From: Alphaproteobacteria bacterium MarineAlpha11_Bin1
Lineage (GTDB): Bacteria; Pseudomonadota; Alphaproteobacteria; MPNO01; UBA830
Assembly (NCBI GenBank): GCA_002937455.1
Contig: PTJZ01000015.1
Span: 1-42,870 of the forward strand
Length of the DNA: 42,870 nucleotides
Reading direction: 5' to 3'
Position numbers and translations under genes: made by a program. The notes under the pieces are model-generated. The model had not been told where the DNA came from. It worked only from the letters and a program-made list of their open reading frames with translations, and ran no database searches. Positions 1-42,870 of this stretch are shown here, piece after piece (the first letter of the stretch is position 1; every line of letters begins with the position of its first letter).

Positions 1-1
1 C

Positions 2-61
2 GGTTCCAAGGCATTTGAGTTCATCTGGAAGAGGGGCAGGCCAAAAGCCGGGGGCGGCTGA
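2..61 (+). CDS. C-terminal tail of an upstream gene (partial, unidentified)
   Basis: Reading from base 2, an open frame gives about 19 residues ending AGGG and stops with TGA at 59-61. A terminator-like hairpin overlaps the stop, which suggests this is the end of a real plus-strand gene that begins outside the window. The other plus frames stop sooner. The tail is too short to assign a family. Confidence 0.35.
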   Translation, partial: GSKAFEFIWKRGRPKAGGG

Positions 62-74
62 GGCCATTTTTTTT
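39..74 (+). terminator. Rho-independent terminator of the upstream gene
   Basis: AGCCG (46-50) pairs with CGGCT (55-59) around a GGGG loop, and GGCC at 39-42 can pair with GGCC at 62-65. A run of eight T follows at 67-74. The element covers the stop codon of the partial frame that ends at 61, so it fits termination of the gene entering from the left. Confidence 0.6.
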
Positions 75-161
75 GCCTAATTTTATTATTGCGCTTTGCC
101 GCAGGACCGCCGATTTTGGTTATTCTCCCTGTAACATTCTAGCCCCTGCTAAACGCTCGTC

Positions 162-419
162 TTACTCAGGTAAGACCTTTTTCCGAAATCCGCGATCGCG
201 CTTAAGAGACCATTCTCGGCTCATTGCCTCGTTTCTGGAAAAAAACCTTTCCGCATAAAGTAACTCCCAAGTTCGTCCTCTGGTAGATTTAGCTCCAGTT
301 CCAGAATTGTGGGCCAAGAGCCGAATATTTAGGTCTTTTGTCCACCCCACGTATGTTCGCCAACCGCCTCCATCTTGACTGCCGAGAATGTAAACGAAGC
401 TATATCGTTTTTCGATCAA
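162..419 (-). CDS. GIY-YIG nuclease family protein (UPF0213/YhbQ-like)
   Basis: This 85-residue protein is a whole stand-alone GIY-YIG domain. It has the FVYIL strand near residue 8, the YVGWT variant of the YIG strand near residue 23, an Arg on the following helix (LNIRLLAHNSG), and the AKSTRGRTWELLYAE and E-A-(x)n-E-W-S-L-K-R stretches typical of the YhbQ group. Such small proteins are presumed DNA nucleases with no settled role. The frame opens with TTG at 419, with AGGAT about ten bases upstream on the minus strand. No ATG fits. It lies 15 bases beyond the stop of the DapA-like gene and could be its last transcribed partner. Length is normal for the group. Confidence 0.85.
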   Translation of the reverse strand: MIEKRYSFVYILGSQDGGGWRTYVGWTKDLNIRLLAHNSGTGAKSTRGRTWELLYAERFFSRNEAMSREWSLKRDRGFRKKVLPE

Positions 420-434
420 TCGACCGAAATCCTA

Positions 435-1361
435 TCAGACCGCTTTTTGGCGCGTCAGCTGTTTAAGCAGCCCCGCCCGCCGTAAGACACCGTCCAGCCG
501 CTTCTCGAGTTCTTTCGTTGCTGGAGCCATAGGGAGGCGATGTTCGTTTTTCGGCATGATCTTAAGTTTTTTCATCATATATTTCATAGCGATCGGGTTC
601 GTGTCGAAGAACACTGCTTGGTTGATTTCGAATAATTCGTAGTGAAGTTTCTGTGCTTTCTTAAGATTGCCAGCTGCTACGGCATCACACATTTGAGCTA
701 GTTTTTTTGGTTGCAGGTTGCCTACGGCGTTCATGAGTCCACACGCTCCCACGGCCATCATCGGATAGGATAAATCCTCCAACCCAACGAAAATACGGAA
801 ATCCATACCGAAATGGTCGAGACATTCGGACGCAAAACCCAAGTCGTCTACCGCATGTTTCATGCCGATAAAATTCGGGCAAGCCCTCGAAATTTGGTCC
901 AGCGTATCAAGGGTTACTGATACCGCAGCCCGACCGGGGATATGATAAATCATCCACGGTAACTTAGTTTGTTTCCCTAGCAGTTTGTAATACTCTACCA
1001 GACCTCTCTGCGGCGGACGGCTGTAATAAGGTGTAACGATTAGTAGTGCATCTGCGCCGGCCTTCTCCGCATGTTCGGTAAGAGCTAAAGTTTCTTGAAG
1101 ATTTTGTGACCCGGTGGCCGCGACGATAGTTAGCCTTCCGGCGGCAGCTTTGATGGCCACATCTACTATTCGATTACGTTCCTCAATCGTCAACGACGCA
1201 GGCTCTGATGTGGTTCCGTTGACTAGGATGCCATGTGACCCATTCTTGACCTGAAACTCAACCAGTCCGGCGTATGCCTTAAGGTCGACCTCCCCATTGC
1301 GGAATGGAGTGATTAGCGGTGGTATGGAACCACAGAGGAAATTTTTCGGCAATTTTATCAT
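435..1361 (-). CDS. DapA-family (dihydrodipicolinate synthase-like) lyase/aldolase
   Basis: This 308-residue protein is a TIM-barrel class I aldolase. It has the GTTSE motif at 49-53, the catalytic Tyr139 in YHIPGR, and the Schiff-base Lys168 in GMKHA. Members cleave or form pyruvate-linked C-C bonds. The family includes true dihydrodipicolinate synthases, N-acetylneuraminate lyases and hydratase-aldolases of aromatic degradation. Position behind a dioxygenase-like bicupin gene, a MarR gene and ubiD, all on the minus strand, argues for a catabolic aldolase rather than lysine synthesis. The ATG at 1361 has a GGGGAG box about eight bases upstream. The specific substrate cannot be read from the sequence. 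Confidence 0.88.
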   Translation of the reverse strand: MIKLPKNFLCGSIPPLITPFRNGEVDLKAYAGLVEFQVKNGSHGILVNGTTSEPASLTIEERNRIVDVAIKAAAGRLTIVAATGSQNLQETLALTEHAEKAGADALLIVTPYYSRPPQRGLVEYYKLLGKQTKLPWMIYHIPGRAAVSVTLDTLDQISRACPNFIGMKHAVDDLGFASECLDHFGMDFRIFVGLEDLSYPMMAVGACGLMNAVGNLQPKKLAQMCDAVAAGNLKKAQKLHYELFEINQAVFFDTNPIAMKYMMKKLKIMPKNEHRLPMAPATKELEKRLDGVLRRAGLLKQLTRQKAV

Positions 1362-1470
1362 TGTGAGGTCTCCCCATTACGGGTTTTCGTCCCGGAATTA
1401 TCAAAAAACAGGTTGTCTCGATTTGACAAGCCCATTGATCCCAACAAACAAATGGGGTTACGGAACTCTT

Positions 1471-2619
1471 TTATTCACCAGCTTGACGTAACTCTTCTGC
1501 GTTGGTTTCGAAACCCGAGTTGGCACCAAGAACAGACCAAGGGTGCTTTAGTTCCTCCTGCCAAAGTAGGCTCTCCATGAATATGTTTAGCGGCTGGTCT
1601 TGGACTGTCAGCTCGTAGACGGATTCGTCGTAGGATGCGTGATTGTGAATACCCCAGCCCGGTGCCGACAGCATTAGATCCCCAGCCTTCCACTCATAAA
1701 CTTTGCCTTCTACGGTGGATCGACCCGTTCCATGGAAATAATAGTTGATGGCCGACGAAACATGGCGGTGAGGGCGGTCAACGATTTTTGGCGGTCTAAC
1801 CGTCATTGTGGCAAAAAAGTTAGGTGTGGTGCCGTTGAACCGTGTAGTCATGGGATTAAACAGAAGGTAGAGGCGTCTTCCACGATAGTCAGAGCCCAGC
1901 GCGGTTAGCTTGTCCAGTTCCGCCTTAACATCTTCCCACGGCCAGTGCAGTGCATTGGAGTCCACAGATGCTGGGTTAATAAGCGTTTCGTATGGCATCA
2001 GCCAAGCACCATCATCGTTTAGTTGAAACGTGCCATAGGGGCTCTTGGATGTAGCATCTGCGGCGTCGGCTTCTGCGCGGGCTTTCTCTTCCGCAGCCTG
2101 TTTGTTAGCGGCATCTAAAAGATCCATCATCGGAGGTGGTTCCTCATCAATGATGTGGACATTCATTTTCTCTAGCAGAGGTGCATTAGAGTATGTCAGG
2201 CGCACGTGTAAATCTTTGGAATCATTTACGTGCCAGTAGGTGCCCATCGACGGAAAGTTATAGACATCGTACTCCCGGAAGGCGATTTTCTTACCGTTGA
2301 TTATGGAGTGGCCCTCGCCCTGAATGCAGAAATTCACTTGTGTAGAATTGTGCCGAATTGGGGATGTCTGTTCACCGGGCTTAAGCACCTCAATCGTAAC
2401 GCGAACTCCCGGATTCAGCCCGGGCCCTGCCCCAAGCTCCTGCCATCGTGGGTGAACGATGAGCGATTGTCTCCGTCCATTTTCAGGTCGCGGTTGATCC
2501 GCCAGGCGTGCTATTTCCTCGTCCATCTCTTCCTTGGAAATCAGGATAGGTTCCCATAGGTCTAATTCTTTCGGGTTTTTGAATCCTGTTCGGTCAATGA
2601 ATTTTGCATTTTGGCTCAT
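1471..2619 (-). CDS. Bicupin protein, gentisate 1,2-dioxygenase-like
   Basis: This 382-residue protein has two cupin barrels. The N-terminal one (about 75-150) carries RHNSTQVNFCIQGEG and a later Trp-His (YWHVND) segment. The C-terminal one (about 265-345) carries RPHRHVSSAINYYFHGTG and GIHNHASYDE, which supply His ligands for a mononuclear metal. Gentisate and 1-hydroxy-2-naphthoate dioxygenases share this layout and size, and they open hydroxylated aromatic acids with O2. An Ala/Glu-rich linker (about 165-190) separates the domains. AGGAG lies eight bases before the ATG. MarR and UbiD neighbours fit an aromatic acid pathway. The exact substrate is inferred only at family level. Confidence 0.8.
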   Translation of the reverse strand: MSQNAKFIDRTGFKNPKELDLWEPILISKEEMDEEIARLADQPRPENGRRQSLIVHPRWQELGAGPGLNPGVRVTIEVLKPGEQTSPIRHNSTQVNFCIQGEGHSIINGKKIAFREYDVYNFPSMGTYWHVNDSKDLHVRLTYSNAPLLEKMNVHIIDEEPPPMMDLLDAANKQAAEEKARAEADAADATSKSPYGTFQLNDDGAWLMPYETLINPASVDSNALHWPWEDVKAELDKLTALGSDYRGRRLYLLFNPMTTRFNGTTPNFFATMTVRPPKIVDRPHRHVSSAINYYFHGTGRSTVEGKVYEWKAGDLMLSAPGWGIHNHASYDESVYELTVQDQPLNIFMESLLWQEELKHPWSVLGANSGFETNAEELRQAGE

Positions 2620-2726
2620 ATCATTATCTCCTAGTCGCCCAAAAAGGCGGCAGAATTTGAGCGAATTACTTAGAGACCTTAGTAATCAAATGTATCCAAC
2701 GTCAAGTATTCGGTTATGCGTTTTCT

Positions 2727-3206
2727 CTAACCTTTCTCAGAGGCGAGATTGGCTCCCAATTTTTGCAATAGGTCGCGTAACTGAATGAACTCGTCGTCGG
2801 ATAGACCCTGTGTTGCAATGTTGTTCACTTCAATCGCAAGCGGCATTAGCTCCGATTTCATTTTACGGCCTTTCTCGGTGAGAAAAATATTGATTGTGCG
2901 GCGATCTTTGGAGTTACGAACTCTCTCAATCATGCCGCTACGGGCTAATAGTCGCAGAGCACTTACCGTTGTCGGTTCTGTTGTGCCGACACGCCGGCTC
3001 AATTCGCGCTGACTGAGTCCTTCTTCATCCCAGAGGGCCCGTAAAAAATACCACTGACCTGGGGTAATCTGGTGGGATTGAAGACGTGTACGGATAGCTC
3101 TCGCAAACATTAGATGCGCGTCGCGAATGAGGTAACCCGCACTATCTTGGAGCCGCAGGTTGATGCTAAATGCGGAGGCCTCGAACTTTGCGTGGGGAAG
3201 ATTCAA
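2727..3206 (-). CDS. MarR family transcriptional regulator
   Basis: This 159-residue protein has the MarR winged helix: an N-terminal dimer helix, the HTH (LSQRELSRRVGTTEPTTVSALRLLARSG, about 80-105), and a wing with the D-R-R-T signature (NSKDRRTINIFLT). MarR proteins are usually released from DNA by small phenolic or aromatic ligands. It lies between ubiD and the bicupin gene on the same strand, so it probably controls that set. The frame opens with TTG at 3206, with AGGGGG about six bases before it. Upstream at 3235-3279 there is a good promoter with an inverted repeat, consistent with self-control. Confidence 0.92.
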   Translation of the reverse strand: MNLPHAKFEASAFSINLRLQDSAGYLIRDAHLMFARAIRTRLQSHQITPGQWYFLRALWDEEGLSQRELSRRVGTTEPTTVSALRLLARSGMIERVRNSKDRRTINIFLTEKGRKMKSELMPLAIEVNNIATQGLSDDEFIQLRDLLQKLGANLASEKG

Positions 3207-3234
3207 ATTCGCCCCCTATTTGTGAGCTCTTCGA

Positions 3235-3279
3235 ATTGTATTCACAATATATCTTATTGCTTGATATAAAATAGGACAA
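3235..3279 (-). promoter_or_regulatory. Promoter of the marR gene with overlapping inverted repeat (candidate MarR operator)
   Basis: On the minus strand there is TTGTCC (3274-3279), a 17-base spacer and TAAGAT (3251-3256), a good sigma-70 type promoter reading towards marR. Directly downstream at 3235-3248 is ATTGT-ATTC-ACAAT, an inverted repeat with 5-base arms. CGAATTGTA, covering one arm, recurs as a direct repeat at 3299-3307. MarR proteins bind such short dyads near their own start sites. Binding by this regulator is inferred. Confidence 0.55.
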
Positions 3280-3331
3280 CTAACGCGGAAAACGTTAACG
3301 AATTGTAATTTGCGAGCGGGAGTAACTCGAT

Positions 3332-4735
3332 TTACGGGAGATAATCCTCCAAATTGACGCCGGTATGGCCAAACGGCATCGCGGGGGCGAACCTTGACCT
3401 TGCATCCGCTTGAGTAACCGCCGGTTTGGTCGCGTCGATAATCACTTTCGTCCCGATCCGGTACATAGCACTCATCCCCGGTACGATGTCCGATACATTG
3501 TCCAAGGACCAGATCCTTGTATTAGGTATCTTCATTACGTCCTGAGAACCGTGAACGCGGGTTGTCATAGACCAGAATATCTGGCGAAGATCGGATGCGT
3601 CAATATCGTCATCCACTGCGATAGCGATCTTCGGGTGTAAATAAGGGCTAGACAATGCAGACATCAAGGCAGTTTTTGCTTGGCCTTCTACTCTAGGCCG
3701 GAGCTTCAAAACAATAGCCATAAGGCCTGAAATGCCAAGGCAGCGGACATCGAGCAGATCCAAGCCACCTTCCACATTTTTGAGATGGTCTGTTATAACT
3801 GTCTCGATACAGGTTCCGGTTATAGACTGAGTGTCTGTCATGGGGGCACCGCACTGCATAGCATAAAACATAGGATCCTTGCGGTGGGTGATTGCCTTTA
3901 CCTTAAAAATTTCGGTAGACCCCTCCATCGCGTATGTGCCGGTGGCTTCCCCGAAAGGCCCTTCTTCCACCGTGCCGTCAGGCAATACCTCTCCCTCAAT
4001 TATTATCTCCGCCTCGGCGGGGACTTCAATATCAATGGTTTCGCATTTTACCAAACGGACTGGATCGTCAAGCAGGGACCCCGCGACTTCTAGCTCGTCA
4101 AGCCCGTAAGACGAGGTGAATCCTGACGCGTAGTATATCGCCGGGTGGGCGCCAATTACCATCGCCACTGGCATCGGTTCGTTTCGTTGCTGGTACTTCT
4201 GATAAATTCTTAGTGCGTGACGTGGGCAAATTAGAAAGCCAGTCTGATCGGGACCTTGGATTTGCTGGCGGTGTATCGACATGTTGCGGATGCCAGTTTC
4301 CGGATCCTTAATTATCGCCATACCCGATGCGATATAGGGAGACGGGTCTTTCTCCGCATGCCAAAGTGCTGGGACCTTGGTTAGGTCGGCTGCACTACCT
4401 TTGAGAATAACTTCTTTAACTGGAGCCTTGTCTTTGTTCACTTCGACCGGTTCAATTTGGCGTTTTATCCGCTCTACCAACGTCGGAATCAAATCCTCTT
4501 CGCGGATACCGAGCGCGATTGACCATTTTCTCCTGTCGGTAATCACTTGGTTGACGATTTCCCAACCTGGAAACCCTCTGAGATTTGTGAATAGCGTAGA
4601 TTTACCAAGACGATCATATGCCTTCCAACCAATGGCGGAGACGTTCTTGTGAGGATCTACTTCCTTGGTAATACGGATCAACTCGCCTTGTTGTTCAAGA
4701 TTTGCTACGTGGGCTCTCAGCGATTGGTCGCGCAT
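3332..4735 (-). CDS. UbiD family decarboxylase
   Basis: This 467-residue protein is a full-length UbiD-fold enzyme. UbiD proteins use prenylated FMN to (de)carboxylate aromatic or alpha,beta-unsaturated acids. The N-terminal part (RAHVANLEQQGELIRI) and the EEGPFGEATGTY segment, which supplies the acidic active-site residues of the family, are present, as are NMSIHRQQ and the IDIEVPAEAEIIIEGE strand. I place the start at the ATG at 4735, behind an AAGGAA box, rather than at an ATG eleven codons upstream. No UbiX flavin prenyltransferase is in the window. It diverges from the nitrile hydratase operon across only 47 bases, which suggests shared control. Confidence 0.92.
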   Translation of the reverse strand: MRDQSLRAHVANLEQQGELIRITKEVDPHKNVSAIGWKAYDRLGKSTLFTNLRGFPGWEIVNQVITDRRKWSIALGIREEDLIPTLVERIKRQIEPVEVNKDKAPVKEVILKGSAADLTKVPALWHAEKDPSPYIASGMAIIKDPETGIRNMSIHRQQIQGPDQTGFLICPRHALRIYQKYQQRNEPMPVAMVIGAHPAIYYASGFTSSYGLDELEVAGSLLDDPVRLVKCETIDIEVPAEAEIIIEGEVLPDGTVEEGPFGEATGTYAMEGSTEIFKVKAITHRKDPMFYAMQCGAPMTDTQSITGTCIETVITDHLKNVEGGLDLLDVRCLGISGLMAIVLKLRPRVEGQAKTALMSALSSPYLHPKIAIAVDDDIDASDLRQIFWSMTTRVHGSQDVMKIPNTRIWSLDNVSDIVPGMSAMYRIGTKVIIDATKPAVTQADARSRFAPAMPFGHTGVNLEDYLP

Positions 4736-4782
4736 ATCGAATTCCTTGTTTACAATCTGCCCACACATACCGGGAGCGGGTC

Positions 4783-5094
4783 ATGAAGAAAAGCGTCAAC
4801 GATATCGGCGGAGAAAATTGGGGGCCGATTAATCTAAGTCAAAAGGAAACGCCAGAGTGGGCAAAACTGTCGACAGCGTTGCGCGGGGCGCTGGGCGAAA
4901 AAGGCGCAGGCCTCGTTAGCCTGCACGAGGGTCGCCGTGCCAGGGAAGAATTGAGCTATAATATCTATCATTCCCTTGGTTATTTTGAGATGGGGATGCA
5001 GGCGATATACGATATTTTGGTGCAAAAGGGTATTCTAACTGAAAATGAAGTTGAGGATCGTATTATAGCGATAAGAAATAACTCAGGACCGTAG
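4783..5094 (+). CDS. Nitrile hydratase beta-N-like small protein (probable accessory/activator protein)
   Basis: This 103-residue protein resembles the helical N-terminal half of a nitrile hydratase beta subunit. It has a degenerate D-I-G-G start, an Arg-rich helix (EGRRAREEL), then the Y-x-x-x-x-Y-F-E-x-x-x-x-A-I-Y-D-I-L-x-x-K-G segment that parallels the YFERW...LLEEKG helix of the next gene. Assembly factors of nitrile hydratase and thiocyanate hydrolase share this fold, so a cobalt-loading or chaperone role is likely. A second structural subunit is possible. It is the first gene of the operon. The ATG at 4783 follows GGGAG. The longer upstream extension of the frame would run into ubiD. 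Confidence 0.65.
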   Translation: MKKSVNDIGGENWGPINLSQKETPEWAKLSTALRGALGEKGAGLVSLHEGRRAREELSYNIYHSLGYFEMGMQAIYDILVQKGILTENEVEDRIIAIRNNSGP

Positions 5095-5144
5095 TTGAAA
5101 TACTTATCCCATCGACGCAATATGAGGCAAAAGAGGTAGAAATC

Positions 5145-5447
5145 ATGAACCAGCGTCAGCACGACATGGGCGGAATGGATGCAGGGCCTGTCGAGGATTC
5201 TGCTCATAATGCCGAACCTTGGGCCAAAATGATCACGTCACTTGCCGCCGCGATGCGCGAACATGATGTTATGCGCATTGATGAGTTACGCCGCGCACTG
5301 GAAGATCTGCCGCCCGAAATTTATGAGCAAGACTATTTTGAGCGCTGGTCGGAAGCCATGGTTAACCTTCTCGAGGAAAAGGGACTTTTAAGCCGGGACG
5401 AAGTTATCGGACGGATGGATTCAATAAAAGATAAGCTAGGAGCCTGA
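5145..5447 (+). CDS. Nitrile hydratase/thiocyanate hydrolase beta subunit, N-terminal half (split)
   Basis: This 100-residue protein starts with the hallmark HDMGGM (6-11) of nitrile hydratase beta chains. It continues with DELRRALEDLPPEIYEQDYF and ERW...LLEEKGLLSRDEV, the helical N-terminal domain that packs on the alpha subunit. It ends where normal beta chains (about 220 residues) go on into a beta barrel, and that barrel is encoded by the next gene two bases later. Thiocyanate hydrolase and toyocamycin nitrile hydratase are known to have the beta chain split this way. The enzyme is presumed cytoplasmic. Confidence 0.88.
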   Translation: MNQRQHDMGGMDAGPVEDSAHNAEPWAKMITSLAAAMREHDVMRIDELRRALEDLPPEIYEQDYFERWSEAMVNLLEEKGLLSRDEVIGRMDSIKDKLGA

Positions 5448-5449
5448 AT

Positions 5450-5737
5450 ATGCCCATTTTCAGTGTAGGAGAACGCGTGCGTATCAAGAACTCCCATCCA
5501 CCCGGTCATCGCCGAACACCTTTTTATGCGCGCGGCAAGACCGGGGTTGTTGAGCGCTACTGCGGAGACTTCAAGAACCCTGAAGAATTAGCTTATGGTT
5601 TTGACGGGACGCCTAAACGCGAGCTTTATCGCGTGCGGCTAGCGCAGATCGACATCTGGGATGACTACAAAGGGCCAGAAAGCGATACGCTAGACCTAGA
5701 AATTTATGATCATTGGCTTGAAAAAGCTGAAGGATAG
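5450..5737 (+). CDS. Nitrile hydratase/thiocyanate hydrolase beta subunit, C-terminal half (split)
   Basis: This 95-residue protein is the SH3-like barrel that forms the C-terminal half of ordinary nitrile hydratase beta chains. It shows FSVGERVRIKN, PPGHRRTPFYARGKTGVVE and ELYRVRLAQIDIW, all typical of that domain, whose Arg and Tyr side chains line the active-site interface. It begins with its own ATG two bases after the stop of the N-terminal half and is in a different frame from it. This is therefore an organised gene split and not a sequencing frameshift. Four bases separate its stop from the start of the alpha gene. Confidence 0.88.
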   Translation: MPIFSVGERVRIKNSHPPGHRRTPFYARGKTGVVERYCGDFKNPEELAYGFDGTPKRELYRVRLAQIDIWDDYKGPESDTLDLEIYDHWLEKAEG

Positions 5738-5741
5738 AGAA

Positions 5742-6383
5742 ATGAACAACGATGACCGCACCGCCCATGACCATACACATGAACATGACCATCCTGGTAC
5801 AACTCCCGATATAAATGAGACCGGTTATTACGAATTGATGGCCGAGGCGATGAAGGAACTACTTATAGAAAAAGGCGTGGTCAGCGCTGACGACGTGCGT
5901 CGCAATCTCGAATTTCTTGATAGTCGAGATCCGGTTGATGGCGGCCGCGTCATTGCGAAGGCTTGGACCGATCCGGATTTCAGGAAGCGCCTTCTAAGCA
6001 ACGGTACCACAGCAGTCCAAGAATTAGGCCTTACAATGGGTGACGCGGAATTAGTAGTCGTCGAAAATACTGACGACGTACACAATATGATTGTCTGTAC
6101 GCTTTGCTCCTGCTATCCGAGAACGTTGTTAGGGTTGCCGCCGGACTGGTACAAATCCAAGAGCTATAGGTCTCGTGCCGTCGTAGAACCGCGATTAGTG
6201 CTTAAAGAGTTTGGCACCCACGTGCCCGAAGAAAAAACTGTTCGGGTCCATGATTCAAATGCCGATATGCGTTACCTGGTTTTGCCACAACAGCCAGAGG
6301 GCACGGAAGGCTGGTCTGAAGAAAATCTAGCAAGAATTGTCAGCAGAGACGCCATGGTTGGGGTTGTTCTACCCCGAGTTTGA
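5742..6383 (+). CDS. Cobalt-type nitrile hydratase alpha subunit / thiocyanate hydrolase gamma-like subunit
   Basis: This 213-residue catalytic subunit has the metal claw CTLCSC at 119-124, followed by YPRTLLGLPPDWYKS. Thr in the second position of the claw is typical of cobalt enzymes (iron enzymes have Ser). The two later Cys are oxidised to sulfinic and sulfenic acids in characterised relatives. The C-terminal part (QPEGTEGW, IVSRDAMVGV) is normal for the family. The N-terminus is His/Asp-rich (HDHTHEHDH, 9-17), a trait I recall from the thiocyanate hydrolase gamma subunit and a plausible metal-handling tail. Start ATG at 5742 follows AAGGATAGAGA. The reaction is hydration of a nitrile to an amide, or of thiocyanate to carbonyl sulfide. 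The sequence alone does not decide between them. Confidence 0.93.
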   Translation: MNNDDRTAHDHTHEHDHPGTTPDINETGYYELMAEAMKELLIEKGVVSADDVRRNLEFLDSRDPVDGGRVIAKAWTDPDFRKRLLSNGTTAVQELGLTMGDAELVVVENTDDVHNMIVCTLCSCYPRTLLGLPPDWYKSKSYRSRAVVEPRLVLKEFGTHVPEEKTVRVHDSNADMRYLVLPQQPEGTEGWSEENLARIVSRDAMVGVVLPRV

Positions 6384-6484
6384 AATGGAGGCGCCGCCGA
6401 CAGTTTCTCCACCTTTCAGATGCCTACTCGGGTACAGTTGACGAATAGGTAGAACGCTAAGGTCGGCTCAAATATCGTAAATTT

Positions 6485-7387
6485 TTAACCGGACCCGGGT
6501 TGCTTCCGGGTGGCGAGCCATATCCCGATAAAAATCAGTACAATCCCCACGGCGTGATAAAGGAAAAACTGTTCACCGAGCAGAGATGTTGCAAGTAAAA
6601 CGCCGAACACGGGCGCAAGATAAATGAAATATCCGGCGGTACCCGGGCCGACCTTCGAAACGGAATAGGCCCAGAATATTTGCGCTAATACTGATGGGCC
6701 CAACGTCATAAACCCTATCGACCAGATAGCTGTATAGTTCACGGGCAGGGGGCGTTCGAAAAAATATACTTCGATTAGCCATAGCGGGAACATGTAAAGT
6801 GCAGCGAAACCGAACATGCCGGCCATTAGTGCGCTGGAAGTCAGTTCTTGCGGTGCACGGCGGAGGAATACCGCGTATATCGAATACGACATAGTCGCTA
6901 TTAGAAGGATAATATCGCCCGTGTTGAAGGTTAACCCAAATACAACGTCTATATCGCCACGGGTTACAATCACCGCTACCCCAGCAAACCCCAACACTAC
7001 TCCTGTTCCTTGGCGCATGCCAAACCGGTCACCTAAAATAATAAATGCAGAGATTAGAATGCATATCGACATCAGACCTTGAAATAGAGCTCCGTTAATG
7101 GCTGTCGTGTATTGCAAAGCGACGTAGTGCAGAGCACCGAAGCCAATGGCAGAGGAAAGTGCCAAAAAAGAGATATATCTCCACTTCTGTATAACAAGTT
7201 TGCGGTGACGCCACAGTTCACCTGATGTCCAGGTCAACACGATCAAAAAGGCGAATAGCCAGCGCCAGAAATTTATCCCCATTGGTGGTATCTCGCCGGC
7301 AACGTGGCGACCGACCACTGATGAACCAGCCCAAAATAAAGCGCAGAAAGTAAGTAAGACGAATGGAAAGATGGGGGAATTCTTCAT
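6485..7387 (-). CDS. DMT superfamily transporter, EamA family (third of three in tandem)
   Basis: This 300-residue membrane protein has two EamA repeats and about ten hydrophobic segments. The ALFWAGSSVVGRHVAGEIPP N-terminal segment and a LGPSVLAQIFWAYSVSKVGPGTAGYF segment in the second repeat are typical. Members move small solutes such as amino acids or other metabolites, often outwards. Its ATG overlaps the stop of the preceding gene by four bases (ATGA), so the two are translationally coupled. It resembles the two upstream proteins through their whole length (same NIPPM/W-R-W-like opening and VTRGDI segment), so the three are tandem paralogues. Confidence 0.9.
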   Translation of the reverse strand: MKNSPIFPFVLLTFCALFWAGSSVVGRHVAGEIPPMGINFWRWLFAFLIVLTWTSGELWRHRKLVIQKWRYISFLALSSAIGFGALHYVALQYTTAINGALFQGLMSICILISAFIILGDRFGMRQGTGVVLGFAGVAVIVTRGDIDVVFGLTFNTGDIILLIATMSYSIYAVFLRRAPQELTSSALMAGMFGFAALYMFPLWLIEVYFFERPLPVNYTAIWSIGFMTLGPSVLAQIFWAYSVSKVGPGTAGYFIYLAPVFGVLLATSLLGEQFFLYHAVGIVLIFIGIWLATRKQPGSG

Positions 7388-8328
7388 AATGCGGTAGTCT
7401 TACCTCGACGAGAAAATGTTGCTAGCCAGACGCCGGCGGCGATCAAGGTGATGCCAATCACGTGATAAGACTTGAACGGCTCATTCAGAATCGCGGTCGC
7501 CATTACAACTCCGAATACCGGCGTCAGATAGATCATGTAGCCCGCCTTTGCGGCCCCGATCCTACGCACACCTTCAGCGAAAAAGGTCTGCGCTAACACC
7601 GACGGAAATAGTGCGATGAAAGCGATTGTCATCAGAGACGTCTGCGTTATGGGCATTGGTCGGACCCACAACCACTCGACGATGAAGAACGGAAAAATAT
7701 GAAAAGTCGCGAAAACCATACAGAGGAACATGAAACTCATCAGGTCAAACTCCGCCGGCCGCTTGTATAGGAATACTGCATAAGTGGCAGAGCAGAAGAC
7801 GCCGAGCAAAAGCAGTGGATCGCCGGGATTAATCTGCATCTGTAATAGCAGACTAATATCGCCCCGGATTACGATCGTTATGAGCCCAAGCATACCGAGT
7901 GCCACACCGATCCCCTGCCGCGTCGTTACCTGCCGACCTGCAAACAAGATGCCTATAAGTACAATGCAGATTGGCAGCGCCCCCTGTAGCAGGTTGCCGT
8001 TAATCGCAACTGAATATTGCATCCCAATGTACACAAGACCGTTGAACGCAGCCATGGAAAGAAACCCCATCCCGTTGAGTAGCCAAAAATATTGTAAAAC
8101 GATGTTGCGTTGCCTCCAGGTATTACGGAGTGCAAAGGGCGCAAAAATTAGCGCCGAGAGGAACAGCCGCCAGAAGGTAAGTGCCATCGGGGGTACTTCA
8201 TCGGCTGTGGCGCGCGCGATATTTGTGTTTGCCGCCCATAAAAGAGCGACTGCCGCTAACATCAGATATGCGATTAGGCGGCCGCGCGCCGTTGTCGGGG
8301 TGGCATCGGGTGCAATAGACTCAGTCAT
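7384..8328 (-). CDS. DMT superfamily transporter, EamA family (second of three in tandem)
   Basis: This protein has about 314 residues and two EamA repeats with ten predicted membrane segments (LLWAANTNIARATADEVPPMALTFW near the start, VIRGDI in the first repeat, and a FPSVLAQTFFAEGVRRIGAAKAGYM segment in the second). I place the start at the ATG at 8328, which overlaps the upstream stop by eight bases (ATGACTGA). An ATG sixteen codons earlier is buried in the upstream gene. The substrate is unknown. The overlaps on both sides show that the three transporters form one translation unit. Confidence 0.9.
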   Translation of the reverse strand: MTESIAPDATPTTARGRLIAYLMLAAVALLWAANTNIARATADEVPPMALTFWRLFLSALIFAPFALRNTWRQRNIVLQYFWLLNGMGFLSMAAFNGLVYIGMQYSVAINGNLLQGALPICIVLIGILFAGRQVTTRQGIGVALGMLGLITIVIRGDISLLLQMQINPGDPLLLLGVFCSATYAVFLYKRPAEFDLMSFMFLCMVFATFHIFPFFIVEWLWVRPMPITQTSLMTIAFIALFPSVLAQTFFAEGVRRIGAAKAGYMIYLTPVFGVVMATAILNEPFKSYHVIGITLIAAGVWLATFSRRGKTTAL

Positions 8329-9289
8329 TGGCGGAGGCGGTTTTTGTAAGGTTTGACGAACGCCGGAAGGTCGCAAGCCAAATGCCGACTAATACACAGG
8401 TGGTGCCCGCAATGTGGTACCAGAATAAATCTTCACCGAGGATGACGATTGCAAGCGCGCTAGCGAAAATGAAGAATAGATTCCCAAAATATCCTGCTCG
8501 GGCCGAGCCAGCGCGGTAGGTGCCTTCGTTCCAGCATGTGGTGCCGATGACACTCGCCATCACTGCTACATAGAGTACGAATAGTACACTGTTTCGCGTG
8601 ACCGGCATTGGGCCGACGATGGTGTGTTCGTAGAGGTATAGGGGGAAGAGGCCGATCACCCCGATCAAGGCTATCGTGGTCATGAATGACATTATATCAA
8701 TTGTCTTTGGTTTCCAGCGCATTAAAAAGGCCTGCCACGCCCAGATAAACACTGCTGCTAGCGCCCAGAGGTCACCTTCACCCAGCTGCAGGGTCAGCAG
8801 CACTCCAATGTCCCCACGGGTGACAATGAGTGCCGCGCCGGCAATGGAAAAAACGATGCCTAGCCATTGTTTGCCGTCGATCCGCTCTCGCAGTACGGCT
8901 AGACCGATTAATAACACCAGCACCGGTAAGATCGACTGGATCAAAGTGACCTGAACCGCCGGCGCTTTCTGCAGTGCGATGTAGAATACTGCGTTGAACC
9001 CCGCGACCGATATCAGTGCAAAAGAAGCAACAAATTTCCAGTGAAGCAAAATTTCGTTTCGTTGCCGCCAGGTGCGCGCGCCAAAGATGGTAGCGAAGAT
9101 CAAAAAGGCGGTGACCCAGCGCCAAAAGGTAAATGCCAGAGGCGGGATGTTCTCATCCACTGTTGCGCGCCCAACAGTGGAATTACCGGCCCACATAAGT
9201 ACCGCTAAAACCAGGAGCCCGTATCCGGACAGTAGCCGTTTTCGGGCAAAGGTGCTCGAAGATTTGATGTATCGAGAGTTGTCAATCAA
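8321..9289 (-). CDS. DMT superfamily transporter, EamA family (first of three in tandem)
   Basis: This 322-residue protein has two EamA repeats and about ten hydrophobic segments (VLAVLMWAGNSTVGRATVDE at the start, VTRGDIGVLL in the first repeat, AGSARAGYFGNLF in the second). The frame opens with TTG at 9289 and no ATG lies before the first membrane segment. The Shine-Dalgarno sequence is weak, so the start is uncertain. It heads the three-gene transporter unit and lies head-to-head with the TauE/SafE gene at 9440, so promoters for both probably lie between 9290 and 9439. I saw no clear consensus there. Confidence 0.88.
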   Translation of the reverse strand: MIDNSRYIKSSSTFARKRLLSGYGLLVLAVLMWAGNSTVGRATVDENIPPLAFTFWRWVTAFLIFATIFGARTWRQRNEILLHWKFVASFALISVAGFNAVFYIALQKAPAVQVTLIQSILPVLVLLIGLAVLRERIDGKQWLGIVFSIAGAALIVTRGDIGVLLTLQLGEGDLWALAAVFIWAWQAFLMRWKPKTIDIMSFMTTIALIGVIGLFPLYLYEHTIVGPMPVTRNSVLFVLYVAVMASVIGTTCWNEGTYRAGSARAGYFGNLFFIFASALAIVILGEDLFWYHIAGTTCVLVGIWLATFRRSSNLTKTASAND

Positions 9290-9439
9290 GTTGGGGCCTG
9301 GTGGGTGGATAATAGGGGAATAATATGGTGGTGGCGCAATATATGTCCTGCAGCGCTCCGATACCAGACACGAGACTTGACAACACTGGTCAAACGACGT
9401 GTGCCCGCGTTAAACAGGGACATGATAGGTACTGAAGTT

Positions 9440-10252
9440 ATGGACTATTCATTATGGGAGCTGGCCGTAATCGCCGGCATCTATTTAATCGCCGGGGTAG
9501 TGAAAGGCGGTATCGGGCTGGGTCTCCCCACGGTCAGCGTCGGGCTGATGGCTGCGTGGCTTCCAGTAGAACAGGCCGCCGGAATTCTGATCATTCCAGT
9601 TATTGTGACCAATATTTGGCAGGCATTCTTCGGTACGGCGCTCAAACTGGTGATAGCCCGTCTATGGACTTTGCAACTTGCATTGGTGGTCGGTTCGTTG
9701 GTATCGGCTGTTCTGATTGCTGGGGTAGATACTGCTGTTGCTGCCGGCTTACTCGGTACGATGTTGATCGTGTTCGCGGCAATTAGTTTGATCGGGAAAC
9801 AATACTCTGTACCGGTGCAATCTGAACGTCGCCTTAATCCGCTGATGGGTTTTGCAACTGGTTTAATCTCGGGCGCTACTGCGATTTTTGTAATTCCCGT
9901 TGTTCCTTATTTACAGTCCCTGAATTTTTCTATGGGCCGGCGTAGTGATGAAGATGACCGGGCCGACATCACCCGCGCCATCAATGACACAATGCAGAAG
10001 GACGCGCTAATACAGGCAATGGGGGTCACTGTGTTAGTCGCAACCATAGGCCTTGCTATTGGGCTTGGTGCCCGCGGAGAACTGCCTGTCTCGGTAATCG
10101 CACCAGGGGTAATCGGAACAGTCACGGCCCTTGTTGGCATGGTCTCCGGCCGAATGATCCGCAACCGGATGTCTCTTGAAAAATTTCGCCGATGGGTCCT
10201 CATAGGTCTGATCTGCCTCGGAGTTGTTATGGTGGCTCGGGCAGCCGGATGA
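9440..10252 (+). CDS. TauE/SafE family permease
   Basis: This membrane protein has about 270 residues and the TauE/SafE opening: a first helix followed by VVKGGIGLGLPTVSVGLMAAWL, then a repeat of this pattern after mid-length (LMGFATGLISGATAIFVIPVVPYLQ). Family members are thought to export small anions such as sulfite, sulfoacetate or other organosulfur and carboxylate compounds. The start is placed at the ATG at 9440 (MDYSLWELA), with AGGT about nine bases upstream. An ATG at 9422 is also possible, while the frame back to 9305 looks non-coding. The gene precedes the amidase by 74 bases on the same strand, so co-transcription is plausible. Confidence 0.88.
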   Translation: MDYSLWELAVIAGIYLIAGVVKGGIGLGLPTVSVGLMAAWLPVEQAAGILIIPVIVTNIWQAFFGTALKLVIARLWTLQLALVVGSLVSAVLIAGVDTAVAAGLLGTMLIVFAAISLIGKQYSVPVQSERRLNPLMGFATGLISGATAIFVIPVVPYLQSLNFSMGRRSDEDDRADITRAINDTMQKDALIQAMGVTVLVATIGLAIGLGARGELPVSVIAPGVIGTVTALVGMVSGRMIRNRMSLEKFRRWVLIGLICLGVVMVARAAG

Positions 10253-10326
10253 CAACTGTAATTGGTTTTTTTTGCACCATTTCCTTGCATTTGTAACAAT
10301 GTCGTTACTCTTACGGAGACCCCGAT

Positions 10327-11823
10327 ATGAACCCGCCTGATTCTGCTGACAACTTCACTCTGATCGATGCCACGATCGCTGATATCCACGCTGCATATGC
10401 CGCCGGCACGCTGACCTGTCGGGCACTGGTGGAGGCGTATCTAGACCGCATCGAAAAGATTGATCGGGCGGGCGCAAAGATCAACTCAATCATTTCACTC
10501 AACCCGCGCGCGTTGGAACAGGCCGATGCGCTAGATGCATCTTATACGAAGTCCGGCCCTGTTGGTCCGCTGCATGGCATTCCGGTTGCGATGAAGGATC
10601 AGGGTGATGTGAGGGAGATGCCCACCACCATGGGTTCGGTCCTCTTTGATGGGCATATGCCGGAACGCGACAGTTTCGTCGCCGCGAAGCTACGCGACGC
10701 GGGCGCCATCTTCATTGCCAAGACTACTCTAGGAGAAATGGGCGCGGGCGACACTCACGGCTCGCTATTCGGCTCCACTGCCTGCGTCTACGACACCTCG
10801 CGAACGGCTGGTGGATCCTCTGGTGGGTCTGGCGCGGCAGTATCGGCCAACCTGGTCACGGTGGCCGTGGGGCAGGAGGGCTTCGCCTCGATCCGCCGCC
10901 CAGCGATCTGGAATGGGATCGTCGGTATGCGACCGACAGCGGGGCTAGTCAGTCGTGGCGGCGTCTATGCTGGCTGGCCGTCTACCAATGGTTCGCTTGG
11001 CCCCATGACGCGGACGGTGACAGACGCTGCTCGCATGCTTGACGTCATGCACGGTTTCGACGCTGATGATCCCATTACTGGTCGGGGAGTGGGGAAGGCG
11101 CCAGTCTCCTACGTTTCTGAATTGGGAGATGGCGGTATGGCCGGCAAGCGCATAGGTATCCTTCGGACTGTCATGGGCTATCACTCTGAGCCCGATTCAG
11201 ATGACTTTTACGCCGTTGATGCACTGTTTGACAATGCGGTTGCCGACCTGTCGAAGGCAGGGGCGGTGGTTGTTGATCCCGTTGAGATTCCGGGGATGAT
11301 AGACCTTTTGGCTCAGCGCTCTGCCGACGGTGCGGCCGAAGAGGAATCCTTCAAAATCTATATGGCGGGTAGTGCCAATCCGCCGTTTGATACGATGGAT
11401 GATGCTCGTAAAAATCCTAATTTTTCTGATACCTATCGCGGTGTGCAGACCCGATGGGCCGTCGATAAATCTCAAGAAAAATTCGCTGTCTATACTGTCG
11501 CGCGCGAAGAACTGATGACGCGCTTTTTGAAGGTGATGGCTGAGAACAAGCTGGATGCCATTGTCCATAAAGCAGTTGAACATACCCCCACCCTAATTGC
11601 GGATGGGACAGCGTCACCTTGGACCGATCAAAAGGGTGCGCCGCACCTGAACACCTTTTTAATATATGTTCCTAGCGTGGTTGTCCCCGCTGGGTTCACT
11701 GACGGTGGGCTTCCTGTGGGAATTACATTTCTGGGCCGCCCATATTCGGATGCAGAGATGCTAAGCCTCGCATACGGTTACGAACAGGTAACCGGACATA
11801 GACGGGTGCCGGAATTGGGATAG
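10327..11823 (+). CDS. Amidase (amidase signature family)
   Basis: This 498-residue enzyme of the amidase signature family uses a Ser-cisSer-Lys triad to hydrolyse amides to acid and ammonia. Lys90 (VAMKDQGD), the GGSSGGSGA loop (162-170, with the cis-Ser at 164 or 165) and Ser188 as nucleophile are present. The usual D-T-G-G-S-I-R stretch before the nucleophile reads GQEGFASIRRPA here, a variant in which the active Ser and Ile-Arg are kept. The ATG follows TTACGGAG. Nitrile hydratase 4 kb away makes it a candidate second enzyme of a nitrile-to-acid route, but they are not in one operon. Confidence 0.93.
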   Translation: MNPPDSADNFTLIDATIADIHAAYAAGTLTCRALVEAYLDRIEKIDRAGAKINSIISLNPRALEQADALDASYTKSGPVGPLHGIPVAMKDQGDVREMPTTMGSVLFDGHMPERDSFVAAKLRDAGAIFIAKTTLGEMGAGDTHGSLFGSTACVYDTSRTAGGSSGGSGAAVSANLVTVAVGQEGFASIRRPAIWNGIVGMRPTAGLVSRGGVYAGWPSTNGSLGPMTRTVTDAARMLDVMHGFDADDPITGRGVGKAPVSYVSELGDGGMAGKRIGILRTVMGYHSEPDSDDFYAVDALFDNAVADLSKAGAVVVDPVEIPGMIDLLAQRSADGAAEEESFKIYMAGSANPPFDTMDDARKNPNFSDTYRGVQTRWAVDKSQEKFAVYTVAREELMTRFLKVMAENKLDAIVHKAVEHTPTLIADGTASPWTDQKGAPHLNTFLIYVPSVVVPAGFTDGGLPVGITFLGRPYSDAEMLSLAYGYEQVTGHRRVPELG

Positions 11824-11912
11824 GGCACAGATTCTCCCTAATGGAGCTCGATTGCTTGGACGGAGAATCGCTGCTGGATCTGAAGAGGGGCCGGTAGACT
11901 TCGTTCCTAATT

Positions 11913-11938
11913 GGCCTGTGCAATCGATTGCACAGGCC
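11913..11938. promoter_or_regulatory. Perfect 26-bp palindrome, LacI-family-type operator
   Basis: The half GGCCTGTGCAATC at 11913-11925 is followed immediately by its exact reverse complement, with CG at the centre. The core TGCAATCGATTGCA has the shape of operators used by LacI-family repressors: an even palindrome with a central CG. It lies 88 bases before the M24 gene, and its right part forms the -35 of a possible promoter. A decayed LacI-family gene lies at the other end of the same gene group. It could also act as the amidase terminator hairpin, but no T-run follows. Confidence 0.65.
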
Positions 11939-11956
11939 CCACGCCGCATGTAAATT
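11928..11956 (+). promoter_or_regulatory. Candidate promoter of the M24-E1-E2 operon
   Basis: TTGCAC (11928-11933), a 17-base spacer and TAAATT (11951-11956) form a reasonable sigma-70 type promoter 70 bases before the M24 start. The -35 hexamer is inside the right arm of the 26-bp palindrome, so a bound repressor would block RNA polymerase. Confidence 0.4.
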
Positions 11957-12026
11957 CGTTCCGGTCAACAATGGGCTATGCGGAGCTTTAGCGAATACCG
12001 CGCCGACTTTGAGGGAGGCTAAACTG

Positions 12027-13331
12027 ATGCCGCAGGATCTGTCCGAGACTTCAGCTTTTTCCGGCGATGACGATCTGAACCCAAATTATAGTTGGGACCG
12101 GGCAATTTCGGCGCCCGGCCACTCAGCAGTGGACTTCGAAAAACGTGTCGATTTCGACCGACTGCATAAGTATCGTTTGGCGCGGTCGCATGAAGCGCTG
12201 GCTGCCTCCGATCTTGGTGCTTTACTATGTTTTGATAACAATAACATTCGTTATCTCACCTCCACAGTGATCGGTGAATGGTCGCGCGACAAGGTCGCCC
12301 GCTACGCCATGCTAATGGGTGACGTCGACCCGCACTTATGGGATTTTGGATCGGCGGCAGCGCATCACCGATTGCATGCTCCTTGGTTGCCCCAAGATCA
12401 TTGTCATGCCGGTATGTTGGGGCTACGTGGTACGGTCCCGCCCGCAGCCGGACTGATGGAAAATGCAGCCAAGGAAATAAAACAGATGCTGGTTGATGCA
12501 GGGTTGGAAAACATGCCGCTCGGTGTCGATATCTGCGAGCCGCCGATGATGCTAGCGTTGCAGGCCGAGGGCGTTGAGGTGCGTGATGGCCAGCAGGTTA
12601 TGCTTGATGCGCGAGAGATTAAGAACATTGATGAGATCGTTCTGCTGAACCAGGCGGCCGGTATGGTGGATGCGGTCTATCACATGATTGGAGAGGAACT
12701 CAAACCGGGTGTGCGAGAGAACGATATCGTCGCCAAGGCGAACGAGATGCTTTACGAGATGGGCTCTGATGACGTCGAGGCAATCAACGCAATATCGGGC
12801 GAGCGCTGCAACCCGCATCCTCACAATTTCACCGACCGCATGGTGCGGCCCGGCGACCAGGCATTTTTTGATGTATTGCATGCCTATTCTGGGTATCGCA
12901 CGTGTTATTATCGAACATTCAACGTTGGCCGCGCTACCGACGCGCAGGAAGACGCTTACAAGCAGTGCCGAGAATGGCTTGACGCTTCGATTGACCTCGT
13001 ACGCCCTGGAGTTGCCACTGACGAGATTGCCGCGGTTTGGCCTAAAGCGAGTGAGTTTGGTTTCTCGGATGAAATGGAAGCCTTCGCGCTGCAGTTTGGC
13101 CACGGACTCGGCGTCGCCATTCACGAACGGCCGATTATTTCGCGCTTGAGTTCAATGGACGACCCGAAAGAAATCAAGACCGGTATGGTTTTTGCGCTGG
13201 AAACCTATTGCCCGGCCTCAGACGGTTTCTCCGCCGCGCGCATCGAGGAAGAAATGGTCGTGACGCCGGAGGGGCCAAAGATCATTAGCCTTTACCCGGC
13301 TGAGGAACTGCCCATCTCAGTAAAGTATTAA
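12027..13331 (+). CDS. M24 (creatinase/aminopeptidase-fold) protein with an altered metal site
   Basis: This 434-residue protein has a creatinase-like N-terminal domain (about 40-195) and a pita-bread C-terminal domain. Four of the five metal ligands of M24 metallopeptidases align: Asp282 (FFDV), His359 (FGHGLG), Glu392 (FALETY) and Glu407 (ARIEEE). The second Asp, normally eleven residues after the first before (I/S)-x-R-T-F, is Cys293 (TCYYRTF). The fold also includes Xaa-Pro peptidases, creatinase and the DMSP lyase DddP, so a non-peptidase lyase or hydrolase is possible. The start ATG at 12027 follows GAGGGAGG. It leads the E1-E2 gene group behind a LacI-type operator, so it probably prepares the substrate of that complex (inference). 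Confidence 0.85.
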   Translation: MPQDLSETSAFSGDDDLNPNYSWDRAISAPGHSAVDFEKRVDFDRLHKYRLARSHEALAASDLGALLCFDNNNIRYLTSTVIGEWSRDKVARYAMLMGDVDPHLWDFGSAAAHHRLHAPWLPQDHCHAGMLGLRGTVPPAAGLMENAAKEIKQMLVDAGLENMPLGVDICEPPMMLALQAEGVEVRDGQQVMLDAREIKNIDEIVLLNQAAGMVDAVYHMIGEELKPGVRENDIVAKANEMLYEMGSDDVEAINAISGERCNPHPHNFTDRMVRPGDQAFFDVLHAYSGYRTCYYRTFNVGRATDAQEDAYKQCREWLDASIDLVRPGVATDEIAAVWPKASEFGFSDEMEAFALQFGHGLGVAIHERPIISRLSSMDDPKEIKTGMVFALETYCPASDGFSAARIEEEMVVTPEGPKIISLYPAEELPISVKY

Positions 13332-13466
13332 CCAACGTTCGCAGATATTTACCTCCATGATCCATCTCGACGGGGAAACCGAGGCCTACTGACACAATGG
13401 TAATCGGTTGTATGCTTTCAGCCGAATGTCGCCGAAAAGGGACGAGGGAGAAAGGGAAGGCCAAAC

Positions 13467-14534
13467 GTGGCAAGCAAACCGAAGGCGGCTAAGAGCGGGG
13501 GGTACGCAGAGAGATCACCTAAATCAAAATGCCAGCGTGGTGGCAAAAATGATGATATCGGAGAGGAAACGCGCCTCGGGCTTTGGCGTTCCTTGCTTGA
13601 AATACGGCATGTCGAACAGCGCGCCTACGACCTTTTCCTGCAGAACTTGATCAAGGGTACGTCACATCTGGCGTTAGGGCACGAAGCCGTCGCCGCCGGC
13701 TTCGCAATTGCGATGAAAAAAGATGATTGGTCGTTTTGTACCTATCGTGGCCACCACCATACGCTGGCGCGAGGCGCCTCAATGGAGGGCGTCCTCGGAG
13801 AGCTGATGGGCCGTGAATGCGGATTACTGCAGGGCAAAGGTGGCTCGATGCACCTTACTTCCGTTGAGCACGGCGCCATGGGTTCCTATGCCATTGTCGG
13901 CGCGCACCTACCTATAGCCATGGGCGCGGCATGGACATCGCAATACAAAAACACCGGTCAGGTTTCGATCTGCTTCTTCGGCGATGGGACAACGAATATC
14001 GGCGCGTTCCACGAGGCACTGAATATGGCGGCGGTTTGGAAACTTCCAGTGGTGTTTGTCTGCGAAAATAATCTCTATATGGAATACACCCCGATCGGGG
14101 ACGTCACGGCGGTTGAAAATCCTGCTGGTGACCGCGCAGCGTCTTATGGCCTCCCCAAAATTGTGATCGACGGTAACGATGCTGATGAGGTCTATCGTAC
14201 TGCACAGAAAGCCTTCGCCAAGGCCCGTGCTGGTGAAGGGCCGTCACTAATCGAATGTCTAACTTATCGCCATTCAGGACACAGCAGGGTAGATCCCGGC
14301 GATTATCGCCCACCGGGAGAGCTTGAGGCATGGCTTAAGAAAGATCCCTTGCCACGGTATCGTGACCGCCTAACTGAATTCGGGATTCCGCAGGACATGA
14401 TCGAAGGTATGGAAGCCGAGGTTCTTTACCAGGTCGATAGGGCAACCGAAATTGCCAATGCTTCTAACCCGCCGGGGCTGGATTTGATTGATGTTGATGT
14501 CTGGGCTGATGGAGGTACAGCATGGCGGAACTAA
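13467..14534 (+). CDS. 2-oxo acid dehydrogenase E1 component, alpha subunit (pyruvate/acetoin dehydrogenase type)
   Basis: This 355-residue protein is the thiamine diphosphate-binding alpha chain of a heterotetrameric E1. The TPP motif runs from GDG at 172-174 to ENN at 200-202, and the KGGSMH and HSGHSRVDPGDYR segments are typical of the pyruvate and acetoin enzymes. The start is GTG at 13467 behind GAAAGGGAAGG. The first 30 residues are a basic, low-complexity extension (KPKAAKSGG and SKCQRGGK) not usual in the family. The gene overlaps the E1 beta start by 13 bases. Substrate (pyruvate, acetoin or a related 2-oxo acid) cannot be decided from sequence. Confidence 0.93.
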   Translation: MASKPKAAKSGGYAERSPKSKCQRGGKNDDIGEETRLGLWRSLLEIRHVEQRAYDLFLQNLIKGTSHLALGHEAVAAGFAIAMKKDDWSFCTYRGHHHTLARGASMEGVLGELMGRECGLLQGKGGSMHLTSVEHGAMGSYAIVGAHLPIAMGAAWTSQYKNTGQVSICFFGDGTTNIGAFHEALNMAAVWKLPVVFVCENNLYMEYTPIGDVTAVENPAGDRAASYGLPKIVIDGNDADEVYRTAQKAFAKARAGEGPSLIECLTYRHSGHSRVDPGDYRPPGELEAWLKKDPLPRYRDRLTEFGIPQDMIEGMEAEVLYQVDRATEIANASNPPGLDLIDVDVWADGGTAWRN

Positions 14535-15499
14535 CCTATCGCGAGGCGGTCGCTGATGCCATTGCGCAGGAAATGCGCCGCGACGAGGATGTAGTCTTCC
14601 TTGGTGAAGATATTGGGGCCGCCGGTGGAGTTTTCAAAGCAACTGTTGGGCTGCTTAACGAATTTGGTCCGGTCCGCGTGCGTGATACCCCAATTTCCGA
14701 ACAGGCGATACTTGGCGCGGCAATGGGTTCAGCGATGACAGGCCTCCGGCCAATTGCCGAGATCATGTTTTCTGACTTCCTCGCAGTTTGTTGGGATATT
14801 GTTGCTAACGAGATCGCCAAGGCACGCTACATGACTGGTGGGCAGATGAGCCTACCTCTGGTAGTCCGCACGGCCAATGGTGGTGGTTCACGTTTCGGCG
14901 CGCAGCATTCGCAGGCAGTTGAAAACTGGGCGATGATGGTTCCCGGCCTGAAGGTTGTGGCACCGTCGACACCGGCTGATGTTAAAGGCCTGCTGGCCGC
15001 CGCCATCCGCGACCCGGACCCGGTTATGTTTTTTGAACAAAAGTCTCTCTATCCCACAAAAGGAGAGGTGCCCGATGGTGAGCTGGTAGATCAGCTCGGC
15101 ACAGCAAGAGTATTGCGTGACGGCCACGACGTAACCATCGTTGCACTCGCCGCCATGGTGCCACGGGCGCTGGATGCTGCGAAAACGCTATCTGATGAGT
15201 ACGGTATTGAAGCGACGGTAGTCGATGTGCGTTCGTTAGTACCGCTAGATACGCGGACGATTTTGTCCGAAGTCTCCAAGACCGGTAGGCTAGTAACGGT
15301 AGAGGAAAATCCGCGTCTGTGCGGCTGGGGTGCTGAGATTGCCTCCATAGTCGCGGACGAGATTTTCTGGGACCTCGACGGGCCAGTGATTCGTATTACC
15401 ACGCCGCATATTCCCCTGCCGGCTGCCGACGCGCTGGAGGATGCTACTATGCCGTCTTCAGAACGTATTGTACGTGAAATCGCCGAAAAAATGGATTAG
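14522..15499 (+). CDS. 2-oxo acid dehydrogenase E1 component, beta subunit
   Basis: This 325-residue protein is a full-length E1 beta chain with the transketolase-type pyrimidine-binding domain (LGEDIGAAGGVFKAT, RVRDTPISEQAILGAAMG) and the C-terminal domain (EATVVDVRSLVPLD, VTVEENPRLCGWGAEI). It completes the thiamine site of the alpha chain. The ATG at 14522 lies inside the alpha gene behind GGAGG (GATGGAGGTACAGC), so the two are translationally coupled for equal output. Confidence 0.94.
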   Translation: MAELTYREAVADAIAQEMRRDEDVVFLGEDIGAAGGVFKATVGLLNEFGPVRVRDTPISEQAILGAAMGSAMTGLRPIAEIMFSDFLAVCWDIVANEIAKARYMTGGQMSLPLVVRTANGGGSRFGAQHSQAVENWAMMVPGLKVVAPSTPADVKGLLAAAIRDPDPVMFFEQKSLYPTKGEVPDGELVDQLGTARVLRDGHDVTIVALAAMVPRALDAAKTLSDEYGIEATVVDVRSLVPLDTRTILSEVSKTGRLVTVEENPRLCGWGAEIASIVADEIFWDLDGPVIRITTPHIPLPAADALEDATMPSSERIVREIAEKMD

Positions 15500-15509
15500 G
15501 GCTGAAAAA

Positions 15510-16760
15510 ATGGCAATGGAAGTAGTAATGCCGCAACTGGGAGAAACTGTTTCTGAGGGTACTATTTCAGTCTGGCATTCAGAAATCGGTGACGAGGTGT
15601 CGACTAAGTCACCCTTGTTCGATGTGTCTTCGGACAAAGTGGAAATGGAAGTCACTGCGCCGGCTAGAGGTACATTACTGGAAATCCGTGTTGGGGCTGG
15701 GGTGACAGTACCCGTCGGCGAAGTGGTTGCTGTTATCGGTAGGCCAGGCGAAGAAATCGAGACAGCGCCGGACTTGATTCCCACGAAATTGGAGACTGAA
15801 GAAAACATTGTCGAGGGGGTGATCAGTAAGTATGCCGTGAAAGGGTCTAATCGAGACTCTAACGGCAATCCATTATCCCCCGCGGTGCGCAGATTGGTCG
15901 CGGAGAATAGTCTCAATCCTATAGAGATTATCGGTACTGGGGCCGGTGGGCGTTTAAAAAAGAAGGATGTACTGGCCTACTTATCAGGCACCGGGGCAGT
16001 GAAGGTTGCTCAATCAACCCTTAAGTCTGTGCTACAAAAAAGAGGTGACGATACAGAAGTTATCCCGTTCAGCAACCTGCGTAAGACTGCGGCCAAGCAC
16101 ATGGTGCGGTCGAAGGCGACTAGCCCTCACGTACTTCAGGCATTCGAGGCTGATTTTAGCCGCATTGAGCGGGTACGTGAAACCGTCTCCCGTTCATGGA
16201 AAGAGCGCGAAGGTTTTTCGTTGACCTACCTTCCGTTTGTCGCGCGGGCTGTTTGCGTTGCGATTCGGGATTTTCCGCGTGTGAACGCCGAGATCCAAGG
16301 CGAAAGTCTCATTGTTCACCGACGCGTGAACCTTTGTATCGCGGTTGATCTTCATTTCGAAGGGTTGGTGGCGCCGGCGGTCAAGAATGCCGATCGTTTA
16401 TCGATGCCCGAATTGGCGCGCGCCATCCGCGATGTGTCGGACCGGGCACGACGGAATACACTGACGCCAGATGATTTTACCGAAGGCACTTATACGATCT
16501 CAAACTCTGGGGTATTCGGCACTATGATAACCGCACCTATTATTAATCAGCCGCAAGTAGCAATCCTATCTACAGACGGGGTCACCAAGAAGCCAGTAGT
16601 TGTCGAAAACGAGGATGGGGATTCTATCGCTATTCGGCCAGTTGGGGTGCTGGCTCAGAGTTTTGACCATCGGGCCATAGATGGGGCTTATTCGGCCGCC
16701 TTTCTGCACCGAGTGCGTGAGGTAATTGAAACGACGAACTGGATGACGATTATTTCCTAA
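15510..16760 (+). CDS. 2-oxo acid dehydrogenase E2 component (dihydrolipoamide acyltransferase)
   Basis: This 416-residue protein has one N-terminal lipoyl domain with the lipoylated Lys43 in SSDKVEME, a peripheral subunit-binding domain (about 120-155, SPAVRRLVAENSL then GTGAGGRLKKKDVLAYL), and a catalytic acyltransferase domain (about 195-416) ending with the active-site His387 and Asp391 in DHRAIDG. It transfers the acyl group from E1 to CoA. The ATG at 15510 is chosen because the lipoyl domain begins there. The frame further upstream overlaps E1 beta. No E3 (lipoamide dehydrogenase) gene is adjacent, so E3 must be supplied from elsewhere. Its stop codon overlaps the end of the decayed LacI gene. 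Confidence 0.94.
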   Translation: MAMEVVMPQLGETVSEGTISVWHSEIGDEVSTKSPLFDVSSDKVEMEVTAPARGTLLEIRVGAGVTVPVGEVVAVIGRPGEEIETAPDLIPTKLETEENIVEGVISKYAVKGSNRDSNGNPLSPAVRRLVAENSLNPIEIIGTGAGGRLKKKDVLAYLSGTGAVKVAQSTLKSVLQKRGDDTEVIPFSNLRKTAAKHMVRSKATSPHVLQAFEADFSRIERVRETVSRSWKEREGFSLTYLPFVARAVCVAIRDFPRVNAEIQGESLIVHRRVNLCIAVDLHFEGLVAPAVKNADRLSMPELARAIRDVSDRARRNTLTPDDFTEGTYTISNSGVFGTMITAPIINQPQVAILSTDGVTKKPVVVENEDGDSIAIRPVGVLAQSFDHRAIDGAYSAAFLHRVREVIETTNWMTIIS

Positions 16761-17370
16761 TCGGCTCTCCCGGCTTCGCCGGTAGACAAGGCGCATGGCC
16801 CGGCGATATGCGGAATCCTTTTATGTCCTCGTTCCGTCAGGTGGCGCAAGGCCAATGAAATCTCCAGCACGTCATCGTTTGCAACGGATGACACCCCATC
16901 GGTTTTCGCCGTTCGGTCAACTAGCACGATTGGCAGACAATTGTTCATACGTTCTGTTACAAGAGGGTCGTCGCGCCACGTAGTGGCGAGGATAAGCCCG
17001 TCTATCTGACGCGTGCGCATTGCGGAGACAGCACCTGCTTCGCGGTTAACAACGCTGTCCGTGTTTCCGATTATGGCAGTGTAGCCGTCAGCGCTGAGGC
17101 CATCTTCGATACCGCGAATGATAGGCGAGATTATTGGATTAGTTATATCCGGGATCAGGACACCAATGGTGTTAGTAAGGTTAGTCCCCAGATCGCGGGC
17201 GGCGTGGTTCGGTTAAAAGCGAAGCTGGTCAGCTGCAGTTACAACTTTTTTAAGATTTCCGGAGTCATTCGGCTACGATTCGCAGGATTGAGACCGCGGG
17301 ATACCGTTGACGGATAGACGCAGACGCTTTCTGCAACCTATCTAATCGTTACCCGGCTTTTATTCGACAT
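16757..17370 (-). pseudogene. LacI family transcriptional regulator, decayed
   Basis: Read on the minus strand from an ATG at 17370, this is a LacI-type repressor: MSNKSRVTIR, then the HTH (V-A-E-S-V-C-V-Y-P-S-T-V-S-R-G-L-N-P), then T-N-T-I-G-V-L-I-P-D-I-T-N-P-I-I and the start of the sugar-binding-like domain. It is broken four ways: TAG at 17338-17340; a frameshift near the six-base T run at 17246-17251 (the first frame ends at TAA 17239-17241); an in-frame TAA at 17213-17215; and loss of the C-terminal half after about residue 205, with the frame ending at 16757 on the E2 stop. It occupies most of the 744-base gap between E2 and the next gene. It once probably controlled the M24-E1-E2 genes. 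Confidence 0.9.
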
Positions 17371-17427
17371 TTATCGTTCCGTTTATTGGTGGTGCTTTAT
17401 TTGCTATGCCAACGGTGCCGAAGGTAA

Positions 17428-17460
17428 ATTGCACGACTACTTGGCAAAAGATTGCACGTC
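17428..17460 (+). repeat. Paired direct repeat with the LacI-operator half-site
   Basis: ATTGCACGAC (17428-17437) and ATTGCACGTC (17451-17460) are direct repeats 23 bases apart, between the start of the decayed LacI gene and the dehydrogenase gene at 17505. Both contain ATTGCAC, the right half of the palindrome at 11913-11938. They may be remnants of a second operator or a binding site for another regulator. Chance is not excluded for a 7-base match. Confidence 0.35.
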
Positions 17461-17504
17461 TAACCGTAAGCCGCAATAACGCATGTGTTTTAGAAGGGTT
17501 CAAC

Positions 17505-18443
17505 ATGTCCGAACAGGATTTATCGCAACATAAAATTGGGTGGATTGGCACTGGCAGGATGGGTTTTGCAATGGCGCAACGTTTGCTGAAAAGTGGTGCT
17601 GACTTGGCTGTATGGAACCGGACCAAATCAAAAGCAGAACCTCTAAAGGCAGATGGCGCCGTGATCGTCGATAACCCAGAGGATCTGGCAGACAGGGATA
17701 TCATCTTTACTATGGTCGGCGGGCCAGTCGACTTCGTCGAGGTGACACTCGGGGATGCGGGGGTGCTTTCGGGTGGTCAGAAGCCAAAGCTATTGATCGA
17801 CTCAACTTCCGTAGACGAGGCGTCTTCTTCTGAAGTCCGGCTGGCGGCAGAAGAGATGGGAGTACTAATGTTGGCTGCGCCAGTTTCCGGAAATGCTAAG
17901 GTGGTAAAGTCTGGCAAGTTAACCTTTGCGGTTTCCGGTCCGGAATCAGCCTATAATGAGGCGCGAGTATATCTTGATGCGATTGGGCGCGGTTCGTCCT
18001 ATGTCGGCGAGGGTGAATTGTCACGTTTTATTAAGATTTGCCACAACGTGATGCTAGGTGTGGTGATCCAGAACATGGTGGAAATTACCGTTTTAGCCGA
18101 AAAGGCTGGGGTACCACGACACGCGTTTCTGGATTTCCTCAACAACAGTGTCATGGGCTCGATGTTTACAAAGTACAAGTCGCCGTCACTGATTAATCTC
18201 GACTACTCAGTGACCTTCACCCCGAAACTACTTCTGAAGGATCTCGATCTTGGCCTTGCAGCAGCGCGAGCCAACGGGGTGCCAATGCCCGTAACCACGG
18301 CGGCTCGCGAGGTAGTTCAAATGCTTATCGGTAATGGCTATACGGAAGAGGATTTTTCCGCTCTTCTAGCTATGCATGCCAAGTCATCCGGTCTGGATCT
18401 TAAATCAGAAGAAAAACAGGTATCAGACGGGTTGTCAGACTGA
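17505..18443 (+). CDS. NAD(P)-dependent beta-hydroxyacid dehydrogenase (3-hydroxyisobutyrate dehydrogenase family)
   Basis: This 312-residue protein has the N-terminal Rossmann motif GTGRMG (about 16-21), the substrate-binding segment DSTSVDEASS and the APVSGNAKVVKSGKL glycine/serine loop. The catalytic Lys region (RFIKICHNVM) opens the helical C-terminal domain. Members oxidise 3-hydroxyisobutyrate, tartronate semialdehyde-type or related beta-hydroxy acids. Start ATG 17505 follows AAGGG. An enoyl-CoA hydratase and a 3-hydroxyisobutyryl-CoA hydrolase lie 5 kb away, so 3-hydroxyisobutyrate is a reasonable substrate guess, though they are in another transcription unit. Confidence 0.88.
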   Translation: MSEQDLSQHKIGWIGTGRMGFAMAQRLLKSGADLAVWNRTKSKAEPLKADGAVIVDNPEDLADRDIIFTMVGGPVDFVEVTLGDAGVLSGGQKPKLLIDSTSVDEASSSEVRLAAEEMGVLMLAAPVSGNAKVVKSGKLTFAVSGPESAYNEARVYLDAIGRGSSYVGEGELSRFIKICHNVMLGVVIQNMVEITVLAEKAGVPRHAFLDFLNNSVMGSMFTKYKSPSLINLDYSVTFTPKLLLKDLDLGLAAARANGVPMPVTTAAREVVQMLIGNGYTEEDFSALLAMHAKSSGLDLKSEEKQVSDGLSD

Positions 18444-18474
18444 CAATCGTTCGGCTGGCTGCTATTGCAGGCGT

Positions 18475-19230
18475 ATGGAATTTGGGCTCGATTTATACTC
18501 CCTAGGTATCATCGGATTGGGATTGGCACTCGGCGCCTTTGTAAAGGGCTTAACTGGAATGGGGCTACCGCTGGTCGCGGTGCCTTTTATGGCAGGATTT
18601 CTCGGCGCCGAGCATGCCATAGTTGTGATGCAGATACCCGGACTCGTATCCAACGTCTGGTTAGTCTGGAGCCATCAGCGCGAGGCACGGGTGACGCCGG
18701 TTAGATACGATATGATAGTGCCCGCCTGTATAATGACAGTGGTTGGTGTTTGGTTTCTTGCCGTTTCAGATGATCGTATCACGATCCTACTATTAGCTTC
18801 AGCGGTAGCCTGTTTTCTTACACTTCTAGTGTTGAATCCTTCTTTCAGATTGGATGGTTTCATCGGCCGAATATGTACGCCTATTGCGAGTCTGGTTGGT
18901 GGTTTCGTCCAAGGTGCGGCAGGCGTATCAGGACCTTTGTTCTCTACTCTTATCATGTCATTTCGCCTGCCGAAGGAAACGTATGTTTTTTATAACGGTC
19001 TAGTCTTCGGACTATTTAACGTCCTGCAAATTATTGCGATGTTATGTCTTGGTATGTTTACTATGGAGAGGTTTCTGGAAGGGTGCCTTGCATTAATACC
19101 ATTGTGTGCATTCCAGTTTCTCGGGATGAAGACCATGGGATATGCCAGTCCTAGGGTTTTTACGGGCGCGGTGATCGCTGTGATCGTAGGGATGGAAATT
19201 AAATTGCTCTGGGAAGGTCTGGGTCTATGA
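18475..19230 (+). CDS. TauE/SafE family permease (first of a coupled pair)
   Basis: This membrane protein of 251 residues has about eight hydrophobic segments. The first repeat carries FVKGLTGMGLPLVAVPFMAGFLGAEHAIVV... and the second carries GGFVQGAAGVSGPLFSTL, the two characteristic halves of the family. The start is the ATG at 18475, 32 bases after the dehydrogenase stop. The frame reaching back to 18376 overlaps that gene and is rejected. Its stop overlaps the next permease start by four bases. Export of a small organic or sulfur anion is the family-level expectation. Confidence 0.88.
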   Translation: MEFGLDLYSLGIIGLGLALGAFVKGLTGMGLPLVAVPFMAGFLGAEHAIVVMQIPGLVSNVWLVWSHQREARVTPVRYDMIVPACIMTVVGVWFLAVSDDRITILLLASAVACFLTLLVLNPSFRLDGFIGRICTPIASLVGGFVQGAAGVSGPLFSTLIMSFRLPKETYVFYNGLVFGLFNVLQIIAMLCLGMFTMERFLEGCLALIPLCAFQFLGMKTMGYASPRVFTGAVIAVIVGMEIKLLWEGLGL

Positions 19231-19973
19231 CGCTGGAAACGCTGATCATCATCTTTATTGCCTTAGCGATCGGATCTTTTGCGAAAGGAATGACGGGTCT
19301 CGGCTTGCCACCCACGAGCATAGCGATTCTCGCAGTATTCTTCGGGGTCGAACATGCTATCGTTGTGACCACCATTCCCGTCGCTTTCTCTAATATTCAA
19401 ATTGTTTGGTTGGCTCGCAAAAGATTCAAGGATATGCCGAAGATATGGCCGCCGCTGTTGGCCGGGGCATTGGGGGTCGGGCTCGGTACGTGGATATTGG
19501 CTACGCTTCAAGAACGATCATTGACGATCCTTTTGGCGGTCTGGATAGCATTTTATCTTTTAACAGTGCTTCTCAACCTCAAGATTAAACCTGAGGGGAG
19601 GGCGGCGCGGATATTTTCGCCTGTTATCGCTGGTGGAGCAGGGATATGCCAGGGAGCTATGGGTATGTCTGGTCCTTTTATAGCGACGTGGGCCCACGCT
19701 ATGGGTTTTTTGAAGGAAACCTATGTTTTTGCCACCTCACTTCTTTTCATGTCTATTTCTGTCGCCCACGTATTCGGAGTTGGTGTCGCCGGGCTGTATA
19801 ACGAGGAACGGGTCGTCCAAGGCCTTCTGGCTATTCTGCCGGTTATGATTTTTATACCGCTTGGTATGCGGCTGACCCGTAAGGTCAGCGGCCGAGCATT
19901 CAACCTATTAATCGTCGGTATCATAGCGCTTATGGAAGTGCGGTTGGTATGGGGACTTATAACTGGAGTGTGA
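19227..19973 (+). CDS. TauE/SafE family permease (second of a coupled pair)
   Basis: This 248-residue membrane protein is a paralogue of the preceding one: FAKGMTGLGLPPTSIAILAV and the GVEHAIVVTTIPVAFSN segment match it position for position, and GGAGICQGAMGMSGPF marks the second half. ATG 19227 shares ATGA with the upstream stop, so the two are made together and could form a heteromer. A third, more distant TauE/SafE gene is at 9440. Confidence 0.88.
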   Translation: MTLETLIIIFIALAIGSFAKGMTGLGLPPTSIAILAVFFGVEHAIVVTTIPVAFSNIQIVWLARKRFKDMPKIWPPLLAGALGVGLGTWILATLQERSLTILLAVWIAFYLLTVLLNLKIKPEGRAARIFSPVIAGGAGICQGAMGMSGPFIATWAHAMGFLKETYVFATSLLFMSISVAHVFGVGVAGLYNEERVVQGLLAILPVMIFIPLGMRLTRKVSGRAFNLLIVGIIALMEVRLVWGLITGV

Positions 19974-19997
19974 ATCTAACAGGTTTTAGGTGGAATT

Positions 19998-20087
19998 ATG
20001 AGTTTGGTGAAAGTGAAGGTTTTTTCGCGGCGTAAAAAGTGCCGAACAGCCGGAGCCGGCCCCTCGGCCGATCTCAGAGGCAAGTAA
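19998..20087 (+). CDS. Possible small basic protein or leader peptide (29 residues)
   Basis: An ATG at 19998 with AGGTGG five bases upstream opens a 29-residue frame (MSLVKVKVFSRRKKC...) ending with TAA 20 bases before the HpnC-like start. It is rich in Lys and Arg. No family is recognised. The good ribosome site is the only support, and it may be chance or a translated leader for the next gene. Confidence 0.25.
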   Translation: MSLVKVKVFSRRKKCRTAGAGPSADLRGK

Positions 20088-20107
20088 GAGATCGATGCGT
20101 TGGAGCG

Positions 20108-20965
20108 ATGAATAATACTGTCGCCAGGAAAATGGAAACGCCCGTGAGAAAAGCCGTAAGAGATGAAAATTTTCCTGTTGGCTCTCTTCTCCTATCTCGA
20201 TCGCTGCGGCCGCACGTGGAATCTTTTTATAACCTCGCTCGCGAGATGGACGATATCGCTGATAATGGCAATATTTCGTGGGAGGATAAGTTAGCGCTCC
20301 TCGATCGGTTCGAAAAAGCTATTACCGACGAACAGACCGAGGATCCGGATTTGGGTAATGTCCGTGCTATTTCTGCAAGCAGTGCCAAAACTGGAGTGTC
20401 TCTCAGGCATGTCGTTGATCTAATACATGCCTTTAAACAGGACGCGATTAAACACCGCTACGCTGACTGGGAGGACCTGATTGCCTATTGCAACCTTTCC
20501 GCTTCGCCGGTTGGCCGGTTTCTCATGGACATTCATGGCGAAGATACAGCAAAGTATCCGTTATCTGATGCACTATGTAACGTCCTGCAGGTTCTGAATC
20601 ATCTTCAGGATCTTAAGGATGATTATCGGAATCTGGACCGAGTATATCTTCCCGGTGATTGGATGGCGATGCGGGGGGTAGGTGTTGAAGAGTTGAATGG
20701 CCAGTCGGCCGGTCCGGGACTACGGGCAGTGATCGATCTCTGTCTCGATAATTGCGATCGGTTGATGATTGACGCGCGCCGACTCTCCTCGGAACTTACA
20801 GACCGCCGCCTGAGAATGGAGGCATCCGTGATCGTTCGGTTAGCGGAACGTTTGCTTGATTTACTGCGTAAAGGTGATCCGATCGCCGAAAGCGTGGCGC
20901 TGACAAAGCGTGATTTTCTATTATGTGGTTTAACGGGGATTGTGGCGGCGCTGCTTAAAAAATAA
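20108..20965 (+). CDS. hpnC: Squalene/phytoene synthase family protein, HpnC-like
   Basis: This 285-residue protein is of the trans-isoprenyl diphosphate synthase head-to-head class. The ENFPVGS opening (20-26) is typical of HpnC, and the two Asp-rich Mg2+-diphosphate motifs are DDIAD (48-52) and DLKDDYRNLD (from 168). HpnC works with HpnD and HpnE to make squalene via hydroxysqualene for hopanoids. No other hopanoid or carotenoid gene is in the window, which is unusual because hpnC, hpnD and hpnE are normally clustered. The ATG at 20108 has GGAG close by. An ATG nine codons later is a possible alternative. A phytoene-type product is not excluded. Confidence 0.8.
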   Translation: MNNTVARKMETPVRKAVRDENFPVGSLLLSRSLRPHVESFYNLAREMDDIADNGNISWEDKLALLDRFEKAITDEQTEDPDLGNVRAISASSAKTGVSLRHVVDLIHAFKQDAIKHRYADWEDLIAYCNLSASPVGRFLMDIHGEDTAKYPLSDALCNVLQVLNHLQDLKDDYRNLDRVYLPGDWMAMRGVGVEELNGQSAGPGLRAVIDLCLDNCDRLMIDARRLSSELTDRRLRMEASVIVRLAERLLDLLRKGDPIAESVALTKRDFLLCGLTGIVAALLKK

Positions 20966-21110
20966 ATTATAATTCTTTCGTTCTCGACGCCTATGAGCTC
21001 GCCCATTTGCTTGCCCGCATTTAGGTTATACTCGTAGTTTAATGGTCTCTGCCCCGCATTGAAATATTATCTGCGAGCGTTCTATTTTCTATTCTACAGT
21101 GTTCATTAGC

Positions 21111-22214
21111 CTAGCTGATTTTGCCGTCCCATATGTCCGCGGGTATAAGTGCGAAGCCCTCCATTAGTCGGCGTGTTGTCCGAAGTAATGCGGCGCGTTG
21201 GATATGTGGGATGCCGTCGGGTGTTTCCCTTGTCTCTAACTCAACTGAAAATTCGCCGGTGGGATGTTCTACGGAGATGAGTTTAGGATTTTCATCTGAG
21301 GTTTCTGAGAGTTCAAAGGCCACAGAACCAGGGAGCACACAGGCAGTACCAACCGTGACTGCCGCGAGCACACCGATCGATGAGTGACACACATGGGGGA
21401 TAAAGCAGCGCGTGTTGATTGTCCCGCCATTTATTGGGGGGGAGACCAGGCACATCTTTGGAACAACTTTGTTTTGCACAACGCCGAGGTTCATAGCCTT
21501 GCCAACCCGAAGTCGGATCGTCTCCAGATTTTTCTTTAGGTTTTCTGATGAGTTCATTTCGTGAAGCGTTTCATAGCCGGTTACGCCAACGTCTTCCGCC
21601 CTTATTAGGACAACCGGCATGCCATTATCTATACAGGTAATTTTCAAACCATCTATCTCGTCGACAACATTCCCGGTTGGGAGTAGCGATCCGCAGGCTG
21701 ATCCAGCCGTTTTAAGGAAGTCAATCATCACCGGCGCAGATGTTCCGGGAGAACCGTCAATCTGAGCATCCCCATAGTAAGTGACGATACCCCCCGGCGT
21801 CTGAATATGAGCATCACAAAGGTTACCGGAATTGACCATATTAATGCGTACAGTCGTGCAGCCATCGATTGAATCAATCAAACCATGTTCCAATGCAAAC
21901 GGCGCCACGCCTGCGAGCATATTGCCGCAGTTTGGTGTGATGTCGACCATCGGTTGGTCGACTTTAACTTGGCAAAACAGGTAGTTCAGGTCGACATCGT
22001 CCTCTTCCGCCCTACTCACGATTGCTACTTTACTGGTTAGTGGATCAGCCCCGCCTAGCCCATCGATTTGGCGACTGTCTGGGGAACCCATAATTGATAG
22101 TAGTACACGATCTCGAAGATCAGTATCCGAGGGTAGATCAGACGCTAAAAAGAAAGGCCCTTTGGATGTGCCACCCCGCTGGATGACACAGGGAATCTTA
22201 GTCTGAATTGGCAT
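21111..22214 (-). CDS. PrpF family protein (4-oxalomesaconate tautomerase / methylaconitate isomerase-like)
   Basis: This 367-residue protein has the two-domain diaminopimelate-epimerase-like fold. The PrpF hallmark RGGTSKGPFF lies at 13-22, and NCGNMLAGVAPFA puts Cys96 at the active-site position. DGLGGADPLTSKVAIV is also typical. Members isomerise tricarboxylic double bonds: PrpF in the methylcitrate cycle and GalD, which tautomerises 4-oxalomesaconate in gallate degradation. No methylcitrate cycle gene is adjacent, and the surrounding aromatic catabolism genes favour the GalD-like role. That is inference. The ATG at 22214 has AGGCGG about ten bases away. Confidence 0.87.
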   Translation of the reverse strand: MPIQTKIPCVIQRGGTSKGPFFLASDLPSDTDLRDRVLLSIMGSPDSRQIDGLGGADPLTSKVAIVSRAEEDDVDLNYLFCQVKVDQPMVDITPNCGNMLAGVAPFALEHGLIDSIDGCTTVRINMVNSGNLCDAHIQTPGGIVTYYGDAQIDGSPGTSAPVMIDFLKTAGSACGSLLPTGNVVDEIDGLKITCIDNGMPVVLIRAEDVGVTGYETLHEMNSSENLKKNLETIRLRVGKAMNLGVVQNKVVPKMCLVSPPINGGTINTRCFIPHVCHSSIGVLAAVTVGTACVLPGSVAFELSETSDENPKLISVEHPTGEFSVELETRETPDGIPHIQRAALLRTTRRLMEGFALIPADIWDGKIS

Positions 22215-22325
22215 TAATTTTCGCCGCCTGAGTTAAGGAATGGACTGGTTACGTTCTTTGCGAAAAGTCGATTTTAGAATTTGCGATAAGTGCATTTTGC
22301 AATTCTTTAGCAACGCCGCAGGCAA

Positions 22326-23102
22326 TTATTGGTTCTTAAAGTTAGGCTTTCGTTTCTCTACGAAAGCAGCCATTCCCTCTATCTGCTGTTCTGTACCGAA
22401 GCTCGCGTGGAACATCCGACGTTCGAAACGGACTCCTTCTGACAGTGTCGTTTCGTACGCTCGGTTAACAGATTCTTTTATTATCATGTTTGAATGTAGC
22501 GATTTCTCGGCGATTGATTGCGCTGTTTTTACAGCTTCTTCAATCAGCTCATCAGCTGGCACGATACGAGAGGCAAGCCCAGACCGCTCCGCCTCTTCAG
22601 CATCCATAAAACGGCCAGTTAAACACATTTCCATCGCCTTTGATTTGCCAACGAACCTTGTCAGGCGCTGGGTTCCGCCCGCTCCTGGTGGTATACCTAA
22701 ATTGACTTCAGGTTGACCAAACTTGGCACTGTCCGCGGCAATGATGAAATCACACATCATCGCCACTTCACAGCCCCCACCCAACGCAAATCCACCTACA
22801 GCAGCGATTACGGGTTTGCGGCAGCGGGTAAGACGCTCCCATCCGGCAGTTATAAAGTCTTCTCTGTACGCCTCGCTCCAGGTCTTTTCCTGCATTTCTT
22901 TGATATCGGCACCTGCGGCGAACGCTTTTTCGTTACCAGTTAGAACCATCGCACCGATATTGTTGTCGACTTCAAATACGTCAAGAGCGTCTGTGAGCTC
23001 TGACATCAGGGGGGATGACAGTGCATTAAGAGCTTTTGGCCGGTTCATCATGATAAGGCCGACATTGGCCCGTGTTTCGACAATGATATTTTCGTAAGCC
23101 AT
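22326..23102 (-). CDS. Enoyl-CoA hydratase
   Basis: This 258-residue crotonase-fold enzyme has both catalytic Glu residues in their usual contexts, GGGCEVAMMCD and GQPEVNLGIPPGAGGTQRLTR, and the oxyanion hole AAGADIKEM. It hydrates trans-2-enoyl-CoA to 3-hydroxyacyl-CoA in the cytoplasm. AGGAG lies eight bases before the ATG. It follows the 3-hydroxyisobutyryl-CoA hydrolase gene by 26 bases on the same strand, a pairing seen in valine breakdown. Confidence 0.95.
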   Translation of the reverse strand: MAYENIIVETRANVGLIMMNRPKALNALSSPLMSELTDALDVFEVDNNIGAMVLTGNEKAFAAGADIKEMQEKTWSEAYREDFITAGWERLTRCRKPVIAAVGGFALGGGCEVAMMCDFIIAADSAKFGQPEVNLGIPPGAGGTQRLTRFVGKSKAMEMCLTGRFMDAEEAERSGLASRIVPADELIEEAVKTAQSIAEKSLHSNMIIKESVNRAYETTLSEGVRFERRMFHASFGTEQQIEGMAAFVEKRKPNFKNQ

Positions 23103-23128
23103 GAAGATCTCCTGTTGGCGAATGGCGG

Positions 23129-24196
23129 TTAATTGATGATGAGTTCCTGGTCACCCAAGGATCCGAAATGTTCATCGATGTAATTGGTTGTCACCTCGGC
23201 TAGCGCCCCGGGGGTCCATTGGGGCTTGCGATCTTTGTCAATCAATGCCGCACGAATTCCTTCGTAAAAATCGTGACGCATCAGAACCTGGCTGACCAGC
23301 CGGTATTCTAGGACAAGCGCGTCCCGGAGGGATATTTCTGAGTTCTCTGTGATCTGCCGGGCCGTCACCTTTAGACTGGTTGGCGACATTTTGTATAGTG
23401 CTATAAGAGAGTTTGCAGCAAGTTCTGATTCATCATTCTTAAGTGTGGTAATTATAGTTTCCATATCGCTGGCCGCAAAAAGACGGTCAACATCTACCTG
23501 TTGCTCTTGAAGAATGGATTTCCCAGGATATGCGGTAAATTCGCCCAGAATAGCGTCGACGGCGGCGAAACGATCACCGTCAAAATTTGTGGTTGTTAAG
23601 GCTTTAAGCAGGTCAGGATGATTTATGCTTGGGACAAAGTGTGTTCCGAATCCAGCGTATAGACTGTCGGCGGTATCTAGGCGGGCACCGGTAAGACCCA
23701 GATATAACCCGATCCGTCCAGGGCAGGCATTTAAAAATTTTGTCGCACCGACATCGGGAAGTAAACCGATACCGGTTTCTGGCATCGCCGCCATGATATT
23801 ATCTCCCATGACCCGATAGGCCCCGTTAACAGAAATACCAAGGCCTCCACCCATAACAATGCCGTCTATCAGGCAGATAAAGGGTTTTGGAAACTCAGCG
23901 ATCACAGTGTCTAGGGTGTATTCGATTTCGAAAAACCGTCTCGCGGCGACTGCATCCTTCTGACCAACGTTCGAGACCTCGCGGACGTCGCCCCCGGCAC
24001 AGAAAGCGCGTTCCCCCTCCGAAGTAACAACTATTGCATTGATCAAGTTCTCATCGCGCCACCGATTCAAAAGGTCAAGCATGGATTGGCACATGCCCAA
24101 TGAAAGGGAATTCAACGCCTTTGGGTTGTTCAGGTGAATACGACCGATCGTGCCCTCTATGGAGGAGATAATTTCCTGATTATCCGGCATTCTCAT
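23129..24196 (-). CDS. 3-hydroxyisobutyryl-CoA hydrolase-like (enoyl-CoA hydratase/isomerase family)
   Basis: This 355-residue protein is longer than ordinary crotonases by a C-terminal helical extension, as is normal for 3-hydroxyisobutyryl-CoA hydrolases. The FCAGGDVREV oxyanion loop, DGIVMGGGLGISVNG, and AMPETGIGLLPDVGATKFL (active Glu and Asp) are typical of that group. Together with the adjacent enoyl-CoA hydratase and the dehydrogenase at 17505 it would convert methacrylyl-CoA to methylmalonate semialdehyde. The ATG at 24196 has no clear Shine-Dalgarno sequence. An ATG two codons later is equally possible. Confidence 0.92.
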   Translation of the reverse strand: MRMPDNQEIISSIEGTIGRIHLNNPKALNSLSLGMCQSMLDLLNRWRDENLINAIVVTSEGERAFCAGGDVREVSNVGQKDAVAARRFFEIEYTLDTVIAEFPKPFICLIDGIVMGGGLGISVNGAYRVMGDNIMAAMPETGIGLLPDVGATKFLNACPGRIGLYLGLTGARLDTADSLYAGFGTHFVPSINHPDLLKALTTTNFDGDRFAAVDAILGEFTAYPGKSILQEQQVDVDRLFAASDMETIITTLKNDESELAANSLIALYKMSPTSLKVTARQITENSEISLRDALVLEYRLVSQVLMRHDFYEGIRAALIDKDRKPQWTPGALAEVTTNYIDEHFGSLGDQELIIN

Positions 24197-24329
24197 ATTG
24201 CTATTGTTGTATGGTGAAACCTATCGCCTTCAACGCGTGGGTCAAGCTATCTTGTGCAGCGCAATATTTGGATTGTGGTGCGGCGAGACCGCGATAATTA
24301 CTCGGTGTAGACGTTTTAAAGGCTAAGAA

Positions 24330-24782
24330 ATGCCACGACGATATTTTGAAGACTTCCACGTGGGTCAGACTTGGACCTATCCAGCTTGGACCCTGACGGA
24401 GGAGAAACTCATAGAGTTTGCTATGCGATACGACCCGCAGCCTATTCACACAGACTCTAACTCAGTTGCCGCGGGAGTTTACGGCGGCGTAATCGCGAGT
24501 GGGTGGCAGACTGCGCTGGATTGTATTACGCCTTTTCTCGAAGAGGTAATGAAAGAAACCGTTGGTCTCGCATCTCCGGGGTTGGAGACGTTCGAATGGA
24601 ATCAACCTGTTCGGGCGGGTGAACCTATTACTCCGCAGACGAGGGTCCTTGAAGCCCGGACATCGAAGTCAAAGCCTGATCGTGGCATCGTGAAGCTGGA
24701 GTTCAGCGGAATAAATAGTAAGGGGTATATTGTATGGCGTGCAATCGGCATATTTTTTATCGGTAATAGATCTATCGATTGA
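24330..24782 (+). CDS. MaoC-like dehydratase (hot-dog fold)
   Basis: This 150-residue single hot-dog domain has the R-hydratase motif YDPQPIHTDSNSV, with the catalytic Asp and His, followed by YGGVIASGWQTA. Members hydrate enoyl-CoA with R stereochemistry or act as thioester dehydratases. The ATG follows AAAGGCTAAGAA. It diverges from the 3-hydroxyisobutyryl-CoA hydrolase gene across 133 bases, so it may share control with it. Confidence 0.88.
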   Translation: MPRRYFEDFHVGQTWTYPAWTLTEEKLIEFAMRYDPQPIHTDSNSVAAGVYGGVIASGWQTALDCITPFLEEVMKETVGLASPGLETFEWNQPVRAGEPITPQTRVLEARTSKSKPDRGIVKLEFSGINSKGYIVWRAIGIFFIGNRSID

Positions 24783-24855
24783 GCGGTAGCGCATTCTCTG
24801 AGCTCTCCCAAGATGCAGACTACGCTCGAGTTGGCGGTTTCGGTAGGTTAAAGTA

Positions 24856-26235
24856 TCAGGTGCGGCGCCAACTTGTACCGCTAGGCCCGTCCTCCAACAG
24901 GATATTCTGTGCCGCTAATTCGTCCCGAATACGGTCGGCGGTCCCATATTCCTTTGCCTGTTTTGCTGATTGCCGAGCCTCAATAAGTCTCTCAATTTCA
25001 GTTGCAGATAATCCTTTATTCCCCCTTGTTTCGCCGGCGAACCATGAGGGGGCATCCTGCTGTAATAAACCCAACAAATCTGCGGATCCTAGAAACTCAC
25101 CTTTGATTCTGCTTTTCTCTTTTGCAGCTGTCGCTGTATTCGCTTGTCGGGCCAACTCGAATAGCGTCGCAAGTGCTTTGGGGGTGTTGAGATCGTCGTT
25201 TAGCGCGGCAAGGAAGTCGGCATTGGGTTCCGCGTTCGGATCGGTTTTGACGTCAGACAGTTTGCGCAGCGCGCCATAAAGTCTGTCGAGCATACGTTTT
25301 GCTTGATCTAGCCCTTCGTCTGTCCAGTCAAGCGGTTGTCGGTAATGGGCATTCAGTAACGCAAGTCGAATTGCCTCGCCCGGTGCCTGTTTCAGCAAGT
25401 CATTTACCAGAAGCACGTTACCGGTGGATTTTGACATTTTTTCTTTGTCGACATTTACGAAGCCGTTATGCAGCCAATAACGTACAAAGTCTTTACCGTG
25501 AGCACAGGTCGATTGTGCAATTTCATTTTCATGGTGCGGAAAAACTAAATCGGCCCCCCCACCATGAATATCAATGGTTTGACCCAAATGCTTCTCGATC
25601 ATGCACGAGCATTCCAGGTGCCATCCGGGTCGGCCACGACCCCACGGACTGTCCCAGCCCGGGAGATCAGGTGTGGAGGGCTTCCACAAGATAAAATCCG
25701 ATGGAGACTTCTTATAAGGCGCTATTTCTACGCGTGCTCCAGCGAGTAGTTCATCCTGATTTCGTCTCGATAGCTGCCCATATTCCGAATAACTGGGTAC
25801 GCTGAACAATACGTGCTCATTTGCAACGTAGGCATGTTTTTTTTCTATGAGAATTTTCAACATAGATATCATTTCTGGGATATGATCTGTCGCATGCGGT
25901 TCTATATCGGGCGGTTCGACGCCGAGCGACGCCATATCTTCTAGGTAAATCTTCTCGAATTTTTTGGTGATCTCACCTATCTCTACGCCCTGCTCGGCGG
26001 CAGCGGTATTAATTTTGTCATCGATATCTGTTATGTTTCGGGCAAATACTACTTTTGGCCATTGATGCCTAAGTACACGCGCAAGAACGTCAAATGCAAC
26101 CGCGGGGCGGGCATTTCCGATATGGGCGTACGAATAAACCGTTGGTCCGCATACATACATCGTGACCCGCTCTGGATTGATGGGAACGAAATCTTCCTTG
26201 CTACGGCTTAACGTGTTGTAGAGTTTGACCGACAT
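24856..26235 (-). CDS. cysS: Cysteinyl-tRNA synthetase
   Basis: This 459-residue class I aminoacyl-tRNA synthetase charges tRNA-Cys. Zinc-ligand Cys29 sits in YVCGPTVY, the HIGH signature reads HIGN at 38-41, further zinc-site residues lie in GWHLECSCM and FPHHENE, and KMSKS is at 266-270. Length is normal. It is the only obvious housekeeping gene in the window and interrupts the catabolic genes. It is convergent with the MaoC gene and divergent from the hydrolase at 26298. Confidence 0.98.
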   Translation of the reverse strand: MSVKLYNTLSRSKEDFVPINPERVTMYVCGPTVYSYAHIGNARPAVAFDVLARVLRHQWPKVVFARNITDIDDKINTAAAEQGVEIGEITKKFEKIYLEDMASLGVEPPDIEPHATDHIPEMISMLKILIEKKHAYVANEHVLFSVPSYSEYGQLSRRNQDELLAGARVEIAPYKKSPSDFILWKPSTPDLPGWDSPWGRGRPGWHLECSCMIEKHLGQTIDIHGGGADLVFPHHENEIAQSTCAHGKDFVRYWLHNGFVNVDKEKMSKSTGNVLLVNDLLKQAPGEAIRLALLNAHYRQPLDWTDEGLDQAKRMLDRLYGALRKLSDVKTDPNAEPNADFLAALNDDLNTPKALATLFELARQANTATAAKEKSRIKGEFLGSADLLGLLQQDAPSWFAGETRGNKGLSATEIERLIEARQSAKQAKEYGTADRIRDELAAQNILLEDGPSGTSWRRT

Positions 26236-26297
26236 AACGGACTGAAAATAAGCACTGACTACATGTTGTCTACCAATAAAAAGAGGGGAATGCTGGT

Positions 26298-27170
26298 TTG
26301 TCGCTGATTTACAAAGGATATGATCGAGAGGGCCTCGATAGGCAATATGATCTTAGATCACTCTGGCCCGATGTCCCGGCGGTAATTGACCGACGCGAAA
26401 ATGAAAGTGCTCGGGTGCGCGAGCGAATAAACGGCCGCTTGGATATTGCTTATGGTGAAAGTGCGGGAGAACGGCTAGATATTTTTCCACCTTCAAATAG
26501 TCGGAACGGTGGACCCGCTCTGATCTATATTCATGGTGGTTACTGGCAACTCTCTGATAAAAATGACACGACTTATATCGCGCCCGCATTCCTCGATGCA
26601 GGAATTAATTTCATCACGCTGAATTACACTCTTGCCCCCGCCGCTACGTTGGACGATATGGTCCGTCAGTGCCGCCAGGCAGTCGCTTGGATTTGGCATC
26701 ATGCTGCGGAGATTGGGATAAACCGCGATAGACTTCATTTGGCTGGGCACTCTGCCGGCGGACACCTAACAGCGATGATGCTTGCGACTGATTGGACGAA
26801 GTTCGATCGCGGTCTACCGCCTGATCCCATCGCTGGGGCCTGCGCCCTGTCGGGTCTTTATGACCTGGAGCCGATCCGTCTCTGTTTTGTGAACGATGTA
26901 CTTGGTCTTGAAGCGGACGCGGTGATCAGAAACAGTCCACTGTATCTCGATCCACTGTTAAATATCCCTGTCATTCTCTCCGTTGGTGAGAACGAAACCG
27001 ATGAATTCAAACGTCATCAGAAAGAACTTTTTTCCGCTTGGAGTGCGAAAGGCCTTGCGGTGGAACAAATCCTGGCGCCAGACTGTCATCATTACACTAT
27101 CGTAGAGCACTTCGGAGATCCAAATGGAGAGTTGCACCGCGCGATGATAGAGATGATGCGGGAAGACTGA
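26298..27170 (+). CDS. Alpha/beta hydrolase, HGGxW formamidase-like
   Basis: This 290-residue serine hydrolase has HGGYW at 79-83, the oxyanion motif typical of kynurenine formamidase-type and hormone-sensitive lipase-like esterases, and the nucleophile Ser152 in GHSAGG. An Asp in ENETDEF and a His in HHYTIVEHF complete a likely triad. It would cleave a formamide or small ester. The frame opens with TTG at 26298 behind GAGGGG. The ATG at 26290 is in another frame. It sits 12 bases from the TauD-like gene, with which it probably forms an operon. Confidence 0.88.
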   Translation: MSLIYKGYDREGLDRQYDLRSLWPDVPAVIDRRENESARVRERINGRLDIAYGESAGERLDIFPPSNSRNGGPALIYIHGGYWQLSDKNDTTYIAPAFLDAGINFITLNYTLAPAATLDDMVRQCRQAVAWIWHHAAEIGINRDRLHLAGHSAGGHLTAMMLATDWTKFDRGLPPDPIAGACALSGLYDLEPIRLCFVNDVLGLEADAVIRNSPLYLDPLLNIPVILSVGENETDEFKRHQKELFSAWSAKGLAVEQILAPDCHHYTIVEHFGDPNGELHRAMIEMMRED

Positions 27171-27182
27171 GGTAGGGTGGGC

Positions 27183-28043
27183 ATGGCTAATGTTGATACG
27201 CTGGATTTAAAAAAGACGGATGCGCCGTTGGGAGCAGAGGTAGTCGGGCTCGATCTGACTAAAAAGCTATCGTCCGCTGCGATAGAGGCTCTATTGCAGG
27301 CATGGTACGAAAATCAGGTTTTGGTGATACGAGATCAGAATCTCACGCCGCAACAACTAGTTGCGTTCACGGCTCAACTCGGTGAACCGGGCCGACCCAG
27401 AATGCCGTCTCAAGCCGTCAGGGATATCATCCCCGATTTGCCACCGGAAATTATGATTGTGTCTAATGTACGTGTCGACGGTAAGCCACTAGGCCTCGCG
27501 CACGACGGTGAGATGTGGTTTCATAGTGACATGTGTTACACGGAAGTACCTCACACTGCGACCATGCTATACGCTGTTGACCTACCCTCGTATGGCGGTA
27601 ATACAAAATTTGCTAACATGTATGCTGCCTACCGAAACCTTGATTCGGGAACCCGCTCTAAGCTGGAAGGCAGAAGGGCTCTTCAGGTTCACGATTACAA
27701 ACGAAAAGAGCGCCCGGGGGTAGATCTTGATCTTACAAAGATAGGGAACCACTCCCATCCTGTCTTCATTACGCACCCTGAGACCGGTAAGAAAGCTCTT
27801 TACGTCAACCGTTTGATGACTGCGCGAATAGAGGGGCTAACTGAAACGGAGAGCGACGCGGTTTTGGAGGAGTTATTTGCTGTTGGTGAAGATCCGGCAA
27901 TCGTTTATGAGCATGTCTGGAAGCACGGAGATCTGGTGATCTGGGATAATCGCTGTGTCACACATGCACGTACCGATTTTCCACAGGAGGAACGCCGCCT
28001 CCTGCAGCGAACGACCCTAGTGGGCAGAAAGGCCCCAAGTTAG
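27183..28043 (+). CDS. TauD/TfdA family Fe(II)/2-oxoglutarate-dependent dioxygenase
   Basis: This 286-residue enzyme has the iron facial triad His114-x-Asp116 (WFHSDM) and His261 (CVTHAR), and Arg residues near 272-276 bind 2-oxoglutarate. Members hydroxylate taurine, aryloxyacetates, carnitine-type compounds and other small acids, often releasing sulfite or a phenol. The ATG at 27183 is preferred over a GTG two codons upstream because GGTAGGG then has normal spacing. It follows the formamidase-like gene closely. Confidence 0.93.
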   Translation: MANVDTLDLKKTDAPLGAEVVGLDLTKKLSSAAIEALLQAWYENQVLVIRDQNLTPQQLVAFTAQLGEPGRPRMPSQAVRDIIPDLPPEIMIVSNVRVDGKPLGLAHDGEMWFHSDMCYTEVPHTATMLYAVDLPSYGGNTKFANMYAAYRNLDSGTRSKLEGRRALQVHDYKRKERPGVDLDLTKIGNHSHPVFITHPETGKKALYVNRLMTARIEGLTETESDAVLEELFAVGEDPAIVYEHVWKHGDLVIWDNRCVTHARTDFPQEERRLLQRTTLVGRKAPS

Positions 28044-28059
28044 CTTGTTGTTTTAGGTC

Positions 28060-29052
28060 CTAGCCACTGGTCCATTCGCCACGCCCACGGGACTCAAGCA
28101 TTACATCCATATAGAAATCGTCGACGCTGGAGAGATTTGTAATCAGGCCACCGGATTTTGAATAAGCTATGAGGGTGTCAAGGTTCTTCCGATTAGGAAA
28201 AGTGAGGCCGTATTCCCACGGATCCGTTCCCAATAATTCTCGCTGAGCGTCCCATTCGTCCAGAAACCACGCGAGAGGCACAATGCGCGGATTACTCATC
28301 CTACGATACGCCGCCTGCTTCGCTTTTTCGAAAGCCTGAGCGAGGTTGTTGGCCACCCATGGGTGCTCTTTTAATACTGTGTCGCGGATAGCTGTAGCAT
28401 GCATAATCGGAAATATGCCAGTCCGCTTATAATACGCCTCTTCTTCGGTGCGGTAGTCTTTGAACAATCTGTCCACCCGTTTATCTCCCCGCAGAATAGG
28501 CGGGATAATATCCGGATGAATGACTGCATCGATCTCCCCCTCGGCCAGCATTTCGGAGATATCAGAACCTGATGGTGCGTTGTTTATTCTGATACCCTTT
28601 GGCGCATCAAAAGGTATTTCTTCCTCCAACTCCGTAATCCATTCGATGCTAGTCAGGTCGACCCCATACTCGTCGGCAAGAAGACCACGCAAGTATAGAA
28701 CTGCGGTAGCCTGGTAAGTTTTGATACCAACCCTTCTACCGTTTAGATCCGCCGGTTTCGTAATGTCTTTCGCGGTGTTTACGAAAATAAAACCGTGACG
28801 AAATCTTCGGTGTAAGAATACAGGGATCGCCGAGAACCCTTGCCCACGGTCTTTAGCCATTAAATAAGACGAGCCGGAAAGCTCGCACACATCGAACTCC
28901 TCGTTCCGTATCATGCGCCAGTGGCGCGAGGAAGAGTCCATGTCTGTTAGTACGTTGAGTTCTACGCCGTCAGGGGCGATTGAGCCATCTTTTAACGACT
29001 TTACGATCTCATAGTCGCCACAGGCTAGCGTCAGTTTAAGTTTTGCGCTCAT
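28060..29052 (-). CDS. 4,5-dihydroxyphthalate decarboxylase-like protein (periplasmic-binding-protein fold)
   Basis: This 330-residue protein has a substrate-binding-protein fold and resembles Pht5-type 4,5-dihydroxyphthalate decarboxylases: LACGDYEIVKSLKDGSI at the start, the LNGRRVGIKTYQ segment, and EGEIDAVIHPDIIP in the middle. There is no signal peptide or lipobox, so it is likely cytoplasmic and enzymatic rather than an ABC or TRAP binding protein. A metal-dependent decarboxylation of a dihydroxylated aromatic acid is the family-level expectation. It lies downstream of a cysteine hydrolase gene on the same strand. Confidence 0.8.
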   Translation of the reverse strand: MSAKLKLTLACGDYEIVKSLKDGSIAPDGVELNVLTDMDSSSRHWRMIRNEEFDVCELSGSSYLMAKDRGQGFSAIPVFLHRRFRHGFIFVNTAKDITKPADLNGRRVGIKTYQATAVLYLRGLLADEYGVDLTSIEWITELEEEIPFDAPKGIRINNAPSGSDISEMLAEGEIDAVIHPDIIPPILRGDKRVDRLFKDYRTEEEAYYKRTGIFPIMHATAIRDTVLKEHPWVANNLAQAFEKAKQAAYRRMSNPRIVPLAWFLDEWDAQRELLGTDPWEYGLTFPNRKNLDTLIAYSKSGGLITNLSSVDDFYMDVMLESRGRGEWTSG

Positions 29053-29126
29053 AATACCTAGTTCTCTAAATTTATATAGAAATTCTCTGTCTGGCCCAGT
29101 TCAAAGGCCTCCAATGGTTATCTCTC

Positions 29127-29219
29127 TCATTCAGTCTTTGGTGCACAGGTCTTCGTCCGGTCGGTCAGCGACGATTCCAATTCTTTCCGAATTTCTGATT
29201 TGTCGACTAAAGTTGGCAT
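29127..29219 (-). CDS. Possible small protein (30 residues), or N-terminal remnant of a lost gene
   Basis: An ATG at 29219 opens four bases after the cysteine-hydrolase stop, with GGAG about seven bases upstream, and runs 30 residues (MPTLVDKSEIRKELE...) to TGA at 29127. The spacing looks like a real operon gene and the sequence is helical and charged. No family is recognised. It may be the start of a gene whose remainder was deleted before the decarboxylase-like gene. Confidence 0.3.
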   Translation of the reverse strand: MPTLVDKSEIRKELESSLTDRTKTCAPKTE

Positions 29220-29223
29220 ATCT

Positions 29224-29928
29224 CTACTCCGCTGCCTGTGCAGGAGGATATGTAAGTTCAAGATGCGCCACGATCTCTTCAAGAACCATAACGTCTGCGT
29301 ATTTATGGTGCATATCGAAAAGGTTGATCTTGTGGGAAATTTCCGATCGATCGAAGACGCATTCTTCGGCAATTGTAGCGTGGTATCCGTACGAATAGGC
29401 GTCGACGACCGAGGCACGGACACACCCTGAAGTGCTCTCACCGCAAATGATCAAACTATTGACTCCCAGACGCGTGAGGTGTGCCACTAGAGGTGTTGAG
29501 TGAAAAGCACTCGCACGCTCCTTACGGACAACAATATCGTTATCTTGCGGTTCGAAAGCGGGATGAATATCCATCATGTTATCGCCGACATCATAGCCGG
29601 TTTGTCGATTGGTCGAACGCACCCTTCCTTTTCGAACCGACCCTGTGAGATAAATTATTGGGAGGGAGGCAGCGCGGCAGGCGGCAAATAGTTTTTTCGT
29701 CGGCTCGACCGCATCCCAGGCAAACTTACCGCACGAATTTGGGAATTCGTTAACCAGTTCTTCCGGATATTTTGTTGGGTCCCCTCGATAAACGAAGTTG
29801 TAGAGGTCAATAGCAAGTAATGCTGGCCGCTCGCCGACATATAAATCTCGCTGATACGGTTCGTATATCCTCATAACGTCTGGAGAGATGACGTCTTTCC
29901 AGCAATGATCCTCAAAGTACCTACCCAT
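29224..29928 (-). CDS. Cysteine hydrolase, isochorismatase / N-carbamoylsarcosine amidohydrolase-like
   Basis: This 234-residue protein has the catalytic Asp41 (AIDLYNF), Lys136 (RKERASAF) and Cys169 (ESTSGCVRAS) of the cysteine-hydrolase branch of the isochorismatase superfamily. That branch includes N-carbamoylsarcosine amidase, maleamate amidohydrolase and ureidoacrylate hydrolase. It should release ammonia or carbamate from an amide. The ATG at 29928 follows AAGGAAGGA. The frame upstream of it is probably untranslated. Neighbours suggest use in aromatic or N-heterocycle breakdown. Confidence 0.9.
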   Translation of the reverse strand: MGRYFEDHCWKDVISPDVMRIYEPYQRDLYVGERPALLAIDLYNFVYRGDPTKYPEELVNEFPNSCGKFAWDAVEPTKKLFAACRAASLPIIYLTGSVRKGRVRSTNRQTGYDVGDNMMDIHPAFEPQDNDIVVRKERASAFHSTPLVAHLTRLGVNSLIICGESTSGCVRASVVDAYSYGYHATIAEECVFDRSEISHKINLFDMHHKYADVMVLEEIVAHLELTYPPAQAAE

Positions 29929-30097
29929 AGAAAATCCTTCCTTCGTTCCTCTCAATTGTAGCGTTGATCTCGGCAAAGGGCGACTCGCCGTCCAGAAGGC
30001 ACCATGATAATGTGACAAATAGAGTATCAAACGGGTATAGCTGCTAACACTTTTCAGATTTACCTGACCACCCTTTACCTGATTTGCGCTTCATAAT

Positions 30098-31351
30098 ATG
30101 GCTCATGACATTCCAATTATCGTTCGGCCCTTCAAGGGGATGAGGCCTGTAACCGGACGGGCTGATGATATCGCCGCACCTCCTTATGACGTAGTAAATG
30201 TAGAGGAGGCGCGTTCGTTATCAAACGGAAAGCCGCATACCTTCTTTCACGTTTCTCGGGCAGAAATTGATCTGCCGCCGGGAACAGACCCGTATGCAAC
30301 TGAAGTCTATCAGACTGCGGCTGGTAATCTAAAAAATATGGAAGAATCAGGTATCTTAATCCGAGACACTGTACCCTGTTTCTACATTTACCGGATTACC
30401 GCCAATGGTCGATCCCAGACGGGCGTGGCTTTTTCTGCATCCGTGGATGCTTACAACCGAAATCAGATCAAGAAACACGAAATGACACGGCCCTCAAAGG
30501 AAGACGATCGGGTCCGACAGATAGACACCATCAACGCGATCACGGGACCTGTTCTAACGGTGCACCGCTCCCATTCCGAGCTCTCGGCTCTTATAAATTC
30601 TGCCTCCTCAGGAGTTCCTGAAGCTGTCGCTGCAGATGTGGGCGGGGCAAGACACGAGCTCTGGGTAGTCTCCAATCCGGATAAGGTTGATGCGATCTCC
30701 GCAGCCATAAACGGCATGGATGCGATCTATATAGCCGACGGTCATCATAGGTCTGCTGCTGCTGTGCGGGTAGCGGAGGCCCGGCGAAATGCAAACCCGG
30801 ATCATGATGGAACGGAACCCTATAACGGTTTTCTAGCCGTGAGTTTTCCCGATGATGAGTTGACTATCCTCGATTATAACCGGGTGGTTCGAGATCTAAA
30901 TGGTATGACCTCCGATGTTTTTCGAATGGAGTTATTAAAGTCATACAGTATTGAAATAGTATCTGCAGAAGTTCGTCCGCAGAAAGCGAAGACCTTTGGT
31001 ATGTATCTTGACGGGTCTTGGTCGCTAATCAGTCCTATCGGGCCGGAGAAAACAGAAGGCCTGATAGAAAGTTTAGACGTGCAGCTTTTATATCGTTCTA
31101 TCCTTTCCCCCTTGTTGGGCGTTGGGGATCAGAGAACAGATATCCGCATCGATTTCGTAGGGGGCTCTCGAGGTCCTGAGGAGGTTGCTAGGCGCGTAGA
31201 CTCCGGCGAAATGAAGGTCGGCTTCACGTTATATCCGCCATCCATAGCTGATCTGATGTCCGTTGCCGATGCAAACATGATCATGCCGCCTAAATCTACT
31301 TGGTTCGAGCCTAAGCTCGCCGATGGCATGATTTCGCTTCCGTTGGACTGA
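30098..31351 (+). CDS. DUF1015 family protein
   Basis: This 417-residue protein is recognisable as DUF1015 from its opening (RPFKGMRPV, AAPPYDVVN, FFHVSRAEIDLP), the KKHEMTRPSKEDDR motif, and YIADGHHRSAAA in the middle. Some members are known or suggested to be serine kinases, and genes of the family often sit near serine biosynthesis, which is not the case here. The conserved His and Glu clusters are present, so it is probably functional. The Shine-Dalgarno sequence before ATG 30098 is weak. It is convergent with the hydantoinase B gene, with only 12 bases between stops. Confidence 0.92.
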   Translation: MAHDIPIIVRPFKGMRPVTGRADDIAAPPYDVVNVEEARSLSNGKPHTFFHVSRAEIDLPPGTDPYATEVYQTAAGNLKNMEESGILIRDTVPCFYIYRITANGRSQTGVAFSASVDAYNRNQIKKHEMTRPSKEDDRVRQIDTINAITGPVLTVHRSHSELSALINSASSGVPEAVAADVGGARHELWVVSNPDKVDAISAAINGMDAIYIADGHHRSAAAVRVAEARRNANPDHDGTEPYNGFLAVSFPDDELTILDYNRVVRDLNGMTSDVFRMELLKSYSIEIVSAEVRPQKAKTFGMYLDGSWSLISPIGPEKTEGLIESLDVQLLYRSILSPLLGVGDQRTDIRIDFVGGSRGPEEVARRVDSGEMKVGFTLYPPSIADLMSVADANMIMPPKSTWFEPKLADGMISLPLD

Positions 31352-31363
31352 TTCTTTGAAATA

Positions 31364-33094
31364 TTACGATCGGAGTTTTTTGGTTGCATCGGGGTCGAGG
31401 TTACCGTCTTCATCACAAACGACACCGTAATCGTCGCGCGCGGAATCGACGCTGACATATCCTTGTCGGACCTCGTTAGCGACTGTTTCCGCCGGTCGTT
31501 TGTGTGGATCCCCAAACCCACCGCCGCCGCCGGAGCGAACTGCAAAAGCGTCCCCTCTCTTAATACGGGCAGTCAGTAGTTTAGCATTTGGGTAGTCCTC
31601 CTTCCACGTGCCATCTGCTCGCAAGACAACTGAGTTTCCTGAGGCTTCCTTGCCGCCGTTAAGCCCCCATGGTTTGCAATGCATGCGTTCGACTTGTGCG
31701 TTGAGCATGAAGTCGGATCGCGCCTGGACGGTATTTTCGCAGCCAAGGCCACCACGATATTCACCCGCGCCACCTGAATCCTCCCGTAAAGCGTAATTCT
31801 CTATTAGAAACGGATATTTTGATTCCAATTGTTCGGCTGGGCTGTTGTGGGTGTCACCGTCGTTGATACAGACGGTCGCGCTAATACCGTCCTCGGATTT
31901 TTTTGCCCCCCAGCCACCGCCGGTTGGTCCGATGAATGCGATATAAAACTCGTTGCTCTTAGGATTGATGCCATTGAGCATTGCAATAACAAGGTCGGCA
32001 TGATGGCCGGCGATAGTCCGGTCCGGAATCGCCGGCGTCAGCGCTTTGAAAACCGTATCAACAATCGTCATTGGGAATGTCATCCACCAACGCATTGGCG
32101 CAGGTTTGACTGCGCTTACGACTCGCCCAGGCGGAACGATCGCGGTTAAGTTACGGAAAGATCCGTCATTAATCGGATAATCGGTGGGTGAGGTAATACA
32201 TTTAAAAGCGACCTGCGAGCAGGCATACCCAGTAGTTATACCGGAATTATAGAAACCGCGTACTTGTTCCGCGACATCCGATAAATCGACAGTCATTTCA
32301 TCGCCTTCGACAATCACTTTAACCCGTATCGGGATGCGGTCCGAAATGCTTACCCCATCATCATCCATATAGGAATTTGCCTCATAGACGCCGTCAGGTA
32401 TGGATAACGTACGCGACCGGGCGGCGCGTTCTGATTGGTCCATGATTTCGGAGATGGACGCTGCAACTTGCTTGCGGCCATATCGTTTAACCAGTTCAAG
32501 GTAACGGCGCTCGCCGGTAGTAATAGCTGTTATTTGGGCCCTGAGGTCTCCCATCGCACGGTCTGGTAACCGGACGTTCGCGCGTATGATGTCAACGATC
32601 TCATTGTTAACTTTGCCTTCGCGCTGATATTTAACAATCGGAATTTGTAGGCCTTCAGAGTAGATATCTGTCGTTATACCGTCCAAAGTACCTCCGATGT
32701 CAGGCCAGTGGGCCATGCAACATGCGAATCCGATTAGTTCATCATCGAAAAAGATAGGGATCGAGAACGTTAAATGGTTCAGATGGCTGCCGGTGACATA
32801 TGCGTCATTCGTGAGCAGGATATCACCCTGCTTTATATTCTCTGGACCGTAGTGTTCAAGTTTCGCCTTGATCGTCTCTGCCATACCTCGGATGAACATA
32901 GGTAACCCGAGGCCGATGGAGATCGTTTCTCCTTTTTCAGTAAAAAGCCCCACCGTAAAGTCTAACGCTTCGTATATAATCATATTATAGGCGGTGCGCA
33001 TCAGGTTAGACTTCATCTCCTCCGTTATCGCGATAACGCCATTGCGGACGATCTCGGTAACGACGGGGTCTGAGCTTGCGATCGAAGAGTTCAT
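31364..33094 (-). CDS. Hydantoinase B / oxoprolinase family, B subunit
   Basis: This 576-residue protein is a full HyuB-type subunit: ITEEMKSNLMRTAYN near the start, MAHWPDIGG, NSPAEQLESKYP, and the Gly-rich AVRSGGGGGFGDPHKR close to the end. With HyuA it forms ATP-dependent amidohydrolases (N-methylhydantoinase, 5-oxoprolinase) or, in related complexes, acetone or acetophenone carboxylase. Its ATG at 33094 overlaps the hydantoinase A stop by four bases. The substrate is not defined by sequence. Confidence 0.94.
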   Translation of the reverse strand: MNSSIASSDPVVTEIVRNGVIAITEEMKSNLMRTAYNMIIYEALDFTVGLFTEKGETISIGLGLPMFIRGMAETIKAKLEHYGPENIKQGDILLTNDAYVTGSHLNHLTFSIPIFFDDELIGFACCMAHWPDIGGTLDGITTDIYSEGLQIPIVKYQREGKVNNEIVDIIRANVRLPDRAMGDLRAQITAITTGERRYLELVKRYGRKQVAASISEIMDQSERAARSRTLSIPDGVYEANSYMDDDGVSISDRIPIRVKVIVEGDEMTVDLSDVAEQVRGFYNSGITTGYACSQVAFKCITSPTDYPINDGSFRNLTAIVPPGRVVSAVKPAPMRWWMTFPMTIVDTVFKALTPAIPDRTIAGHHADLVIAMLNGINPKSNEFYIAFIGPTGGGWGAKKSEDGISATVCINDGDTHNSPAEQLESKYPFLIENYALREDSGGAGEYRGGLGCENTVQARSDFMLNAQVERMHCKPWGLNGGKEASGNSVVLRADGTWKEDYPNAKLLTARIKRGDAFAVRSGGGGGFGDPHKRPAETVANEVRQGYVSVDSARDDYGVVCDEDGNLDPDATKKLRS

Positions 33095-35178
33095 AAGGCA
33101 TCGCTCCCAATGGTGATGTTCAGATTGCCATAACTATCGACTACGAGCGTATCGCCTGGATGAAGCACGGTGGTCGAGGCGTGTTCCTCGATCAAAGCGG
33201 GTCCATTGATTGTGTTGCCCGCTAATAGGCAAGTTCTATCCCAAGTGTCGGTATCAACTTTTTCGTGGCCGAACCGAACCTGTCGCATCCCAGTATGAGA
33301 ACCGTCTGATGGCGTTTCTCCGCCGCGGTCGATGCGTGTAAGTTCTGGTTTTTCGAGCATACCCGTCACCGTCACTCGAAGGCTTACGATTTCGCTCCGT
33401 TCCTGCGGTGCGCAGGTTCCGTAACGTAGGTCATGAACGGCATCGAAACGTTCTTTGATCCCGGCTCGATCTTCATTGGTAAAAAGATCTGCGGAGAGAT
33501 CTACTGTCACGGAATGTTCCTGTCCGACATAGCGCATATCTGCAGCACGGCTTACTACAATCCGCTCGGGCGTGGTTGATACTCTCTTGATTTCGGAGAT
33601 ACCCTCCGCCTCCAACTCATTAAAAACCGTTTCTAGTTCCTCGAAATTTGCATCGGAAAGTCGGGAAAATCGTGAACGGACATAGTCATAGCGAAGGTCC
33701 GAAAAAAGCATCCCAAAAGCTGAAAAATGCCCGGGTGAATAAGGTATAATGACTTTTTGGATTCCCATTTCGCGTGCAATATTGCAAGCGTGTAACGGCC
33801 CTGCACCGCCATAAGCGACCATCGCGAAGTCGCCTGCATTGAGCCCTCGTTCTGTAGTTACGGCCTTGACAGCATGGGACATGGAAGTAACCGCAATGCG
33901 GAGAATACCCTGCGCTGCATCCGCTGTTTCGAGGTTGAGAGGAATGGCTACTTTTTCATTGATTGCTTCGCTAGCTAAGGCTAAGTCGAGCGTCATTTCG
34001 CCTCCCAAGAAACGATCCGGGGATAAACGTCCCAGATATACGTTGGCATCTGTTACTGTGGGGATACGGCCGCCCTGGCCATAACATGCCGGTCCCGGCT
34101 GGGCTCCCGCGCTTTGCGGTCCCACTCGCAGACCCCCCTCGTCGGCGACGCGAGCGATCGAGCCGCCACCGGTGCCTACTTCGAAAATATCCATCATGGC
34201 GATCTGAACGGGAAGCGCGCGTTCGTATCCACCAATCAACGCACTTCCGGTAGTGAGAGCTTGGCCTTCATGAATGACGCCTGCCTTGGCCGTTGTACCA
34301 CCCATGTCGAAGGCGATGGCGTTTTCAAGTCCGATAGCATCGCAAAGGGCCTGAGTGCCGATAACCCCCGCGGCCGGTCCTGACTCAAGCATACGTACGC
34401 ACTGACGTTGCGCCTGATCGCCGTCATACAAACCGCCAGTAGATTGGACGACCAAGAATGATCCATCGAACCCATCTTTGCGGATGCGGTCATCAATGCC
34501 TGCGATATAGCTTTTTACTTTTGGCCCGATGTAAGCATTTGCGACCACTGTGGAACACCGCTCGAACTCACGGTATTCTTGGCTCAGTTCATGCGAGGTT
34601 GACACGAATACGTCTGGTAGTTCCTCCTCCACGATCTGCCTTACGCGCAGTTCGTGCGCAGGATTTGCGTAGCAGTGTAGTAGCAGGATTGCGACTGCCT
34701 CCACCCGTTCGAGACGCAGCCGGGCACATGTTTCACGGACGCGGTTTTCGTCGAGCGGTTTGTATATTTCACCTTCAGCGTAGAGACGTTCCTCAACCTC
34801 AAAACGCAATGCGCGTTCGACCAGCGGTTCATGTTTCTGAAAGAAAAGATTATATGCGTCGGGCCGGTTCACGCGGCCGATCTCATATATGTCTCGGAAA
34901 CCCTCTGTAATCAGTAGAGCGGTTCTGGCGCCCGTTCGTTCCAGCATTGTATTAATGGCTACGGTCGACCCGTGGAGAAAAAGGCTGGCCTGTGGAAAGG
35001 CTATTCCGGTTTTGTCCACGCCTTGTGCTATACCGTCGATCAGGCTGTCAGGAGTGGAGAGGGTCTTGCCAAAGACCAGACGTCCGTCCGATGGGTCAAA
35101 TGCGGCGACATCGGTAAAAGTGCCGCCGATATCGGCGGCTAAACGAATGCGCGATCCTATAGCATTGCATTCGGTCAA
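33091..35178 (-). CDS. Hydantoinase A / oxoprolinase family, A subunit
   Basis: This 695-residue protein is the ATP-binding subunit with an actin-like fold: AADIGGTFTDVAAFD at 14-28, LLHGSTVAINTMLERTG (near 70), FDMGGTTAKAGVI, and GGAGPLHACNIAREMGI. It phosphorylates or activates the amide or carbonyl substrate that subunit B acts on. The frame opens with TTG at 35178, eight bases after a near-perfect AGGAGG. No ATG is available in that position. No third (gamma) subunit gene, as found in acetone carboxylase, is adjacent. Confidence 0.94.
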   Translation of the reverse strand: MTECNAIGSRIRLAADIGGTFTDVAAFDPSDGRLVFGKTLSTPDSLIDGIAQGVDKTGIAFPQASLFLHGSTVAINTMLERTGARTALLITEGFRDIYEIGRVNRPDAYNLFFQKHEPLVERALRFEVEERLYAEGEIYKPLDENRVRETCARLRLERVEAVAILLLHCYANPAHELRVRQIVEEELPDVFVSTSHELSQEYREFERCSTVVANAYIGPKVKSYIAGIDDRIRKDGFDGSFLVVQSTGGLYDGDQAQRQCVRMLESGPAAGVIGTQALCDAIGLENAIAFDMGGTTAKAGVIHEGQALTTGSALIGGYERALPVQIAMMDIFEVGTGGGSIARVADEGGLRVGPQSAGAQPGPACYGQGGRIPTVTDANVYLGRLSPDRFLGGEMTLDLALASEAINEKVAIPLNLETADAAQGILRIAVTSMSHAVKAVTTERGLNAGDFAMVAYGGAGPLHACNIAREMGIQKVIIPYSPGHFSAFGMLFSDLRYDYVRSRFSRLSDANFEELETVFNELEAEGISEIKRVSTTPERIVVSRAADMRYVGQEHSVTVDLSADLFTNEDRAGIKERFDAVHDLRYGTCAPQERSEIVSLRVTVTGMLEKPELTRIDRGGETPSDGSHTGMRQVRFGHEKVDTDTWDRTCLLAGNTINGPALIEEHASTTVLHPGDTLVVDSYGNLNITIGSDAL

Positions 35179-35345
35179 ATGAATGTCCTCCTTTTTAAGC
35201 GTCTCAATCGTATGGGTTCCAAGTTAATTCCGCCATGCAGATTGCACTAAAAGATATTTTTTTGCCGGGCTCCGCCCGTCAACCTCTATATATTATTTCG
35301 ATGGAGCGTTACTGACCACGTTAATTTGGGATAGTGGAGACTCAA

Positions 35346-35503
35346 ATGAGCGGTATTTTGATTGTCACTGGCGGTGGACGGGCAATTAGCGCGAAAACGA
35401 GTATAACGACGGCGGCAGCTGGCTGTTATCTGATGAGGCGAGCTATGTCAGTGGAACTATTCTTAATGTGACGGGGGCTCATTGGTTCGACACCGTGATA
35501 TAG
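35346..35503 (+). pseudogene. Short-chain dehydrogenase/reductase (SDR), collapsed by an internal deletion
   Basis: A start with its own GTGGAG site (ATG 35346) encodes MSGILIVTGGGRAIS, the cofactor-binding N-terminus of a classical SDR. About 25 codons later, in another frame, come SWLLSDEASYVSGTILNVTGA and TAG at 35501-35503, the C-terminal end of the same family. A normal SDR has about 250 residues, so the middle (roughly 600 bases, including the catalytic Tyr-x-x-x-Lys) is gone. It lies in the 329-base gap between hydantoinase A and the DUF1330 gene. I see nothing else clear in the first half of that gap apart from the hydantoinase ribosome site. Confidence 0.85.
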
Positions 35504-35507
35504 TAGC

Positions 35508-35819
35508 CTATGGCCTCGGCGTTAAATCTCCCGCCTCGACAATCGTCAGCTCGTTATCTCCGACATTGTTCTGCCGGCGAAACTTTGCTGCAGATTTATA
35601 TTCCTCTGAATTGAAGCATGACTCCGCATCTTCCATCGAAGCGAACTCGATCACGATGAAGCGATCGAAATATTCACGTCCTTCCAGTGTCTTTTGGTCG
35701 CCGCCACGGGTCAGTATTTTTCCATTAAATTTTTCTAGAATCCCCGGAACTTGATTTGCATATTTCATGTATTCGTTTTGATCATTGACCTTCGCGCGTG
35801 CAATCCAGTATGCGGCCAT
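35508..35819 (-). CDS. DUF1330 family protein
   Basis: This 103-residue protein has a dimeric ferredoxin-like fold: AAYWIARAKVNDQNEYMKYA, then GKILTRGG, FDRFIVIEFASMEDAESCF and SEEYKSAAKFR, all typical of DUF1330. Function is unknown. Such proteins often accompany catabolic genes. The ATG at 35819 follows GGGAGG. It is divergent from the VOC gene, and its 3' end nearly meets the SDR remnant. Confidence 0.9.
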   Translation of the reverse strand: MAAYWIARAKVNDQNEYMKYANQVPGILEKFNGKILTRGGDQKTLEGREYFDRFIVIEFASMEDAESCFNSEEYKSAAKFRRQNNVGDNELTIVEAGDLTPRP

Positions 35820-35936
35820 TTTGGAACCTCCCTGTTAAAATCCGGGGTTTCTATATCCCACTTACTATGAGGTTGGTATTCCTATGAAATCATTTACGAT
35901 TTAAAAAATATTGGGATATTTAAGATCGGAGTTTAT

Positions 35937-36395
35937 ATGCCGCTCACCAACCTTGAACACTTTCTGATCCAGACAGGTGACTTTGAAGGTACAGTCAACC
36001 AGCATACCGATGTGCTGGGCATGGAAGAAGGGCCGCATCCCGATTTTAAAATAGCAGTCAGTCGGCTATATATCGGTCGGCAGGCAGTTCAGCATGTTAC
36101 GGTGGGTGGTGAACCTGTGTCAGAGAACTGGAAAAAATATTTAGAAAGGAATACTCCGGTACTCAAAAGTATTGGCGTGGTCGACTGTGTTACTTATAGA
36201 GCGTCGGGACTTCGGGAGATGATGGTGCATCTCGATGTCAACGGCATGGCGTACACCGAGCGTAAGGTGGAAGACCATGAACTATCGCAACGTTTCCTTA
36301 TGGATCCATATAAGGAAAAAGTGGAACTGAATTTTATCGCGGAAAAAGCCAGAGGTATCTCGTCAGATGTCAGTACCGTTGACATTTCTGACTGA
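35937..36395 (+). CDS. VOC superfamily (glyoxalase/dioxygenase-fold) protein
   Basis: This 152-residue protein has paired beta-alpha-beta-beta-beta modules. His8 (NLEHFLIQT), a His in AVQHVTVG, and Glu in KEKVELNF near residue 137 match the metal ligands of the fold. Members include glyoxalase I, extradiol dioxygenases and isomerases. It could act on an intermediate of the pathway encoded next to it. GGAG precedes the ATG by six bases. The GST and Cox-type genes follow on the same strand. Confidence 0.85.
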   Translation: MPLTNLEHFLIQTGDFEGTVNQHTDVLGMEEGPHPDFKIAVSRLYIGRQAVQHVTVGGEPVSENWKKYLERNTPVLKSIGVVDCVTYRASGLREMMVHLDVNGMAYTERKVEDHELSQRFLMDPYKEKVELNFIAEKARGISSDVSTVDISD

Positions 36396-36442
36396 CATCT
36401 TGCGTTATCGAATTGCGCTAAGAATTGAGGGAAAACTATATC

Positions 36443-37075
36443 GTGATTGATCTCTATACATGGGCTACGCCAAACGGCAGAAAAGTATCGATGATGCTCG
36501 AAGAGTGCGAACTTGAGTATAAGGCGCACCCCATAAACATTTCGAAGGACCAACAATTTGCGCCTGAATTTCTAAAAGTTAGCCCAAACAACAAAATTCC
36601 AGCTATCGTTGATAATGACACCAGAAAATCCCTGATGGAATCGGGAGCGATCATGATGTATCTCTCGGAAAAGACAGGTAAATTTTTGCCTCAGGACCCT
36701 GAGCGCAAGTGGTCCTCCATCCAGTGGCTTATGTTTCAAATGGGTGGGGTTGGACCAATTTTTGGCCAGTGCCACCATTTCACTAAACATAATTCCGGAA
36801 AGGTACCGTATGCTGAGGATCGATATCACAAAGAGACCAAGCGCCTTTACGGGGTCATGAACGACAGGCTCGCCAAATCAGGTTTTCTAGGTTGTGAAGA
36901 CTTTACCATAGCTGATATGGCGGTTTGGCCTTGGGTGGCTCGGTTCGACTGGCAGTCCATAAATCTTAACGAATTTCCGAACGTCAAACGCTGGTATTTG
37001 GAAATACTCGAAAGGCCAGCTACCCGCCGCGGTTGGAACGTTCCGGAAAATCAACAGGAAATACCGATGCCGTAA
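36443..37075 (+). CDS. Glutathione S-transferase, Nu-class (YfcG/YghU)-like
   Basis: This 210-residue protein has a thioredoxin-like N-terminal domain (IDLYTWATPNGRKVSMMLEE, SPNNKIPAIVD, ESGAIMMYLSEK), with the TPN motif of Nu-class GSTs instead of a catalytic Ser or Cys. The helical C-terminal domain (QWLMFQMGGVGPIFGQ, FTIADMAVWPWVARF) is complete. Nu-class enzymes reduce disulfides or peroxides with glutathione. I choose GTG at 36443, behind GAGGGA, over TTG at 36425, because the domain begins there. Confidence 0.9.
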   Translation: MIDLYTWATPNGRKVSMMLEECELEYKAHPINISKDQQFAPEFLKVSPNNKIPAIVDNDTRKSLMESGAIMMYLSEKTGKFLPQDPERKWSSIQWLMFQMGGVGPIFGQCHHFTKHNSGKVPYAEDRYHKETKRLYGVMNDRLAKSGFLGCEDFTIADMAVWPWVARFDWQSINLNEFPNVKRWYLEILERPATRRGWNVPENQQEIPMP

Positions 37076-37142
37076 TTTGGGCCAGCCTTCGGGTCAACTT
37101 TTTTTATTTGACAAAGCACCGTTCGATTTTGGACTTGTACCT

Positions 37143-37958
37143 ATGCGAATTACCAAAATAAAATCTGGATGGATTTCTAGGTCCCACCGTGCGATATCGC
37201 CATTCCGGCTTGTTCGCCCAACCACATCTCAAGAAGCGGTTGAGGCATTGTCACAGTCGCCGAAAAGCACTTTCATCGCCGGCGGTATAGATTTAGTCAG
37301 GCGCATGCGGAGCGGCGACGAGTGGGAAACTATTATAGACGTTTCTTCCATTGACCGTATGCGCTCTATAACCGAGGAAGATGGTTGTATCAAAATCGGC
37401 GCGCTGGCAACCCATCGAGATATCGAAACGAATGTGCTTCTTGCGGAAAAATTGCCAGATTTTCAGGCTGCCTGGACCACTATCGGTAATGTCCGGGTCC
37501 GTATTGCAGGTACAATGGGCGGTAATATTCTGGCGAGGGAAGCCAGCTACGATGGCCACGTGATTTTAGGCGTACTGGATGCATATTTTGTTTTCTGCAC
37601 TGGTGAGGGTGATATCACTGTCTCAGCTCATGATTGCACACGAGCATTTCCCGCCGGTGGGTTGCTAACCTCTGTGCATATCCCAATAGTGACACATAGA
37701 AAAATGTTTTTTGACCGTACCCTCAAGCCGTCGGTGAGCGTTGCTGTTTCTTTTGAAAAGGGTCGGTATTCAATCGGTATCGGTTGTGCCTTCCCCGAGC
37801 CGCTATTTCAGATTGGTGTTGGCGATATAGATGCCACAGATATTTCTGATTTTCTGCCGGACCCGATAGACAACCCCGTGGGAGGCTCGGCGTATAGGCG
37901 GCGGATGGCAGGTGTCTTGGCCACACGTCTTAAGAACAAAATTTTGGCTGGAATATAG
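37143..37958 (+). CDS. FAD-binding subunit of a xanthine dehydrogenase/CO dehydrogenase-family molybdenum hydroxylase (CoxM-like)
   Basis: This protein has about 271 residues. AGGIDLVRRM and TIGNVRVRIAGTMGGNI are the two FAD-diphosphate-binding motifs of medium subunits. It passes electrons from the iron-sulfur subunit to an acceptor. The frame runs back to a TTG at 37077, but the ATG at 37143 starts at the expected point. It is somewhat shorter than typical CoxM in the C-terminal domain, which is visible but compact. It is followed directly by the 2Fe-2S and Mo subunit genes (order M-S-L). Confidence 0.88.
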   Translation: MRITKIKSGWISRSHRAISPFRLVRPTTSQEAVEALSQSPKSTFIAGGIDLVRRMRSGDEWETIIDVSSIDRMRSITEEDGCIKIGALATHRDIETNVLLAEKLPDFQAAWTTIGNVRVRIAGTMGGNILAREASYDGHVILGVLDAYFVFCTGEGDITVSAHDCTRAFPAGGLLTSVHIPIVTHRKMFFDRTLKPSVSVAVSFEKGRYSIGIGCAFPEPLFQIGVGDIDATDISDFLPDPIDNPVGGSAYRRRMAGVLATRLKNKILAGI

Positions 37959-37961
37959 TTG

Positions 37962-38456
37962 ATGTCGGGCGATTTAGTGTTCGTGTCATTTCAAGTTAAC
38001 GGTGAGGAAACCTCCTTTCACGTTAGTTCTGAGGAGATGCTGATAGATGTCTTGCGTGAACGGGTTGGTATTACCGGGACGAAGCTCTCCTGCGATGTAG
38101 GCGCCTGCGGCGCTTGCACGGTATTGCTCAACGGTAAGCCTGCAGCCTCTTGTAACACCTTTGCGTGGCAGGCCGCGAATGGCGATGTAAAAACTGTAGA
38201 AGGCCTCGCAGGCGCTAATGGTGAACTGGACCCCGTACAGGCAGCATTCATAGAACACAGCTCTTTTCAGTGCGGTTACTGTACTCCGGGCATGATAATG
38301 CTAGCGCGAGCATTACTAGATTATAACCTGTCTCCGGCGCGAAATGAAATTCGCGAATGGATGGGGGCAAACATATGCCGATGTACGGGATACGAAATGA
38401 TCATAGATGCGGTAGAGGACGCAGCCAGACGCGAACGGGAGATCTCTGATGAATGA
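37962..38456 (+). CDS. 2Fe-2S subunit of the molybdenum hydroxylase (CoxS-like)
   Basis: This 164-residue protein has both clusters: the plant-type ferredoxin motif C-D-V-G-A-C-G-A-C-T with a later Cys (PAASC), and the helical motif CGYCTPGM ... CRCTGYEMI. It relays electrons between the molybdenum and FAD subunits. The ATG at 37962 lies three bases after the CoxM stop. The gene overlaps CoxL by eight bases (ATGAATGA), so they are translationally coupled. Confidence 0.95.
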   Translation: MSGDLVFVSFQVNGEETSFHVSSEEMLIDVLRERVGITGTKLSCDVGACGACTVLLNGKPAASCNTFAWQAANGDVKTVEGLAGANGELDPVQAAFIEHSSFQCGYCTPGMIMLARALLDYNLSPARNEIREWMGANICRCTGYEMIIDAVEDAARREREISDE

Positions 38457-40743
38457 GACTTCGCCGGCACTGAGCGTAGTTGGCGCCGATCTACCCCGCA
38501 CCGACTCGGTTCCAAAAACGACCGGAGCTGCCGTCTATACGGTAGATGTCAGTTTCCCCGGTATGTTGCACGCAAAAGTCTTACGTTCTCCCCATGCCCA
38601 CGCTCGCGTGGTGTCAGTTGACGCGTCTGCCGCTCGAGGGATGCCCGGCATTCACGCCGTTCTGACGCGCGATGAGCTCGACGGTCTAAGTCCAGTATAC
38701 GGATATTTCATCAAGGACCAGCCAATTATCGGTATGGATAAGGTCAGGTATGTCGGGGATCCAGTTGCAGCGGTCGCTGCCGAGACCGAACATCAAGCGA
38801 TTGCTGCACTCGAAAAAATCAAAGTGGAGTATGATCTACTACCGGTGCTAGCGAACATAGAAGACGCTATGGCAAAGGGTGCAGCTGAGCTCTTCGAAGA
38901 GGAGCCACTAGGGATCATCCCTGCTTACGGTCAAGGTGCAAGTGGTCACCGTCGGATCGGGCCGAATAATTGTTATCGGTTTTCATATGAAACCGGCAAC
39001 GCTTCGTCGGCGTTCAATAAATGCGATCATGTTTTCGAAGATCGCTTTGTCTTTTCTCGAGACCAGCATTTTCATCTCGAACCATTTGTCTCTGTCGCGA
39101 GGTATGAAGGGGATGTAATAGAGGTTTGGAGCAGTTGTCAAAACCCGTTCCCATTACGAAAGGAGTTGGCACGAGTATTCCGGCACCCGGAAAACCGCAT
39201 AAGGGTTAAAGTGCCTTATATAGGCGCAGGCTACGGAGCAAAAAATAACTGCAAGGCGGAACCACTAGCGATCTTGTTGGCGAAGCTGTCGGGTCGACCG
39301 GTGCGATTTTGCATGACAATGGAAGAAAATTTTCTGACCCAGTGCCAACATGCGGCGGTTCTCGAAATAAAGTCGGGTGTAATGGATGATGGGACATTCG
39401 TTGCTCGTAGCGGCCACATTCTTTTGAACGCCGGAGCCTATTCAGACGCCAGCCCGCTGGTTGCGGAAAAGGCTGGTTATCGGCTGCCAGGACCCTACAG
39501 GTGGCAGCACCTCGATATCGACTGCGACTGTATTTTGACAAACACAACGCCTGCCGGGCCCTACCGTGGGTTTGGCGGTACTCAGGCGTGTTGGGCGTCG
39601 GAGTCCCAGGTAGACATCATTGCGCGAGCGCTTGAGCGCGATCCTATGGATCTGCGCATCCAAAATTTAAAAAGTTTAGGCGAGGCTTATGTACCGGGAG
39701 AAAGCGGTTTGGACTCCGATTTGAGTGCCGGTATGTCCCTCGTTGCTGGCAAAATTGGATACAATGGCCGCAAGTCGGGCGAGGGTCGGGGTATGGGCCT
39801 TTCCATAGGATTTAAGGACGCCGGTGGGGTAAATAAACCGGCACAGGCCCGGGTCCGGATAACTACAAATGGTGGTATTTATCTGCAGTGTGGGACAGTC
39901 GAAATTGGGCAGGGCGTCCACACAGCGCTATCGCAGATAGTAGCCGAGTTGCTGAACGCTCCGCTAGATCGAGTGAGTTATCCCGCTCTGGACACCGACT
40001 ACACGCCCTTCGATCAGGGTACTAATGCTAGCTCCGCTATTGTTGTTATGGCGAAAGCTGTGGAGGAAGCCGCGCTCCAGGCGAAAATGAAAGTGCTCAA
40101 TTTTGCTGCTGATCAGCTGGAGTGTTCGATAGATGACATTCAGCTTGATGATTGGTCTATCCGAAAGGGCAATCAATCCTATCCACTGCCGTTTATGATT
40201 ATGCGGTATTACGGCGGAACTGGATACGAATTCACCGGGGAAGGTTTTTACAAAGTAAAGATGGATCATTCCGCGCCGTTAGAGACCCAGTGTGTTTCTT
40301 GGGAATTCGGCTGGGGTGCTGCAGAAGTTGAAGTCGACACTGAAACGGGGCTGGTACAGCTGAAGCAGCTCGTTGTATCCGGCGATGCAGGGCGGGCGAT
40401 TAATCCGAGGGTTTGCCGTGGCCAGGATGAAGGATCTGCTGTGATGGGTCTTACAGGAGCTTTATTTCCTTGCATGGTTTACGATGAGGCGGTCTTAATT
40501 AATGGTAATGGTCTCGACTATAGAGTTCCCCGGTCAACGGATCTAAACGATGGTTTTATCTCAATTCTACAGGAGCAGGGGCATGGACCCGGTCCCTATG
40601 GTGCGAAGAGTGTTGGTGAGGGGTGTATATTGCCAGTGGCATCAGCAATCGCAAATGCAATAGAGGACGCAATCGGCGTCCGGATCAGGGAACTGCCAAT
40701 GACCCCTGAGCGTGTACTAGCTGCAATAGATGCCAGTCGGTAG
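38449..40743 (+). CDS. Molybdopterin-binding catalytic subunit of a xanthine dehydrogenase-family hydroxylase (CoxL-like)
   Basis: This 764-residue catalytic subunit has GAGYGAKN for Mo-pterin binding, GPYRGFGG at 368-375, and the active-site Glu724 in GAKSVGEG. The loop reads GPYRGFGG, not the A-Y-x-C-S-F-R of true CO dehydrogenase, so it is not a form I CO dehydrogenase. It fits hydroxylation of an aldehyde or N-heterocycle, in which a water-derived oxygen is inserted next to nitrogen or at C-H. Length is normal. The substrate is unknown. No CoxD/F-type maturation gene is adjacent. Confidence 0.93.
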   Translation: MNETSPALSVVGADLPRTDSVPKTTGAAVYTVDVSFPGMLHAKVLRSPHAHARVVSVDASAARGMPGIHAVLTRDELDGLSPVYGYFIKDQPIIGMDKVRYVGDPVAAVAAETEHQAIAALEKIKVEYDLLPVLANIEDAMAKGAAELFEEEPLGIIPAYGQGASGHRRIGPNNCYRFSYETGNASSAFNKCDHVFEDRFVFSRDQHFHLEPFVSVARYEGDVIEVWSSCQNPFPLRKELARVFRHPENRIRVKVPYIGAGYGAKNNCKAEPLAILLAKLSGRPVRFCMTMEENFLTQCQHAAVLEIKSGVMDDGTFVARSGHILLNAGAYSDASPLVAEKAGYRLPGPYRWQHLDIDCDCILTNTTPAGPYRGFGGTQACWASESQVDIIARALERDPMDLRIQNLKSLGEAYVPGESGLDSDLSAGMSLVAGKIGYNGRKSGEGRGMGLSIGFKDAGGVNKPAQARVRITTNGGIYLQCGTVEIGQGVHTALSQIVAELLNAPLDRVSYPALDTDYTPFDQGTNASSAIVVMAKAVEEAALQAKMKVLNFAADQLECSIDDIQLDDWSIRKGNQSYPLPFMIMRYYGGTGYEFTGEGFYKVKMDHSAPLETQCVSWEFGWGAAEVEVDTETGLVQLKQLVVSGDAGRAINPRVCRGQDEGSAVMGLTGALFPCMVYDEAVLINGNGLDYRVPRSTDLNDGFISILQEQGHGPGPYGAKSVGEGCILPVASAIANAIEDAIGVRIRELPMTPERVLAAIDASR

Positions 40744-40762
40744 CTTGATTGACCAAAGAATT

Positions 40763-40794
40763 AGAAAAAGGCCGGCATTTTCCCGCCTTTTTCT
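40763..40794. terminator. Bidirectional terminator between coxL and the TRAP permease
   Basis: AGAAAAAGGC (40763-40772) pairs perfectly with GCCTTTTTCT (40785-40794) around a 12-base loop. The arms give a T-rich tail in both directions. It lies midway between two convergent genes, so it should stop both transcripts. Confidence 0.8.
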
Positions 40795-40811
40795 ATCAAC
40801 TCATCTTGCGG

Positions 40812-42806
40812 TCAAACACTACCTCCAGAATCCGAAGTCGCCTTTTTATCCCGTCGGTTAGTGACGTAATCTTTGCTGAGTACAAAGATACCAAGCAAAA
40901 GACCAGCACCGTTGATCACTAATCCGTTTGGTATGGCATCAGCCGGCAAGAGCAACAGAATACCAGCTACAAAAAACATCAGTCGAGCGGGTATCGAAAG
41001 CTGACCGAACATATATCCGATCAGGCCACAGGAAGCGATCCAAACGCCGATAAAGGCTGTGACGGTTGTCGAAATAATGTCAATAGCACTGCCCTGTCCT
41101 AGTAGAGACGGTGATAGGACAAATACAAATGGGATTACATAGGCAATCCAGCCCAGACGAACGGCAGTTGCACCTGTTTCCATTGGTTTCGATCCCGCCA
41201 ATGACGCCGCCGCAAAAGCGGCTATTGCAACTGGCGGCGTGATCATTGACATCAACCCGAAGTAAAGTACGAACATATGTGCCGCGATTGGGTTTACCCC
41301 TAGTTTGATCAGCGAAGGCGCGATCATCGTTGCAAGTAACAGATAGATAGCAGAGGTTGGCATCCCCATTCCGAGGAGAATTGAGACTAACGCCGTAAGA
41401 ACGAGCAACAGGAATAGGCTATCTTCGCCAACAGCCGCCAGCACTAGGGTAAGTGCTTGACCGAGACCAGTTCGATCCAATATCGCTATGATAATGCCAG
41501 CCATAGCACCGATAACCACAATATCAGCAGACGAGCGTCCGGCCCCGGCTACAGAATCCCAAAGCTGTTTTATATTAATCCTCTTGCCATGATATCCGAA
41601 TATTATACTAACGATTGCGACGCTTATAGCAGCCCAGAATGCAGATTCCTGTGGGGGCAAATTAAGCGAGAAAAGCGTGTAGATCAGTACTATGTAGGGT
41701 AGAACAAAGAACCAACCTTCTTTCATCACCCGCGTGAAGGCTGGAATTCGGTCTTCCGGCAGGGGAGCGATGCCCTTTTTTGCAGCCTCGAGGTCAGCCT
41801 GAACGAATACAGCAAGGTAGTAGAGAGCACTAGGGACAAGTGCTGCTAATATGATCTCGGTATATTCAAGCTCAAGAAGTTCCGCCATAAGGAAAGCTGC
41901 GGCGCCCATTATAGGCGGCATTATCTGTCCGCCGGTTGAAGCTACTGCCTCAATTGCACCTGCACTTTTCGCGTCGTAACCCGCCTGTCTCATAAGGGGT
42001 ATAGTTATAACGCCAGTAGAGGCTACGTTAGAAACAGCGGATCCGGATATCGATCCGAACAGACCAGATGCGACTACAGCGATTTTCGCCGACCCACCGC
42101 GAGACCTCCCCATCAAAGCCGCAGCGACGTCGGTAAACCATTCAGAAGCCCCTGTATGCAGGAGAAGTTGGCCCATCCAAATAAATAGGACTACCGTCAG
42201 AACAATAATTTTCATCGGTAATCCGAGGAGAGCAACATTGGTGACGCCCAATTCAGCTATCAGGCGTACCGGTTCTTGCTCTAGGCCCCTCATAATTCCG
42301 GGTACATAATGGCCAACGAAAGAATACGCAACGAAGACAGAGAATACGATTGTTAAACTCCATCCGGTAGTTCGACGGAGTGCCTCCCAAGTGAGTGGAA
42401 GTAAAATGAGCCCGAGGATAAACATTTTGGGCCGCATGGCGTAGGGATTTAACTCAATGTCGCCATAAATATAACAAAGATAAAAACACGAAATGATTCC
42501 AAGGACCGCAAGAAAGGCGTCATACCAAGGAAGATTTAGCCGTTTATTATCGCCATTGTATGGATATCTTATAAAAATTATTGCGAGAGTTAGGCCAAGA
42601 CAGGCGAGACATGCTTGTTCATCGAACCATTCGAAGCCCATTTTGAGCCATAGTTCAACTGCCCAAGTCAATACTATCAATGTTATTAAAGCCCCGAGTA
42701 CTCGAGTTAGATTTGTTACGAGAGCACTTTCCTCTCGCTGAGCGAGGAGCTTCGCTCCTTTTTGATTGGCACTTTGTTCTTGAGACGTCGATTGATTGTC
42801 GGCCAC
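40812..42806 (-). CDS. TRAP transporter permease, fused DctQ-DctM (TAXI-associated type)
   Basis: This 664-residue membrane protein has a short N-terminal small-subunit-like part (about 35-190) fused to the large DctM part, with many hydrophobic segments. GSISGSAVSNVASTGVITIPLM and GQIMPPIMGAAAFLMAELL are TRAP large-subunit motifs, and LGMGMPTSAIYLLLATMIAPSL occurs in the second half. Fused permeases of this kind normally work with a TAXI-type periplasmic binding protein and import organic acids with Na+. The start is GTG at 42806, behind GGAGG. A binding-protein gene should lie just upstream, outside the window. The 64 bases seen there contain stops in all minus-strand frames and allow no assignment. 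Confidence 0.93.
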   Translation of the reverse strand: MADNQSTSQEQSANQKGAKLLAQREESALVTNLTRVLGALITLIVLTWAVELWLKMGFEWFDEQACLACLGLTLAIIFIRYPYNGDNKRLNLPWYDAFLAVLGIISCFYLCYIYGDIELNPYAMRPKMFILGLILLPLTWEALRRTTGWSLTIVFSVFVAYSFVGHYVPGIMRGLEQEPVRLIAELGVTNVALLGLPMKIIVLTVVLFIWMGQLLLHTGASEWFTDVAAALMGRSRGGSAKIAVVASGLFGSISGSAVSNVASTGVITIPLMRQAGYDAKSAGAIEAVASTGGQIMPPIMGAAAFLMAELLELEYTEIILAALVPSALYYLAVFVQADLEAAKKGIAPLPEDRIPAFTRVMKEGWFFVLPYIVLIYTLFSLNLPPQESAFWAAISVAIVSIIFGYHGKRINIKQLWDSVAGAGRSSADIVVIGAMAGIIIAILDRTGLGQALTLVLAAVGEDSLFLLLVLTALVSILLGMGMPTSAIYLLLATMIAPSLIKLGVNPIAAHMFVLYFGLMSMITPPVAIAAFAAASLAGSKPMETGATAVRLGWIAYVIPFVFVLSPSLLGQGSAIDIISTTVTAFIGVWIASCGLIGYMFGQLSIPARLMFFVAGILLLLPADAIPNGLVINGAGLLLGIFVLSKDYVTNRRDKKATSDSGGSV

Positions 42807-42870
42807 GTGAGGACCTCCACTACTTTCCCTGTTACCTTGCAGCGTTCCGCTTTTTAAAAGGCATTATTGA

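Follow-up and report, generated by a model that had tools for sequence, protein, structure and literature searches.

A probable three-subunit cobalt nitrile hydratase operon led by a second beta-N-like protein, a possible open-pocket partner of the same alpha subunit

In the family of nitrile hydratase (NHase) and thiocyanate hydrolase (SCNase), a threonine in the claw motif C-T-L-C-S-C means that the metal is cobalt, and work on two SCNase arginines reportedly shows that gamma Arg136 and beta Arg90 set the selectivity of that enzyme. The original prediction for the operon analysed here had named SCNase and toyocamycin NHase as known enzymes with a split beta chain, and the available portions of one paper extend that list by the three-subunit enzyme of Streptomyces canus (PMC7329996). 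They describe AnhD, the S. canus beta-N protein, as both a subunit and a cobalt and self-subunit-swapping chaperone acting via AnhD2A, state that its authors found no activator gene in the S. canus genome, and list acetamiprid, thiacloprid and "BN", presumably benzonitrile, as nitriles that it hydrates (PMC7329996). Given that AnhD does both jobs, an additional beta-N protein could either act as the chaperone in its place or supply another pocket.

The window, a 42,870-nt stretch of DNA, holds four genes that we call X, BN, BC and A, lying head to tail with gaps of 50 nt (X-BN), 2 nt (BN-BC) and 4 nt (BC-A), and all four frames are intact, each with a start and a stop (Table 1). They had been predicted to form a cobalt-type operon of the NHase/SCNase family with an extra beta-N-like leading gene, and the Pfam matches agree: A matched NHase_alpha (264.5 bits, cut-off 27.2), BC matched NHase_beta_C (68.4 bits, cut-off 27.7), and both BN (60.5 bits) and X (42.5 bits) matched NHase_beta_N (cut-off 21.5). 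The cobalt claw reads C119-T-L-C-S-C124 and the His-rich N-terminus of A, also part of the prediction, reads HDHTHEHDH. Beta-N and beta-C are thus separate genes beside alpha, the arrangement that defines the three-subunit split-beta type. Partner arginines from beta accompany the claw, the second of them being predicted from its alignment with P. putida beta residue 149, the presumed second claw arginine. Among the 30 proteins scanned with Pfam, which cover the window short of its far end, only X was of beta-N type besides BN. The beta-N profile was also matched weakly by the N-terminal part of A (E 0.022), which might hint at shared ancestry. A promoter and terminator scan stayed at chance level (2 promoter-like signals versus 2.5 expected; 3 terminator-like signals versus 1.7 expected).

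Table 1. Features of the operon, its neighbours and the Y loci. Positions are those of the window unless a locus is named.
Feature	Position	Strand	Remarks
X, extra beta-N-like protein, lineage II	4783..5094	+	103 aa, intact frame
X, claw-type Arg51	4933-4935
X, Gly71	4993-4995		beta Trp72 position
BN, beta-N half, lineage I	5145..5447	+	100 aa; NHase_beta_N and signature table
BN, Leu48			SCNase beta Arg90 position
BN, claw-type Arg49	5289-5291
BN, Trp68
BC, SH3-like beta-C half	5450..5737	+	95 aa; NHase_beta_C and alignment
BC, Arg22	5513-5515		aligned to residue 149 of P. putida beta chain
A, alpha subunit	5742..6383	+	213 aa; NHase_alpha, claw list, ScnC alignment
A, claw CTLCSC	6096-6113
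A, Arg127	6120-6122		SCNase gamma Arg136 position
UbiD-family decarboxylase	3332..4735	-	divergent neighbour of operon
MarR-family regulator	2727..3206	-
Double-cupin protein	1471..2619	-	weakly like gentisate and 5-aminosalicylate dioxygenases
DHDPS-family aldolase/lyase	435..1361	-
Amidase-signature amidase	10327..11823	+	candidate step after amide product; near operon in L001, L003 too
Isochorismatase-fold homologue	29224-30030		23 kb from operon
Y loci (11)	L081:5053-6091; L082, L083, L120-L126, L132

A genome-contig search with A gave 95 relatives, the nearest being alphaproteobacterial metagenome assemblies, several apparently from marine projects by name, and the claw could be read in all of the best 80 of 95. 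Three positions past the final cysteine of the claw, 30 of these 80 carry Arg (L001-L029 and L032), 49 Trp and one (L049) Phe, so that the Arg-type signature is CTLCSC-Y/F-P-R, with mostly Trp at that Arg in ordinary relatives. By domain search, beta-N and beta-C were separate genes in 28 of the 30 Arg loci; of the other two, L018 has beta-N fused to alpha and a separate beta-C, and L004 is cut by a contig end. Among the 50 non-Arg loci, 47 have a fused beta, two a split beta (L030 and L038) and one no visible beta (L036). The two split exceptions carry Trp, which makes the rule that a split beta implies Arg false; they apparently represent a second, independent split. A claw-with-Arg pattern, which also admits Ser, was matched in 63 of 385 genomes of the class (backwards control 0 throughout the table). 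Among the matches listed, 30 class-level loci, with L163-L167 coming from genomes already in the set, read Y-P-R in every case and have separate beta-N and beta-C genes (25), beta-C only (4), alpha only (1) or a fused beta (0).

After masking of the diagnostic residue, an alpha tree of rows selected from 106 alpha domains separated 31 Arg-type rows from 17 others at one branch (bootstrap 100, SH-aLRT 99), a division also seen in a quick unmasked tree of 66 rows (support 99). ScnC of SCNase falls among the Arg-type rows: its claw region in PDB chain 2dd4_C is CTLCSCYPR, the Arg being residue 136, which is replaced by Trp in the variant chain 3vyg_C. Also Arg-type are L170, an operon on a Streptomyces plasmid that encodes beta-N, beta-C, alpha, aquaporin and a nickel/cobalt transporter in this order, and two operons on alphaproteobacterial plasmids in which beta-C comes first, alpha second and beta-N last. 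A topology with the SCNase-like rows outside all other Arg-type alphas was not rejected (p-AU 0.0676), so we make no claim for a nested position of SCNase. Taken together, the sequences compared indicate that a split beta accompanies a whole Arg-marked clade that includes thiocyanate hydrolase, and the phylogeny suggested as a check placed A inside this split-beta clade and outside the ordinary two-subunit one. Fusions of beta-N to the alpha N-terminus occur twice in the SAR116 contig L018 (5668-6961 and 8441-9427) and twice in G005 (L084 and L085), with beta-C separate or not seen nearby.

The beta-N tree, with 59 rows chosen from 180 beta-N domains plus ScnB over 99 columns, contains a lineage I (support 92/81) of the window BN and its like, and a lineage II (97/94) of X, the sole beta-N proteins of sister trios, and the stand-alone proteins Y described below. 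Forcing X together with activators (p-AU 0.011), with P15K-like rows (0.00111) or with lineage I (0.038) gave low values; grouping with either the sole lineage II proteins (0.157) or Y (0.425) was not rejected, and its nearest kin within lineage II may be either. The P15K-like rows, which are the fourth gene of SCNase-like operons (T. thioparus P15K itself lies outside the set), are sister to the SCNase-like beta-N (100/98; 99 in an earlier tree). X retains D-x-G-G together with the claw-type arginine. This motif is complete at the aligned position in 93 of 94 X-family proteins versus none of 37 activator-position and none of seven P15K-like proteins, with D-x-G-G elsewhere near the start in two of the 37. 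The activator model TIGR03889 gave no match for X at E 0.1, and scored 89.9 bits (cut-off 46) for the control activator L031. The structure prediction for X rose from pLDDT 55.8 with 21 alignment rows to 90.2 with 81 rows, and the predicted model folds like a beta-N chain and matches ScnB; Foldseek alone gave a best E of 2e-3. The candidates of a known activator or a P15K-like protein are thus ruled out by the tree and the D-x-G-G motif and, judged by these features, X is not of a known activator type. This narrows, without settling, the earlier question of whether X is an assembly factor or a fourth subunit.

The short, adjoining frames could suggest that the beta halves or X come from an ordinary beta gene that has decayed or been misassembled. 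However, the order X-BN-BC-A recurs in L001, L002 and L003, and in L005 with X truncated by the contig end, which excludes an assembly artefact. Moreover, pN/pS was 0.07-0.21 over 24 comparisons (four genes in six pairs among the window and L001-L003), with synonymous sites saturated in 17 of the 24, which suggests purifying selection on each of the four genes. Beta-N and beta-C also sat on separate polypeptides in all 29 readable Arg-type loci from the best 80 of 95 relatives, and no fused beta occurred in the 30 class-level Arg-type loci. The repeated split order and the pN/pS values rule out a frameshift or decay of a fused beta gene, the chance of any decay or misassembly is in our estimation negligible, and the predicted split of beta into two intact genes stands. 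Whether the substrate is a nitrile or thiocyanate was a further question of the original prediction. The split beta, the Arg127 of A at the gamma Arg136 position and the shared alpha clade with ScnC would all suit a thiocyanate hydrolase whose genes have been reordered. On the other side, A fell short of the SCNase gamma model TIGR03887 (215.4 bits, cut-off 291.45), while the alpha of the Nocardia relative L020 reached 390.7, and narrowly passed the NHase alpha model TIGR01323 (254.2, cut-off 249.85). The beta Arg90 position is Leu in BN and Gly in X, in contrast with Arg in 8/8 SCNase-like BN; elsewhere it is Leu or Met in 16/16 lineage I BN, Ser, Thr or Gly in 12/12 sole lineage II BN, and Gly (82) or Ala (6) among 94 X-family proteins. 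Nor does a P15K-like gene adjoin the operon. A rearranged SCNase is consequently improbable, and thiocyanate as a substrate unlikely, which narrows the question in favour of nitriles, though the gamma Arg136 equivalent is present. With just one of SCNase's two pocket arginines and a score below the SCNase cut-off, the enzyme is classed here as a three-subunit nitrile hydratase, in the architecture of S. canus AnhD-AnhE-AnhA. BN, BC and A very probably constitute a cobalt enzyme of this split-beta type that converts nitrile to amide.

UbiD directly adjoins the operon in the window and in L001, L002, L003, L131, L133 and L135, and the MarR, cupin and DHDPS genes accompany it in the window, L003, L131 and L133. 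In the PDB, UbiD is most similar to 6h6v, a furan-dicarboxylate decarboxylase. A Meth_synt_2-type gene, assigned by Pfam for L129 and by similarity for the other loci, lies between the UbiD and beta-N genes in L127, L128, L129 and L136, and such a gene directly precedes beta-N at L129:4938-5969, L136:2746-3795 and L137:277-1608. In the 27 genomes from G003's order, matches to alpha occurred in 25 (several of them weak and partial), to beta-C in 24 and to beta-N in 26, genome completeness not being given; G017, G018 and G020 had one match each. G021 and G028 hold a UbiD-linked beta-N/alpha pair without an adjoining beta-C together with a lineage II trio that has the only beta-C found, and at L131:6524-7495 and L133:5033-6194 UbiD-linked beta-N and alpha likewise have no beta-C beside them, the only beta-C found in each genome being in another trio. 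All 13 genomes with lineage I also have lineage II, which is no evidence of a link because lineage II occurs in 26 of the 27 anyway.

The same order contains 12 beta-N-like genes without an adjoining alpha or beta-C. Eleven of these (Y; 65 relatives found) directly precede, on the same strand, the gene of an isochorismatase-fold hydrolase, with a gap of at most 11 nt or overlapping frames; at L081, F420 biosynthesis genes lie upstream of Y. The twelfth gene (L134:5876-7493), whose beta-N-like product is divergent, follows an amidohydrolase gene in the same orientation. In the window, the isochorismatase-fold homologue lies near hydantoinase A and B genes (29224-35178), suggesting an N-carbamoyl amide pathway.

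The best explanation overall, to which we give even credence, is a cobalt nitrile hydratase of BN, BC and A with X as a second beta-N partner. More specifically, and with slightly less confidence than that, we propose that X is an open-pocket beta-N that would dock on the same alpha in the position of BN, the two pockets being exchangeable. A would carry the claw, and BN Arg49 and BC Arg22 (the latter as the counterpart of P. putida beta residue 149) would hold its oxidised cysteines while the C-N triple bond is hydrated to an amide. In the BN seat, X would direct its own arginine to the claw, so that BN would give a closed pocket (Leu48, Trp68) and X an open one (Gly50, Gly71), and one alpha would serve both, where some sister genomes may use two enzymes for the same end. 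The substrate may be an acidic or heteroaromatic nitrile feeding the amidase and the UbiD decarboxylase, a route from nitrile through amide and acid to a decarboxylated product being conceivable. We lean slightly towards this second-pocket role, since the dedicated types read lack the complete claw-facing signature that X retains, and since the pocket residues of X are small, as in the sister enzymes with lineage II as their only beta-N. More doubtful is the general form of the idea, namely that one alpha with two exchangeable beta-N chains would have two non-equivalent pockets, either combined within a single hetero-oligomer or alternating through changes in expression, and that beta-N would be a free-standing claw-partner module, duplicated and put to new uses, among them the one next to an isochorismatase-fold hydrolase.

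X might alternatively be a dedicated cobalt-loading, self-subunit-swapping chaperone, the dual job of AnhD having been divided after duplication so that BN is structural and X loads alpha. This reading is a close rival, if somewhat less probable: the AnhD2A complex reported in the available text offers a precedent (PMC7329996), the gene in fourth (P15K) position of the SCNase-like operons of Nocardia and Mycobacterium groups as sister to the beta-N of those operons, and a PF21006 search in G001, G002 and G003 gave only X, BN and Y. Against it, X has the D-x-G-G motif missing from the activator-position and P15K-like proteins and groups with neither, and three genomes have a trio with a single beta-N. 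Y points in another direction, in that X may belong, like Y, to a partner enzyme (an isochorismatase-fold hydrolase or another pathway enzyme) and link it to the hydratase, for example for amide channelling. Eleven of the 12 stand-alone genes directly precede such a hydrolase, whose best PDB match at L083 is N-carbamoylsarcosine amidohydrolase, and homologues lie in the window and about 4 kb from the trios L009 and L139. However, the twelfth gene adjoins an amidohydrolase gene instead, the two pocket positions of Y (Gln and Arg, 11/11 each) are unlike those of X, and the window homologue is too far off and too close to the hydantoinase genes to be coupled to X. A partner-enzyme role for X is therefore unlikely.

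A single Arg-marked clade would unite thiocyanate hydrolase with numerous split-beta hydratases from bacteria both marine and other, which opens the change of substrate to stepwise study, with one arginine and then two. X and BN may be the outcome of a natural duplication by which the two functions of the single S. canus beta-N, as reported, were either parted or doubled, and a few small subunits with two beta-N pockets could serve enzyme engineering. Among the matches listed from the open-licence literature, in the portions available, we found no treatment of the Arg-type clade, the second beta-N or the UbiD linkage.

Compared with known systems, the window operon shares the alpha family, the claw and the claw arginines with ordinary two-subunit cobalt-type NHases (NhlE/P14K-type activator), which differ by their fused beta chain, by a Trp following the claw in almost all those read, and by an activator of another clade. 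Thiocyanate hydrolase ScnB-ScnA-ScnC (2dd4) has in common with it the split beta, the claw followed by Y-P-Arg and the alpha clade, and the X model resembles ScnB; in contrast, the window enzyme lacks the second pocket arginine and fails the SCNase score, and X is unlike P15K and leads its operon. Toyocamycin NHase (ToyJKL) is also a three-subunit enzyme, for which the published descriptions, in the parts available, name three genes and no fourth beta-N (PMC12648386, PMC7329996). The S. canus operon AnhD-AnhE-AnhA, likened here through the accessible text of its description, has one beta-N only, and the Streptomyces plasmid operon of the same order is Arg-type. The S. canus operon encodes a cobalt enzyme in the window's order of beta-N, beta-C and alpha, and its anhD primer as printed reads M-A-R-I-N-D-V-G, like the start of X (PMC7329996).
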